A DNA stretch of 64,000 nt from Picocystis sp. L7 (taxonomy: Eukaryota > Chlorophyta > Picocystophyceae > Picocystales > Picocystaceae): positions 620,001 to 684,000 of the forward strand of contig QXJR01000007.1 of assembly GCA_020975725.1 (NCBI GenBank), read 5' to 3'. The position numbers and the translations under genes are program-made. A model generated the notes under the pieces. The model had not been told where the DNA came from. It made no database searches and saw only the letters and a program-made list of their open reading frames with translations. Shown piece after piece: positions 1 through 64,000 of this stretch. Every line of letters begins with the position of its first letter. Within the stretch, counting starts at the first letter, position 1.

Positions 1-182
1 GGACTTCCAGAAATCTTTCTGACCTTTCCTCTGCGGTTCGCGTTCGGTTTCTCGTCCTTCCACGTGGATCAGGCCGAGCCTTGGCGTACGTCCATCGTCA
101 CAAATCGCGCAATCCACACGTCGTGCTGCGCCTCCAGAGCGCCGAAAGACACCTCGCGAACGCGCCTCGAAGACTTCTCGCG

Positions 183-2318
183 ATGGCCCACGCATGCCTG
201 AAGCACGGTGCCGTGCGCCTGCAAGGCAAAAACGCCGGGATGCGCGCCAAGGCGGTCCGTCCCGTGCGCGCACAAGCGCAGCCGAAGGTGAGCGACACGT
301 CGTGCTTGCATCGAAAAAGGACGCGTTTTCGCATCGAAAGGGTCGCTGACGAAGCTTCTCGCCTTGGGAAAACGCAGCAGGACGTCGTCGTGGCGCAGGA
401 ACGAAGGCAGATGCTGAAAGGAGCGGCCTTGGCGGCAGCCACGGCCTGGACTGGTCTGGTGGGATCGGCACAAGCTGCGGACGAACAAGTGGCCTCCTCG
501 CGCATGTCGTATTCGAGGTTCCTTGAGTACCTGGACATGGGACGGGTGAAGAAGGTGGACCTGTACGAAAACGGAACCATTGCCATCGTCGAAGCCGTCA
601 GCCCAGAACTCGGAAACCGCGTCCAGAGGGTGCGCGTTCAACTCCCAGGCACTTCCGCAGAGCTGCTGCAGAAGTTCCGCAACAAAGGAGTGGACTTTGC
701 CGCGCACACCCAGCAGGAGGACGGAGGTGCTGTCTTCCTGAACCTCCTCGGAAACCTGGCCTTCCCTTTGCTCCTTGTGGGAGGTCTGTTCCTGCTCTCG
801 AGGAGGAACCAAGGAGGCATGGGCGGACCGGGAGGTCCAGGCAACCCGCTCTCCTTTGGAAAGTCCAAGGCAAAGTTCCAGATGGAGCCCAACACCGGCA
901 TCACTTTCTCGGACGTCGCCGGTGTGGATGAGGCCAAGCAAGACTTCATGGAGGTAGTGGAATTTCTCAAGCGTCCGGAACGCTTCACCGCGGTCGGAGC
1001 CAGAATCCCCAAAGGTGTCCTGCTTGTAGGACCACCCGGTACGGGTAAGACCTTGCTCGCCAAGGCCATCGCTGGTGAGGCTGGTGTGCCATTCTTCAGC
1101 ATCAGCGGATCAGAATTCGTGGAGATGTTCGTGGGCGTTGGTGCATCCCGCGTGCGTGATCTTTTTAAGAAGGCAAAGGAGAACGCGCCTTGTATTGTTT
1201 TCATTGATGAGATTGATGCAGTGGGTAGATCCCGCGGTGCTGGTGTGGGCGGCGGAAACGACGAGAGGGAACAAACCCTGAACCAGCTCCTTACGGAGAT
1301 GGATGGATTCGAGGGGAACACCGGAATCATTGTGGTCGCCGCTACCAACCGTGTCGACATCTTGGATAGTGCGCTGTTGAGGCCAGGTCGCTTTGACAGG
1401 CAGGTCACCGTGGACGTACCGGATATCAGGGGGCGCAAAGAGATTCTCTCTGTGCACGCGCGCAACAAAAAGTTCGAGGAGGGCGTAGGTGTGGAGACCA
1501 TTGCCATGCGTACACCAGGGTTCAGCGGAGCGGACTTGGCCAACCTTCTGAACGAAGCTGCCATTCTCGCCGGCCGCCGTAACAAGGAGGCCATTGGACA
1601 GAAGGAGATTGATGACAGTGTAGACAGGATCGTTGCTGGGATGGAGGGCACACCCATGACGGATGGCAAGTCAAAGAGCTTGGTCGCCTATCATGAAGTT
1701 GGGCACGCTATCTGTGGTACCTTGACCAGTGGGCATGATCCTGTGCAGAAGGTTACTTTGATTCCACGTGGACAGGCGCGTGGGCTCACTTGGTTCATCC
1801 CGGGCGAAGACCCATCACTGGTCAGCAAGCAGCAGATCTTTGCTCGCATTGTTGGTGCACTCGGGGGCAGGGCTGCAGAGGAGGTGATCTTCGGGGAAGC
1901 TGAGGTCACAACAGGGGCTTCGAGTGACCTCATGCAGGTATCAAACATGGCCAAGCAGATGGTCACCAACTTTGGCATGAGTGACATCGGACCTTGGAGC
2001 CTGCAAGACCCTTCCTCTCAAGGCGGGGACATGATCATGAGGATGATGGCCAGGAACCGGATGAGTGAGAAGCTAGCCAATGACATTGACACCGCGGTAA
2101 AAACAATAGCTGCTGATGCATATGAGCTGGCCTTGAAGCATATTAGCGACAACAGGGAAGCCATTGATGAGATTGTGGAAATCCTAATCGAGAAGGAGAC
2201 CATTGATGGGGATGAGTTTAGGAGCATTTTGAGCAAGTACACCCCCATCCCAGAGGATCATCTGCAGGCAGTTGCGGCACAGAAGGAAGGAGTGGCTGGC
2301 CAGTTGGCCAATGCATAA
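183..2318 (+). CDS. FTSH2: FtsH2/VAR2-type thylakoid ATP-dependent zinc metalloprotease
   Basis: This is a membrane-anchored AAA+ protease that degrades damaged photosystem II D1 and other thylakoid proteins as part of a hexamer. The first ATG of the frame gives a 711-residue product with a basic transit peptide. A twin-arginine hydrophobic stretch ([17 protein letters not shown]) ends at AQA-ADE and fits a lumen-transfer signal. The lumenal region ([18 protein letters not shown]) is followed by one transmembrane segment ([14 protein letters not shown]), Walker A GPPGTGKT near residue 282, Walker [13 protein letters not shown] near 340, a second region of homology, and the zinc protease motif HEVGH near 504. 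I recall very high similarity to Arabidopsis FTSH2/FTSH8 (type B). A probable intron in the transit peptide is listed separately; removing it keeps the frame. Family assignment is secure; the exact N-terminus is inferred. Confidence 0.96.
288..377 (+). other. Probable 90-bp frame-preserving intron in the FtsH transit peptide
   Basis: GTGAGC follows AAG at a codon boundary, CTGAC lies at 346-350, and CAG ends at 377 (a second CAG ends at 380). The size, donor and branch motif match every other intron resolved here. The length is a multiple of three with no stop, so the frame stays open if it is retained, adding about 30 residues that do not look like a transit peptide. cDNA would settle it. 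Confidence 0.6.
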
Positions 2319-2372
2319 AATGTGCGCTGTGATTTGCGAGCTCTGGCGCAAGTATGTTGTGTTTTTTGTAAT

Positions 2373-3855
2373 CTAGGTAGTTTCAGTCCTCCTCCGTTTG
2401 TTCACATTTTCAAGTTCAACACCCGCAGCTTGGCTGTGATCTTCATGTACGTCCGGTGACGGAGGTATAGCTGGTGGGAGCGCATGCGATGTAAACTCAT
2501 AGTTTAGGCCACCATCGTCCCCAGCAAAGAGGTTGCTAGTTATGGTACTGCCATGGACCGTGTATTCTACGGAGGATGCATGCGCACCCAGTTGCTCTAC
2601 GAAACGGACTTGTACACGAAAGACCAACACCTCGTGCACGTAAACTTTCCTGTGGAAGGTGGCGATCAGCGGCACTTTACTCGTCGTCTCAATGACCTGC
2701 ACTTCTCCCTCGAGTTCCACACGTAAGGATTGGACAAAGGGCAGCGGACATTTGGGATGATGGATGCTGCTGAAGATCAGTTTGATGCCGGACCCTCGTA
2801 CGCCAAGGTCGAACGGCTTGTGATGGGCAGAGGTAGGGAAAAGCACGTGGTACGAGATGCGTGCCTTGTCCACGCGTATGTAAGGTGGCACCTTCACTTC
2901 CATGTGCTTCAAGAGCAGGGCCATCACTTGGTCGCATTTGGCGTGGATGACTAGTTCCGCTCTATGATCTTTGGGTGTCTCCTGCAGGTTCACGATCACC
3001 AGCTTTCCTCCATGGGATTGCACTTGCTCCGGCAGATCACAGACGGGAGTGATTCGAAGGCTAGTTCCCATGCAGACTACCAGGTCCGCTCGCTCGGTGT
3101 GTTGAATGGTCGCGTCCAATTCGTCTTCCGGCAGTGGGCTTTCCCAATCCAGGATGTTGTCGGTGAGTCTCCCCCCGCATGCATCACATTTCCTCCGTGT
3201 GTATTTGAATCCCACCGTCTTCATCTCGAAATCCCTCAGGTGCACTTTTTTGCATTCTTCGCATCGCTCGGAGAAGCAGTTGCCGTGCAATTCGGCCAGC
3301 TTCTCCCTGTCCAAGCCCGTCCTGGCGTGTATGCCTGCACGTGCACGTTCCACTCTCGTGTCAGCGTCTGCGTCCACGCCATCGCCTTGGCCTTCGCGCC
3401 TGCTCTCTCACCGTCCACGTTCTGCGAGGCCACGTAATCCACGCGTTTCATGCGCACGAGTTGTGCGATGGCGCGGTGCGTCAAGCTCGGCGTCGCGAAT
3501 CCGAATCCGACGTCGCAGGTCGGCATGGCCTCGCCACGTCGCTGTTTGGTCCAGATGCCTTGTGGACCGCGGAAGTCTGGGATGCCGCACGACGTGGACA
3601 CGCCCGCTCTTCTCCCACACGCGTCCAGTCAGCCATCGCCATCGCCATCGCCACGGCCATGGGCATTCCTGGTGCGCATCCTTCGTGCGCGTCTCACCCG
3701 GTGTACACCACGACGTGTTGTGCGTCGGACCACCATCGTGCCAGTGTTTCGCACTTGCTGGACCAGCTTTCCGCGTCCTCGTGCACCTCCGGCTGTCCCA
3801 GCGCACCGCCCAGGTCCTTCCGATGCGCCAAGCGATGCGCATAGCTCAGCGACAT
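2373..3855 (-). CDS. SIRT6: SIRT6-type NAD-dependent protein deacylase, three exons
   Basis: The coding sequence is join(3855..3698, 3608..3412, 3334..2373) on the minus strand, giving 438 residues. The reading frame joins perfectly across two introns (89 and 77 bp), each with a GTGAG donor and a GCTGAC branch motif. Class IV sirtuin signatures appear in order: a GAGVSTSCGIPDFRGP NAD-binding loop split by intron 1, SQNVDG split by intron 2, catalytic His in KLAELHGNCF, zinc ligands C-x2-C and C-x2-C flanking the small domain, ILDWESPLP, GTSLRI, and VIVNLQ. SIRT6 relatives are nuclear chromatin deacylases. The C-terminal roughly 200 residues, after the Rossmann domain, resemble the long tail of SIRT6/7-like proteins and end in a basic KRRR patch that could act as a nuclear signal. 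The gene starts only about 30 bp from a large TG-rich array. Confidence 0.92.
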
Positions 3856-3881
3856 GTGGTCGAATGGCCACCAACGAAGGG

Positions 3882-4032
3882 ACGTGTGTGTGTATGTGTC
3901 TATGTGTATGTGTCTATGTGTATGCGTATGTGTCTATGTGTATGTGTCTATGTGTATGCGTATGTGTCTATGTGTATGCGTATGTGTATGTGTGTATGTG
4001 TCTATGTGTATGCGTATGTGTCTATGTGTCTA

Positions 4033-4069
<37 letters not shown>

Positions 4070-4288
4070 GTTGTCTATGTGTATGTGTCTATGTGTATGT
4101 GTATGTGTATGTGTCTATGTGTATGTGTCTATGTGTATGTGTATGTGTATGTGTATGTGTCTATGTGTATGTGTCTATGTATGTGTCTATGTGTATGTGT
4201 CTATGTGTATGTGTATGTGTATGTGTCTATGTGTATGTGTCTATGTGTATGTGTCTATGTGTATGTGTATGTGTATGTGTATGTGAGT
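3882..4288 (+). repeat. TG-rich hexamer microsatellite (TGTGTA / TGTCTA), about 400 bp
   Basis: Alternating six-base units TATGTG, TCTATG and TATGCG run without interruption. All plus frames stay open and encode CVCVYVYV-type strings, which are artefacts. The array abuts the 5' end of the SIRT6-like gene, beginning about 30 bp beyond its ATG on the opposite strand. Confidence 0.95.
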
Positions 4289-5745
4289 GGGAGACACCCG
4301 TCCACACCACCCTTGGAACGGTGGGGACACCAAGGACGTAAAAGGGTGCCACCACCACCACGTCCAAGGTCCAACGTGGTCCCAAACCAAGGCGTGCACA
4401 CGCGACAAGGGGATGGAGGAGAGGAGAAGCAAGAAGCAAAAGGCATAGGATAGGGAAACGGGAACGAGGAGGATACGCGACCAAGGGAAGGAGAACTCGC
4501 TCTCGCTGCCATGGTCGCCCGAGGACGAAGATTGTAAAGGTACGCGAGGCAAACAAAAGATTCCCTCGCTCCCCTTTCGAAATGCATGGGTGTCCGCAAT
4601 GAAAAATGGGTTGAGCCCATCGTCGATACGAGTGCACAAGCGCGTCATGTCCGATGTCGAACTTCTACGACGCAGAAACGCTCCCCTTGACGGGAACGAT
4701 CCAGTCCTATTGACATACGTATTTCTCCTTTCGCGTAGACCGCGTGACAAAGAGACGGAAGAGCAGGCCACGACAACCCAAAGGCTACCACAACGCAAGA
4801 CAAGAAGAAGTCTATGTTGTTCGTCAATGACCGTTCCACGCCTATCCTCATAGACCATACATGCCCTCGTGTCTTCAAGTTGGAAGTGAACAATAGAACG
4901 ATCATGCATGTTTTACGGCTAGGTCTTTGAACGAGCATGCTTAAGCGATCACGAATCCGGCTTCTATAGAACGTGGCATTGCGATGCGATCCCGAACACG
5001 GCCTTCGTGTTGCGTATCTGGACCAAGGATCTTGATATGAACAAATCCACCGCCGGCATGGATCTTTCGCACAACAACACTAGGACAAGTGTCGTCAGCA
5101 TTTAGTTTCCTCGAGCATGACAGCACGAGACACGCCATTCTTGACGAGCAATTCGAATAAGAAGGGTCGCTTTCTATCGTGGAACCTTTCCCTTGTTCTT
5201 TGATTCAACCAACACCGCCCACCACCATCGTGCATGTCGTTGTGCCCATGCCCTCGATTCGAGCGGTTAGGTCGTTCATTCGTGCAACATTACCGCCACT
5301 TTCGTGCCCGATCCAAACGAAGTCCATTCCCCGCACGACTTGGCGTACCGGTCTCGTCCGAACCATCTGAAAATTGCTTGTGCTCGTGCTTGCCCTTGTA
5401 CGAAGCGTGAGACCGGTTCTCGCGATTTCGAGCAATGCTCGTTGCTTCGCTGGGCCTTTCATTCCGCCCTTCCATCCCCGCATGTGGCACGAATGCTTCA
5501 TGCATCGTTCCGCACGAACCTTGTCGGGTGGCCTCCCTTGCATGTTTATCCTTGCCTTCACCAAGGCCATCGTAGGACGAAACTCTCCCGTTTCCAAGGA
5601 CAGGACGCTTGTTTTATCCGGAAAACCCTATCCGATGGATCCCGTTTCTCTTTCCCTTTCGATCGGACGTCCCTTCCGGTTTCGACCCTGGATCGCCCTG
5701 GGGGTTCGGTGGGTCTCTCCTGGCGCACGTACGTACACAATTCGG
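4289..5745. other. Intergenic, no gene recognised
   Basis: Only short overlapping frames of biased composition occur here; none has a domain I recognise. The longest minus-strand frame runs into the TG array and looks spurious. The stretch probably holds the SIRT6 upstream region and the promoter of the cytochrome b5 gene. Confidence 0.6.
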
Positions 5746-6174
5746 ATGGGAATGGACACGAAGGAGGCGTCGCATCCGCCTACATTGGCGGAACGAGGCA
5801 CGGTGGTGGACGCCACAGATGGCCAAGTTGCGTCCCAGACACGCAGGAAGGTTCCTGCGGTGGGAAAGGGCGTCAGCCAGATGGCTTGGATGCGCAAGGC
5901 ACGGGAAGAGAAGCCCAACGTGGGACGTTCCTGCACACGAGACATCACCACGGCGGAGCTCCAAGCCCACAACAAAGAAGGAGACGCGTGGATGGCCGTG
6001 CGAGGGAGAGTGTACGACGTCACGCCGTACCTCGAGTACCATCCTGGCGGCAGAAAAGTGCTCGAGGAATGGGCAGGAACCGACGCGACGAAAGTGTTCA
6101 ACCAATACCACGCCTGGGTGAATGCGGAATACATCCTCGCGTCGTGTCAGGTAGGAAAGCTCAAGACCATGTGA
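5746..6174 (+). CDS. Small soluble cytochrome b5-domain protein
   Basis: This is a heme-binding electron carrier of 142 residues. The cytochrome b5 fold covers about residues 70-140: DITTAELQAHNKEGDAWMAV, RGRVYDVTPYLEYHPGG (first heme His in HPGG) and NQYHAWVNAEYIL (second heme His). The sequence most resembles the b5 domain of NCB5OR-type reductases, but there is no reductase domain and no C-terminal membrane anchor, so it is predicted to be soluble. The frame is open further upstream but that part has no protein-like features. The ATG at 5746 (or the next in-frame ATG at 5752) was chosen because charged coding-like sequence begins there. Confidence 0.82.
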   Translation: MGMDTKEASHPPTLAERGTVVDATDGQVASQTRRKVPAVGKGVSQMAWMRKAREEKPNVGRSCTRDITTAELQAHNKEGDAWMAVRGRVYDVTPYLEYHPGGRKVLEEWAGTDATKVFNQYHAWVNAEYILASCQVGKLKTM

Positions 6175-6977
6175 TGAATGGACGAACGCACGTTCCTTTC
6201 GACGTGCGTTTCGATGCCTGTGGAAGCGGGCCGAACGCACCGAGAACGTGCACCGTCCCACAGCACGAACCAGGAAGGACGACAGACATCAGGATCCAAC
6301 CAATGGAAACACCGTCGTCGAAACCTTCCGGTGTTGAAGACCCGTTCGAGGCAAAGTCTGCGTCGACTTCGGATCCCCAAAGCTTCGGTATCGCGCAAAA
6401 CGCAGGCAATGCTGCTTCAGAAGCGTAGGCAAGTTCGCCCGCTGCCTCGCTCGGAATGGGAGTTCGATGCAAGCGGCGCCTGCCTCTTGATGAGCCCGGA
6501 CCTGCTTGCAGCTCAAGAGCTTGGTGGATGCATCAACTGGCTCTTTCATCCTCCAAGAGGGGAATCGGATATCCAAGGGTGGACGCGGCAGGACAGGAAT
6601 GCCACGACCTGGGTCCAGCGGTTGACCACAAAGCAATAACAAACAGAGATGGCCGAAACGTGCATTGGGTTTTTCTAAGGACGAGGTGTTTCTTCTGGAA
6701 CTAACAACGCATCAAACAACAGAAGATATGATGCACTCCGCTGGCGTTCCCACAATCATTGGGGTGGTTGCTGCGCAAGGAAGCGACCAACAACGGGGTG
6801 CGTTCCGGTCCATCCAACTTGGCATTTTTGATTAACGGAAGCACTCCATGCGGTAGGAGTGTACCGAACATGCAAGAGTACCACTTTGGGAAGCGTAGGA
6901 ATATACATTTACAGAACCATTCAAATTCGCCGGCGATCACGCCAAGGGGATGCTGATCCTGGTGTGAAACGCCTGCT
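6175..6977. other. Convergent intergenic region, no gene recognised
   Basis: It lies between the ends of the plus-strand cytochrome b5 gene and the minus-strand glutathione peroxidase gene. No frame has recognisable content. It should contain both 3' UTRs and polyadenylation sites; the GPx side begins with the SECIS-like hairpin. Confidence 0.6.
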
Positions 6978-7050
6978 CCGTTTCAGAAGTAGCCGGTGCC
7001 TGTTTCTTCAGGTGTAGCTTTCCGAGACAACTTCGTCATGTAGTGAACGG
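6978..7050 (-). promoter_or_regulatory. SECIS-like element (type 2) in the 3' UTR of the GPx gene
   Basis: About 40 nt downstream of the GPx stop, the minus strand folds by eye as follows. Helix I is CCGTT (7050-7046) with AACGG (6982-6978). Next comes an internal loop, then the non-Watson-Crick core ATGA (7039-7036) opposite GA (6984-6983). Helix II is GAAGTTGTC (7034-7026) with GGCTACTTC, allowing one U-U mismatch and one G-U pair. An AAA bulge sits 14 nt above the core, and a mini-stem CCTG/CAGG closes the apical loop. This is the order expected of a eukaryotic type 2 SECIS, which recruits SBP2 and eEFSec to decode UGA as selenocysteine. It was found by hand and not scored by software. Confidence 0.8.
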
Positions 7051-7088
7051 CATCCGCTTGCTAGCGGTTTGCATCTGATTGCATCTCC

Positions 7089-7772
7089 TTACTCGGCCCC
7101 GAGATAGGCCCGTTGTTTCTGCGGCAAGCTTTTGCCTTCCAGGACTGCTTTCAGGTCCTCTTCAAGCCCTTGGGCCAGCGGTGCTCCTGGCTTGTACCTG
7201 CGGATGGGTTGTCCGTTACGATCTACCAGGAACTTGGTGTAGTTCCATTCGATCTCGGATCCTCCCGTTTTGGATTTGAGGAACCCATACACGGGCGACA
7301 TTTCCTTCGGTCCGTCCCACTGCGGCGTTGGTTTGTACTTGACGGCGACCTTGTCCATGACGGGAAATTCGATTCCAAACTTGCGCCAGGCCCATTCCCT
7401 TTCCTCTTGGCTGGATCCTGGCGCTTGTCCACCGAATTGGTTGGCAGGGAAGGCCAGCATCTCGAAGCCTTGTTCGTGGTATTTCTCGTACAGCATCCTA
7501 AGTTCTGGATAGTTGGCGTTCTGCAGCGGTCATTCGCTCGCCACGTTCATCACCAGCACCGCTTTTCCACGCAGTCGTTCGAGCGGATACGTTCGGCCGT
7601 ACTGCATCGCTTGGAAGTCGTACAGGCTGCTTTCTCCGCTGGCAACGGACGTGTTCGTCGCCAGCAGCGTCGGCGCCACCACCAAAAGCGCGGAGGCTTC
7701 CCTCCTCCTCCACTTCTGCGTCCTGGTGGTGGCGCAGGCCCGCGTGGTCGCGACGGCGCGCGCCTTCGGCAT
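7089..7772 (-). CDS. GPX: Selenocysteine-containing glutathione peroxidase (in-frame UGA at codon 81)
   Basis: This thiol peroxidase reduces H2O2 or lipid hydroperoxides. Reading UGA at 7532-7530 as Sec joins two conserved halves in one frame: LRGKAVLVMNVASE-U-PLQNANYPELRML. The product is 227 residues. The catalytic tetrad is complete: Sec81, Gln112 (FPANQFGG), Trp176 and Asn177 (IEWNYTKFLVD). The usual resolving Cys of plant non-Sec GPx (FPCNQF) is Ala110, and Pro replaces Gly after the active-site residue. The N-terminus starts MPKARAVATTR and continues into a twin-arginine hydrophobic segment (RRREASALLVVAPTLLA), suggesting plastid import and possibly the thylakoid lumen. A SECIS-like hairpin lies in the 3' UTR. 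A simple nonsense mutation is unlikely because both halves are intact and the stop falls exactly on the catalytic residue. Confidence 0.9.
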
Positions 7773-8479
7773 GGCGTCGACGGATTCGGCTCCGACACGT
7801 GTCCTCAGCTGAGAACAATCTCCTCTGTCCTGTGGACTGGATTGGATTGGATTGGATTCCCCTCCCATCCATGGACATGGAAGAGGATTGCAGGAGAAGG
7901 TACCCACAACACAATGGATGGATGGATGGACATGGAAGGAAGCAGACTGCATGGGAGAAAAGAAGGTGGCCAGCCAGGAGGAGCACCAAGCGCACGAGGA
8001 AGGGCGCAAGCAGTTGCCAAGTAGACATGAACCGGCTTCCCACGGGACCGTATGGCTTGCCTTGTTCCTGATGGTGAGGACGGCTTCGTGCCACGCAGGG
8101 ATCGGACTCGTCTGGTTGGAGGACATGGCCTTGCGGCGCCTTGGCAATTCGACTGTGTTTTGTTTCAAATCCAATCGATCCTGTGTTGGTGAAGGAGAAG
8201 CTTGCCCTCGTTGCAGGGCACAGGCGCCGTTCGCCTGAACCGCACGAGCACGAGAATCATTCCTTCTTTCATGCACCGCTGGTATTGTACAACGGACTCG
8301 AACATGCACCGCTTGTCCGTTTCTGTTTCGTCTATCTTCTTTTTTCTTCGGGAACGCGTTTTCGTTGACCTTCACGTGGCCACCTTCCTTTCATGGAAGG
8401 TTCCATGTCGACGACCGAGGCGTCCTTCTTCCCGCGCCTCGTCCGTCCTTTCCTTCGTCCCTCGGCATCGTTCCGTGCA
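7773..8479. other. Spacer upstream of the GPx gene with short GATTG and ATGG repeats
   Basis: It contains four GATTG units at about 7839-7857 and an ATGG run near 7916-7931. The long frame read through this region on the minus strand is not protein-like before the GPx start. It is presumed to hold the GPx promoter. Confidence 0.55.
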
Positions 8480-8726
8480 TCAGTTCCCTCCGCTCGTCTT
8501 GTCGCGTTCGTCGGGAAGCGTCAGTCTTCCGCTTTGGGCGGTATGCGCTCGTCCCTTTTTTCTTCTTCATCGGTTTCGGCCGTCGCACCTCCGGACAACC
8601 GCAGCAGCATCGACAGGGACAGCAGAACACCATCACGAGCAGGTTGTAGATGCTTTCGCACACGCCTGCCACGCATTGGCACGGGAAGCACACGTTGCAT
8701 CCGCCTTTTCCTTCGCCTTTTCCCAT
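8480..8726 (-). CDS. Cysteine-rich membrane microprotein (two exons, about 51 aa)
   Basis: Exon 1 (8726..8589) encodes 46 residues beginning MGKGEGKGGCNVCFPCQC. A hydrophobic Cys-rich segment follows (CESIYNLLVMVFCCPCRCCC), ending GCPE. A 91-bp intron is proposed (8588..8498) with donor GTGCGA, a CTGAC branch motif and an AAG acceptor, the same signals seen elsewhere in this window; exon 2 (8497..8480) adds TSGGN and a stop. Without splicing the frame runs on into basic, non-conserved sequence. The pattern suggests a palmitoylated or metal-binding membrane peptide, but I do not recognise a family and assign no function. Confidence 0.42.
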
Positions 8727-9302
8727 CTTCTTGATCGTCCAATGGACCAGTTGGTTGTGCGACTCGAGTCCACACCACCTCGGTTTGGCTGGACCTTCGC
8801 TTCACACGAGGCAGGGGGAGGGGGGGGGAAACCTTGGACGGGGGAGGGAACCAGGTCCAAGGTTGTGTCCCAGGTTGTGTACGGAGGGATCCGAAGGGGG
8901 GGGGGTGGAGCAGCCGCGGCGGCAGGGACCTGTGCTGCTTGCAAGGGAGGGAGGTGGCGGTGGTGGGAGAGGAACAGGTCGTGTTGGACCCTGGTGCAGG
9001 ATACGAAAGGAGGCAGCAGCAAGAACGATGCATCGTTGGATGGAACCTGTCCTGCCTGCCTGGTCATCTCCCATCCACCCAGACCAATGTCCATGCATGG
9101 GATCACGTCCATGTCCGTCCGTGTGGAAGCTCTTCTCGTGTCCAGGCCATCCCAGGTCCTCCTGGTCACACCTGGTCCATCCTGGAATCCATCCACACAC
9201 ACACACACACATACACACACACCAGCTTCCTCGAGGCACCACCAAGAGGAGACCAGTCGACGAACAAGCAGGCGTACCACGCCGCTGGAAGAGGTGCGAG
9301 CG
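8727..9302. other. Spacer between divergent genes with G-runs and a CA microsatellite
   Basis: G-rich runs occur at about 8815-8830 and 8896-8906, and (CA)n at about 9193-9221. A plus-strand frame is open throughout but its composition is low-complexity. This is probably the shared upstream region of the Cys-rich microprotein and the zinc-finger gene. Confidence 0.6.
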
Positions 9303-9800
9303 ATGGATGGAAGGTGCCTGCGTCATCTGCTGGAATGTGCACACGAACAAGTGCGTGCAGGAAGGCCAGAAGTGGCCCTGCGAGCAGTGGTGGAAGCCAT
9401 ACGAAGACGAGACGGAGAAGAAGCCGTGGCCAACTGGATGGTGATGGCGCGAGGACGCTTCGAACGTGAACCCTCGAGGGAAAGGACGATGGACGCGTCA
9501 CACGTGGATCACATGGAAGTCGGAGAAACGTCGTCTGATGCGGAAGACGAGCTTGTCGGCCTCATGGCAGGCTGCTTGTTGGTCGAACAGCCAGAAAGCA
9601 TGGGATCTTGTCGTGGTCTTGATGGTGTGCTTTCACACACATCGATTCTGGAGGAGTCTGGGAGGGGAGAGATACAAACACATGCCATCATGGATGGTTC
9701 CAGCTACTACTGCAACAGGTGCGGAGCATTGGTGAGTGCTAGGAGGGCACTGGCACACGACCGGATGTGGTGCACGGGGGTACCAGACAACCAAAGATAA
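9303..9800 (+). CDS. Conserved green-lineage protein with C-terminal CxxC...H...C zinc finger
   Basis: The 165-residue product begins MDGRCLRHLLECAHEQVRAG, a helical region with LRAVVEAIRRRDGEEAV. It ends with SILEESGRGEIQTHAIMDGS followed by YYCNRCGALVSARRALAHDRMWC. I recall plant proteins with the same arrangement (a short helical repeat, then 'ESGR...DGSSF-C-xx-C-G-x-LVS...H...YWC'), so this looks like the algal ortholog of an [15 protein letters not shown] green-plant family. The Cys and His spacing suggests one zinc site. The function is unknown. The ATG was chosen because upstream in-frame sequence is low-complexity; an upstream exon cannot be excluded. It converges on the YlxR-like gene, with only 15 bp between the two stops. 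Confidence 0.75.
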   Translation: MDGRCLRHLLECAHEQVRAGRPEVALRAVVEAIRRRDGEEAVANWMVMARGRFEREPSRERTMDASHVDHMEVGETSSDAEDELVGLMAGCLLVEQPESMGSCRGLDGVLSHTSILEESGRGEIQTHAIMDGSSYYCNRCGALVSARRALAHDRMWCTGVPDNQR

Positions 9801-9815
9801 AGTGTGCGCCCCTCG

Positions 9816-10484
9816 CTACCTCTTGTTGGGAAGGTTTTTGATTCGATCCAATGTGCTACAGAGCGTCTTCAATCGGAACACTTCCCTTTGCAGCTGTTTC
9901 GATGTGGCGGCGGATACGCGCACCTCACTTCCCATCGAGGCATCGTAGCCAAGAAACCTCAAACGGTCAACATCCAAGACGTCGCAAACAAGCGGGCCCT
10001 CTTCCAAGGATGGACTGCATGCAACGCCTTTCCAAGGCACAATTTTCCATGCGCAACCAGCCGGTTCCCCATTTTGTTTTAGCACCGTTGTGGACATCCT
10101 CCCTTGGGACAATAATTGCACGCAGTGGTCTTGGAGTCCCTTTTCCACATGGAACACAACGTCGGGAATGCACGAGACTTTTTTCCTGAACGTGTAAGAG
10201 AATTTGTCCATTTCATCAGCGGCTTGCAGAGCCACTGCCGAAGGTATGATCCAAGCGCCGCGCCCAGGCATCCTTTCTGCCACATCTGGGATGGCCCAGT
10301 GCTTCCCATCTGGACACACGGCCAACACGAAGCGCACCATCCATGCCGATGGATAGGACTGGTCGGTGAATATGCACTTTCTCATCCTCGAGGCCATGCT
10401 TCTCGCCACGAAGTCGCTCTGGCTCATCTTCGAGGCAGAAACCGCACAGGAGAGCAGCCTGGTGAGCTCTGTGCCCACCGTCAT
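9816..10484 (-). CDS. YlxR/DUF448-domain RNA-binding-like protein
   Basis: The 222-residue product has a YlxR-like domain at about residues 33-120: MRKCIFTDQSYPSAWMVRFV, then PDGKHWAIPDVAERMPGRGAW. This matches the bacterial pattern RKCIV...LLRFV..PDG.VVPDL..KLPGRG.W. The downstream helix with VEKGLQDHCVQLLSQGRMS resembles the extension of alphaproteobacterial DUF448 proteins. YlxR (RnpM) in bacteria binds RNA and modulates RNase P. In an alga it is likely of organellar origin; the N-terminus (MTVGTELTRLLSCAVSASKM) could be a mitochondrial presequence. The C-terminal roughly 100 residues are unrecognised. The role is inferred only from the family. Confidence 0.72.
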   Translation of the reverse strand: MTVGTELTRLLSCAVSASKMSQSDFVARSMASRMRKCIFTDQSYPSAWMVRFVLAVCPDGKHWAIPDVAERMPGRGAWIIPSAVALQAADEMDKFSYTFRKKVSCIPDVVFHVEKGLQDHCVQLLSQGRMSTTVLKQNGEPAGCAWKIVPWKGVACSPSLEEGPLVCDVLDVDRLRFLGYDASMGSEVRVSAATSKQLQREVFRLKTLCSTLDRIKNLPNKR

Positions 10485-10896
10485 GTCCTCGAACCGCGTC
10501 GGTCTCGGCTCGATCCTCCTCCTTCCGATCTCAAACCTCGCATCCGCACGTTCCTTTCTTCATCCGAGCGACGCGAGTGGCCTGGAGAAGCGACGTCGAT
10601 CGTCCGAAGGAGCGTTGTCTCGTGCTTCGCAATGGCTTCGTCTTCGACGCCTTGTCTTCTGCTGGAAAGGCTCGTGGGAAGGGAACCACTTGGTAAGGAA
10701 AAAGGCAACAAGGAAAGGGAAAGGATGCAGGTGCTGGCCGGTGCACACAGGCGATGGAAAGAAATGGAGGACATGTGTGGCCTGGCATGGCATTGGAAGA
10801 GATTGGGAATCAATGGTGAGGCAGGACGCAAAGGCGATGGAGTCGTGTGGTGGCAGAATGGTTGGCACCAGAGACAAAAAAAATGGCTTCCCTGGT

Positions 10897-11285
10897 CTAT
10901 TGCAGAGACTTCGCCCGCCAGTCGAAGAGAAAGTGAGCCTCATCCTCGCTACTTGCATCTTCACTGCTGCTTTCATTGCTCCTCTTTTGCTTCTGCGCAG
11001 GTATTGTCCGGTCCGCATCCCCCTTCCTCTTGGCAACTTTTTTCCTCCTCTCTTGGAGCTCCTTCACCTTGTCCACCAGTTGCTGCTGGACAAACTCCTC
11101 TTCTAACTCTTTGTCTTGAGAGTGGTCTTCTTCTTCTCCTCCTTTCCTTGCGGCTTCCCCCGTTTCCCCTTGATGAGCCTCTAGTTCTGTCCTAGCTTCC
11201 ACGAGCTGAATTTCACGTCGGAAGTCTTCCATCGCCTCGTCCTTCCGAGCACCTTCCGAAGGACCTTCTTCCATGCCTTCCTCTC
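10897..11285 (-). CDS. Probable C-terminal exon of a ZNF830/CCDC16-like nuclear protein
   Basis: The conserved part runs from GEEGMEEGPSEGARKDEAM through EDFRREIQLVEARTELEAHQ to an acidic, coiled-coil tail with KELQERRKKVAKRKG and ends EDEAHFLFDWRAKSLQ. This order (short acidic motif, DEW/EDF-REIQ helix, long coiled coil, terminal DWR-K) matches my memory of ZNF830/CCDC16 proteins, which act in splicing and genome stability. A CAG acceptor at 11288-11286 fits an exon start. I could not find the expected N-terminal zinc-finger exon upstream, so the 5' part is unresolved. The alternative is a short protein starting at the ATG at 11274. Confidence 0.5.
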
Positions 11286-13605
11286 CTGCGATGGATTCAC
11301 AGGCTAAGTTCAGGAGAAGCCTGGGAGGATGCGAATGAATGGTGATCCACCAGTTGCACCCTCGCTTGGGAAGATTGCACTCTCGTCCCACGAGGGAAGT
11401 CGACAGCGACTTGCTCCGATTGGAAGCTAGCGAGGGTGGAAGGCTCGTAACAGAAGGGACTGGTCCAACCCAAAGGACATTCGGTCTCTTCTACTTCCAA
11501 AACCCAACGAATCGGTGGAAATGGACAGTGTTGCTCATGTGCATCCTCCAGTTTCAACGTGGGTGCTCCCCTTGTACCGGACGATTCATTCGTTCACAGG
11601 TTTTCTTCGGACATGTGTGCCATGGTGGAGTGGAGAATTCGCCACGAGCGCAAGATGTTCTCTACCAAACATCGTCCTGTACCGTCTCCCTCGCATCGTT
11701 TCGACGAAACACGCAAACACAAATCGTTGCCTCTTTTATTGCATGAGTCTTCGATTGATACCCGACATCCATGGCAACAAGGTCACTTGAATTTGATGTT
11801 GCACGCGCATCGTCCTTTCTCGCTTTCGCCTTAATCGTGGGAGATGTTTAGGCATTCAAAGTTAATATTGACCCGACGAGAACTGAGGCATGTCGATCGC
11901 ATCACCCATGCAAAGATTGGCTTCTTTTGTTGTCTTGTGCCCGAGCCTTGTCTCATCCTTCTTGTTGCCTCAAGTGTACCATTGTGTGCTCAAAGCAAAG
12001 CGACTCGCCTTGTCTATTACCTTGGGATTCAAATGTTTCAAGCCCAACACGGGCTTCGTGCTAGTGTGCTTGACCCACCTTTACAATTTCAAACACTTAG
12101 ATGTTACCATGTGCTAGGAAATGCGTAATAGAACAGTTTGAAAAAAATATACTTCATGGTACGGACTACCTCACTTGATTTGTTGCAAGATGAATGAATG
12201 TTGTAGTGTGAAGATGAAGGGGCAAACATTCGAATCGACATACATGTTTTATCGTGTCAATGCACAAGAATAAAGGAAACGGGAGTCTTATTAAAGAGGA
12301 GAAATAAAAGATCATAGCTTCCCATTCTTTGGGATCTGTCAATCATTGGGAAAATGATCTGAATACCATGGAGAAAAGAAGTGGGTTGCTTCCTACGAAG
12401 GGTTTTCGTTTGGAAAGACTATGACCGTTGAGAAAAGATGATGAAGGACGAACCAAAGTATTCCTTTCATGAGCTTAGCCACTTGAGCCTGCTTGCATAT
12501 CACTGCATTGGCCTTGATTGGAACAAATGCAACCGTACGAAGCTTTAACGTTTGATGCCCCTTGCCGATTAAGTCAAAATCCTCCGTCTTTTGAATCGTG
12601 CTCATCTCTAGTATTAGATTTTTCTATTGCTCAAACGTGCCACCATTTGCTAATCCTTCCAAAGGCGTCGATTGGTCTTCCTCACAACGAAGAATGCAAC
12701 GAAAGCACTTTAATCCTATGCAAACCAGCGGGGGCTAGCACTTGAGTGCAAGTTGTCCCCCTCAAATTTCCCATTTCATCGTTCCAATGCAAGGGATAAA
12801 GCCGTGCATGATGATTTTTCAACTTGATATGACGTGCAAGGCAAGTGTTCTTGTTTCTTCCGAAATGGTGAATGGCTCACGTCTCCTTCGTGGTTCAGGT
12901 TGCCAATTCAATTCTTGAACGAAAATCGCATTCCTTCGGCAGATCTTCGAAAACTATGTGCATACTTTTTGGCCAAGCACCCATCGTCCTTGGGCACAAA
13001 GGGCAGGGTGTTGCAATGGGCTCCAAGCAAACTGGCTTCCGCTCAACGTGCTTCAAGCCTCGTGTTTGTGAAGGGTCATTTGGGTCACTTCTTTAGTACT
13101 TTCCTCTTGCGGTGAATGTGCGCATCATTGTATGGATACTAACTCCAATTGTTGCGTGTGTCTTCATCGCTTCGCCCGCCACCGTATCATTGCCTATGAG
13201 TTTGTTTCCATGTACCGGAGTTTCCACCTTCATCCCCGATGGCAATCCATCGCGGCTCTCTCTCCTTTGCATTGAATTGCCTCTTGTGTTCCGGTGTGAC
13301 AGACCACTGGGGTCGCTCGGAGGAGACGCGCGTCCCCGGGTCATGGCACCACTTGGGTGTGTCTGGACCCGCACCCTCCACCTGCCAGCCTGGACATGAA
13401 AAAGCACTGTACTTTGTCAGGGAGAGTCCGGGCGAGGTCCGAGCAGATCCTGCAGAAAAGGGGGTGTATCTGGTCTGGAGTAGCCCACACCCTCATCCGT
13501 GTCGACGGGAAGTGGACCACGTGCACGAGGACAAGCCAACCACCTGCGACAAGGTCGCTTTGAATCACACACGAAAGCCAGGCAGGCGTCAGAAGAATTG
13601 GTGAC
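11286..13605. other. AT-richer region without a recognised gene
   Basis: Only short frames occur here, none with recognisable domains. The first 500 bases may include missing 5' exons of the ZNF830-like gene; one 86-codon minus frame there (11557..11297) has paired cysteines but no match I can name. The last part should carry the promoter of the SMP/C2 gene. Confidence 0.5.
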
Positions 13606-15656
13606 ATGATTACCGTGCTCTTTTGCTTGCTGTTCTCTGGGCTCGTGGGATACTCGGTGCGTCGAGCGACGAGAGGGAACGAAGAACGAGACGAAACCAA
13701 GGACAGGAAACTGACTGGAGGAAACGTTTCGCAATAAAGCTGGCTGCGTTCTACTTCCGGAATGTGAAAGGTACAATCGATTCGAAAAAAGTCCACAGAA
13801 TCAGCTCGGCGTTCAGCGAAGACTCGGTCATTAGCGATGAGGAATTGGAAGAGTGTTTTGAGACACTCATGCTGCACAGAGACAACATCGTGAGATTTCT
13901 ACCGCTCTGGTGCAAGCTCCCATACTTTCAGAGATTAGCATGGGCAAATACAGTCCTTACTTCTATGTGGGCCCAAATCAAATCACACGCCGAGAAAACA
14001 GCAAGGGACATGATTGTTGGGGACGAAGATAATGTGGGGTATATGGAATATTACCTTCCAAGTATGAAAGACAAACTCAAGTTAGAAAAATTAGATCTTG
14101 GTAAGAATCCTCTCAGGGTTCTCTCAGTCAACGTCTTCAACACTCCAGACGAGGAGCTGATGATTGCACTGCAACTCAGTTGGGCCAGCCGACTCAAGGT
14201 GGTCTTCGCATACCCGTTAAAGGTCTTGGGATACAGCTTCTTGCTAAAATTGCATTTTTCAGAGCTTCAATTCGTGGCCTTGTTAAGATGTTGGGGCTCT
14301 CCTTTGGTGGATATCCTGCCTTGCGTTGGCAAAGCATCACTTTCCCTTGGAGAAGTGCCTGATCTTGACTTTTCTCTCCGCTTTGCCGTGAATGAGCATT
14401 TGAGCGGGGACCTCATGGCTGTGCCAGGCCTTCACTGGATGTTTAAATATTTCACAACGCGAGTGCTTCAGCAGTCCGTTGTCTGGCCATCGCAGTATGT
14501 TATGGAGCTGATGGAGAACGGTGGTAGATCTCCACCTCCCGTGGGCGTCCTTACTTTACAACTCATTGGTGCTACCAAAGTAGAGCACAAAGACTGGGCT
14601 AGTCTAGACCTCAATGATATCTACGCTGTCATGAATATTCGCGAGAACGAAAAAGTGACGAGTAGTGTGAAGAAGAACAACACCAATCCAACTTGGAACG
14701 AGAAGTTTACGCTGCTTATAACAAATCCTGAAGAGGATCGTCTGACGATTCGGCTGTACGACTTTGATAAGCTGCTGACAGACACGCAACTTTGCTACGC
14801 TACACTGCCTTTGAATCTGCTGTCGGACGATGTTTCACAAGATTTTGAATTACAGTTGTACAAACACGACGTGAGAGGGCAAGAACACAAAAAGGAAGCA
14901 GCAGCCCACCTGCAAGAAAAGGATTCTCAAAGAGACATTGCAAGCCAAAACAGCGTTGATTTGGAAAGCGATGAAGTCACGGCGGATACAGGAAGCATCT
15001 CTGTTCAGGAGCAGAAAAGTGACTTTGTCACTGGAGAAGTTGTAGAACATGTCTCGGATGCTGCACCAGAGCGTACATTCTTCCAGAACTCAGAAGGGGT
15101 TTACTGTGAACATGGAGACAATTTACACCCATTGAGAGGGGCCACTGTCAAAGTCTCTGTGCTTGCAAGCAGGCTTCGTTCATCGGCAGCATACCCCTCA
15201 TCAAAGATGGATTTGAGTTTCCTCCAGACCAAACGCACTTTGAACATCAAAAGGCCTAAAGATGCAAAAGGTTTGCTGCGGGTCGTGCTACTTCGTGCAG
15301 ACGAACTTGAGGGCTTCAAAAAGATTCCAGAGAACATAATGCGACCCTATGCAAGACTTCAGATGGGAGACCAAATTCAGAACAGCAAGGTGAAGAAATA
15401 CACGGACTCTCCAAATTGGAATGAAACCTTCGATTTCAACAACGTCTCTCCAGATTCGAAATTGAAATTGGAAGTGCTACACAGATGGAAAAAGAAGCTT
15501 GTGAATAGGCTTGTCAAACGCAAGGATATTTCCCTTGGGCACATTGAAATTCCACTGGACGATGTCACCCGGAATCAATCGCTGACAAACGTATTCAAAC
15601 TCCGTAGCACACGGAGTGGTGCAGTGCAATTACAACTGATCTGGCACTGGTACTGA
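13606..15656 (+). CDS. Extended-synaptotagmin-like protein: TM anchor, SMP domain, two C2 domains
   Basis: The coding sequence is join(13606..13656, 13740..15656), 655 residues. Exon 1 encodes MITVLFCLLFSGLVGYS, the first half of an N-terminal hydrophobic hairpin that continues in exon 2 (LAAFYFRNVKG). The 83-bp intron has GTGCGT, CTGAC and AAG. An SMP lipid-transfer domain follows (about residues 75-280: LWCKLPYFQRLAWANTVLTS ... LMAVPGLHWMFKYFTTRVLQ), then C2A (about 290-400, VLTLQLIGATKVEH, NPTWNEKF), an acidic linker, and C2B (about 505-620, LLRVVLLRADELEGF, SPNWNETFDF). Family members tether ER to plasma membrane or plastid and move glycerolipids. This matches plant SYT1/NTMC2 and animal E-Syt in layout. 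The intron was needed to put the anchor in frame. Confidence 0.88.
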
Positions 15657-18600
15657 TTTCAAGAGACTGGCCGAATGCAGGAATGCAGGGATGCAGGTAT
15701 TCATGGCCACCAATTGTTTCTGGTGGAATAAATGTTTATCCCTTCCTCAATTGCAGTCAAGACGTGTGCGGAGTAGGCTTCAGGCAGAGGTTACCCCAGT
15801 GCAAAGGCGGAATCTCTTTGCCTTACATGTGTGTAGGCTGGTCGAAGAACACATGCCGTTGACCGCGCCATTTGTATATATTGTTGCAGCCACAATGCAT
15901 GGAGAGAGGATGTTCCATTCCTGTTGTTCTCTAGTAAACAAGATTACAAATGAAGGCGGCCTCTTGGATCAGCACTGGCATGATGAATCATAGAAAAGGC
16001 AAAGTGAGTATGTCGGCAATATAAATAACTTGTTTCAATCTTGTGAGGTACTCATTCTAAAGCATGTGTTTTATTGTCAATGACCAGGCCAATGGTCGAT
16101 CTGGCAGAGTCTATGGCAGCTTCTCAACTTACAAATTTTCCTGTGGCACTGCCCCATCGCAAGTGTGAAGATGTCCGATTCTATCCATGATATGCGTTTG
16201 CAGATGTCTGTGATGAAGGGAGTTGATGTAAAGCCTTCACGTTGGTCTGTATCTTCCTCATATCTTCTGGAACCAACAGATTTGCGTTCTCCTATTGGAG
16301 ACAAGAATCGCATCCATAAAATGCACTGATTCATGGTGAGTCTGGACTGTCAGGCCGCGTCAGTTCTTTTCTTAGTACAAGTGTCAGTTAGAATTTTTCT
16401 GAGGACGGAACAAATCAGGTAGATCTTAATCTTGAAGTCTGTCTTTGCTTCATGAAATGTGTTGCAATTGGGGTATCACAAGCCTTTGGTGTCAACTGCT
16501 TCATGCATACATTGTGAACTCTCATCAGAGCATCTCTTTCTGGGATTGAATGCACATTATGCTTAAATTAGGCCACATGATCTATCTTGACCAATAAACT
16601 GAGCCATGTTTGGTGTGTGAACAGACCATGTCTAAGTTCCCTTCATAAGTTCCAACCATCACATAGGCTCCGCATGCCTTCGTCTCAGCTACTCTTCCCA
16701 TCATGTACAATCATGGGGGCTAGGTTTATGTGTTGGCTTAAGACAAGAACGTTTTCGAGTAGTGTGCCATGAGTACGCTGAGACATGGGGAGAAGATCCG
16801 GGAAAGTGCATTTTTAGGATAGAACTCATCTCCCTTCCCAAGCGCAAGCATTTCTGGTGTTCCTTTCCCGCCGCCTATGCAAGGTGTTTGATTCCTACCA
16901 TCCCCTCCTCTCTTGACCGAGGTGACTACTTTCGACTTGCAAGAAGAAGCTCCGCGTAGCGGTTCGACGTACCGGTTGTGGAAGCCCCCATGTGGACCAA
17001 CTTCGATCGAATCTCCCATCAGTCATGGGGATCGAAGTGAGGGATGCAAGAGACATAACGTCGGACGGGAATCACACTTGCACTAGAAATCCACGATATG
17101 ACGTGTTGTCGAGCATGCCAAACATGTGCATGTTCTATTGTGGACGCTAATACGCACGCAACCTTTCGAAGGGGCATCAAAGAGGAAAGGCCACAACACT
17201 TTTTCTTGTGAGATGAACACTACTTTCGACTAATATTGCAAAGACACCAATAGAGAAATATGTCGAATGAATTCTTTGGTTCGCAGTAGAGAAGCCTACG
17301 TACCCTCCAAAATACCGGCACTTATGTTAAACAACATGCCCTTTCAGGTCCCAAACTCTTCTCATCAAGGGGAGCATTAGCCCTATTCGCCTCTCTATCA
17401 GACCTCTATGGGATATTGCTACAATACGACAAGCTTGGATCCCCCCGCAATGAGAAAAATCGGACATCTTTGTAGGCGACACGCCGCTTATCCGAATAGA
17501 AGGTTACGATTGCGTCATCGTCAAAGACCTTCCCTCCCATACCGTGATAGCACTTCACAAAAATGCGTTGCAAGATTTTCCATTCATAGGGCGTTGTTTT
17601 AATGAACGTTTTGCTACCTTCCCTATTTGGACCCCCAACATATTGCAAAACAAGTCAATAATGGAACGGCCTAGTGTGGCAAAAAGGTCCGTATGAAGTA
17701 AAGCTTGAGACTTTTAGCATGTGCCGATCAGAAGGAGCACGTTGTGTAAAGTTGATGGTCTCAAGGACGCTGAGTAGGGTGTCGCTATCAATCTCAACAA
17801 GTCGGATGTGGAGGGCTTTTGCATCGACACCCTTCTTGTGCAACGACGCTTACATTGGGGTGGTTCGATGCTAGGAGGGGTACATGATTTCTCTTTTCTT
17901 TATATGGCTGAATCAAGGATAAAACTAAGCAAAGAGGTGTGAGCATGGACGATACAGAGTACGTGAACAATGTCGCACCAATGAACGGCCCTCGGTTCTT
18001 CAACTTTCAAAGCCTTACTGAGGGGGGGGTAGCTACTTGGCATGGAAAGTATGCTATCTATTTTATGCCACATGAAAAGATTGGCGACCACATGCGTTTG
18101 CTACCAACCCACTCTCGACATTGGGAAGCGCCGTCTAGGATGCATGTCACGGTATGTGACCACGCACGGCATTTCTTCAAGAAATATTTTTCTGATAAAC
18201 AAGCACAAGACTAATGCAATATGAGAACCACTAGCGTGCTCCTTACTACAACCTTCTAGAACGCCGGGGATGAGCACCTCAACTATCCATTATATAAGTC
18301 CTTCGAAGTCTTTTGGTAAAGATAAGATCAATTTGAGAAAACCAAATGCGCGTTGGACTTCACGGTTTTGCTGAACTAGATATTTGGAGCGATGCTAGGT
18401 TTTGCCTTCTTTGGATGCGTATTGTGGCAAATTCATAGCGCTATTTTCGATGTGAATTGCCAAGTGTCGTCCATGGGGGTGGCAAAAAAGGTGTAGAAGG
18501 TGCTAGGTGACAATGGAAGTGGTCTGCAGAGCTCGTTCTTTGGCAATGGGCGCAAAAAATGGAAAGGCACAATGACAGTGACGAACTTACCACGAGCAAG

Positions 18601-19575
18601 CACGCATGAAGAGTGACGCTCGCGAAGCCCAATGGGTGTGCACTGTCTAGCAAGTTAGTTTGCAAGGAAGATGATCACTAGCTCTTTTCGGTTGCTGATT
18701 CGGGCATCACCTACCATGTCTTGGTAGCCTTCAACCAAGGATTCTCCACTAGAACGTCAAAAGGGGAGAATTGCCATGCAATATACAAGATGAAAGTACT
18801 TTTAGACACAACTTCCCGTACAAAGTACCAAGAGAGCGAGCAACTCACTTGCTTGTATCATCTTCCCGTTTACTACGTCTAGAAGTTTATCATCAAGGAA
18901 GAATCCACGTGGGCCCATCATAGTGATTGTTTGATGATGGGTTTGATGAAGCCCCTCCAAAAGTAGCGGTTTAACTTCAATGTTCAAGGCCGCACAATAT
19001 TCGTGAAGTCATTCGAGCGGCTGGTTCGTGGACCCGTGTAATCTTTGGGTATGGTCGACCGGATGTTGCACAGTGTGCTAGTTGAATTGTCTCCAAGGGG
19101 CCTGAACTAGGGGTTCTTCGACGAGGTAGGAAGCCACGCCACGAATGTATCTTTCGGTAATGGTCGCACACCCGGACATGTTTGCAATGCCGGTGCCCGC
19201 GCAGGAAGCTTTGGATGGAGAGAAGTCAACAAGCGGATAGATCGAAGCTATCTCTGTGCTTTCGGATGGTCCGTGGTCGTATCCGAAGCGTGCGCAATGT
19301 ATTAGTTGTGGGATAGCATTCGCGCTGGCAGCCACCGAGCACGGGTGCAGTGCAAAGTGCGAAGTGTAAGAGGTCCTCATAGCATGGGTCGTTGGAAAGA
19401 ATCGAAAGCATGTCTCGTGCTACCTTCTTACCAGGGACTCGTCAGCGAGCGCGTGGGGTAGGCCCACTGCACCACCTAAGTGGGACCGTCGGATCCCCTT
19501 TTCGAACAAAATTGTAACTTAAAAGTGGGAGAACTCACGTGGTGCAATTCCACTCCGGCGTCGGTGGATTCGGCT
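15657..19575. other. Long AT-richer region without a recognised gene
   Basis: Nearly 4 kb contains only short frames. The first part is presumably 3' UTR of the SMP/C2 gene. From about 16.9 to 19.4 kb, short degenerate protein-like patches suggest old mobile-element debris, but nothing is clear enough to name a family. I found no tRNA or rRNA signature. Confidence 0.5.
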
Positions 19576-21108
19576 ATGGCGGACGAGCGCACGAGCCTGG
19601 TGCCTCAGGCGGTCTCGGAAGGGATGGAGGTGGATCGTGAACGGTGGAGAAGGGCCCATGGCGACGTCGATTCGTCCGAAGATCCCGAATGGTCGCTGGA
19701 AAGGGTGCTGGAATACGTGTCGAAGCGGACGGCCTGGTTCCACCAGGTACTGTTCGTGCTGTGCGTCAGTGCATGGCTCAGCGACGGCATGCAGCCCATC
19801 CTGGCGTCGTTCCTCCTGCTTCAGCTGAAAGACGACTGGAAAATCGCTGAAGGACAAGGTGCGATGATCGGGAGTGCGCTGTTCTTGGGTATGTTGTTGG
19901 GGTCCACGGTGTGGGGAGTCTATGCAGACCGTAAGGGGAGGAAAGCCATACTTTACATCACCGTCACCATTCACACCGTTTGCAGCCTGTGCATGTCTTT
20001 CACGAACACCATTGGCGGGCTGCTGTTCTGGCAGGCACTGGTGGGATTCGGGGTTGGAGGGAACCTTCCCGTAGTGTACTCCTACTACGTTGAATTCTCT
20101 GCTAGAGAAGGAAGAGGTTTCCATCTGGCCATGCTTGCCTCTGCCTGGAGTGTAGGAGAAGTGTTTGCGGCAGGAATATCGTGGATGTTCATGTCTTCTC
20201 TGGGTTGGAGGTACGTGGTGAGATTCACTGTAGTCCCAGGGTTGCTCACCTATGTACTGTTGCCTCACCTTCCGGAGACACCTCACTTCTTGTTGGTGAG
20301 CGGAAAAAAAGAAGAAGCATTCGCTGTTGTGAAAAAGATGGCTGCTTTTAATGGGATGAGCTTGCCCCTTTCCCTTGAGGGTCTCAAGCCACTTCCAGCA
20401 GAAGTGACCAGGGAGAAGGGGTCGGTGAAGGAGCTGCTGTCTTCCCCACTGATGCGACAGCTTACCTTGTTGCTCTGGATCATGTGGTTTTTAGGTTCGG
20501 TAGGGCTCTATGGAGTCATCATTTTCCTCCCTAGTTACTTCCAGAGCAGAGGTATCAGCCTCTTTGGCGGGGTGTATGGTGCAGTCTTTTTCTCCACGTT
20601 GGGCAATCTTCCTGGCATTGTTGCTGCTGCTTGGATCCTAGAGCAGGATTGGTGCGGTAGAAAGGGAGCCATTGCTGCCTTTGCTATAATGTGCGCCTTT
20701 TGTACCATATTGATGTCGGGTGTGAGCGGGTCCATTTCGCTCCTGATCACTGTCACCCTCGCCAAGTTCTTTGTTTATGGCATGTGGGCTGCCATGGATG
20801 CATATACACCAGAGGCATATCCCACCACCCTTCGTTCAACAGGCAATGCTTCCGCATCGGCCATGTCCAGGCTAGCTGGTCTGTTGACCCCGCCAGTCGA
20901 TGTAGCTCTGATCAAAGTGGACTTTAACCTTGCGTTGATTGTGTGGGCGATTTCTTTCGCCGTGGTTGGCATGTGCGCTTGGAATTTGCCCATCGAAACT
21001 CAAGGCAACGAGTTGAAGGACAGGGTGGAGGATGAGGAGGCAGAAGACGAGAACATGCAGTTTTTCGAGCGCCATTCCTCGGCGTACTCGGGTCCGGGAA
21101 GTTACTAG
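19576..21108 (+). CDS. SV2/SVOP-type major facilitator transporter
   Basis: The 510-residue protein has 12 predicted membrane segments. MFS signatures include GVYADRKGRKA after TM2 (the family motif), VGFGVGGNLPVVYSYYVEF in TM4, a twelve-span split with a central loop around residue 290, and DAYTPEAYPTTLRSTGNA near TM10, which is [14 protein letters not shown] of the SV2/SVOP and organic-cation branch. The N-terminal tail is acidic and starts MADERTSLVPQ; the C-terminus is acidic and cytosolic. Substrates in this branch include organic cations, nicotinate and sugars, so the cargo cannot be called. Upstream in-frame sequence lacks an ATG, hence this start. Confidence 0.9.
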   Translation: MADERTSLVPQAVSEGMEVDRERWRRAHGDVDSSEDPEWSLERVLEYVSKRTAWFHQVLFVLCVSAWLSDGMQPILASFLLLQLKDDWKIAEGQGAMIGSALFLGMLLGSTVWGVYADRKGRKAILYITVTIHTVCSLCMSFTNTIGGLLFWQALVGFGVGGNLPVVYSYYVEFSAREGRGFHLAMLASAWSVGEVFAAGISWMFMSSLGWRYVVRFTVVPGLLTYVLLPHLPETPHFLLVSGKKEEAFAVVKKMAAFNGMSLPLSLEGLKPLPAEVTREKGSVKELLSSPLMRQLTLLLWIMWFLGSVGLYGVIIFLPSYFQSRGISLFGGVYGAVFFSTLGNLPGIVAAAWILEQDWCGRKGAIAAFAIMCAFCTILMSGVSGSISLLITVTLAKFFVYGMWAAMDAYTPEAYPTTLRSTGNASASAMSRLAGLLTPPVDVALIKVDFNLALIVWAISFAVVGMCAWNLPIETQGNELKDRVEDEEAEDENMQFFERHSSAYSGPGSY

Positions 21109-21704
21109 GGGTATCTCTGGCGGTCCGTGCACATCTATCCAACACACGGGTGGGTTGGCCTTTTCTATGGACGCATTCGTTTTTTTCCGCCGCATTGCAA
21201 CGTCACCGATCGAACTTGATCCCGCACTTTTCATTCATTTTTGCAGCCTTTGTATTTACCTCGTGAATCTCGATCGGCCGGTGGTGGTGGGACTTTTCCG
21301 TCCATCTTCCACTCTCCCGTGCATGTTTGGGGATTCCACCTCCATCCAGACTGTTTCTGCTGGTTGTTTCATCACAATTCTGTTTGGACATTGGAGTGGT
21401 TGGTGCCATCCCTCCAGCATTTCCATGGTGGATTGAAAGGGGGGTCTCCATGTCCCCACACCGGACGCCTCTCCTGCCCCCCTTTCTACCTTCGCCGTTC
21501 CCGCCTTGCCCCTGTCCACCTCACGACCTTCCCGCCCATTCGGCCCCAAAGGGGGGCATTGCTCGTCCCATGCCCCCGAGGTTTCCCGCCTGGGTTCCAT
21601 TGGACCCCTCCTTCCCTTTCGAAAGGGCAAGCGCTTCCCTTCTGTAAAGGGAAGTCCCTCGGATCCAACCCGGTCTCCCGCCCAACCGTGCGGTTCAAAC
21701 GTCC
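21109..21704. promoter_or_regulatory. Upstream region of the E2F gene with palindrome CCCTTTCGAAAGGG
   Basis: A perfect 14-bp palindrome CCCTTTCGAAAGGG lies at 21614-21627, about 80 bp upstream of the E2F ATG. Related TTCGAAAGG boxes occur upstream of several other genes in this window. A long antisense frame crosses this stretch and the E2F gene and looks spurious. Confidence 0.4.
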
Positions 21705-22877
21705 ATGACGATGGCGAGCGCGCTGCAGGACGGCAATGGCGGCGCAGGAACGAGCCCAAGGACGTACAGCCGCAAGGAAAAGTCACTGGGACTGCTCTGC
21801 GAGAACTTCCTGGCCGTGTACGGGAGCGGGAAGCAGGAAGAAGTGTCGCTGGACGCCGCGGCAGCCGAACTGGGCGTGGAAAGGAGGAGGATCTACGACA
21901 TCGTGAACGTGCTCGAAAGTGTGCAAGTGGTGGTGCGGAAGGCCAAGAACAGGTACCACTGGCACGGACTCGAAAGACTTCCCGCGTCCTTGGAGGAACT
22001 GAAGCACGAACCCGATGAAGGAACCACAGCAACGGTGCAGGATGGACACCAACAAACATCCGTGACTACCACCGCCAAGGACAAAAAGAGAGAAAAATCA
22101 CTCAACATTCTCACCAGAAAGTTCGTGAAAGTGTTCCTCAAGTCAGGAAAGAGGACACTTAGCCTCGAAGAAGCGGCCGCTTCCCTGGCAGGAGGGGAAG
22201 CGGAGCCAGCGCAGCTCAAAACCAAGGTCCGAAGGCTTTATGACATTGCAAACATCCTGTGTTCACTCAATCTCATCGAAAAAACGCACGTAGCGGAGTC
22301 CAGAAAACCAGCATTTCGATGGCTGGGCATAGAAGAGATAGCGGATCACGAAGAGGTATCAAAGCAGCGACAGCCTGACAAGCACGCCACTGCTGTAGGA
22401 CACAACGGGCCATCTGAAAACAGAGACACTGGGCAACACGTACCGCCAAAGAAGAGAGGTGTCAAACGTCAGGCCGAGGCAACACCACTGACGGATACCA
22501 ATCGCCAGAAGAGTGGGGCCAAAGTTTCAAAGCCGAATGCGAACGCTTTTCCTGCTCCTCCAATGCACATGAATGGGCAAGGTCAAAACATAGTGCCCAT
22601 GATGTTCCCTTTTCCCCCACCTGGTCTCATCTTCCCACCCATGGTACCGGGACAGACAACGAGCGAACAGTCTCCAGAGGAGAAGCCAGGGCCAGAGATG
22701 AATCACTCCAACCTGAAGGACGACATGCCCACGGTCCCTCTCCCGCCACTACCAGATGTGCCTGCAGGGTCTGTGCTACCCCATGAACTCTTGGGATACC
22801 AAAACGAAACAATAAATCGCATGATGTCGCAGTATGTTGATGCTTGGAGAAACTGGTACACGACCAGTGCAAGCTGA
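21705..22877 (+). CDS. Atypical E2F (E2F7/8, DEL-type) with two DNA-binding domains
   Basis: The 390-residue transcription factor has two winged-helix E2F/DP domains: about residues 20-87 (SLGLLCENFLAVY ... VERRRIYDIVNVLESVQVV ... YHWHGL) and about 125-208 (SLNILTRKFVKVFL ... KVRRLYDIANILCSLNLIEK ... FRWLG). Both retain the RRxYDIxNxL recognition helix. No DP-dimerisation leucine zipper, marked box or Rb-binding motif is visible; the C-terminal half is Pro-rich and low in conservation. That layout defines atypical E2Fs, which bind DNA without DP and usually repress S-phase or endocycle genes. Confidence 0.93.
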   Translation: MTMASALQDGNGGAGTSPRTYSRKEKSLGLLCENFLAVYGSGKQEEVSLDAAAAELGVERRRIYDIVNVLESVQVVVRKAKNRYHWHGLERLPASLEELKHEPDEGTTATVQDGHQQTSVTTTAKDKKREKSLNILTRKFVKVFLKSGKRTLSLEEAAASLAGGEAEPAQLKTKVRRLYDIANILCSLNLIEKTHVAESRKPAFRWLGIEEIADHEEVSKQRQPDKHATAVGHNGPSENRDTGQHVPPKKRGVKRQAEATPLTDTNRQKSGAKVSKPNANAFPAPPMHMNGQGQNIVPMMFPFPPPGLIFPPMVPGQTTSEQSPEEKPGPEMNHSNLKDDMPTVPLPPLPDVPAGSVLPHELLGYQNETINRMMSQYVDAWRNWYTTSAS

Positions 22878-23610
22878 AATACTGTGCAGAAATGGGCAAT
22901 TGAAACGGAATGTGCGTGGATCAGAGGCATCCACGATATGGGAAGCTTCGTTCCATGTAATTTGAAGGGAGCGCGGCTTCCGTTGAGGACTACCCGATTA
23001 TTTTTGCATGTTTCTTCACCACTTCCAGGCTTGATGTTGCCACAATTTTCTGGTACTCCAGCGTTGAAGCACTGCGTTCAATCCATCATGCTGCTCTCAA
23101 AGCTTGCTGGACTGCCTTGGCCAGTCCTTGCCTTTGGCATGGACACCATGGCGTGCAGGCAGTTTGTGTGGTATCTTTTGTGACCCTCTTGTACCAATGC
23201 TGCTGTGTCCTTCAGATGCCCAGTTTCTTCACGCAAATGCGCCTTGGTCTGGATCGAGAATGTCTCCTATCCATTGTCTTGTTGAAATGCCTCTAGCTTC
23301 GCTGGAACTTGTCCGTCGCTTCTGCAAATCTCCCTTCTTTCACCGAAGCAATCCCATGTCTGGCACTCTCCTTCTCCATGTAGATCCATGGGTTTCCAAC
23401 TTGGCAGTCCAGTTCTTCCACCTCACTGGTTCAAGTCCACTTGGCATGCCTTGCAACCGTCCTTGTGTCTCACGAAGGTCGGGAATCCTCTCCTTGGAAG
23501 ATCCATCTCCTTCCTTGGCATCCCATTCCTTCCACATCTGCATCGTGTGACCACGTGCACGACCATTGCCACGTGTCATTGTCCATTGCGAAAGCCGAAG
23601 GTGTCGGTCC
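22878..23610. other. Intergenic, no gene recognised
   Basis: No frame with protein-like content was found. The region should include the E2F 3' UTR and the exonuclease promoter. Confidence 0.6.
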
Positions 23611-24423
23611 ATGGCGGCGGTTTCGGGTCTGGTGGTGGATGGCACGCACTTGGTGCATCGCAGCAGACGTGCAGAAGACGCAAAAGGGCACGTGTCGGAA
23701 TGGTTGCACCTGCTGCGTCACACTGCAGGTGCGCAGAGGACGGTGGCCGTGTTCGACGCCAAACGTGGTGGTGCAAAGATGCGTCGCACGCGCCATCCAA
23801 CGTACAAAGGAAAGGGGAAACGGACCAGCCATGCCTTTGCAAAGGCATGGGATGCTGCTCGAAAAGCAGCGATTGAAATGCCGTCCTCCAGCGTGATGGT
23901 GGCAGAACAGAAATGGGAAGCAGATGATCTCATTGCCAACCTGTGCCGAAATTTTCAAAGGGGTCAAGAGGAATGGCATGGTGCGCAACTACTGTATGTG
24001 GCCAGTGCAGATTCAGACATGCAACAGTTGCTGCGACCCGAAGTGGCGTGGATACAAATGCAAAGCAGACCAACCGCAGATGCACCGCGATGTGTGAAAA
24101 TTGTGACCTGGGAAGATTTCTCTCGACAGTTTGGATTCCAGCCAGAACTCTATCCAGACTATTTGGCCCTCAAAGGAAAGCCGGAAGTTGGTGTGTCAGG
24201 ATTGGGGGTTGGAAGCAAAGGAGCTAAGAAGCTCATCCGCGCCTATGGAGGGATTGAAACCATTCTAGATGCAGCCAGGAGAGGGGAGTTGAAAGGGTGG
24301 GGATCACACGTGCAAAATGCATTTGCCAAGGACGGAGCACAAGAACAAGCCAGGTACAACCTTGCGCTCTTTCTAGCAGGCAAAGAACTTGAGACAGAGT
24401 TTCGGAACGTAGAAAATATGTAG
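23611..24423 (+). CDS. 5'-3' exonuclease (Pol I N-terminal/FEN-type) domain protein
   Basis: The 270-residue protein has a PIN-like nuclease core followed by a helix-hairpin-helix region. Metal-site candidates are Asp in LVVDGTHLVHR, Asp in VFDAKRGGAKMRRTRHPTYKG, the pair in EADDLIANL, and SADSDMQQLL. The later segment DYLALKGKPEVGVSGLGVGS-KGAKKLIRAYGGIETIL aligns with bacterial DYLALRGDSSDNIPGVPGIG..TA.KLL..YG. The DSSDN acidic cluster is replaced by KPEVG, so metal site 2 appears weakened. Plant relatives are organellar exonucleases; no clear transit peptide is visible from this ATG, so an upstream exon may be missing. Confidence 0.82.
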   Translation: MAAVSGLVVDGTHLVHRSRRAEDAKGHVSEWLHLLRHTAGAQRTVAVFDAKRGGAKMRRTRHPTYKGKGKRTSHAFAKAWDAARKAAIEMPSSSVMVAEQKWEADDLIANLCRNFQRGQEEWHGAQLLYVASADSDMQQLLRPEVAWIQMQSRPTADAPRCVKIVTWEDFSRQFGFQPELYPDYLALKGKPEVGVSGLGVGSKGAKKLIRAYGGIETILDAARRGELKGWGSHVQNAFAKDGAQEQARYNLALFLAGKELETEFRNVENM

Positions 24424-24517
24424 GGGTGTTCAGTCTTGGAAGCTTCAAAGTCTTGATAGTATGGAAGCGGCACACATTCAAGTTGTAGAACAGACGAGGC
24501 ATCCCTTGGAGTAGGGT

Positions 24518-26203
24518 TCATGCAGCTGACCCACAAACAGGTTGTCTGGTGGTTCTGTTCAACACCTGGCATCTGCAAGCGTTATCTCCGTGCTTGAATC
24601 CGTTTGCAGTGCAGCATCTGTGCAGGTTGGCACCCTCCCAGTTCCAGATGGTGCTGGAACTGGAAAACTTTCCGTTTGGGTCAAGTTCATGGACCGCACA
24701 GCCAAAATCACACCAGCTCTCAGGATACTCCCGGCTACCGTCCCAACATCCTTCTTCGGGCCAACCAGCTTTGCCCCAATGGATACGTGATCCCATGCAT
24801 CTGTCACTATTTCGAAGGTAATGAATGGCAGCGAGGAAGCCTTGATTTCGCTCTCTCGACCGTTGGTTGAAGCTCACATAGTCCTCCAGATTGATGTACA
24901 CGACATGAGAATTGCTGCTGATGCTCAAGAGGGCATCCTCTCGGCGAACAATTCGTATCAGAGCTGGGGTGCGAAATGCATATCTTTGCTCATCCTCCTC
25001 TAAAAGATCAATGAGCCCAGTGAGACAACTTCCAGCTGTGGCAAACGGGATGCCCACTTCGTATTGGTCAAAAACTGCATCCTGGAATGAGAAGCCTCCG
25101 AAAAAGACACGGCTATTTATGAGCTCTTTTGACTGTGAAACAATGGCATCTCTCGTGGCAAAATTTTCACCACTTTGTAGTGGACCATTACGTAGCACAT
25201 TCTGTACAGCTGATGAGAACAAACGAACAAGCCACCTGGGCAAGGGTCCCACCGCCCAAAAAGATCGATTTGGTCTTGGGGGATTCCAGTTTGACACTAT
25301 CTCTTCAGTGTTTTTTAGGGAAGGTTCCGAGTCGTAATTGCTCGCATCACTCTTCCAGGCAGCAGAAAACGCTGGAGGATCCCTTTCTCGAATTGTAATT
25401 CGAAGAACCTCTTGAGATGGAATAGACCATAAGTACTGTGTTCCCTCCTGGAAGGATGGAGCAACCTTGCTGGTCAGCAAGTATTCTCGCTGTGCCTTCA
25501 ACAGGTCGGTGGCAAGTTGAGCATGGGAAATACTTTCGGTCGTTCTCTGGTAAATCTTTTGTGGCAAAATTCGAAATTTGAGGGATGTGATAATGCCAAG
25601 CCTCCCAACGCTCACCCTTGCTGCTTTCATCAAGAATGGGTGTTTCATGGAACTGAGTGAACTTCTGGTACCATTGGCCAGTATCAGTTCAAGTTCAAGG
25701 AGCACGTCTTCGCTTGACAGGGAACCATATTCAATGCTGCTCCCATGTGTGCCAGTAGCAACAGCACCACCAACGGTTTGATCGATGAACCAAGGAAAGG
25801 TCGGCAAGGAATATCCACCATTCGTTCCGTAGGACGCCAAGTAGTCAAGGAGGTATCTTATCTTGACCCAAGCACCAACAGTGACAGTCATACTCTTCTC
25901 ATCGACGCGTATTTCCTTGTCTTCCATCGCAGCAAGTGCAATATTGACAGATTTTAGGCTGTCATTGGACGGTGAAAGGTTTGCGCAGAACTGCTTGTCG
26001 TTCCAAGAGTGGCCAACGCCGTTGGGTTCGACATAGTTGTACTGTGTGACCACAGATTGTATGTCTTGTACATTTCGGGGCCTCGCAATCAAAGTTTGCT
26101 GGTTGCAACAATACTCGTTCTGCCAATTGCAGTTGTCATCAGGTGTTCTGGTGTAGACGTGAACGATCCATATTTCCAGGAGCAGCCCAAGTGGAAGCTT
26201 CAT
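24518..26203 (-). CDS. Aldonolactone (gulono/arabinono-lactone) oxidase-like flavoprotein, copy 1
   Basis: The 561-residue protein begins with a secretory signal (MKLPLGLLLEIWIVHVYT). A FAD-binding PCMH fold follows, with VGHSWNDKQFC and TVGGAVATGTHGSSIEYGSL, where the His in THGSS is the family's candidate FAD-attachment residue. The C-terminal ALO domain ends in SRIHWGKAGW and a Cys-rich tail (WCDFGC, RCC, CRC). Relatives oxidise L-gulono-, L-galactono- or D-arabinono-lactones to ascorbate or its analogues. The Cys-rich tail and signal suggest an ER-lumenal or extracellular enzyme, unlike mitochondrial GLDH. It is a tandem paralogue of the next gene, 289 bp apart on the same strand, and its stop lies 94 bp from the convergent exonuclease gene. 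Confidence 0.85.
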   Translation of the reverse strand: MKLPLGLLLEIWIVHVYTRTPDDNCNWQNEYCCNQQTLIARPRNVQDIQSVVTQYNYVEPNGVGHSWNDKQFCANLSPSNDSLKSVNIALAAMEDKEIRVDEKSMTVTVGAWVKIRYLLDYLASYGTNGGYSLPTFPWFIDQTVGGAVATGTHGSSIEYGSLSSEDVLLELELILANGTRSSLSSMKHPFLMKAARVSVGRLGIITSLKFRILPQKIYQRTTESISHAQLATDLLKAQREYLLTSKVAPSFQEGTQYLWSIPSQEVLRITIRERDPPAFSAAWKSDASNYDSEPSLKNTEEIVSNWNPPRPNRSFWAVGPLPRWLVRLFSSAVQNVLRNGPLQSGENFATRDAIVSQSKELINSRVFFGGFSFQDAVFDQYEVGIPFATAGSCLTGLIDLLEEDEQRYAFRTPALIRIVRREDALLSISSNSHVVYINLEDYVSFNQRSRERNQGFLAAIHYLRNSDRCMGSRIHWGKAGWPEEGCWDGSREYPESWCDFGCAVHELDPNGKFSSSSTIWNWEGANLHRCCTANGFKHGDNACRCQVLNRTTRQPVCGSAA

Positions 26204-26492
26204 AGCGCTGATGGATTCTGAGATGACCCATCGAATCCATCAGCTGTACACTAGGTCTACCTCGAGCCCGACCGAGTGGAGCCTGACTTCCTACCTCCTT
26301 CTCCTAACACATTCTAAGGCAATGTCGCCCTCTGGGGTAGGATTTTAGACGCTCCAACAGGGTGGAGGACGTGACAGCTACAGACCCTGCCGATGGACAA
26401 TTTCAAGGAATGCATCAACGGGAATGGACTGGCTGTACTTGGCCATGAACACGACATGTGGAGTAGAAATAGGAGCCTAGAAGGCATTGTTA

Positions 26493-28199
26493 CTAATAGG
26501 TTGAATATCCAGGGGGGGAACACTTTGGAAGGCTGGTGTCAAGGTCGAGAACCTGGCACATGCAGGTCTCGTCATCATGGTTGTACCCAGATTCAGAGCA
26601 ACAGCGGTCCAAATCAGAGCCTTCCCAGTCCCATACATCACTAGAGCTATGAAATTTACCATTTGGATCCAGCATGCGTACAGCACAGCCAAAGTCACAC
26701 CATGTATCTGGGTATTCTTTGCTGCCATCCCAGCAGCCTTCATCTGGCCAACCAGCCTTGCCCCAGTGCATACGACTACCCTTGCATTTCTCGTCACCTC
26801 GAAGGTACCGCATGACACTGTAGAATCCCTGGTTCCTCTCCCTGTCCCTCTGGTTGTAGAAGACATAGTCCTCGATGTTGATGTAGACAACTGGGTGATC
26901 ATTGCTAATGCTCAGAAGCCCTTCCTCTTGACTTACTGGCCGCACAATGCAGGGAGTACGAAACGCGTACCTCTCTTCACCATCTTCCATGAGGTCAACA
27001 AGGCCAGCAAGGCAATCGCCAGCCGTTTCAATGGGAATGCCCACCTCGTACTGGTCGTACACTGTTTCCTTGTACGGCGTGGGGCCAAAGATGTAGCTTG
27101 CTTCGTAAATTTCTTCCGGAAAAGTGATGATAGCATCTCTCGTCGGGAACGTACCATTTGGAAGTGCAACCCTTGACATGTAGTTTCTCCCAGTGTTGGC
27201 CATCGAACGCACCAATGGCTCGGACAAAGGACCAGCAAACATGACTGGTCTGAACGGACTTGGTTCTTCCCAGGAATCTACAGGAATCGGTTCACCCGAT
27301 TCTGATGCAGACACTGGCCCCGTCTCCGGAGAATAATCCGTAGGGATGGGTGAACCTTCGCCCTCGTCTTCGAAGGTAATTTCCAAGACCTGCTGGATCG
27401 CAGGATAGATGAGCCATTGTCCAGCATCCTTAAAAAGCTCTGGAGTTTCCCCTGTTTCTAAATACTCCTCTTGAGCTTGAAGCATCTTCCCTGCAAAGTC
27501 GCTCATACCAATCCTCTTGGTGGTTCTTGTGATTGCCCTTTGGGGTTTTATTTTGAACTTCAGGGACGTGATGATGCCTAGCCGGCCAACGCTTACTCTG
27601 GCTGCCTTCATGAGGAATGGATCTGTCTCACTACTTAAGGTGACCAATGTGCCATTTGAGAGAACCATGGTGATTTCTTTCAGAACCTCTTCCGACGAGA
27701 GCGAACCGTATTCCATGCTGCTCCCGTGCGTACCGGTGGCCACTGCACCGCCAATGCTTTGATCGATGAACCAAGAGATGGTTGGCAAGGCATAACCTGT
27801 TTCACCTTGTGATGCGAGATAGTCGATGAAATCGCGAGTCTTGACACCTGCTGACACTCTGACCTCCAGGTTCTCCTCATCGATGTCGATGTACTGATGC
27901 TCGACTGTGGATGTTGTGATCCCAACGGCGTTTTGGTTCACTTCCGGACAGAAGAAAGGCTGGTTCCAGGACATTCCAAGGCCACTTCCTTGGATGCTGT
28001 CGTACTCCTCCACCAGTGCCTGGATGTCTTCCACGCTCTTGGGCGAGGCAGTGAGCACTTCCGTCTCGCAGCAGTGCTCATTCTGCCAGTTGCACAGGTT
28101 TTCTGGAGGTGCAGCACGTGCTCCTGTGGCCAGAAACGCCGCCACAGCGCATGCAAAAGCCGCGCTGGAGCGTGGCATGGTCTTGCTTGGCAACGTCAT
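26493..28199 (-). CDS. Aldonolactone oxidase-like flavoprotein, copy 2
   Basis: The 568-residue tandem paralogue of copy 1 has the same order of parts. These are a hydrophobic signal (AAFACAVAAFLATGARA), CNWQNEHCCETE, a FAD fold with GSGLGMSWNQPFFCP and SIGGAVATGTHGSSMEYGSL, an ALO domain with SRMHWGKAGW, and a Cys-rich tail (WCDFGC, RCC, CMCQVL). It differs by a Pro/Ser/Glu-rich insert near residue 270. Conservation across the whole length, including all tail cysteines, indicates both copies are under selection. A substrate cannot be assigned; an ascorbate-type pathway is the leading family-based guess. Confidence 0.85.
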   Translation of the reverse strand: MTLPSKTMPRSSAAFACAVAAFLATGARAAPPENLCNWQNEHCCETEVLTASPKSVEDIQALVEEYDSIQGSGLGMSWNQPFFCPEVNQNAVGITTSTVEHQYIDIDEENLEVRVSAGVKTRDFIDYLASQGETGYALPTISWFIDQSIGGAVATGTHGSSMEYGSLSSEEVLKEITMVLSNGTLVTLSSETDPFLMKAARVSVGRLGIITSLKFKIKPQRAITRTTKRIGMSDFAGKMLQAQEEYLETGETPELFKDAGQWLIYPAIQQVLEITFEDEGEGSPIPTDYSPETGPVSASESGEPIPVDSWEEPSPFRPVMFAGPLSEPLVRSMANTGRNYMSRVALPNGTFPTRDAIITFPEEIYEASYIFGPTPYKETVYDQYEVGIPIETAGDCLAGLVDLMEDGEERYAFRTPCIVRPVSQEEGLLSISNDHPVVYINIEDYVFYNQRDRERNQGFYSVMRYLRGDEKCKGSRMHWGKAGWPDEGCWDGSKEYPDTWCDFGCAVRMLDPNGKFHSSSDVWDWEGSDLDRCCSESGYNHDDETCMCQVLDLDTSLPKCSPPGYSTY

Positions 28200-29018
28200 T
28201 CTGTTCGTGAAAAGCGACGGTCTGGATCCCCATCTGGGGCATCGGTCTGAAATCCCTCCCGTGGTGCCCCCGGTGCGACCGAAATGCAGGGATCATCCGA
28301 GGATCATTTCAGAAGGGCGGTTCCCGGGGTGGACGTGTCTTTTCGCGTTCTGAACCGAAGATAGAAGGGAGTGAGCTCGGGTTCGAAAGGTGCACAGACC
28401 TGGATCCGCTCCCTTCTATAAGGGCGCCTTTCGAGGGTATTGCAGAGGATCGGGGACACACGAACCGGATCCTCGGATCGATCCAAGGCGGTCGAGGCTC
28501 GCACCAAGACCCGCAGAGGACCCTTCGATTCCCCCTCGTACGTCTCCTCCTCTGCGCGTTTTGTACCCAATCGACTTGAAGGGGCGTGTGGGTCCATCCC
28601 TCGGACCAACGGTGCAACGGCTGTAGCCGATCGACACCCGGTTGTACGGTTCGATCGACTCGTTGTGATCCTTCCTTATGCGTGCCCCGGGGCGCCCCAA
28701 ACAGCGCCATCGGCAGCCTCGAGCTCCAAGAATCGCTGGGGGTTGGGATACAGCGTGGAACCACGTGGACCTTCGGACGGGGTGGGATTCGCAATCTTGT
28801 CGTAGCACGAGTGGTGTGAGATTCGGGGATGGAGACACGTGTTGAACTTTGCATGGATGGAGATGGAAGAAGGAAGAGTAGTGAGGCAACTCGCTGGACG
28901 TGCCACAGTAGCGGAAAGGTGCAAAAGCTGTTGTACTGGAGGCGCCAATGGCGTGTGTATTCTACATGTGAGGTGTGGCGTTCAGGGCGGTCGTCGCGTC
29001 TCCTTCTCTGGCAGGACA
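28200..29018. other. Intergenic, promoter side of the oxidase copy 2
   Basis: There is no coding content. A TTCGAAAGG box lies at about 28382-28390 and a related CCTTTCGAGGG at about 28427. Repeated GGATCC/GATCGA-rich sequence is present. The AVT gene ends at the right-hand edge. Confidence 0.5.
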
Positions 29019-30356
29019 TCAAACGTAACCATACAAAGTGTTCCAAAGCAGCAGCAGCCCGAAAGCAACAAGGAAAAATGACTTGGACAGCGTCCACCAG
29101 TTATGAGGTAGGGGGCCCAGGGCGCTTTCCTGTTCTGGGGGAAGTGCAATACTCAAGCTGCGAACCATGGTGGGTTTAAGTGAGATCAATCCCGGACACA
29201 CAAAAATCATCAGTGCACCAGCAGTGCCACCCACTGCCTGGAAAACAGAGCCAAGCTTATCCACAGAAACTGCTGTGGACAAGGATACCAAGAAAAGGAA
29301 AAGCGTCTGCAAAACATGTCTGGATTTGGAGGTAGGGTCATTCTTCTTGTTGAAGATCCAGCAATAGAGATGGTTAAGTGCGTGTTTGCCGGGGTTGATG
29401 TTCACTGGGAAAGAAATAATGCCGACAAGCCCCATTCCACCCATTGCTATGTTGGCCATCACGTCATCTCGAGGGTAGTTCAGAAGGATGTTGCTCATGG
29501 TAGAGCTCCCGAATTCAATGTAGCCAAAAGATCCCACAACGCAGTAGCTAACCAACACCAGAGACATACTGATGGCACATATGATGGACATGAGCCTGCA
29601 CTTTTCCCTGAGGCCAAGCTTTACTCGGCTAGGCTTCTTGAAAGGGTTCAGGGAGGCATCGTCGCGTAGCTCTGAAGACACAATGGGGCCTTGAACGTGG
29701 CATTGAAACGCAAACACAATGATCGGTATGGCTTTCCATGCATGGTCAAAATCTACGAGTTTGATGTGTCCCAGTCCTTTTTCTTTGTGGAGCTCAGGAA
29801 TCGCGTGAGTGGTCACCAGTACCCCGAGGTAGATGAGGATGTACAGGGTCAGTGAACTCAGCAACGACAACGCCCCCAGTGACCTTGGCATGCTGAGCGG
29901 CAGGAGAATGGCCAGGCTGCTAGAGACCATCGCAAACGCTCTGGTTTTCAGAAACTCCCAAGGCAGATCTTGTAGCACCAGGAACCTTTCCATGGTCGTT
30001 CCCACGATGATCATGTAGGCGGTACAAGATCCCAGCTGGTACGTGAGGGTGATGGTGGCCAGCACCAGCGAGACTGGCTTTCCCAGGCACCTCTGCACCA
30101 CCTGCGAATATGTGTGGACTCTATACCTCAGTGCTGCTTGCACCAGGATCTGCAAAGTGGTGTACATGAGTCCTGCACAGAGGAAGGTAAGCACGAGTCC
30201 CAACACCAGTCCAGTGTCTCGGAATGCGTAGGGAAACGAGAGCACTCCAGCACCGATGGCGGCGTTCAGCATGGTAAACACCGATCCCCACGCCGTGCAT
30301 GCCTGGGCCGTCGAATGGGCGTGGAGGGAAGGCAGGAGCGGATCTTCTGCGGACAT
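29019..30356 (-). CDS. AVT6/SLC38-type amino-acid transporter, copy 1
   Basis: The 445-residue AAAP-family protein has about 11 membrane segments. Diagnostic parts are the TM1 motif SVFTMLNAAIGAGVLSFPYA, GSCTAYMIIVGTTMERF in TM4, and IVFAFQCHVQGPIVSSELRD. SFGYIEFGSSTMSNILLNYP precedes TM8, and SFPVNINPGKHALNHL lies in TM9. Plant AVT6 proteins export neutral and acidic amino acids from vacuoles; SLC38 members work at plasma or lysosomal membranes. The start is the first ATG of the frame (MSAEDPLLP), after an upstream in-frame GTG was discounted. A tandem paralogue lies about 350 bp upstream. Confidence 0.9.
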   Translation of the reverse strand: MSAEDPLLPSLHAHSTAQACTAWGSVFTMLNAAIGAGVLSFPYAFRDTGLVLGLVLTFLCAGLMYTTLQILVQAALRYRVHTYSQVVQRCLGKPVSLVLATITLTYQLGSCTAYMIIVGTTMERFLVLQDLPWEFLKTRAFAMVSSSLAILLPLSMPRSLGALSLLSSLTLYILIYLGVLVTTHAIPELHKEKGLGHIKLVDFDHAWKAIPIIVFAFQCHVQGPIVSSELRDDASLNPFKKPSRVKLGLREKCRLMSIICAISMSLVLVSYCVVGSFGYIEFGSSTMSNILLNYPRDDVMANIAMGGMGLVGIISFPVNINPGKHALNHLYCWIFNKKNDPTSKSRHVLQTLFLFLVSLSTAVSVDKLGSVFQAVGGTAGALMIFVCPGLISLKPTMVRSLSIALPPEQESALGPLPHNWWTLSKSFFLVAFGLLLLWNTLYGYV

Positions 30357-30427
30357 GGCGGCGTCCACCACCACGACACGTGCGTCGTGGTGTGAAGGTT
30401 TGGGGGTTGCGAGCCACTGAACCCTCG

Positions 30428-30437
30428 ATCACGTGAT
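30428..30437. promoter_or_regulatory. ATCACGTGAT palindrome upstream of AVT copy 1
   Basis: The 10-bp G-box/E-box palindrome lies about 70 bp upstream of the ATG at 30356. The identical palindrome is found upstream of the paralogue. Proteins of bHLH or bZIP type bind CACGTG cores; any role here is inferred. Confidence 0.45.
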
Positions 30438-30704
30438 TGGGGGGAACCGGACCTTCGACCCAAACCGTATCGGGTCGGATTGGAAACCGTGCTGGTTTCG
30501 AAAGGGAAGGTGGAATCCATGTCAGGGAATCGCATAGGGAGGGATCACAGGTGTACCCGATGGATTGGATACTCCCCAATGCCATCCAATCGGAGGAAAG
30601 GTAGAGAAGAGGTGTAGCGTGCACAAATAGTAACAAGGTGTGCATTCCACGAGAAGGAATGGCAGGAGCTCGCAAGGAGGTACGGTGCCTCCTTGGACGG
30701 GGCA

Positions 30705-32024
30705 TCAGAGGTGGGTCCAAAGGGTGTGACCGAACATGAACAAACCAATGAGCATGAAAACTGTAGCCTTGAGCCTTGTTCCTATCCGCGACATTTCTGG
30801 TGCTGTCTCTCCCTCTAACAGGGGTATGTATTCTGTCCTCTCCTGATAGGTGGAAGTCATGGTCATGAAGGAGGGACACATAAAAGCTAGCAGAGCACCT
30901 GCACTGCCACCGATGATTTCAAAGACTGTTCCCAAATCCTTCACCGAAAGTGCAACAAAAAGAGAAACAAAGAAAAGAAAGAGTGTCTGTGCCAAGTGCC
31001 GATTTGTGGTCAGCGGATCGATCGGCCACTTCATGATGGTGCAGATGATGTGGTCCAATGCTCCCTTGCCTGGATTTATGTTGATGGGGAAGGAAGAGAG
31101 CGATACCACGGCTATGGCCACACGACACAGGTTCATCAGGATGTCGGTCTCTGGGTAGTTCTTCAGGATGTTGCTTTCTGTCAAAGGGCCGAAGCTGATA
31201 TACCCAAATTCTCCTATCAGTGCGTAGCCGATCATCACTACGCTCGAACTGATTGCATTGATCTTGGCCATCATTTTGATGCGGGCTCTTGTGCTCAACC
31301 TTTCCTCTTCACTTTTCTTTTTGAAGAAGCTTGTTTCATCTGATAGCTCGGCAGCAACAGTTGGAGCCTGGACATGACACATGAAAGCAAATACCATCAC
31401 TGGTATGACATTGACAAGGTCATCCAGGCTCACCAGCTTGATCTTGCTCATTTCCCGATGGTCGAAGAGGCTGGGGACACCTCGGATCATGATTGCTACG
31501 CACATGTAGATCAAGGAGAAGGAGGAAAGCGAGCTGACACTAGCTACAGCTCCCATGGTTTTAGGGAGGCTCAGAGGTAGGAGTACTAGCAAGCTCGATG
31601 CCGCGATGGCAAACCGCCTACCGGTCAAGAAACTTCCGGAAGCGCCGTAGACCGATGCGATGGTTTCGACTGTTCCTCCCACGATCATCATGTATGCTAT
31701 GCATGCACCGAGCTGATTGAGCAGCAAGAAAAGGGACACTACCAAGGAGAAGGGCTTTCCCAAGGTGTTCTCGGCCAGCTGAGAGTATGTCGTACTGTTC
31801 GTACGGATGGTGGCTTTCGTGAGGACGTTGACGGTGGAAACGGTCAAGACGGCAAAGGTCAACGTCAAGGCGGCTCCAAGGACGACTCCAGTCTTGCTGA
31901 ATGCATATGGAAAGGATACCACACCTGCTCCCACTGCCGCATTCACGAGCGTGAACACCGAACCGACGGCAGTTCCTTCCGCCTTGATTCCATTTCTCAC
32001 CACCACGTGTGGTGTTTCGGCCAT
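30705..32024 (-). CDS. AVT6/SLC38-type amino-acid transporter, copy 2
   Basis: The 439-residue tandem paralogue has the same membrane layout. It contains SVFTLVNAAVGAGVVSFPYA in TM1, GACIAYMMIVGGTVETI, VFAFMCHVQAPTVAAELSD, FGYISFGPLTESNILKNYP and SFPININPGKGALDHI. It has an extra charged loop (FFKKKSEEERLSTRAR) where copy 1 has a shorter basic one. The start ATG (MAETPHVVV) lies just before the conserved region; upstream in-frame sequence has no ATG. Both copies share an ATCACGTGAT box, suggesting common regulation after duplication. Confidence 0.9.
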   Translation of the reverse strand: MAETPHVVVRNGIKAEGTAVGSVFTLVNAAVGAGVVSFPYAFSKTGVVLGAALTLTFAVLTVSTVNVLTKATIRTNSTTYSQLAENTLGKPFSLVVSLFLLLNQLGACIAYMMIVGGTVETIASVYGASGSFLTGRRFAIAASSLLVLLPLSLPKTMGAVASVSSLSSFSLIYMCVAIMIRGVPSLFDHREMSKIKLVSLDDLVNVIPVMVFAFMCHVQAPTVAAELSDETSFFKKKSEEERLSTRARIKMMAKINAISSSVVMIGYALIGEFGYISFGPLTESNILKNYPETDILMNLCRVAIAVVSLSSFPININPGKGALDHIICTIMKWPIDPLTTNRHLAQTLFLFFVSLFVALSVKDLGTVFEIIGGSAGALLAFMCPSFMTMTSTYQERTEYIPLLEGETAPEMSRIGTRLKATVFMLIGLFMFGHTLWTHL

Positions 32025-32187
32025 GTCGACGTCTCCACCCCCGCGTCTGCACCGTCTGCCGCTGTTCCACGCGCGTTTGGCTTCGCAAGTCCGTCCCAAA
32101 CTGCCTCGAAAGCAGCACAATGGTGTCCGGTCGTGTGGAGATCTCCCCAGCCCTAGTTCCCTCGGCCCGGATTGGGTGGGGTTCGGT

Positions 32188-32197
32188 ATCACGTGAT
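32188..32197. promoter_or_regulatory. ATCACGTGAT palindrome upstream of AVT copy 2
   Basis: The same 10-bp palindrome as at the sister gene lies about 165 bp upstream of the ATG at 32024. Confidence 0.45.
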
Positions 32198-33026
32198 CGT
32201 CGACCAATGGGGGGAGAGGAACGGGGGAAGGAGACACCTAGGACCATGGGGACCGGTCCAAGCGGATGCGAAGACGACACAACTGCCAGGAAAGAGGTGC
32301 TGTGGTCCATGGGAAGCGGTGCTGGTCTTGGACAAACCACACGGTGTGGAAAGCAGGGAATGGATGGACCTCGCGAAAGGGAAAGCAATTCCCCGGCACG
32401 GTCGGGCTTCGCCCCACAAAAGAACCACCATCACAGACTACGTTGACAGAAGGATTTGCTCGATGAAAAGCTGAGAACGTACAGGATGGCTCGAAGTTTG
32501 CCAACGTTGCAACAAGTGCTACTACCTTGTCGCCCAATGTCTAGCACACCACAAACAAAAAAATTGAAAAATTACACAACATAAGCGACCAAGGACCTTC
32601 TGGAAGTTTGTGGCAATCGACTTGAACTACTGGTGCTCTCAACGTTCCTTCATCTTCATTTGGATCACTGCCTTAGATTGTAGAATCTGAGTCTTGCGTC
32701 AGGGAGGTTTTTGGACGGAACCTGCAGCTTCCACGTGCTTCGTGAGCCAATTCGCACTCCTGGTGCAGACTAAAGTGATTTCCAGGCATGCCCTTGGTGG
32801 GCTAGAACGTAGCTCTGAACTTATGGGTACAAACCGCACAACCATTGGTAGATGATTGCAGGCACGAGGGCCTTGAGCAGATAAAAAGTGTGCGTGCATT
32901 GGTCTCTACGGCCATGGTAGGTGCAAGAACCCCCAGAATGTCGCAGACCCAGTGGGATGTATCTTTCCAACACTTTGACCCAACTTTTAATGGGGGTTTC
33001 CCTTCATCGAATCCATCCAACAGGCA
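32198..33026. other. Intergenic, no gene recognised
   Basis: The only frames seen are short. It contains the upstream side of AVT copy 2 and the 3' flank of the HARE-HTH gene. Confidence 0.55.
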
Positions 33027-34100
33027 TCAGAGCTTTCCAAACATGCTTCTAACGCCTTGCAATTCCTCCGCGTACTTCTCCTGCATCTCTACCACTGGAT
33101 TCGAACTCAGTGCGCGCCTGTTCGATAACCTGCCAGCAGGTTTTCTTCCCCACCAGTCAATTTTGTGGAGGTCCGTATTGTACAATATTTCTGTGTAGTG
33201 CCTGGCCACCCCTGGTGGGTACCCTGCATCGTTGTCGAATATACCACGATTCAGCATCTCTTGAAACTCCCCAAGAGTTTCCCTGAGCCTACTGCTGCTT
33301 CTAAATCCCTTCTTTCCCTTGTCCCCATTCACCTCGACGATGTCCACCTCGGGCAGATATTTCAAAAGGTCTTGCTGTTCTTCTTCTGTCAAGAGTTCCT
33401 GGAACACTTTTTCGTTGATGATGTCCGTCAGGTCGACGACGCAGAGGGGCGAATCCGTCCTTTTGAACACCGTGGCTTTTTGGTATGGAAAAAGCGTGGT
33501 GATGGGCGTCGTTTTTGCATAGGGTCTGAATCCTACGCTTTTGTCCTCGTGGACATTCCCGTTGGACACGAGTCCGTTCTTTCCACCGTCGTCGTGGCGC
33601 GAATCGGCCGTTCCTGGTCCGGCTGCGGTGCCCTCTCCTTTCACTAGCACGTTTTCTGCCGTCCTCCCATCCACGTTCGTCTTCTGCTTCTTCCCTTTTC
33701 CCTTGGTTTTCCCTTCCACGCCTTTCTTGCTGGTTTTGCTCTTCTCCGCCTCCTCTGCCTCGCTCGTGCGCGGCTGAAGGACGAACTTGGACCGTTTTCC
33801 GTCGCGCGCGCGGTAGTTCCCTTGTGCCGTTTGAACGTTCTGGAAGTTCACGCGGTACTTGGCGGGTCCCACCTTCTCGAACACGCCGCCAGAAGTAGAC
33901 AATGCCGCCGAAATCGTGCTTTCAGGCGTCTTGGCGTTGGGAAAGTTCGGCCAGATGCGCTCGTCTGCCGCACGCATGGCCACCACTTCTTCCTTGATTT
34001 GGCTGATGTGCATACCTTGGACGCAGGCATCGTCCGAAAGCACCTCGAAAAGCGCGTGTCGCACGCTGCCGTGCGGAAAAGGATTCGCTTCGCGCGCCAT
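33027..34100 (-). CDS. HARE-HTH plus DEUBAD protein (ASX/ASXL-like chromatin factor)
   Basis: The 357-residue protein starts MAREANPFPHGSVRHALFEV. A HARE-type winged helix covers about residues 8-85 (GMHISQIKEEVVAMRAADER, ISAALSTSGGVFEKVGPAKY). A long basic, Lys-rich linker with nuclear-signal-like KKGVEGKTKGKGKKQK follows, then a DEUBAD-like segment (about 270-330: KVFQELLTEEEQQDLLKYLP, LRETLGEFQEMLNRGIFD). The C-terminus has HYTEILYNTDLHKIDWWGRK. In animals ASXL pairs HARE-HTH with DEUBAD to activate the deubiquitinase BAP1/Calypso; INO80-linked NFRKB and plant homologues also carry DEUBAD. The nuclear role is inferred. No PHD finger is seen. Confidence 0.75.
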   Translation of the reverse strand: MAREANPFPHGSVRHALFEVLSDDACVQGMHISQIKEEVVAMRAADERIWPNFPNAKTPESTISAALSTSGGVFEKVGPAKYRVNFQNVQTAQGNYRARDGKRSKFVLQPRTSEAEEAEKSKTSKKGVEGKTKGKGKKQKTNVDGRTAENVLVKGEGTAAGPGTADSRHDDGGKNGLVSNGNVHEDKSVGFRPYAKTTPITTLFPYQKATVFKRTDSPLCVVDLTDIINEKVFQELLTEEEQQDLLKYLPEVDIVEVNGDKGKKGFRSSSRLRETLGEFQEMLNRGIFDNDAGYPPGVARHYTEILYNTDLHKIDWWGRKPAGRLSNRRALSSNPVVEMQEKYAEELQGVRSMFGKL

Positions 34101-34499
34101 CGCAGCACGCGCAGCACGCGCAGCACGCACCAAGTGAAAAAGACTCCCCTCGAGGCCGGTCCTGGTGCGACGAACCCGAGACGTTCCGGTTCGAAAGGGA
34201 GGGAGAACGGGTTCGAACCCGGACGTCGAAAGGAGGACCCCCGATGCACCCCGGGTCGGACCCGGCCCAGCTGGACCTTTGGGGGGTGGGGACACGTGTC
34301 GATGTAGACTGAGCCAACCGAACAGTGAAATGCTTGGTTTCATTCCGTGTGCTCCAGGTACAGGATGTCGAGTTGCAAGGCGATTGGGAGTGTGGAGCCA
34401 CCATGAACATCCCCTTCGCTGCACCACACACGGATTGCCCAACACGAACACCAATCCGTGGGGTCGCCAAGCAACCCTCATGGCCGTCGGCATTGGGTT

Positions 34500-35160
34500 C
34501 TTCTAAGCGGCGGGTTCGCTCGCCCACCAGCCTTTGCAGCATGCCGTGCCCCGCGATGTACCACATTTCCGGGGGGATCCCAGGCAAGGCCGAGCAAGGC
34601 CTGATGTTTGGCGCAGCGTTTAGGTCACGGTTGACAAACTTGCCGTTGTGAGTGGATCCACACCACATCAAGCCCGTGACCGCAACCGCGCTGGGCTTGC
34701 TCCAAACTTGCCTCAACGCCGTGCTGTCTCTTGCGTTCACCACGGTCGATCTCAAGTCGTTCACATGGATGGTTTTGAAGCGTTGAGCACATTCCTTGAA
34801 TGCCTGGGTTGGAGGCGTCGCCACCTGACCAAGAAAGCATGGTGCAAACTTTGCCGCATCATTGGCGTCCACCAGAGGCTTGCCCCTTGTGGCTAGCAAT
34901 GCCGCGTTTGCAACGCTGTCAGAGAAGGTCGCAACCACCTAGTTACAGTCGCCATACAGGTACAGTCGTAAGCGCGCCCATCGCGGCTTAAGGTACTCCA
35001 CCCACAACGCATCGTGGTTGTTCACCACAGCATGTAGGAATCGCTTGTGCGCCTTGACATCCGCGCCCTTGGGGCTTGGATTCGACAACTGGTGCATGCC
35101 TGCCGAAACGAACCTTGCCATCCTTCCGATTGCCGGCGCGCTTCCCGCGTTCCAGTCTCT
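34500..35160 (-). pseudogene. Decayed TnpB/Fanzor-like endonuclease fragment (DNA transposon remnant)
   Basis: One minus-strand frame reads KAHKRFLHAVVNNHDALWVE, YLKPRWARLRLYLYGDCN, a stop at 34941-34939, then VVATFSDSVANAALLATRGK. It ends with ALRQVWSKPSAVAVTGLMWC and GKFVNRDLNAAPNI (about 34640-34600). The last part resembles the RuvC-III block (RDxNAAxNI) and adjacent zinc-finger region of IS200/IS605 TnpB and eukaryotic Fanzor proteins. The zinc-finger cysteines are mostly gone. No terminal inverted repeats were seen. The fragment sits directly upstream of the HARE-HTH gene, so its 3' end may have become promoter sequence. Confidence 0.5.
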
Positions 35161-36590
35161 GTGTAGTGCCGCTTTCTCCTAAGCCTTCAACCCTTGGTCG
35201 TCACGTGTTCGTCGTTCTCCCATTCCTCCGGGATCTTGCCGCTGTCTTGGTTTCGAAACGTCCCGTCGGAGCCGCCGACCTTCATCCTCGGCCTCGCTCT
35301 CGGCGAATTTGGCACCAGTGCGCGACTCATGAAGCGTTCGTGCCTCGTGCTGTGGGTTTTGAACGTGGCCTTGTTCTCAACTGGTTCTTCCAACTCGTCT
35401 TCGGAAGCAGTCGCACACGATTCGTGTACGTGTATGTTCTTGAGAATCGTGTACATGTGACAGGCAAGTTTGAGGTGATTAATGGCGTTCAGGGCGGGTG
35501 GGTGCTTTCACAAAATGTTGATTCAAGAGCGTTGCCTATTTCACTTGAGAGTCCATAACGAGGGATTTGAGGTAGCAGCCGTTGGGACATACGGGTGATG
35601 GACAGGCTAGGACAGGTAGATCATCCGGGTACCACACCACCAACGCGGAAAAATGCGTGGTCATGGAAGCCCGACATTCAAATCGCATCCGATTGGAATC
35701 CGACCAATGGTCCTGAGTCGTCCCTGTGGAGAATGCCTGCCGGAGAAAACGGTCATATCCGAACTGATGGGCTCGCTCGCTGGACTGAAAGCAGCTGCAA
35801 AATCGAATCCTTGGAAAGGTTCAACACACCCTCAAGATGTACAAATCAAGAGGCACCGCAATCAACCATCCTATGAGGAGTATCAAGATCCAGTAAAAGA
35901 CAAAGACTTGCCTGCGTCTAGACACAAGGTCCAGCACCTGCTTGCGTGGAGTGCCAGAAATTCGATATCCGAGAGCATGGACAGCCGGTAAATGTGTTTC
36001 ATTCCTTGCGAACGGACCCAGTATCCATCCTTCCGGAACGCCTTTGCAGCAAACTGAAGTTTCTTGTCTATACACGGCATACATATTAAACATCAGACCT
36101 GCAACAGGTTCATCGTGCTTCCTACTTCAAAAGAATCATGTCTGATTCAGAAGGTCAGACACCTCTCTCCTTACCAAACAAGACACACTTGGGTTGTTTC
36201 AACCCGATGCGACCAAATGCAGCTTGAAGGATCCCTTTCATGTTTGCAGGGGGGCCTAATGCAGTTTTCCGGCACAGATGGCATCATGCCCCGCTGCTTT
36301 GTGTTCTAGGCAATCAGCAAAACCATACAAAAATGCAAGAAGCAAGATAACATACTTCTTGGGGGCTTGCCATTGCCTTTCTTATTGAGACAATCTAGAA
36401 AACATGCTGCAGTAGTCCCAATTGCTGGATGTTTTCTCCGAACAATACATAAACCAGAGTACAACGACCAGGAAAATGCGAACGAGACCTGACCTTGACC
36501 CACTTCAGATCGCATCGTCGCAAAGTTAAAGCCGGCTACCAACCAGGACAAGAACTGATCCGACTTACATCTTTCCAATGAAAGCGATAA
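35161..36590. other. Intergenic; possible further debris, no gene recognised
   Basis: Minus-strand patches such as 35456..35187 (acidic, ends EEWENDEHVTTKG) and 36080..35883 look protein-like but lack recognisable domains and do not join. They may extend the TnpB-like remnant or be unrelated. The right end is the 3' flank of PRL1. Confidence 0.45.
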
Positions 36591-38040
36591 TCAAGCCTCT
36601 TTGAAAAACTTCAGGGTCTTGTCTGCCCCTCCAGTGATGAGCCGTGAACCAGAAGCATCAAAGGTAGCAGCATACACTGCACCTTCTGCAGATAGCGAAC
36701 CGGGCTGCAGAGGAACTTGGAGGTCCTGGAACTTGGTGCCACTTTCCCAGTCTCTAAACCAGAGCTGCCCATCATCTCCACCCGTGACCAGCACTCCATC
36801 CTCATTCATCGCTGCACTATGGATGATCCCCGGCTGCTCCGAGCCCATATCATGTAGGAAGATCCCCTCTGGTAGTAGGAACTTCTTTGCATCACCCGCT
36901 GAAAAGGAAGCAAAAGTCTGCTCCCTCTCTGGTTGGACCAGGGCACGGACGCCCTTCTTGTGGTGGGTGAGCGTGGTGATGCACTTCCTCGTGATGCGCA
37001 GATCCCACAATCTTACCGTGGAATCTTGGCTTCCGCTCACCACGTGGGGCGCACCCGCACGACCCAGCACCGCAGTAACTGCATCACTATGCCCAGACAG
37101 ACAGACAGTTTCTGTTCCTGTTCGCATGTCCCACACCCGAACAGCACTGTCTCTCCCGCCGCTCATCATGATGTCAATGTCAGGATGCAGCGCAACACAC
37201 CGGACCCCGCTCAGGTGCCCATGGAAGTTCAGTACAGACTTGTTTGCTTCCAGGTCCCATAGCTTGACATTTTTGTCCAACGAACTCGTGACCATATATG
37301 GCCTTCTACGAGATATTCTGATGCCGGTGACGGTGTCAATGTGGCCAGTAAGAGTCAAAAGCAATGCTCCCCGCGCAATGTCCCAAAGTTTGATTGTCCT
37401 GTCAACCGATCCACTCACCATGAACCGATTAGCAGGGTCGCATTCAAGTGCAGTCACCCAACCCACATGCCCAGCAACCACACGGTAGAGTCTCCAAGGA
37501 TCATGTTTTTTGACGGTGAAGGACCTCCTCCTTTTGGTTGCCGGTCGCACGAGCGAGTCTGGCCTCGCACCGCCAAAGAGGTTGGACCTGTTGGCTTCAT
37601 TTTCTACCCTTTTCGTGCTCGGAAGTGCAAGTGTTGTCGACGCATCGCCTCTGGTCTTGGGCGCTTGGTTCGCTTCTGTTGGGATGGGTGCCGACAGGAT
37701 GGCGTCTCGCCTCTTCTCGGCCGCTGCATGCGCATATCTCCGCCGGAACAACGCTCGGATCGACTCGACGTTGCAGATGGGATCGTACGAAGGTATTCTG
37801 ATTCGCACATTTGTTCGCAGGCGCGCAGGAACGCGCGCATCCCGTCCATTCTCGTCAGCATCCAACCTGGACCTTGCGCTCTTCCGTCGTCCTTTCGACC
37901 CACCTGTCTCCTTCCACGCCTTCCACCGCGTCTATCACGGCCTTTTCCACGCGCGAGGCGATCTCCTCGGCACCGGGAAGCTGTCCTTTGAAGTCCAAGT
38001 GCGCGTCTGTGGCCGCTCGAAGCGTCGCATCGCGCTCCAT
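36591..38040 (-). CDS. PRL1: PRL1/PLRG1 WD40 protein of the Prp19/NTC spliceosome complex
   Basis: The coding sequence is join(38040..37904, 37797..36591), 447 residues. Seven WD40 repeats begin at [20 protein letters not shown]. [14 protein letters not shown] PRL1 blocks follow: [86 protein letters not shown] and [10 protein letters not shown]. The 106-bp intron splits an Arg codon and has GTGGGT, CTGAC and CAG signals. The N-terminal region is shorter than in Arabidopsis PRL1, and the conserved C-terminal tail after the last repeat (ETHP..KP in plants and animals) is absent; the protein stops at TLKFFKEA. It is nuclear and acts in splicing and, in plants, sugar and stress signalling. Confidence 0.93.
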
Positions 38041-38077
38041 CCTCGCCTTCCTCGGCGGCTCGTGTCGACGAACCAGA

Positions 38078-38356
38078 CCCACTCGAAGGGGATGGTTCTC
38101 TCACAAATCCCACTCGAAGGGGATGGTACTCTCACCAATCCCACACGAATGGCATCCCTGTCTGACAAATCCCACACGAAGGGGATGGTTCTCTCACAAA
38201 TCCCACACGAAGGGGATGGTTCTCTCACCAATCCCACACGAAGGGGATGGTTCTCTCACAAATCCCACACGAAGGGGATGGTTCTCTCACCAATCCCACA
38301 CGAAGGGGATGGTTCTCACACCAATCCCACTCGAAGGGGATGGTTCTCACACCAAT
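38078..38356 (+). repeat. 31-bp minisatellite, nine copies
   Basis: The unit is CCCACACGAAGGGGATGGTT followed by CTCTCACAAAT. Copies alternate between endings ACAAAT and ACCAAT, hinting at a 62-bp higher-order unit; copy 3 is diverged. It fills the divergent promoter between PRL1 (ATG 38040) and the prolyl hydroxylase, starting 38 bp from the PRL1 ATG. Because 31 is not a multiple of three, all frames stay open and give spurious ORFs. Confidence 0.97.
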
Positions 38357-38803
38357 CCCAATCGGACGACTTGGACAGGAAAGGGTGCAGACCACCTTCG
38401 TGTGGTGTGCCGTGTCGACCTGGGCGAGCCCCCATCATCCCCTTCTTGACATGGATGGAACGGCCAACGAGCAGAGAAACACGCTCGAGCTGCCGTTGGA
38501 CCCCGGATTCGACCGACCATCTCCCTTTCAAGGATGGTCGATCCATCCGACTGTCTTGAGGGTTCAGAAGGACGTTCTCTTCCAATTGCAAGGAGAACCG
38601 AAGAATCTGGCTCGAAACCTTGGTCCGAAACATCGATATCTCGCCCACAAAGATATCGATATCTATGCTGGAACGATCGATACGGTGGGAATGGACCCGG
38701 AGGAGCCCTTCGGATCAGCCTGGGATCAAATCGAGGGAGATCTGAGAGACGATTCGGCTCACCGTCGGCTCCATTCGCGTTCGTCCGCGTGTCGGATGCC
38801 GCG

Positions 38804-39766
38804 ATGCGCGTTTCGCGCGCGTTCTCGTGGCTCCTGATCGCGCTCTCGTTCTTCCCACGGACGCACACGTGGCCCTTCTCCTTCCGGAAAGGATCCAAGG
38901 CGGCGGTTGTCTCCTTTGCACCAAGAAACGGCACTGCAAGTGGTGCCGTGCAGTACGTCGGCACATCCTCCAACGTCCAACGGCGCTACCGCGAGACGCT
39001 ATCGTGGAAGCCACGTGCTTCGTTGATCCACAACTTCCTGACGGAGAAGGAGTGCGACCACCTGGTGAACCTGGTCCGCAAAAAAATCAAACGTTCTTCC
39101 GTGGTCGATCCAGTGACTGGCAAAACTCGAACCGACGCCATCCGGACCAGTTCTGGCTCGTCTGTAGCGCACGGGAACGATCCTGTGGTCGTGGCCGTGG
39201 AAGAGAGAGCCTCGAGATGGACACACATCCCTCCAGAACACGGCGAGACCATGCAGATACTCAAGTACGAACACGGCGAGAAGTACGGTTCGCACTGGGA
39301 CTTCTTCAGCGAAACACAACCAGGACAACAAAGCAAAGGAAAGAGGATAGCCACGCTCCTCATGTACCTGTCCGACGTAGAAGAAGGAGGTGAGACTGCA
39401 TTCAAGTATGGTAAACCTTTGTCCAATAACGTGCACACAGCACAGTCCAGTTGCACGGGACAAGGGGTGGCAGTGCATCCCAAGAAAGGGGATGCGCTCT
39501 TCTTCTGGGACATGAAACCGGATCAAATCACGCCAGATCGATCCTCCATGCACGATGGATGTCCTGTCATCGCCGGCGAAAAGTGGTCAGCCACCATATG
39601 GTTCAGAAGTATACCTATGAGGGCAACGTCCAAGAGTAGAAATCTTTGTGTGGATTACGATGACAGGTGTCCCACATGGGCAGCCATGGGCGAATGTGAT
39701 ACCAACCCTTTATTTATGAGAGACCGTGCACAATCTGTATGCCCCAAGAGCTGCAGAGTCTGTTAG
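38804..39766 (+). CDS. P4H: Prolyl 4-hydroxylase with C-terminal ShK domain
   Basis: The 320-residue protein has an N-terminal signal or anchor (SRAFSWLLIALSFF), then a 2-oxoglutarate/Fe(II) dioxygenase domain. The Fe ligands are His and Asp in YGSHWDFFSE and the distal His in SSMHDGCPVIAGEKWSATIW, with the 2-oxoglutarate-binding Lys in EKWSA. RTSSGSSVAHGNDPVV and LKYEHGEKYGSHWD match plant P4H. The C-terminus carries an ShKT six-Cys module (NLCVDYDDRCPTWAAMGECD ... CPKSCRVC), as in many plant and algal P4Hs. It hydroxylates proline in cell-wall extensin-like proteins in the ER/Golgi. ATCGATATC-type motifs occur 150-180 bp upstream. Confidence 0.93.
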   Translation: MRVSRAFSWLLIALSFFPRTHTWPFSFRKGSKAAVVSFAPRNGTASGAVQYVGTSSNVQRRYRETLSWKPRASLIHNFLTEKECDHLVNLVRKKIKRSSVVDPVTGKTRTDAIRTSSGSSVAHGNDPVVVAVEERASRWTHIPPEHGETMQILKYEHGEKYGSHWDFFSETQPGQQSKGKRIATLLMYLSDVEEGGETAFKYGKPLSNNVHTAQSSCTGQGVAVHPKKGDALFFWDMKPDQITPDRSSMHDGCPVIAGEKWSATIWFRSIPMRATSKSRNLCVDYDDRCPTWAAMGECDTNPLFMRDRAQSVCPKSCRVC

Positions 39767-40740
39767 AAACTAGGCGTGTTCCCTGCACTCCACGTGTTTG
39801 TTTATTTTTGATACATGCATTGCCATCTGTCCACGCATCCTTGTTTCAGCACGGCATTGTGTTTACACGATGAAAATGTCAGGAATTATTGACCTTACTT
39901 GAGGATATTTCAAGGTTAGCCTTCCTCCTTTCCACAGGGGGCAGTGAAAAATAACTTTGACCGCAGGCTTACTCCCGACTGCGGATATCGCAGTGCGAGT
40001 GCATGGTCGATTCGTAGCAGTAGGCCCTCGCTTGCAATCCCTGGTTGTGTCTCTTCATCGCTCCTTGGATGTTTTCCTTTCCCTTTCTGTGAGGGCCTAG
40101 TGAAGTCTTTGACAGTTCATCTTTGCTGCATTTCTGCCCTGGCTTGTCGTGAAATTTGCGTTGTACCATGTTTTGAAGGGTAGCATTTTCTTGGCAGTGC
40201 CCATTCAGTCCCTTCAGCTACTCATCGAGAGCTAGAGGGTAGACTCTTGAGTACATTGTGGGAATCCTGTACTTTTTCAACAGACTCTTCCTAAGCTTGT
40301 GCTGCCTGTCGTCGCGTTTGCCGTCTGCGTAATGTGGCGCACGTCCAGTGGAGTCTGTTTTTTGGGGCACAACTTATCCTCAGAACTTTCCTGCCTTCGT
40401 CTCTGTCTTTCATTTCCCATGTTGCACTCACCATTCCTACAAATGGTGCTTGAATGGTAATGTCACAATTCCCCTTCCTTGCTCGCAGTGATTCCTCAAG
40501 ACTTGTTCTAATCGATTTGACCCATGTATAGTTTTGCGTGCCATTTGGCTTGACTTCTTCCAGTCATCCTGTTGCAATGGATGAAGATGTACACGGATCC
40601 CTTGCTTGACCAAAACGGTCGGATGGTGCGTTTTTCCGATCCCAGTTTCCATCAGATATGGGACTTGATGAACGTGGCCTGCCTTCCCCATATGCCTTTT
40701 ACGTTGTGCTGCGGATCTTGGTATACAGATTCTCCGATTT
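39767..40740. other. Intergenic, no gene recognised
   Basis: The 3' flanks of two convergent genes meet here. A minus-strand frame continues from 40.7 to 40.4 kb but is not clearly protein-like. Confidence 0.5.
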
Positions 40741-41007
40741 CTATTTCCAACCGAAACGCTTGCACGAGCTTCTTCCCCGCGTCTCGTCATTTCGCTGCAA
40801 TGGACGGATCTGATGTGCGTGTGGGACGTGGAACCACGGATCGTCTTCTTCGGCGTTCGACACAGCTCCTTCGACTCCCGAATCCGCAAATTGCGGCACT
40901 TCGATGTCCTCCAGGAACTTCCATGTCCCCCATTCGCCTTCCACGTCCCTTCTTCGACCTCCTTCGGCCATGGAAGCGGAGACGAAGGCGCTTCCTTCGT
41001 CCGACAT
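40741..41007 (-). CDS. Hypothetical acidic small protein
   Basis: The 88-residue frame starts MSDEGSAFVSASMAEGG, continues GEWGTWKFLEDIEVPQFADS and EEDDPWFHVPHAHQ, and ends basic (SSCKRFGWK). The acidic, Trp-rich composition is unlike the surrounding non-coding sequence and suggests a real exon. The pattern 'E-PQ-F-D...DDPWF' loosely recalls N-termini of TPX2-like spindle proteins, but that is not enough to name it. A downstream exon in another frame is possible; no CTGAC motif was found to support one. Confidence 0.35.
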   Translation of the reverse strand: MSDEGSAFVSASMAEGGRRRDVEGEWGTWKFLEDIEVPQFADSGVEGAVSNAEEDDPWFHVPHAHQIRPLQRNDETRGRSSCKRFGWK

Positions 41008-41917
41008 GCAGCTGTCGCTCGGATTCGAACGATGGTAAACAAGACCGAAGTTAATTGCACCTGGCCAGTAGAAGACCCTTGGACCTGGAGGAACGTTCCA
41101 CCGACGTCCGTGCGAAAGAGAAGCGAAATTAGGGAGCAGTGCTCCACCGAAGCGCAACGCGGATTGGATTCTCGCTTCCCAATTCGAAGGAAAGCGGCAC
41201 AACCTTTGGTCTTTCGCATTTGCAAAGGCATGCAATGGGGGCGTTCCTCGTCCACCACCTCTCGCGCGAACCTTTTTCGATGGGATGGCAAGAGTGCGTG
41301 CTAGAGAATGAGGAGGAGGAATGTCAACCGAGAAAACAATGGTCATCGCTTCTCTAGAGGCCACGGGGGGCGACAGAAGCAGACGAAATGGACGTGCGCG
41401 TCCGCGAGTACGCTATTGTTGTTGCGGGTACACCTACTTTGCTTCCCAACCCAACCCAACAGGTCCGATTGCCAATCCTTTTCTTTCGTTTTCTACGCAC
41501 CACCGCGGATGCAACACCTCGAATCGGCGGGTACGGTTGTCTCTTGCTCTCCTCTACCGAGCAAACCGCGCCTCGCCATGCCATTTGAACCGGTATGAAC
41601 CTCGTCTATGTTAACCCCGTCCGTAGGGTTCGGATCCGAGCTGGATGGGGGGAGATTCCCGAGGCGAGTTCGGGCAAGCTATCGATTCAATCATCGATAT
41701 CTTGGGGTCAATGGAATCGCGATTTCAGTGGAGGTATCGATGAAGGCGGAGGCGGGCGAGGACTCCGAGGATGCACGTCTCGTCGGCATGCGTCGCGTGT
41801 GGCCGACACGCACCGATTCGGAAAGGGAGCCGCGTCGATCGCAGGAAGGCGAGATGGATGCCTAGCCGATGCACGAACCGCTCTGGATCCGAACAACCCA
41901 TCGAAGGAGACGTTTCC
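41008..41917. other. Intergenic upstream of the PHT4-type transporter
   Basis: No independent gene was seen. ATCATCGATATC lies at about 41691-41702. An in-frame ATG at 41858 would extend the transporter by 20 residues. Confidence 0.45.
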
Positions 41918-43294
41918 ATGCCCGACGTGGCGGAGACGGGCGTGAAGTTGGGAGCTGTCGAAACGCAGAGCGTGCAGGAGGGATGGGAAGACGTCTTGGA
42001 AAAGGGGATGCAAGCGCATGAGAATCGGGACGCCACCTCAGGAAGATGGACATTGATCCTTCTCATGTCGGTCGCATTCGTCCTCTGCAACATGGACAAG
42101 GTGAACATGAGTGTTGCGGTCATCCCCATGGCGGAGGAACTGGCCTGGTCACCCACCCAAAGAGGAATCGTCTCTTCCGCGTTCTTCCTCGGGTATGCGC
42201 TCACACAAATACCAGCCGGTTGGATCGCAAATCGAGTGGGTGGAGAGAAGGTGCTTTGGGCAGGCGTGGCCATCTGGTCCTTTGGAACCATGATTGCTCC
42301 TCTGGCAGCCTACTCGTCCCTCTGGGCCCTCTGCCTAACCCGCGTGCTGGTTGGACTGGGTGAAGGACTTGCGCCCGCATCAGCAGTTGGTCTGATGGCA
42401 GAACGCGTTCCTCAGAAAGAAAGGGCTAGGGCGGTGTCCCTGGTGTTCGGAGGAATGGATGCAGGCAGCGTTATCGGACTTCTGTTGGCACCCCTTCTCA
42501 TCAGGTACTTCGGATGGACCTCTGTGTTCTACATGTTTGGGCTGCTTGGATTCATATGGTGCAGCTGGTGGATCCTCACGCGCACCGACGAATTGGGAAA
42601 GCAGGAACAATTGTGTGAGGCAGCAGACCTCCCAAACAAGATGAGCAAAGAAGTGCCGTGGAAACAAATTGCTACTTGCGTCCCCTTCTTCGCCACCATT
42701 GCCGCCCACTTCTGTTACAACTATGGATACTTTACCCTTTTGGCATGGCTCCCATCCTACTTTGAAGATGCACTGGGGCTGGATGTACGGGGAGCAGGAT
42801 GGCTCACTTTGATACCATATTTGGCAATGTGTCTTATGACTCCGTTTGTCGGGCCGGTAGCCGATGGTCTTGTAGCAAGGGGGCACAGCATTACCAGAGT
42901 CAGAAAGGTGGCCCAGTGCGTTGCATTCTTGGGACCCTGCCTTGCTCTCGGTGTGATCTGCGCCTTGACTACCACCGTTGGTACGGCAAGCAATGGTGTG
43001 GCTGGGGCAGTGGTGACTTTGCTTTCGTGCGCATTTGCATTGGGAACCTGGTCAAGAGCAGGGTTGTACTGCAATCATCAAGACCTCTCTCCCAGGTATG
43101 CTAGCATCCTCCTGGGCATCAGCAATGCAGTCGGTGCTGTCCCTGGTCTAGTGGGTGTATCGATTGCGGGACTTGTCTACGACAAGACGCATTTCTGGGA
43201 ATGGTCCCTCTTTTATCCCACCATGATATTCCAGGCGGTCGGCGCCGTGCTTTTCGTGTGCTTTGCATCTGGGGAAAGGCAGTCCTGGGGATGA
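41918..43294 (+). CDS. PHT4/SLC17-type anion (phosphate) transporter
   Basis: The 458-residue MFS protein has 12 predicted spans. Family marks are SVAFVLCNMDKVNMSVAVIP in TM1, SPTQRGIVSSAFFLGYALTQ and IPAGWIANRVGGEKVL (TM2-3), RVLVGLGEGLAPASAVGLMA in TM4, and NYGYFTLLAWLPSYFEDALG. These match plant PHT4 (ANTR) plastid and Golgi phosphate or ascorbate transporters and animal SLC17. A short, acidic N-terminus precedes TM1; starting at the upstream ATG (41858) would give a Ser/Arg-rich start more like a plastid transit peptide, so the start is uncertain. Confidence 0.9.
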   Translation: MPDVAETGVKLGAVETQSVQEGWEDVLEKGMQAHENRDATSGRWTLILLMSVAFVLCNMDKVNMSVAVIPMAEELAWSPTQRGIVSSAFFLGYALTQIPAGWIANRVGGEKVLWAGVAIWSFGTMIAPLAAYSSLWALCLTRVLVGLGEGLAPASAVGLMAERVPQKERARAVSLVFGGMDAGSVIGLLLAPLLIRYFGWTSVFYMFGLLGFIWCSWWILTRTDELGKQEQLCEAADLPNKMSKEVPWKQIATCVPFFATIAAHFCYNYGYFTLLAWLPSYFEDALGLDVRGAGWLTLIPYLAMCLMTPFVGPVADGLVARGHSITRVRKVAQCVAFLGPCLALGVICALTTTVGTASNGVAGAVVTLLSCAFALGTWSRAGLYCNHQDLSPRYASILLGISNAVGAVPGLVGVSIAGLVYDKTHFWEWSLFYPTMIFQAVGAVLFVCFASGERQSWG

Positions 43295-43512
43295 CGCAAA
43301 GAAGGAGCTGATTGAAAGGCGGTGACTAGCTTAGGTTTGTAGGAATAATCGTGTGGGCGAACCGTTCCACTGCACCGCCCTCGCTTAAATTTCATCTTTG
43401 CAGAAGCCACCTTCTGCGCTTATGTTACTATCCTCCTAGAGATGTCACATCGTTCGTTCCGTGGTTCGCTGTTCGGTTCCTCGCAGCCCATCTCGCTTCA
43501 CACGAGAGCCAC

Positions 43513-43974
43513 TCAGTTGGTGCCTTTGAGGGCGGCCTTTTGCGCTTTGAGCCTCTTGGCGATCCAGAAGATGACGAGCTGCGGCGTGATCTTCTTCTCG
43601 TCGACCATGAAGGGCTCTACGATGCTTGGTGGTTGTCCGTATGCGGAGATGGCGAACCCTCGTTGTCCTTCCAACGTGCCGTCCGGGAAGAACGTCCAAA
43701 AATTATACGCCGACTCATTCCTGAGGCTGACGAAGGTCCCGCACAGCTGGTTGTCGTCGAACTCGAGCTTCAAGTCCGCCGTGGTTTCGCTCAGCACCTC
43801 CTTGAGCCCAGGGATGATGTCTTCTTCCATGGTTTCTGGCAGCGTTTTTGGCTTGGGTTTGGGCTTGGCCTTGGGTGCTGCATCCGTTTTCGCGGGTGCA
43901 GGTTCGTCTGCCGCGGCACGTGTGCGAACGCGCCTCGTCCATCGCGGCGACGCCGCACGTGTCGCGACGTGCAT
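43513..43974 (-). CDS. DUF2996 / NdhV-like plastid protein
   Basis: The 153-residue protein has an Arg/Ala-rich transit peptide (MHVATRAASPRWTRRVRTRA), a Lys-Pro linker, and a DUF2996 domain. The domain runs TLPETMEEDIIPGLKEVLSE, LEFDDNQLCGTF, YNFWTFFPDGTLEGQRGFAI, GQPPSIVEPFMVDEKKIT, FWIAKRLKAQKAAL. Cyanobacterial DUF2996 proteins and Arabidopsis NdhV share this fold and stabilise the photosynthetic NDH complex. Whether this alga has an NDH complex is unknown, so the function is family-level. A pair of GGTTAAG motifs lies about 100-115 bp upstream. Confidence 0.82.
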   Translation of the reverse strand: MHVATRAASPRWTRRVRTRAAADEPAPAKTDAAPKAKPKPKPKTLPETMEEDIIPGLKEVLSETTADLKLEFDDNQLCGTFVSLRNESAYNFWTFFPDGTLEGQRGFAISAYGQPPSIVEPFMVDEKKITPQLVIFWIAKRLKAQKAALKGTN

Positions 43975-44074
43975 CCTCGCCGATCCTTTGCCTTTGCTTA
44001 ACTCTTCTGCCTGTGTCTCTGCTTTTCCTTTCTTAACTCCAACCTCCTCCTCAGCGTCTCCGGTGGATTCCTTG

Positions 44075-44091
44075 GGTTAAGCAGGGTTAAG
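44075..44091. promoter_or_regulatory. Paired GGTTAAG motifs upstream of the NdhV-like gene
   Basis: Two GGTTAAG copies, 10 bp apart start to start (44075-44081 and 44085-44091), lie about 101-117 bp before the minus-strand ATG. Similar pairs precede XPO7 and the amidotransferase gene, so this may be a core-promoter element. This is inference from recurrence only. Confidence 0.4.
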
Positions 44092-44389
44092 TCGCGAGGA
44101 TCCATCCCTGCCCGATTGCGAGACCTTTCCTCCACGCACCCTCCCTGCATCGTGCGGTCCGGCTTGGCCTCCCCCCTCCCCCTCCCCTCACGGAGGAGGC
44201 CGACCTTCCGAATCCCGACCGGACTCGCAGAGCATCCCAGGCGACCCGGAGGCCGTGCCCTCCGGACCGAGGGTGAGGGGGGACGTGGGATCCACAGGGA
44301 AGCACCCAGAGGGGTCGAGAGAGGTGGACCTTGACAGGGAGAGACAGAGAGAGGGGGTGAGGGAGGGGAGAGAGAGGTGGAGAGGGAAG

Positions 44390-44530
44390 GAGAGCTTGAG
44401 AGGGAGAGAGAGAGGTTGAGAGGGAGGGAGAGGTTGAGAGGGAGGGAGAGGTTGAGAGGGAGGGAGAGGTTGAGAGGGAGGGAGAGGTTGAGGGGGAGGG
44501 AGAGGTTGAGAGGGAGGGAGGGGGAGAGAG
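44390..44530 (+). repeat. 18-bp purine minisatellite (GAGGGAGGGAGAGGTTGA)
   Basis: Polypurine units repeat about seven times in the ACP upstream region. Mirror-like polypurine tracts can adopt triplex DNA. Reading frames across it encode artefactual RERERLRG strings. Confidence 0.93.
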
Positions 44531-44635
44531 ACCAGGCGCCGCCAAGGGGAGGGATTCAGAGGTGGGACGAGAACCCTCGACAAGACCAGCTTCACGAGCG
44601 CGTTTCGACCGCACTCCGCGACCCACCGAGCCGAA

Positions 44636-45333
44636 ATGGCGAGCTTCTGCAAAGCCACCGCACGCGTACAGGTGGGTGGAAGACCGAGGAGGCGCAGGAA
44701 GGAAGCACGAATGGAAGACACGGACGGTGGAAGCGGATAAGAACGGAGGAGCGGAAGGGAACGAGCGTGACTGACGCGATGGACGACGAACGCAGCTCAA
44801 GACCAGCAGCTTCGCCGGAAGGCGCGTGGTCGGACGCACCCAACCCCGTGCCGTGCGTGCCAGCCGCGTGGCCATCGTCGCTGCCGCGGTACGTCTCGAA
44901 CCCACCGTTCCGGTGATCGACGAAAGGACGACGAAAGGAACGCCGAGCGGAAAGACTGACGTGCACCAACGACTCGCGATCCAATCCCAGTCTCCCGATA
45001 CCCTGGAGAAGGTGCAATCCATCATTGCCGAGCAGCTCGGAACCGACGTGGAGTCCGTCGGCCCGGCCGCCAAATTCGTCGACCTCGGCGCCGATTCCCT
45101 CGACACGGTAAGAGAGCAACGCCAATCGAAAGACGTGCGACGAGAACTGTCCGACGTCCGATCGAGTGCGGATGGATCTGACCGAGCCTCGACGATGGAT
45201 GTCCTCGATGCAGGTCGAGATCATGATGGCCCTGGAGGAGCAGTTCGACATCACCCTCGATGAGGAAGGTGCCGAGAAGATCTCCACCGTGCAGGAGGCC
45301 GCCGACATGATCGAGGACTTGAAGAGCGCATAA
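44636..45333 (+). CDS. ACP: Plastid acyl carrier protein, four exons
   Basis: The coding sequence is join(44636..44671, 44796..44888, 44991..45107, 45214..45333), 121 residues. Exons 1-2 give a textbook transit peptide (MASFCKATARVQ-LKTSSFAG, then basic, Ser/Ala-rich sequence). Exons 3-4 give mature ACP: TLEKVQSIIAEQLGTDVESV, then FVDLGADSLDTVEIMMALEE with the phosphopantetheinylated Ser in DSLDT, then DEEGAEKISTVQEAADMIED. It carries acyl chains in plastid fatty-acid synthesis. The three introns (124, 102 and 106 bp) all have CTGAC motifs and all sit at codon boundaries. The DEEGAEKI-TVQEAAD signature is typical of green-plastid nuclear ACP, a useful clue to lineage. Confidence 0.95.
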
Positions 45334-46164
45334 ATGTAACACTGAATACAGGTGGAGTAGATGATTGGGTCGAAACATTCTTATTTGATGAACATCCTCG
45401 CTGGTTCGCCGTTCTGCGCTCTTTCACCGGAGATGGCTTGCGGGTATCTCGTGAATCGTGCCGAAGCAATCGCCGTCCAAACCCCTCGCGCATAGAAGGT
45501 CCTATCATCGCCGGTGTTGGCGTTCAGGTTTGATATTGTCAGCACGGCCGCACGCATGGGAGTTTCTTGGGATCGTGCCTCTTGTCCAAGCACACCTCGG
45601 CCTGTTCCGTTGCGGTCTCCTTGTCGCCACGTTTCGAGGACCAAGTAGCTTCGGGGGGGGGGGGCGCCTGCAACCGAGCGTGCGGGCAGCTGCACCCTTC
45701 CATCGATGCCACGAGTCCGCGCAGTGTGGCCGTTCCTCTCCCTCGCCGGCCATGGGTCCGTGCTCTCGATCGGACCCGTCCAGCTTCGTCCTCGAACCGT
45801 GCAAGTGGAGTGGCGCGCATCAGGTCCCTGTTTTCCACCCTCCATGTGTCCACGAGACCTTTTGGTCCCTCCCCTGGGCACAACGTCCAGGTGGACCTGG
45901 CTACTTCCCCCCTCTCCTTCCCCTTCGGTTCAGTCGAAGGGGAACCTGCTTCCCTCCGATGGTTCCCCCCGATCGAAAGGGACGAACTGAACCCCCTCGT
46001 GTCTCCCCTCGGTCCTCCCTCGGTCCCTCGGTTAACCATCGGGTTAAGTCCCTGGCCCCGGAGTGGAGAGCGTTTGTGAGGGAGGGGGACCTGATCACGT
46101 GTGGATCGACCGAAAGGCACAGTTGGCGCGCGTGCTTTGGTCGTGCTTTGCTCCAGGCGCGGCG
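45334..46164. other. Intergenic with G12 run and GTTAA motifs upstream of XPO7
   Basis: No gene was seen. A run of about 12 G lies near 45653-45664. GGTTAACC (46030-46037) and GGTTAAG (46042-46048) lie 117-135 bp upstream of the XPO7 ATG. A GATCGAAAGGGA box is at about 45972-45983. Confidence 0.5.
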
Positions 46165-49100
46165 ATGCAGAGCCTCTCCCAGGTGGAACAGCTCTGCGAA
46201 CGAGCCTACACCTCGCAGGTGCGATCCGTGCGAAGAAAAGGGACGCTTGGACGGCGACGAACGCGCGAAACGAAGCGTTCGGAAGGTGGACGGGAAGAAC
46301 ACGTGCGACGTAGACGTCCGCATGGACGATGGAAAAGCTGCGGCGATGCCTGGAAGATCGAGGAACGAGAAGAACGCGGGATCGGCTGACGAGATGCTCG
46401 TGATGCCGAACGGACGAAAAACACTCGGAACGCGACGGACGACACAGGATCCTGCGGAACGTGCCAACGCCGAACAGACGCTCAGCGTGTTCGCCTCGTC
46501 CGCCGAGTACATCCCGCAATGCCAGGTGCGATGCGAAGCATGCGATTCGCGAGGCGAAGGAGATACGAACGAACCAAGTAGATGGTGGGATGGGAACGAA
46601 TGAGCTGACGTACTTCGACGCCTCTGCTTGGCTTAGGGTATACTGGAAGGAACGCAATCGCCGTACGCACAGCTCTTCGCGTCGTCGACCCTGCTGAAGC
46701 TGATTTCGGAAGGTGGAGCGACGTCGCAGACGAGGCTGGAGCTGAAAAACTTCGTGCTCACCTTCCTCTTCAATAAAGGACCCTCGGCCGTGAACTTTGT
46801 AACAACCGCGTTGGTCTTGCTGCTCTGCAGGACCGTAAAGCTGGGATGGTTCGACGACGACAACCAGAGGGATATCGTGCAGGATGCGGCCAAGTTCATG
46901 GAACAGGCATCGGTGGAGCATTACTTCTTAGGACTGAAGATCCTCACGCAACTCGTAGCAGAGATCAACCAACCGACCCCGGGCCGGTCCCTCACACAGC
47001 ATAGGAAAGCAGCAGTGTCCTTCCGTGACTTGGCCCTGCTCAACATCTTCAAAGCATCGCTTGCCTCTTTGCAACATCTCCACCGCAACATGTCGTCAGA
47101 GGTGAGACTGCGAGAACAAGCTTTGACATTGGCACTCAGGTGCCTTTCGTTTGACTTTGTCGGCACTTCCCTGGACGAGAGTACTGAGGACCTTGGCACA
47201 ATCCAGGTGCCTTCTTCGTGGCGATCGCTGTTAGAGGATCATACCACAACGGAGCTTTTCTTCAGCATTTACATTGGCAACACCCCTCCGGTGTCCAGTA
47301 CTGCACTTGAATGCCTGGTGAGACTCGCATCTGTGAGAAGAAGTCTCTTCACAAACGATGCAGAACGCACGAAGTTCCTTGGACGACTTATGAATGGTAC
47401 TTTAGAAGTACTTAGGACACAGAAAGGACTGGATGACCATGGAAATTACCATGAGTACTGCCGATTACTTGGGAGACTGAAGACCAACTATCAGCTCAGT
47501 GAACTCGTCAACATAGAGAACTACACGGAGTGGATCCAAAGGGTGGCGGAGTTCACGATCAGCAGCTTGCAGTCCTGGCAATGGGCTTCGGGGAGTGTGT
47601 ACTACCTTCTGGGTCTTTGGTCAAGATTGGTGACATCTATGCCATACTTGAAAGGAGACTCGCCGTCCCTGCTGGAAGCATATGTACCAAAGATCACACA
47701 TGCATATATCACTTCTAGGATGGAGAGCGTCCAGGTGGTGATCCAGCAAAATCTAGAAAGTGACCCGTTGGATGATACTGGGGAGTTGCAAGATGAGCTA
47801 GATTCCCTGCCCTACTTGTGCCGCTTCCACTATGACAAGACTAGCGAGCTCATCATATCAATGCTGGATCCCATCGTTGCCGCTTTCTCCAGGCTTGCCA
47901 GCACTCCCCCTGACGATCCACGTCAATCTGTACTGCTTGAAGGTCAACTTACGTGGATGATTTGGATCATTGGGGCCATTGTTCGGGGCAGGCTAAGCTC
48001 GTCTTCTGCGGAGAGCCAGGAGGTCGTTGATGGGGATCTTTCCGCGAGGATGTTTGGACTGCTCCAGGTAATGGATAATGGTAACCATACAAGTAGATAT
48101 GGTGAACGGTCAAGGCAGAGAATGGATATCGCCATGCTTACTTTTTTCCAAAACTTTAGGAAGGTATACGTTGGTGAACAAGCAATGCACAGTAGCAAAG
48201 TCTACACCAGATTGTCCGAAAAATTGGGACTGCAAGATCACCTCATGGTGCTCAATGTCACAGTCACCAAATTGTTGACGAATTTGAAGGTCTTTGCAAC
48301 CTGTGAGGAAGTGATCTCAATGACTTTAAACCTTTTTCAGGATCTCGCTGCAGGCTACATGAGTGGAAAGCTCTTGTTGAAGATAGACACTATCAACTTC
48401 ATGCTTACCAACCACTCACAAGAACACTTTCCATTCATGCAGGAATACTGCAACACTAGGAACAGAACCACATTCTACTTTACTTTAGGGCGATTGCTAT
48501 TCATGGAAGATACCCCGGGGCAATTCAAGGCTTTCATGTCGCCTTTCGACAGTATCATGCAGCAGCTCTCCAGCTTTGCGGGTGATCCCAATTCTTTTAG
48601 GTCAGACGCAGTGAAAGCAGCCATCATCGGCATCATGCGGGATCTGCGGGGCATAGCCATGGCAACCAACAGTAGGAAGACATATGGTTTGCTATTTGAC
48701 TGGGTGTACCCTAAGCACTTTCCTATCATCTTGCGGGCTGTAGAAGTGTGGACCGATGTGCCGCAGGTGACCACACCTGTGCTGAAGTTCGTGTCGGAGT
48801 TTGTCTTGAATAAAACACAGCGGCTCACCTTTGAGTGCAGCAGCCCGAATGGAATACTTCTTTTTAGGGAGGTAAGCAAGATCATAGTGGCTTATGGCAA
48901 TAGAATACTACAGATGACAACGGTTTCAGATGCTTACACGCAAAAATACAAGGGCATCTGGATCTGTTTATCGATGCTCACGAGGGCGCTGGGTGGCAAT
49001 TACGTAAATTTCGGGGTATTCGAGCTTTATGGGGATCCAGCCCTACAAGATGCGCTAAACATTGCCATGAAAATGGGTCTCTCCATCCCGTTGAATGATG

Positions 49101-49669
49101 TGCTTGGGTATAGGAAAGTTGGCAAAGCTTACTTTGCCCTTCTGGATGTACTTTGCAGCAATCATGCGTCGTTTGTTGCTTCCCGCGACCTTGCAACTTT
49201 CAAGCTAATGCTGTCGAGTCTAGAAGCCGGCTTGAAATCACTGGATGTGTCCGTTTCATCACAGTGTGCATCTGCCATAGACAGCTTGGCAGGATACTAT
49301 TTCAACCAAACAACCAAAGGGGAGCCCCCTTCACAGGCTGCACAGAACATGGCCAGCCACCTGGCCGCAGAACCCAACCTGCTACCAGAAATTTTGAAGA
49401 CCTTGTTCGAGATCATTCTGTTCGAAGACTGTTCTAACCAATGGAGCCTTAGTAGACCCATTCTGAGTCTGATTCTGATCAACGAGCAATTCTACACCAC
49501 CTTGAAGATGCAGATCACTTCTAATTTGCCTTCAGAAAGGCAGCAGAAGTTGCTTGGCTGCTTCGATAAGCTGATGAATGACGTTTCCAGGACTTTGGAA
49601 CCACGCAACAGGGACAGATTCACCCAGAACCTGACGGTGTTTAGGCACGATTTCAGGACCAAGAACTGA
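46165..49669 (+). CDS. XPO7: Exportin-7 (RanBP16-type) nuclear transport receptor, three exons
   Basis: The coding sequence is join(46165..46218, 46448..46525, 46637..49669), 1054 residues, close to human XPO7 (about 1087). The first exon encodes MQSLSQVEQLCERAYTSQ; exon 2 DPAERANAEQTLSVFASSAE and the following YIPQCQ; exon 3 begins GILEGTQSPYAQLFASSTLL. The importin-beta-like N-terminus is followed by HEAT-type helices throughout. Strongly conserved blocks include KLGWFDD, QHRKAAVSFRD, RDLRGIAMATNSRKT, LTFECSSPNGILLFREVSKI, NYVNFGVFELYGDPAL and RNRDRFTQNL. It exports cargo with RanGTP. Introns of 229 and 111 bp both use a GTGCGA donor; both contain CTGAC. Confidence 0.95.
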
Positions 49670-49729
49670 CCAAGGGGAGCCATGTCTACCGCCCTGTTGG
49701 CGGTTCGGCAGCACCTTGTTTGCATCCGT

Positions 49730-50542
49730 TTATTTAGTTTGCTGCAGGTTGTGCCATTCCACAACTTTTTCGTACGGTAGGTCTCCCCCGAAGATGTCCA
49801 GAGCACTCCCCACGGTGACGTCCACTTTCCCACTTCCTGCTTGTTTGACCACTTCCAGGTCTTCCATGGTACTGACTCCGCCGGCGTACGTGACAGGAAT
49901 GTTGCATGCCCTTCCCAGGACGTTCACGAGATCCACGTCGACTCCGAGCTTCTTCCCTTCCACATCCACCCCGTGCACGAGGAACTCGTCCGCGTGCGCT
50001 TCGAGCCAGCGCAGGGTCGATTCGGCCACTTCCAGGTCGGTGAACTTCTGCCACCGGTCAGTGACGACGTAGTACTTGCCGTCCTCTTTCTTCCTGCAGC
50101 TCAGATCCAGCACGATCCTTTCTTTTCCCACGCATCGGACGAGTTCCTCCAGTCGTTTTTCGTCCACACGTCCGTCTCGAAACACGTACGAGGTCACGAT
50201 CACGTGGCTGGCGCCAGCTTCGAGGTATTCCTGGGCATTCGCGGTCGACACCCCTCCTCCGAGCTGCAATCCACCTGGAAAGGCTTTCACAGCTTCCATG
50301 GCCGATCGCTTGGATCCTTCGTCTGCGCCGAGCATGATCACGTGTCCTCCGACGAGTCCGTCGCGACGGTACATGGCGGCGTATTCGGCGGTGGCCCGTT
50401 CGGTTTCGAAGTTGGTGACCATCCGTCTGTCCTGTTCGACGTCCGAGAGGGTGGACCCCACGATCTGCTTCACCTTTCCGCGGTGAATGTCGATGCAAGG
50501 ACGGAAACGGACGCAGCACGCGCCGCCATGCATCGTCGCCAT
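49730..50542 (-). CDS. HISN3: HisA, ProFAR (BBM II) isomerase of histidine biosynthesis
   Basis: The 270-residue TIM-barrel enzyme converts ProFAR to PRFAR, step 4 of histidine synthesis. Its eukaryote/plant-type sequence has [20 protein letters not shown] with catalytic Asp, [82 protein letters not shown] and [14 protein letters not shown]. It begins [13 protein letters not shown] with almost no transit peptide, although plant HISN3 is plastidial; an upstream exon is possible. The 3' end converges on XPO7 with 60 bp between stops. Confidence 0.94.
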
Positions 50543-50946
50543 CGCCTCGCACCAATGGCCATGGACGCTCTGGCTTAATTTCGCTTAACCAGACCAGGCA
50601 GGGGGGTTCGTGAGGGAAGAAACCCAGGCATGGAAGGGTTAACTCGAAGGGGCACACCCGGAGGTGGAGCGGGGGACCGAGGGAGACGTTTCCCGGGAAA
50701 AAGGGGAACAGACCCGAAGGAGTTCCCCGATGGAACCCGACCGCTTGATCGGAGAGACCCGGATCCACGTCCGGTTCGGGACCCGCCCTTCGTTCCCCTC
50801 CCGATCCGCTTGCATCGAAACCTTCTTCGGTGAAGATCTCGATATCTAGGGATGAGACCTGCAGGGAAGAACACAGGCGTGGTCCGAAGGGCGTGGAAGT
50901 TCCAGGACACACGAACTGGCCGACGACAGAGCACACGTCGACGAGG
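50543..50946. promoter_or_regulatory. Divergent promoter between HisA and the C2 lipase
   Basis: It contains GCTTAA and GCTTAACC at 50573-50590, GGGTTAAC at about 50637-50644, and CTCGATATCTAGG at about 50838-50850. These motifs recur near other genes in the window. Confidence 0.35.
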
Positions 50947-52734
50947 ATGCACGTGCAACTGCACATTCGAACGCGCACCACGTGCCTCCTGACGAGGAGA
51001 AGGAAGGTCCTTCTGCGTCTGGAAGCGTCCGAAGGACAGAAACGAGGGAAATTCGCGACATCGAAGCAGCAGGGAAGAGGAAGGCAGCCGTGCCGGAGCT
51101 GGGACGGCGGACGAGCGCACGTCGTGCGTGCTACGGGGTCGCATTCAACGGCGAAGGATGCCCTTCCAGGACACTTCGAACTGGAGAAAGCGGTGCTCCT
51201 GGCGAGCTGTGCGTTCGAGAGCTACGAATCGCCGAGCGGTGGTCTCGATGACTTCGACGGATACGACAACCACGTCCAGTATGCTTCGCCGTTCGTGACC
51301 AAGTTCTTCCAAGGCGTACTTCAAGTGCGCGTAATTCGTGCTTGGAACCTGCCGAAAGCCGATCTGATCGGAAAATCCGATCCATATGTCGTGTGCCGCG
51401 TGGGAATGGGTGCCAGGACCACCACCACCAAGAAGAACACATTGGAACCGAAGTGGGACGAAACGTGTCGCCTCTTCGTGGAAGACACCGAACAGCAGTT
51501 CCTGCGCCTGTCCGTGTTCGACGAAGATGCAGTCAAGACGGACGACTGCCTCGGAGAAGCCCAGATCGCATTGAAGGACGTGATCTCTGCTGAAGGGAAA
51601 GCGCCTGCACCTCGAAAGTTCGAACTGGAGCTGCAGAATTTCGGACGAGGATACGGACAAGGAAGCCTGGACGTGGAAGTCACCTTTTTCCCTTTTGATC
51701 CGGATGCAAAGCATCCAAGTTTGCCGACATTGCTGGAAGACCTGGGAACAGGACAGGGTCCCATCCACGAACTGATGTCGACCTTTCGAAGGAACGTAGT
51801 GGATCGATGGAAAATCGACAAGGCCAAGGACGAATGGGAATCCAATCTGTGGAAGTTTCCACCGGAAGGCAATTGGACGCTTCTAGCTACCCTTTCAGCC
51901 TTGTCTGGTTCTTACACCCCCTTGGAGTACGAAAAGGTGGCCTACATCAGCAACACTCGCACCGACACACAAGTAACCTTGTGGCGGAAAACGAATGCCA
52001 ACGTCATCGTGGTGGCCTTTCGAGGCACAGAAATGACCAAGCTGCGCGATTTTGCAACCGATGCGAGCTTGCTCCCTTGCAGCCTGAGTGTCGAGAGGGT
52101 GTCCTCCTCGGGTCCATTGAAGATGCTTCTTGACGAGCCAGCCGTCCATTCTGGTTTTTTGGAAGCGTTCGATTCGGTCAGAGCGAAGTTGATGCACCTT
52201 GTCGACATCATCATGAAACATCCAGTGGAAGGGAACGATGGATCTGGTTGGAAGGTCTACACCACGGGACACAGCTTGGGAGGTGCCTTGGCTACGCTGA
52301 TGGCGGCTGCCTTGGCCGACCGGAACCAGGCGGAAAAATCTGGCTTTGCGTTGTCCATGTACAATTTCGGATCGCCTCGCGTTGGAAACGAGAAGTTCGT
52401 GTCCCAGTACAACCGTTCGGTGCCTGACAGCTTTCGCCTGGTCAACGAGGCAGATGCGGTTCCGCGCGTACCTCTGCTCCTGGGATACAAGCACGTGGAT
52501 CATCCGGTTTACGTGACGGAGTCTGGAGAGCTCTTGGGTCCCGATGGGATCCAGTACACGTCCACTTTGCCTTCGTCCTGGTTGGAGACGGTGGCCAAGA
52601 CGGGCTACGGCGAAGCAGACGACATCGTGGAGGCTTTGGCGGTCCTTTCCAACAGCAGTGCTTTGGCTGCACACATGGAGGACTATTACTTCAGCTCCCT
52701 GCAGAAGATCTTGGACGCACAGGTGCAGCTGTAG
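50947..52734 (+). CDS. Class-3 lipase with N-terminal C2 domain
   Basis: The 595-residue protein has a basic N-terminal region, a C2 domain (about residues 125-240: GVLQVRVIRAWNLPKADLIG, KSDPYVVCRVG, TLEPKWDETCRL, SVFDEDAVKTDDCLGEAQ) and a Lipase_3 alpha/beta-hydrolase domain. Catalytic Ser is in YTTGHSLGGALATLMAAALA, Asp in VNEADAVPRVPLLL, and His in KHVDHPVYV. NVIVVAFRGTEMTKLRDF is the oxyanion-side strand. Plants have a putative plastid triacylglycerol or galactolipid lipase with the same C2 plus class-3 order. The start codon is uncertain: the frame is open to 50830, and a CTGAC motif at about 50990 hints at a 5' intron I could not resolve. Confidence 0.88.
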   Translation: MHVQLHIRTRTTCLLTRRRKVLLRLEASEGQKRGKFATSKQQGRGRQPCRSWDGGRAHVVRATGSHSTAKDALPGHFELEKAVLLASCAFESYESPSGGLDDFDGYDNHVQYASPFVTKFFQGVLQVRVIRAWNLPKADLIGKSDPYVVCRVGMGARTTTTKKNTLEPKWDETCRLFVEDTEQQFLRLSVFDEDAVKTDDCLGEAQIALKDVISAEGKAPAPRKFELELQNFGRGYGQGSLDVEVTFFPFDPDAKHPSLPTLLEDLGTGQGPIHELMSTFRRNVVDRWKIDKAKDEWESNLWKFPPEGNWTLLATLSALSGSYTPLEYEKVAYISNTRTDTQVTLWRKTNANVIVVAFRGTEMTKLRDFATDASLLPCSLSVERVSSSGPLKMLLDEPAVHSGFLEAFDSVRAKLMHLVDIIMKHPVEGNDGSGWKVYTTGHSLGGALATLMAAALADRNQAEKSGFALSMYNFGSPRVGNEKFVSQYNRSVPDSFRLVNEADAVPRVPLLLGYKHVDHPVYVTESGELLGPDGIQYTSTLPSSWLETVAKTGYGEADDIVEALAVLSNSSALAAHMEDYYFSSLQKILDAQVQL

Positions 52735-52854
52735 GTGCGCCACGTGCGGCCTCGTCCCTTGCCTCGGTCCTTGGACCTCCTCCCCTTAACCCAACACTTA
52801 ACTCGGGGCCTCCTCCCTCACCCCCCCACAGCAGGCACACCTGCCTGTCACCCA

Positions 52855-53130
52855 TGGGTCGAGGGAGGGTTGAGGGAGGGAGGGTTGAGGGAGGGTTGTC
52901 CGAGGTTTGAGGGAGGGAGGTTGTGGGAGGGAGGTTTGAGGGAGGGAGGTTTGTCCGAGGTTGAGGGAGGGAGGGTTGTCCGAGGTTGAGGGAGGGAGGG
53001 TTGTGGGAGGGAGGTTTGAGGGAGGGAGGGTTGTCCGAGGTTGAGGGAGGGAGGGTTGTGGGAGGGAGGTTTGAGGGAGGTTTGTCCGAGGTTGTGGGAG
53101 GGAGGTTTGAGGGAGGTTTGTGGGAGAGGT
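52855..53130 (+). repeat. Polypurine minisatellite (GAGGGAGGGAGGTT / GTCCGAGGTT units)
   Basis: Irregular 15-30 bp units built from GAGGGAGGGAGG, TTTGTCCGAGGTTGAGG and TTGTGGGAGGGAGG run up to about 65 bp before the DUF3110 ATG. All frames are open (EGGLREGG or SLPQTS strings) and are artefacts. Pairs of CTTAAC motifs lie just before it (52785-52802). Confidence 0.95.
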
Positions 53131-53195
53131 GGCACGTTTCGTGTTTGGGAGCATCGCGTCGGCGTACGGCGACGCAGGACGAGCACAGAGGAACG

Positions 53196-53933
53196 ATGGC
53201 GACGTTGGCGATGCGATGCGTTGGTTCGTGGGCGCGGCCACGGATGCGTAGGACGGGAAGGAGACACGTGCGTGCCTCGTCCTCCTCCTCGGACGAACCC
53301 GGCGCCGAGGAAGGCGGCAGCTTCGCCGAAGCGTTGGGAGAAGACGCGGCTCGACTGCGCAGCTTCACGCCTGGCGGGTGCTACTTCGTGCCGGACGCCA
53401 CGGGAGGCGGGTACTTCGCCAGCAACACGTCCGAAGAGGACGAAGTGCCGTGGTGGGAGAGCACCGATCACGTGCACGTGTTGATCTTCGGTCGTGGGAC
53501 CGGTGCGGAAGGGATCTACAGCCTCAAATCTCGCGCCACGGAATCCGAAGGTTCGCCGGTGGACGTCATCGTGGCCTTCGAGTGCGAGGACGACGCATGC
53601 AGGTTCGCCGTTCACGTGGAAGCGGCGATGGGACGGTGTCCAGAGCCGGAAGCGGTGGACCCTCAAGATCTGTTGGAATTCTGCGTGGACGCTGGGCACC
53701 ACTGTCGTTTCGAACCGCGTCACAGCATGTTCTTGCCAGCAGAGACGTGTTTGGACATGACCGATTGGGAGCGTTCCAATCGTTTGCGCGGGGGTCATTT
53801 CGAGGTCATCGGCGAGGAACCGGCCTTGAACGAGGGCTGGGGACGCAGCGACGAGGCGCAGCGTTTGCGGGAACGTCTGGAGGCCCTCTTGGAAGGCGAT
53901 GGGGACGACCAGGACGACAAGCACCAACCATGA
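53196..53933 (+). CDS. DUF3110-domain plastid protein
   Basis: The 245-residue protein has a basic transit peptide (MATLAMRCVGSWARPRMRRT ... VRASSSSS). A DUF3110 domain covers about residues 85-175: VHVLIFGRGTGAEGIYSLKS, VIVAFECEDDACRFAVHVEA, then PEAVDPQDLLEFCVDAGHHC. DUF3110 occurs in cyanobacteria and plastids with unknown function; the domain has a ferredoxin-like look. The acidic N-terminal half and charged C-terminal helix are not recognised. Confidence 0.83.
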   Translation: MATLAMRCVGSWARPRMRRTGRRHVRASSSSSDEPGAEEGGSFAEALGEDAARLRSFTPGGCYFVPDATGGGYFASNTSEEDEVPWWESTDHVHVLIFGRGTGAEGIYSLKSRATESEGSPVDVIVAFECEDDACRFAVHVEAAMGRCPEPEAVDPQDLLEFCVDAGHHCRFEPRHSMFLPAETCLDMTDWERSNRLRGGHFEVIGEEPALNEGWGRSDEAQRLRERLEALLEGDGDDQDDKHQP

Positions 53934-54103
53934 ACCCGTCCATGCATGCATCCAGCCTCCCTGGTTGCTCTCCTGCACACACATCCCCAGACCCCCTCCT
54001 CCCTTCCTACGAATAAATCCCTTCTGTTCCTTCCTTTCATGGGTTCGCTTCAAAGGGGACCTCGGGGGCGGGATCCCCATGGATCGGATCGGATGGCCCC
54101 GAA

Positions 54104-54122
54104 GTTAAGTACCTGGGTTAAG
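54104..54122. promoter_or_regulatory. Paired GTTAAG motifs upstream of the amidotransferase gene
   Basis: GTTAAG (54104-54109) and GGTTAAG (54116-54122) lie 94-112 bp upstream of the ATG, the same placement as at the NdhV-like and XPO7 genes. Confidence 0.4.
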
Positions 54123-54215
54123 GGAAGGAAGGACGTGGGCGCGATGGGCGATGGACGTTCCTCTTCGACGCCATAACCAGGCGTTTCGCGAAGGAGCGCG
54201 GGGTCCTCGGCCTCG

Positions 54216-55265
54216 ATGAGGCTCGCACTGCTGGACTGCGAGGACGTGGACGACGAGAAAACGAGGCAGGAGCGGTGGAAGGAAGGGTACGGTGTGGAAG
54301 GAGACGTGTGGGAAGTGTTCCGTTGCTACTTGGGACACGTGCCGGACAGCGACGATTGGGAGAGGCTGGACGGCGCCGTGGTGACGTCTTCCGTCCATGA
54401 AGCCACGGAAGAGAAAGCATGGATCGTCCAGACGGCACAGGCGGTGCGAAACGCCGTACGAACGGGACGCGTGCGCGTCCTCGCCTCCTGTTTCGGATGC
54501 CAGCTGATGGCCGTGGCCATGGGAGGACGCCTGGCGACGTGTCGGGAACCAGCGTACGTGCTGCAAGTGGACCAGGTGCGTCCCACGACGACCATGCAGA
54601 CCAGTCCGATGTGCAGAGGATGGAACGCCGCAGAAACGCGCCTCCTGACCGCCTGTACGTCCCACGTCGTGGTCCTGCCGCGAGGCGCCGTGCTCCTGGC
54701 CACCGCCACGACGACACGTGCAGCGATCTGGACGGACGGGAGAGCGCTCCTGGCCTGGCAATTGCGTCCTGAAATGGACGTGGAAGGCGCAAAGAGGTCG
54801 ATCCTGCCGCTGGCCGACGGCAGGATGCGTCTAGAAGATCGTAGACGCCTCGAACACGCGACGAACGAAGACGCCGATGGCGCCAAAGCGTTCCTCGCTC
54901 TGGGAAGGAGGTTCCTGCACGGACAGGAACACGGATGGATGCCGAGAGACGTCAAAGAAGCCGAAGAAGAGATGCGACGTGCTGCACGTGCGCTGGTCCA
55001 AGTGGCAAAACGAGACGCACTCGCCGACGAAACCCAACGGACCTTGGCCATGAACCTCGCGGCCGCGGAACGCCTCGAGCGCGTACGAGACGCGGTCTTG
55101 CGCGTCTCCACCTACGTGGGAGACGTGAAAGTGGCCAGGGAGAAGTGCCAGCGATGCGAGGACACCTTGGAATGTGCAGAACAGCGCGTCTCGGCGCTGG
55201 AGGTCATGGTGGACGGTATGCTCCGTCGTGCCGATGCGTTGGAATCCAGGCTGGCTCATGCATGA
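54216..55265 (+). CDS. Class I glutamine amidotransferase-like protein lacking the catalytic His
   Basis: The 349-residue protein has a GATase1 domain at about residues 1-190, then a long coiled coil (about 230-345). The nucleophile Cys92 is in VLASCFGCQLMAVAMGG, matching G-x-CFG-H-Q-x-x-A except for His to Cys at 95. The usual HPE that completes the triad reads WQLRPEMD: Arg184 replaces His, while Glu186 remains. It resembles plant GAT1-type or gamma-glutamyl-peptidase-like proteins in MRLALLDCED...VFRCYLGHVP. Loss of the His suggests no glutaminase activity or a changed mechanism. The coiled coil is an addition not typical of those enzymes. Confidence 0.8.
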   Translation: MRLALLDCEDVDDEKTRQERWKEGYGVEGDVWEVFRCYLGHVPDSDDWERLDGAVVTSSVHEATEEKAWIVQTAQAVRNAVRTGRVRVLASCFGCQLMAVAMGGRLATCREPAYVLQVDQVRPTTTMQTSPMCRGWNAAETRLLTACTSHVVVLPRGAVLLATATTTRAAIWTDGRALLAWQLRPEMDVEGAKRSILPLADGRMRLEDRRRLEHATNEDADGAKAFLALGRRFLHGQEHGWMPRDVKEAEEEMRRAARALVQVAKRDALADETQRTLAMNLAAAERLERVRDAVLRVSTYVGDVKVAREKCQRCEDTLECAEQRVSALEVMVDGMLRRADALESRLAHA

Positions 55266-55970
55266 TCCTCTCCCGTGCTTCCATTCTTCCTCATGGAGGC
55301 TACCGAAGAACAGGCTGGGATGAATCCTCGCCTGCATTCCCAACGCCATTCCTCCTCGTGAAAAATGGGCGGAGGGGGCACGTCTGAAGCAACAACGCGC
55401 GGCCCGAACGTCGCAACCTGGCTTGAAAAGAATACGGAGGGCATGGTCGGTTTACAGAAATGGCAGTGCCTGAACCCCGCCCTACCGACGAAGGCGGGGA
55501 TCGAACGGTTGCATTGGGTGGTGCTTGCGCGGTTGATAGGCTTCCGTCTGGATCCAAGGAGCGTGGTGGGTTCTCGACAGGACCGTCAAAACCGAACCTG
55601 CCACGGAAGGGCATGTGTCCTCGTCGGTGCGGCTCAAGCAAAGGGAAGACCGCACGGGGTCGGACCTATCTTGGGTGGTGGGACAGCTTCGATGGGTGCG
55701 TCCTCGCTGCTCCCCCCATCGGGCACGGTCCCTCGGCACCGTGCACCTCTTTGTCCATCGCAATTCCCATTGCCGGCACTTGGGCGGTCCCCTTTGCTTC
55801 TATCGCTGCTTGGAACGCCGTTGCCTAGCCACCGCACCGCCTCTCTTCAGGTGAGACTTGTCGTTGGAAAGGAACGGAAGCGGTTCCAGGGACGTTCGAG
55901 ACCCTGGCTCCCCGTTGCTACAGGGGCGGCACAGGTTTGGACGTGCACCTTCTGGTGCGCGGCTTTGCGC
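55266..55970. other. Intergenic upstream of the formiminotransferase-like gene
   Basis: A frame is open back to an ATG at 55365 and continues in phase into the next gene, but its composition is not protein-like. It is probably 5' flank or UTR. Confidence 0.5.
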
Positions 55971-56933
55971 ATGGCCAAGGCGACGATGGAACGGGCATCC
56001 GCCATCGCCTGCAACGTCTACGTGTCGGAAGGAAGGGACAGGAAGGTGCTCAAGGCGCTGGAGGAACGAGCCATGCGCCTGGGAGCGGCCATCTGCGCCA
56101 ACGTGTTCGTAGACGCCGCCTACCATCGCACAGGATACACATTCGTCGCACCTTGGAGCCGCAGCGAGCGATTCGCAGAAGACGTGGCCGATTTCTCCGC
56201 CTGTGCGGTCCAACACGTGGATCTCAGGAACCATGTGGCGGCACATCCGAGGCTGGGAGCCGTGGACCACGTCCTGTGCGCGCCCATCCCACCACGGAGC
56301 GGTGACGACGTGCGCACCTGGAGCGCACGTGATGTGGCCTTGCGCGTGGCAGAAGGGCTGGCGAAGAAGACGAACGTGAGCGTGGCCGTGTATGGAGATG
56401 CAGACGAACAAGGAAGGAGCTTGGCGGACGTGAGAAGGGCGCTGGGATACTTCCAAGGGGCCACCGACGGCGTGTGGAAAGGATGCCTGAACTTGCCTGC
56501 AGGTGCAGAGCAATTGCTGCAATTTGGACCCAAAACGCCGCCCGATAACAGCGGTGTGACCGTCGTGGGAGCCTGCCCATGGGTGGTCAACTACAACGTG
56601 AGGATGCAAACCACGGATCTGCAAAAGGCCGCCCGGGTGGCCAAAAAGGTCAGCGCCAGAGGAGGGGGGATGCCGGGCGTGCAAGCCATGGCCCTTCCCC
56701 ACAGGGATGGCGTAGAAGTTGCCTGCAACCTGTTGTTTCCGGAAGTGGCGGGTCCAGAAGATGTGCAACGCAAAGTGGAAGAGCTAGGAAAGGAAATGGG
56801 CATCCCTGTTGACGTCGGATATGTCATTGGAAAGACACCTCGGCAGCTGCTGGAGATGGCAATGCGGGGGGTCCAAGACCAAGAAGGGGATCCAGAACGA
56901 GAAGAAAGGGATGGAGCACCAGAGAGGATGTGA
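55971..56933 (+). CDS. Formiminotransferase N-domain protein
   Basis: The 320-residue protein resembles the N-terminal subdomains of glutamate formiminotransferase (FTCD) and the stand-alone plant folate-binding homologue. Blocks include IACNVYVSEGRDRKVLKALE, ANVFVDAAYHRTGYTFVAPW, DLRNHVAAHPRLGAVDHVLC with a catalytic-type His, FGPKTPPDNSGVTVVGACPW, VNYNVRMQTTDLQKAARVAK and RGGGMPGVQAMALPHRDGVE. The VACNLLFPEVAGPEDVQRKV segment is the second subdomain. The cyclodeaminase half is absent. Plants lack histidine degradation by this route, so the role may be in one-carbon folate metabolism. Confidence 0.88.
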   Translation: MAKATMERASAIACNVYVSEGRDRKVLKALEERAMRLGAAICANVFVDAAYHRTGYTFVAPWSRSERFAEDVADFSACAVQHVDLRNHVAAHPRLGAVDHVLCAPIPPRSGDDVRTWSARDVALRVAEGLAKKTNVSVAVYGDADEQGRSLADVRRALGYFQGATDGVWKGCLNLPAGAEQLLQFGPKTPPDNSGVTVVGACPWVVNYNVRMQTTDLQKAARVAKKVSARGGGMPGVQAMALPHRDGVEVACNLLFPEVAGPEDVQRKVEELGKEMGIPVDVGYVIGKTPRQLLEMAMRGVQDQEGDPEREERDGAPERM

Positions 56934-57087
56934 AAGGCATCCGCGTCTCAGCAATGGCCGACCCACGCAAAATCTCATGCGACGAAGGATGCCCGTGTTG
57001 GCACATGTTTATTCAAGCACGGCTGCAGTCCATGCAAGCGTGGTTATCCGGGAGTTTGGGCAAGGGTAGTGTACCGAAAGTGCAATA

Positions 57088-57963
57088 TCAACCAGGTACA
57101 AAGTAGTCCATCTGGTCGATTGGTAGGTTCAGAGGTGTTGTGCGCATCTCTTCAAAGGGAACAAGTATGTAAGGGTTCAGTCCTGTCCTGTGCGTTTCAA
57201 TGCGGGACTCGTCCCGTACATGAACACCCTCTTCTGGATCATACATCGTCCTGCGCTCCTCGTAGCTGCTGGTAAGAGACTCGATGTTCAGCCTATTGTA
57301 AGCCCCCGGACAGGTGGAACGCAGCAGCAGGCGCGTTCGAATTTCCGTAGGGTTCTTGCCAGGGTATACGATGGACACATGGACCTTATTGCCCTCCATG
57401 TGATAGGATCCAGCATACACCCCATCGCGCGCACCCCGTGCCTTGTTTTTCGGTACGCGCATGAGTTGGAAAACCTCTTCGGGGGGGTGGGGTGACGTCT
57501 TATATACAAACGTGCCATCAGGATAGAATCTGTAATACCGGAAGTAGCGGACCAAGTGCACCGGATTCTTTACATCCCAGTGCACGATACCTGTCCTGAT
57601 GTAGGTGTTCCTGCTTATGTACAACCCATCCGTCCGCAGCCTAGGCCGTTCGATCCACATCCGATACCAGTCCCCTCCGTACTTGGTGTCCACCAACTTC
57701 TTGTTGACATCTTCCCCATACATTTGCCACGTGAGTTGACACGCGGCATCCCAAAGCTTCGGTGTCGTGCACATGTCTCTCCATCCCTTGCACACACAAG
57801 CCACCTTTCCCAGCGTCACTGGTGGCAAGTAGCCGAATATCCTGATCATGAGCTCTTCGTGCAGCATCTTTTGAACAAGCGCAAGCTCGTGTTGTACGAC
57901 AGACACACCGCCAATTCTGTTCCCATACAGGTACAGCCATGGTCTCCTGGTGGTGAGCACCAT
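57088..57963 (-). CDS. FBXO9: F-box protein of the FBXO9 type
   Basis: The 291-residue protein has an F-box at about residues 33-75 (MLHEELMIRIFGYLPPVTLG, KVACVCKGWRDMCTTPKLWD) that should bind Skp1 in an SCF ubiquitin ligase. The substrate-side region reads WYRMWIERPRLRTDGLYISR, NTYIRTGIVHWD, RYYRFYPDGTFVYKTS and GVYAGSYHMEGNKVHVSI, matching FBXO9 and Hrt3. The N-terminal TPR of animal FBXO9 is missing. The ATG lies only 28 nt after the stop of an upstream small ORF on the same strand, a spacing compatible with one dicistronic mRNA. Confidence 0.88.
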   Translation of the reverse strand: MVLTTRRPWLYLYGNRIGGVSVVQHELALVQKMLHEELMIRIFGYLPPVTLGKVACVCKGWRDMCTTPKLWDAACQLTWQMYGEDVNKKLVDTKYGGDWYRMWIERPRLRTDGLYISRNTYIRTGIVHWDVKNPVHLVRYFRYYRFYPDGTFVYKTSPHPPEEVFQLMRVPKNKARGARDGVYAGSYHMEGNKVHVSIVYPGKNPTEIRTRLLLRSTCPGAYNRLNIESLTSSYEERRTMYDPEEGVHVRDESRIETHRTGLNPYILVPFEEMRTTPLNLPIDQMDYFVPG

Positions 57964-57991
57964 CTTCGCGTCCTCTTTCCCTCCGACTGGC

Positions 57992-58258
57992 CTAGATGGC
58001 GAGGCTCGACAGCAGCTGTTCGAGTTCCTCCTGCTGTTTCCTATCCCTTTCGGCGCTCAGCAGCTCGAGGCACTTCCTCGCAACGCCTTTGCGATGGACG
58101 ACGTAGCAGGACGTCCTCGGCAGTTTCTCCAACCTGTCTTCGGTCAGTTTCTCACCATTCTCCTCGCGGCTCGTTGTTCCGCTCGAACCTTCCACGCACC
58201 TCTCCAGCTCTTCCAGCAGCCTTTGCTTCCTCCTTTCGTGCGAGAGGATCCCTTCCAT
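57992..58258 (-). CDS. Conserved small helical protein, two exons, upstream of the F-box gene
   Basis: The coding sequence is join(58258..58200, 58133..57992), 66 residues. Splicing a 66-bp intron (GTGCGT donor, CTGAC, CAG) gives MEGILSHERRKQRLLEELER followed by LEKLPRTSCYVVHRKGVARK and CLELLSAERDRKQQ, ending QLLSSLAI. Unspliced, the frame also stays open (88 residues), but the spliced form gives a continuous LEELERLEKLPRTS helix. I recall similar short green-plant and algal proteins with 'RLEKLPRTSRY...HR..V..KALELL' but no known function. The stop is 28 nt before the F-box ATG. Confidence 0.62.
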   Translation of the reverse strand: MEGILSHERRKQRLLEELERCVEGSSGTTSREENGEKLTEDRLEKLPRTSCYVVHRKGVARKCLELLSAERDRKQQEELEQLLSSLAI

Positions 58259-58477
58259 GCGCGAGAAAGGCGCGGATTCGTCCGACGCGCTCGACGCGAA
58301 TGCGCTGGTTCGGTGGGAACAGGGAAAGGGTGCATGAGACCCGATTCCTTCCTTTTCGATTGGGAAGGCATCTCCAATCCATTGGGAATGGGTGTCCCTT
58401 TCCATCCCGGACAGCCGACCCAAGGCCTCTCGATGGGTTGGGCACCTTCCCAGGGGACGTGGACCCAGATGCACACA

Positions 58478-58605
58478 ACCACACACACACACTCACACAA
58501 GTACACATACACACACACACTCGCACACGTACACCTACACACTCGCACACATACACATACACATACACACATACACATTCACACATACACACAACGATTG
58601 GCACG
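58478..58605 (+). repeat. CA / TACACA microsatellite
   Basis: CA dinucleotides are interspersed with TACACA and CTCACA units, between the small-protein gene and the PPX-type gene. It lies near the start of divergent transcription units, as does the TG array at 3.9 kb. Confidence 0.93.
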
Positions 58606-58937
58606 GACAGAAACAGAGCCACACAGATAGACACCTGCACAGACACACATCGTGAGAGGCACAGAGAAAACAGGGAGCCCGACGGGATGCCAGCGAATAT
58701 TCGCATGAAGGGATCCAAAATCCCCCGACCCAATGGGGAAGACAGAGCACGGGGAAACGGTACCCCTTTCCTCGCCGTGGATTCCGAACGTTTTCCTTCG
58801 CGTTGGGTTCGGATCCCTTCCGAATGCCTTTCGAAGGGCGTGACCCGTGGAGGCGGTCCGAATCGGGAGGCAGGTCTCGTCGTGCTTTGGTCCGTCCAAG
58901 AAAATCTCGAAACCGAAAGACCAGAAGCACGCGCGCG

Positions 58938-60161
58938 ATGCGCATCTCCGCGAACGTGGTGGCCTCGAACGTCGCACCGAAGTCGCTGGACGCGAAAGAA
59001 GCGCCTGGGGAGGTGCAGGTGAAGCGATCGAAAGGCGTGGGGCAGCTCAATGCCTTCCTGAAGGAGGCCAAGGCCAGTCTGAAAACGAAAAACCGACACT
59101 TCACGATTGTGCTCGGCAACGAATCTGCCGACCTCGATTCGGTGGTCTCGGCCGTGATGATGGCCTACTTGAAGAGTGAGCTGTGTCCTGAAGAGGTATA
59201 CGTGCCCCTCGTGAACATCCCAAGAGCAGACCTTGAACTGCGGTCCGATGTCACCTGGCTGCTGGAAGACACTGGAGTGGAACGGGAGGAGCTGGTGTTC
59301 AGAGAAGAGTTGGACCTGATGGAGTTGCATCGCGAAGGGAGGCTCAATATCTATCTCGTGGATCAAAATCGACTTCCAAAGATGCTGGAACAGCTCAAGG
59401 AAGATGTAATTGGAGTGCTGGACCACCATGTGGACGAACGGGGTTTCCTGGACGTGGCCGAAAGACGTGTCGACCTCGTGGGATCATGCACATCGCTGGT
59501 TGCAGAGATGATTGCGGAAAAAGAGCCTCGGTTACTAGCAAACGATTGGATCTGCAAATTAATGCTTGGTGCGATTCTGGCTGATACAGTGTGCCTGGAC
59601 TGGGAAACTGGGAGAACTACCGACCTGGACGAACAGATGGCAGCATTGCTGTTGCGAGGTGCAGGATCCATGGGGGCACAGGGTCTTTTTGGAATTCTTA
59701 GGGAAATGAAGTGCAATCAGGAGTCACTCAGGACATATGATGCATTGCGTAGGGATTATAAGCAATGGACTTTGGGTGATGTGGAAGTAGGAATGAGCAG
59801 CACCAATCTTCCCATCGAACGCCTAGTAGATCGAGCAGATTTTGGAAGCGACCTAGGCCACTTTATGGAGAACAAAAAGATCGATTGTTTGGTAATCATG
59901 CCATCATTTGTGGATGAAGCACAGGTGTTTAGAAGACAGCTCATCCTCATCCCTTCACGGAGGTATGTTCCAAACATTTCAACCTTGTCGCACTACCTGG
60001 TAGCAGAAGAAAGGGGGCTACAGCTGCAAGAGAAAGTTTGCGACGGGCTTCCTCGGGGATCATGTAACTACCAACAGCACAATGTCAAGGCTTCAAGGAA
60101 ATCTTTGCAGCCTATCTTGCAAGATTTCTACGCAAGGCATGCAAGCAAAGTTGACTCATGA
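58938..60161 (+). CDS. DHH-family exopolyphosphatase (PPX1/PRUNE type)
   Basis: The 407-residue protein hydrolyses polyphosphate or short-chain phosphates with Mn/Co. DHH superfamily motifs appear in order: GNESADLDSVVSAVMMAYLK (motif I, D.D), IYLVDQNRLPKM (motif II), VIGVLDHHVDERGF (motif III, DHH), LVGSCTSLVAEMI and GAILADTVCLDW (motif IV Asp). A DHHA2 domain follows (LRRDYKQWTLGDVEVGMSST, LPIERLVDR). The start is the ATG directly before a short N-terminal extension (MRISANVVASNVAPKSLDAK) that might target an organelle. Upstream in-frame ATGs are in low-complexity sequence. Confidence 0.9.
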   Translation: MRISANVVASNVAPKSLDAKEAPGEVQVKRSKGVGQLNAFLKEAKASLKTKNRHFTIVLGNESADLDSVVSAVMMAYLKSELCPEEVYVPLVNIPRADLELRSDVTWLLEDTGVEREELVFREELDLMELHREGRLNIYLVDQNRLPKMLEQLKEDVIGVLDHHVDERGFLDVAERRVDLVGSCTSLVAEMIAEKEPRLLANDWICKLMLGAILADTVCLDWETGRTTDLDEQMAALLLRGAGSMGAQGLFGILREMKCNQESLRTYDALRRDYKQWTLGDVEVGMSSTNLPIERLVDRADFGSDLGHFMENKKIDCLVIMPSFVDEAQVFRRQLILIPSRRYVPNISTLSHYLVAEERGLQLQEKVCDGLPRGSCNYQQHNVKASRKSLQPILQDFYARHASKVDS

Positions 60162-60263
60162 TACCGCGGATAAACGAGAGGCGTGAAATGAAATTACACT
60201 GGTGCAAGCTGAACTGGCTTTCCAAAATTTTGAACTTATGAGATTTGGCTGTGTGCAGGGATT

Positions 60264-62636
60264 TCAAGAGGCTTTGGCTGATGCAATTGCCTGTGAAGTT
60301 GCAGCAGCAATGGTGGCATCATTGGCATTGGGTAGGTAGTAGTACTTTCCACCAGCTGCTTTTGCAATTTCCTCTGCAAAACCAGTGGACACGAATTTGT
60401 TCTCTGTGTCAATGACAAGCAACTGCAGTCCTGCTAAGCCAACCTTCTTCGAAATGTCAAGAATTTCATCTCTAATCTGGTCTTGTGTGGGCTTCGGCGC
60501 ATCTGGTGCTATGGCATCTGGATCCCCGTTTGATTTGGCCAGACTGATGTTTGCACGGCCATCCGTGAGGCAAACAACCATGCAACGCCCAACTTCCCCG
60601 GCAGAAAGCGCATTCATTCCCACCCTCACTGCAGTGCTCAGACCATGGGCAAGAGGCGAACCTCCTCCACATGGCAGGCGGTCCAAACGATTCTTAGCCA
60701 TCGCAATCGACTTAGAGGGAGGCAGTAGAACCTCTGCCTTGTCACCACGAAAGGGAATCAGGCAAACCTGGTCACGAGATTGGTATGAGTCTGTCAATAA
60801 ACGTAGCGCGGCGCCCTTTGCACTTTGCATACGATTAAGAGCCATCGAACCAGATGCATCCACAAGAAAGATTACCAAAGCCCCAGCTTTGCGGGCAAGC
60901 TTCTTGCTGCGCATGTCTGATTTCTCGACATAAACTTTCCTCTCTGTCGTGGCACGAGATCGTCGAGATGCCTGATAAGGTGCAGCAGCACGCATAGTGG
61001 CATCTACAGCAAGTCTGGTCACCTTCCCCTTTGGCAACATGGGCTTGATGTACCTGCCCCTATCGTCACTAAAGATCAGGTTCTTGGACCTACCACTCCT
61101 GCCCTGATTGCGTTGCTGCATTTGAGCCAAGTACAACAGGTTTTCATCCATAACTACACCTTCCGAATCAAACACAAACTCTTCTGGAATTTGCTCGCTT
61201 TCGTCTTCCTTGTCTTCTTCCGTTTCATCTTCCTCCTCTTGCTCTTCCTCCTCCTCGTCTTCCTCTTGCTCTGTATCATCCATGTTGTCCTCTGGTGGTG
61301 GCGGAGGGGGAGGGGGTGGTTGGTCAGGCGGGGGGGGCGTCTATTTGAGTTGCTCGAGGTAAAATGACCAGTTCCACCGCCTTCTTCAGGTCTTCTGGGG
61401 TGACGCTGTCTCTCCCACCAAGCGCTGCATGTGCCATGGCCACTCGCGTAGCAAACAGCTCTGCCCGGTGGCCTTGTACCTGCCCTCGCAGACACTCATC
61501 AACAAGGTACTGGATTTGCTTGTCTCCAATTGTCACGTCTTTCAACCACTCGCGGGCAAGTACAACTTGCGTTTTCGTTGAGTCTGTTGCTTCCTCTGCA
61601 TCACCAAGAACTGTATCCCGAAAATCTTGAAATGAAGTTGCAATATCCACGGCACTAACACGGTCGTCGAACGACATAGCCATATCTGCAGAGAGGGTGA
61701 CTGAAATGCGATCGAGGAGATGTTCTCGAATTCCCCCTTCCTCAGGATTGTAAGTGGCAATCAGAAGCGGCCTGCATGGATGGGTGATTGAGAGGCCTTC
61801 TCTTTCAACGACATTGACGCCATCAGCAAGAATTGAAAGCAGCAAATTGGAGATCCCCTCGTCAAGAAGATTGATCTCGTCAATGTAGAGTACACCTCTG
61901 TGAGCTTCTGCCAGCAGTCCTGGTTGAAAGACAGTCTTTCCCTGCCTCATAGATTCTTCGATGTCTACAGTTCCTACCAATCTATCTTCCGTCACTCCAA
62001 GTGGAATCTGGACGAAAGGAGCAGGCTTCACTCTCGTGGGCACATCGTCGCCTTCCTGATAGTTCATTGAATCTGCAAGACCGGTCTCCCATTCATTCGG
62101 CCGCGTAGGATCCGCGTTGCAGTAGGATCCGTCCACGATCTCAATGGGCGGAAGCAGTGCATGCAGTCCACGGGCCATGACGGATTTGGCGGTTCCTCGC
62201 CTACCCGAAATGGCTACACCGCCCAATGTAGGATCCACCGCTCCGAGGAGCAGGGCCGTTTTGATGGCCTCCTGTCCAATCACCGCCGCGAGGGGAAAGG
62301 TGGTTCGCATCCTCACGTCTTCCACGGGCGTGAAGCCATCGCTCAAAGCACGTTCCACTTCTTGCGCTGTTTCGTCCGCAAGTATCACCATTCGTTTCAC
62401 ACCATCGTCCCATTGCATGTCAGCAAGCCGCTTCCATTGCCACTCCTTCCTCGCCATGCATCGTTTCCGGATCTCTTCCTCGACGCTCGTGCTGCGCTCC
62501 ATTTTCGACCAGGCTCACCTCTCCGGGCCGCTTCGGCGTCCGTTCCGGCTGCAGCACGCATGGGAGCACCTCCACGTCGCCTGCCACGCCCGGAGGCGGC
62601 TCGTGGCGCGCCCAAAACGCGTCCATGGCAGCGCAT
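60264..62636 (-). CDS. CHLD: Magnesium chelatase subunit ChlD, with a one-base shift in a C8 run
   Basis: This plastid AAA+/integrin-I subunit inserts Mg into protoporphyrin IX with ChlI and ChlH. Exon 1 (62636..62519) encodes a 39-residue Arg/Gly/Ala transit peptide; the 152-bp intron has GTGAGC, CTGAC and CAG. Exon 2 starts at 62366 with the AAA domain ([60 protein letters not shown]). A Pro-rich and acidic linker follows, then the von Willebrand A domain ([20 protein letters not shown] with the MIDAS DxSx[31 protein letters not shown]). At 61331-61338 a run of eight C (minus strand) puts the two halves out of frame by one base; with seven C the frame is continuous (739 residues). Both halves are fully conserved, so a sequencing or assembly error is likelier than a dead gene. 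Confidence 0.93.
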
Positions 62637-63737
62637 CGCGCGTGCGCCGCCGAGCCAATCGAGACGTCGATGTGAAGACGAACCGAGCGCCTCGGTTGGA
62701 TAGCTTCGCCGAGGGTCGAGAAAAAGCCACGTACCGACGAGGATATGGCAGGAGGGAAGGGGGGACCTCCGCGGGGACGGATGGGGCGAACCGTTTCGAG
62801 GGTGACGAAAGGCGCAGAGGATCCCTGGCGAGGAGGGGGCCAGCAAGGAGGAGATCGCGATCCTCTGCGAGGACAGGGATGGGCACGTGGGTCCAAGATC
62901 TGGCGTCGGCCGTCCACCGAAACAAGTACATCGGCTGCGGAGGACAATAAGAAGGACGAGAGCGATTCCTCTGCAGGGATGGGAGTATCTCGCCATCTTG
63001 GTCCCCCGAGGCCTCCGGGACTGCTCCTCTTCGCCATACGCTCGATTTTTGATTCACAGTCGAAATATTGCTCGACCCGGAGGTGGATCAGGGAGTGTGA
63101 TCGCAGAGGATAGGATAGGCCTTGCTTCGACCAAACCGGTAGGCGAGGGTGTTTCGATCGGAACCAACTCTGGAACAAGGAACACGTCAGGCCATCTACA
63201 ACTACAAACCCATGGTTGGAGGGTGCTCCCAATCCAGAAAACGGGGTTGTTGGCGGCTTGTCCTCGATCAACGGAGTTGGTCCCCTAACTTCCTGCTCGG
63301 TCTAAACCGAACGGGTTTGGGCCACGGATCCAATCGACATGCCGAGCGGTGCGAGTAGTGCTCGCGGTCGGTTCTGAAATTTTCCACACATGCATTCTAT
63401 CATGCGTGTTGATTTCCCAATGACAAGTAATTGTCTCTGGTGTGTTCGACAACCCAACAATCGTCCTGCGCGAAACCGACCAAGATTCTCCAAACATGAA
63501 GAGTGAATCAACTCCCCAAGGGCCAGACTTGTATCTCCTTTCTACGATGAAAGTTATCTTCCGACGAAAGGCACTCCTCAGCGTTTCCGGTACGTCAAAT
63601 TTGCAAGTCCATACGGTGTGTCTCTAGGGATCGTACTCGTGGTGGAGAATCTTCCATTTTGCAAGAGTTGCGCACTAGTTGACTTTATACAGAAGGGTTT
63701 GATGCAACCTGTCAATGGAGTCATAGTCCTTGATTTA
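62637..63737. other. Intergenic upstream of CHLD, no gene recognised
   Basis: Frames crossing this region on both strands are Arg/Gly-rich or short and lack domains. It should contain the CHLD promoter. Confidence 0.55.
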
Positions 63738-64000
63738 ACTCGATCGAGTGTTTGTTTTGGCAAACAAGAAAGCACAGTTGGACGTCAAAGATGCAAAGGC
63801 GTTACGTACATATGCTAATGGCGTCCCAATGAGGGAAATCTTGGTACGACAGTCGCCCTATTCTTACACGGCAATTTTTACGTGGGCAGTCTCCTCGCGA
63901 ATAATTGAGGGTAGCCTTGGATCGTTTGACATCTCATACAAGAGTCTGATGCAGTGGATTTTGTTGGTTTTGTCGCGGAATATTGCGTACATTATAGGAC
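63738..64000 (+). CDS. Partial open frame running off the right edge, unrecognised
   Basis: After a TAA, the frame reads LDRVFVLANKKAQLDVKDAK, then GVPMREILVRQSPYSYTAIF, and is still open at the window end (about 87 codons). The composition is protein-like, but there is no ATG at its start and no family I know. It could be an exon, element debris or chance. Confidence 0.2.

Follow-up and report, generated by a model that had tools for sequence, protein, structure and literature searches.

Can a glutathione peroxidase (GPx) gene whose frame is interrupted by TGA at the catalytic codon encode a complete enzyme with selenocysteine (Sec) in its active site, or is such a gene decaying, misread or mistranscribed in the assembly? 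This question is raised by a locus on the minus strand of the 64-kb stretch of DNA analyzed here, which is referred to below as the window and has a GC content of about 54%. Two features define the problem:

7089..7772, minus strand: GPx coding frame of 227 codons ending in TAA at 7091-7089 (translation, Pfam and PDB matches)
7530..7532, minus strand: in-frame TGA corresponding to residue 81, followed by the base C; proposed selenocysteine at the catalytic position (alignment to the Cys column)

We consider it very probable that the locus is the Sec-GPx gene of a green-lineage alga: UGA would specify selenocysteine at codon 81, and a hairpin in the 3' region would be the probable SECIS. This reading is based on the position of the TGA, the homology on both of its flanks, the presence of Ala at both other Cys columns of the family and the use of TGA as a stop in other window ORFs, as detailed below.

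Translation of the minus-strand frame from 7772 to 7089 revealed a single TGA and no further internal stop. With the TGA read through, the frame matched the Pfam GSHPx family (PF00255) with an E value of 1.1e-23 and a score of 83.3 bits, above the curated cut-off of 27. The top PDB match was 2vup (E 3.2e-34, residues 42-212), accompanied by 2p5q (E 5.8e-34, residues 44-212), and both of these matches span the TGA. The initial annotation had placed a UGA exactly at the Cys/Sec position of a GPx and had described conserved GPx sequence in the same frame for 146 codons behind it, with Gln112, Trp176 and Asn177 intact. All of this was borne out: alignment to GPx families with the TGA read through puts residue 81 in the invariant Cys column of the aligned relatives with homology on both sides, 146 codons separate the TGA from the terminal TAA in an open frame in which the 2vup match extends to residue 212, and Q112, W176 and N177 are invariant in 24/24 rows of the alignment. 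The codon-usage score per codon was similar on the two sides of the TGA, with 0.19 for residues 49-80 before it and 0.18 after it, while the other frames after the TGA scored -0.11 and -0.13 (forward) and 0.04 (best reverse). The stops of 19 other window ORFs are followed by 0-113 open codons compared with the 146 behind the GPx TGA. Since 84 of the 1735 TGA triplets in the window are followed by at least 145 open codons, however, openness past the TGA is a weak argument by itself, and it is the homology that carries the argument.

A pseudogene or inactive allele, in which a Cys codon (TGC or TGT) has turned into TGA and the gene is decaying, is difficult to reconcile with a frame that contains no second internal stop and with homology that persists past the TGA. 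By simple arithmetic, a random nonsense change would land on the catalytic codon in only about 1 of 227 cases. Further evidence on both sides of this explanation, which we regard as very unlikely, comes from the Cys columns and from the 3' region discussed below.

Under the reading as a Sec-GPx the locus is a concrete case for re-annotation, because a mechanical ORF call breaks at the TGA and the active site is lost. The prediction that automated annotation would split the gene in this way was confirmed by the mechanical ORF list, in which it appears as the two pieces 8126-7530 and 7496-7089. The first of these extends beyond the start used here, as the frame stays open upstream of 7772 to an ATG at 8126; the codon-usage score of this upstream part is weak (0.03), and the ATG at 8126 is a possible alternative start of the GPx.

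To place residue 81 and the other Cys positions in a family context, bacterial and viral relatives were taken from profile scans (the best 80 of 510 confirmed bacterial loci and the best 80 of 114 viral loci), and 23 relatives hand-picked out of these 160 loci were aligned with the window GPx. One of the viral patterns includes Cys81 and the pattern common to both scans restricts position 110 to C or A, and therefore counts at these two positions are partly conditioned by the scans. Subject to this conditioning, the column of residue 81 is occupied by Cys in 80/80 bacterial loci (best 80 of 510), in 40/80 viral loci (best 80 of 114) and in 23/23 aligned relatives, and Ala at position 110 occurs together with a catalytic Cys in 6/80 bacterial and 1/80 viral loci, again among the best 80 of each. 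A stop codon at residue 81 was found in none of the 160 loci made up of the best 80 bacterial of 510 and the best 80 viral of 114, and thus no relative with TGA was recovered among them. A viral scan with the window GPx protein as the single query gave no match.

The window GPx carries Ala110 and Ala128 at two columns that are Cys in 23/23 aligned relatives. Among the 120 relatives that have the catalytic Cys, 118 also carry a Cys in the aligned interval 126-131 (80/80 bacterial and 38/40 viral), while the window GPx has none in this interval and its Trp129 aligns with Cys of 2vup and 2p5q. The only Cys of the window GPx is C13, which is located in the N-terminal extension. With Ala at both other Cys columns, Sec would thus be the sole Cys-like (redox) residue of the mature enzyme, a composition consistent with a long history as a Sec enzyme, which in this respect also argues against a decaying gene. 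As judged from the alignment, the missing resolving Cys is the Sec-type (GPX4-like) pattern rather than that of a Cys/Trx-type GPx.

Among the best 80 of 114 viral loci, the catalytic position is occupied by a residue other than Cys (F, Y, S, A or T) in 40, although an insertion leaves four of these assignments uncertain, and the resolving Cys is also missing in 37 of these 40 relatives. Several of the viral contigs with GPx relatives look like near copies of one another. From their sequences, these viral GPx-like proteins without both Cys may constitute a class that has possibly lost peroxidase chemistry. The existence of such relatives means that loss of the resolving Cys alone is no proof of Sec, as a catalytically dead GPx-like protein would fit this loss equally well.

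An error of sequencing or assembly would offer another explanation for the TGA, in which the true codon is TGC or TGT and the gene encodes an ordinary Cys-GPx. The window contains AAA and VWA frames (62502-60264, minus strand) of a gene which we take to be ChlD; this ChlD-like gene is split across two frames near a C run (61283-61324, minus strand) apparently through an indel introduced during sequencing or assembly, and this probable frameshift means that base errors are possible in the window. The ChlD event is an indel, whereas the GPx locus would require a base exchange in precisely the catalytic codon. In addition, the corrected protein would be a Cys-GPx without a resolving Cys, which is atypical given that 118 of the 120 relatives with catalytic Cys keep one. 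An error at this codon thus appears even less likely than decay of the gene.

How TGA is used elsewhere in the window bears on two further possibilities, namely that translation inserts a standard amino acid at the UGA and produces a protein without Sec, or that the organism has reassigned UGA. TGA terminates 13 of the 20 other Pfam-supported window ORFs, or 12 of 19 if one ORF that ends at a frameshift is excluded. Reassignment of UGA in the host code was rejected on the basis of this ordinary use of TGA as a stop. The UGA is followed by C, which in some organisms makes a leaky context and would favor readthrough; however, neither readthrough nor reassignment explains why the UGA coincides with the catalytic Cys column, and together they are given the lowest probability of the explanations considered here. 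ARAGORN returned 0 tRNAs in the 64-kb window, a program that reportedly missed the tRNA-Sec of Cyanidioschyzon merolae according to the accessible part of PMC2375036.

Other genes of the window include an exportin-7-like gene, a gene for a 2OG-oxygenase with a ShK domain, two tandem lactone-oxidase-like genes (FAD_binding_4 and ALO; 24518-28199, minus strand) and two tandem amino-acid transporter genes (29019-32024). A SIR2-like gene (2373-3900) appears by eye to be broken up by short introns and gave a weak Pfam SIR2 match of 21.7 bits against a cut-off of 24. Repeats were observed as a GTGTAT-type tandem array of about 400 bases (3884-4285) and as a 31-base unit repeated about nine times at 38078-38360 within the ORF 37684-38559.

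The region past the GPx stop was analyzed for a SECIS, and two features were recorded:

6982..7039, minus strand: SECIS-like hairpin, type-2-like, with ATGA, helix II, AAA bulge, CCTG/CAGG mini-stem and TGA (fold scans; no Rfam match)
6968..7054, minus strand: lower stem enclosing the SECIS-like hairpin, possible helix I (free and constrained folds; 10 or 11 pairs depending on the slice)

According to the initial annotation, a type 2 SECIS with a helix II of nine base pairs was present about 40 nt past the stop. The hairpin is indeed located just 3' of the TAA and contains an ATGA core closed by the TGA at 6985-6983, an AAA that begins 14 nt after the ATGA and a mini-stem formed by CCTG/CAGG. 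Its ATGA at 7039 was measured at 49 nt past the TAA, and helix II consists of 8 pairs (one of them G-U) and one U-U mismatch rather than nine clean pairs. Scoring with covariance models, which had been suggested as a check, did not recover the element: no Rfam SECIS match was obtained at E values up to 10 in slices of 3001 nt and 136 nt, in a search that was run without an algal SECIS as positive control. The sole Rfam match within the 3001-nt slice was to an unrelated family and stayed under its gathering score. This negative result of the Rfam SECIS search is the point that speaks for a pseudogene.

How often such a shape arises by chance was estimated in the window and in shuffled sequence. 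A forced-helix scan of both strands of the window yielded 15 SECIS-shaped structures at 11 ATGA sites, among which the GPx hairpin ranked 9th by energy, and a simple SECIS scorer placed it 13th of 149, tied with others at that score. Among 2000 shuffled versions of the 3' region, a SECIS-like shape was present in 26 (200 nt), 36 (300 nt) and 73 (660 nt), i.e. in about 1-4%, and a shape including the mini-stem in 18, 25 and 58, respectively; these chance figures are optimistic, because the criteria were fixed after the hairpin had been seen.

Folding energies of the 3' region were -29.4 kcal/mol for the free fold and -23.6 kcal/mol for the SECIS-constrained fold, which is 5.8 higher and includes a flanking hairpin, and the pair probability of helix II in the free ensemble was at most 0.0016. 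The available text of PMC2375036 gives SECISearch cut-offs of -12.6 kcal/mol for the whole element and -3.7 kcal/mol for its upper part. Keeping in mind that these cut-offs were set for another program, an explicit SECIS drawing with a helix I of 5 pairs reached -12.0, just short of -12.6, and the upper hairpin had an energy of -8.9 compared with the published -3.7. A constrained-fold scan with a minimum of 7 pairs required below the AA returned 54 candidates, and the GPx hairpin was not among them; the same type of scan with any NTGA core returned nothing in the 660 nt past the GPx stop. With laxer forced-helix limits, a TTGA-core structure was obtained in two versions (-13.2 and -12.8), located 167 nt downstream of the first TAA base. 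This structure was rejected as the SECIS, and the hairpin was preferred, since it has an ATGA core and is compact, even though its energy is higher (-8.9). Since the expected elements occur at the expected site, while no covariance-model match was obtained and a competing fold is more stable, the hairpin at 6982-7039 is suggestive of a SECIS, and its identity as such is likely but unproven. The motif TGTAA occurs within 500 nt of the stop in 7 of 21 window genes, including one copy 175 nt past the GPx stop; at this frequency it does not represent a clear polyadenylation signal in the window.

The remaining part of the reading frame concerns the destination of the protein:

7629..7772, minus strand: N-terminal extension, residues 1-48, possible bipartite plastid/thylakoid-lumen signal, holding C13 (motif reading)

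The extension is basic, with RRR at residues 22-24, a hydrophobic stretch at 26-38 (mean/peak 2.13) and SVASGE thereafter. The order RRR-EAS-ALLVVAPTLLA-TNTSVAS resembles the layout of a bipartite transit peptide for the Tat or Sec route into the lumen, in which a basic stroma part is combined with twin Arg, a hydrophobic core and small residues at the cleavage site. A similar layout is observed in the N-terminus of the FtsH protease encoded in the window (183-2318, plus strand), whose N-terminus is transit-like and includes a hydrophobic segment similar to a thylakoid signal; the protease presumably resembles plant FtsH2. In red algae and heterokonts, this thylakoid-type FtsH is a product of the plastid genome, and from this and the likeness to plant FtsH2 the window appears to derive from a green-lineage alga. 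C. merolae, a candidate on account of the GC content of about 54% and of its Sec machinery with no selenoprotein found, was rejected because of the apparent short introns of the SIR2-like gene and the presumably nuclear location of the thylakoid-type FtsH; eustigmatophytes and Porphyridium were discarded on the grounds of the FtsH as well.

On the basis of the extension, plastid targeting of the GPx is plausible and, from the motif alone, thylakoid-lumen targeting is possible. A more specific proposal, which we put forward tentatively and consider rather unlikely, is that of a lumenal cysteine-free Sec-GPx that would be imported by the twin-arginine route, would carry out selenium-based catalysis in the acidic lumen, a site of lipid hydroperoxide formation, and would be reduced by a thiol donor new to that compartment. 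The thylakoid lumen is usually thought to be poor in glutathione, and a lumenal GPx would raise the question of what reduces a Sec enzyme there. Within the accessible portions of the literature on the lumen or thylakoid and selenoproteins, no lumenal selenoprotein or Sec-peroxidase was recognized among the matches listed; if the GPx is lumenal, it would be the first selenoprotein in this compartment among these matches.

A structure model of the window GPx calculated from the 24-sequence alignment had a mean pLDDT of 76.1 and a pTM of 0.73, with low confidence for most of residues 1-28. The top five Foldseek matches were GPx structures (TM scores (target) of 0.88-0.90), and the list of closest folds, comprising 50 PDB chains, consists of GPx-type structures, some of them designed. 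The locus is best described as a putative nuclear gene of a green-lineage alga for a monomeric GPx of the phospholipid-hydroperoxide type, in which UGA at codon 81 would be read as Sec with the hairpin past the stop acting as SECIS. Its catalytic cycle would probably be of the animal GPX4 type rather than that of Cys-GPx, which is thioredoxin-type and involves an intramolecular disulfide. In the GPX4 cycle the selenol is converted to selenenic acid and then to a seleno-glutathione adduct, with external thiols as reductants. By analogy, the Sec selenol of the window GPx would reduce lipid hydroperoxides or H2O2, and the oxidized selenium would be reduced by external thiols, as expected for an enzyme without a resolving Cys. 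The protein would enter the plastid, perhaps the thylakoid lumen, where it would clear lipid hydroperoxides and H2O2.

Comparison with known systems places the window GPx between two types of enzyme. Poplar GPX5 (2p5q) and the T. brucei enzyme (2vup), both Cys-GPx, are its best matches in sequence as well as fold. Plant and trypanosome Cys-GPx work with two Cys, one catalytic and one resolving, and are reduced by thioredoxin-type donors; both Cys are present in 2p5q and 2vup, whereas the window GPx has TGA at the first position and Trp or Ala at the second. It also differs from the 23 aligned relatives by an insertion near residues 146-154. GPX4, on the other hand, is of the monomeric type, carries Sec and lacks a resolving Cys, and its human representative matched the window GPx with TM scores (target) of 0.83 (6elw) and 0.82 (6hn3) at identities of 36% and 34%, respectively. 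GPX4 contains the motif FPCNQF, where the window GPx has FPANQF.

Among green algae, the closest parallels are CrGPxA/GPX1 and CrGPxB/GPX2 of Chlamydomonas reinhardtii, two GPx with catalytic Sec that are listed as organellar in the accessible part of PMC3095285. A CrGPxB primer given there decodes by hand to DIEWNY, resembling EIEWNY of the window GPx, while FPCNQF is called fully conserved in the GPx set of that paper, unlike FPANQF of the window GPx. In contrast to the possible signal on the window GPx, no claim of a lumen signal was seen for the Chlamydomonas GPx in this part of the paper. Ostreococcus likewise possesses selenoprotein GPx, and a GPx gene in O. lucimarinus has one ATGA-type SECIS; nearly all Ostreococcus SECIS carry a G before the core, unlike the ATGA of the window hairpin, as far as the available text of PMC2375036 describes them. 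In the same text, C. merolae is reported to have the Sec machinery but no selenoprotein found. The initial annotation had regarded a plastid Sec-GPx as unusual. This holds with respect to O. tauri, where none of the 24 selenoproteins, which include five Sec-GPx, has a predicted chloroplast transit peptide according to the portion of PMC8834552 available, unlike the window GPx with its possible plastid signal, but does not hold with respect to the two organellar Sec-GPx of Chlamydomonas (PMC3095285). Of 36 algal genomes, more than half encode Sec-containing GPX, as stated in the accessible part of PMC7539508. Algal Sec-GPx are thus, within the accessible parts of these sources, already widespread with organellar cases reported, and the window GPx adds a further member to them.
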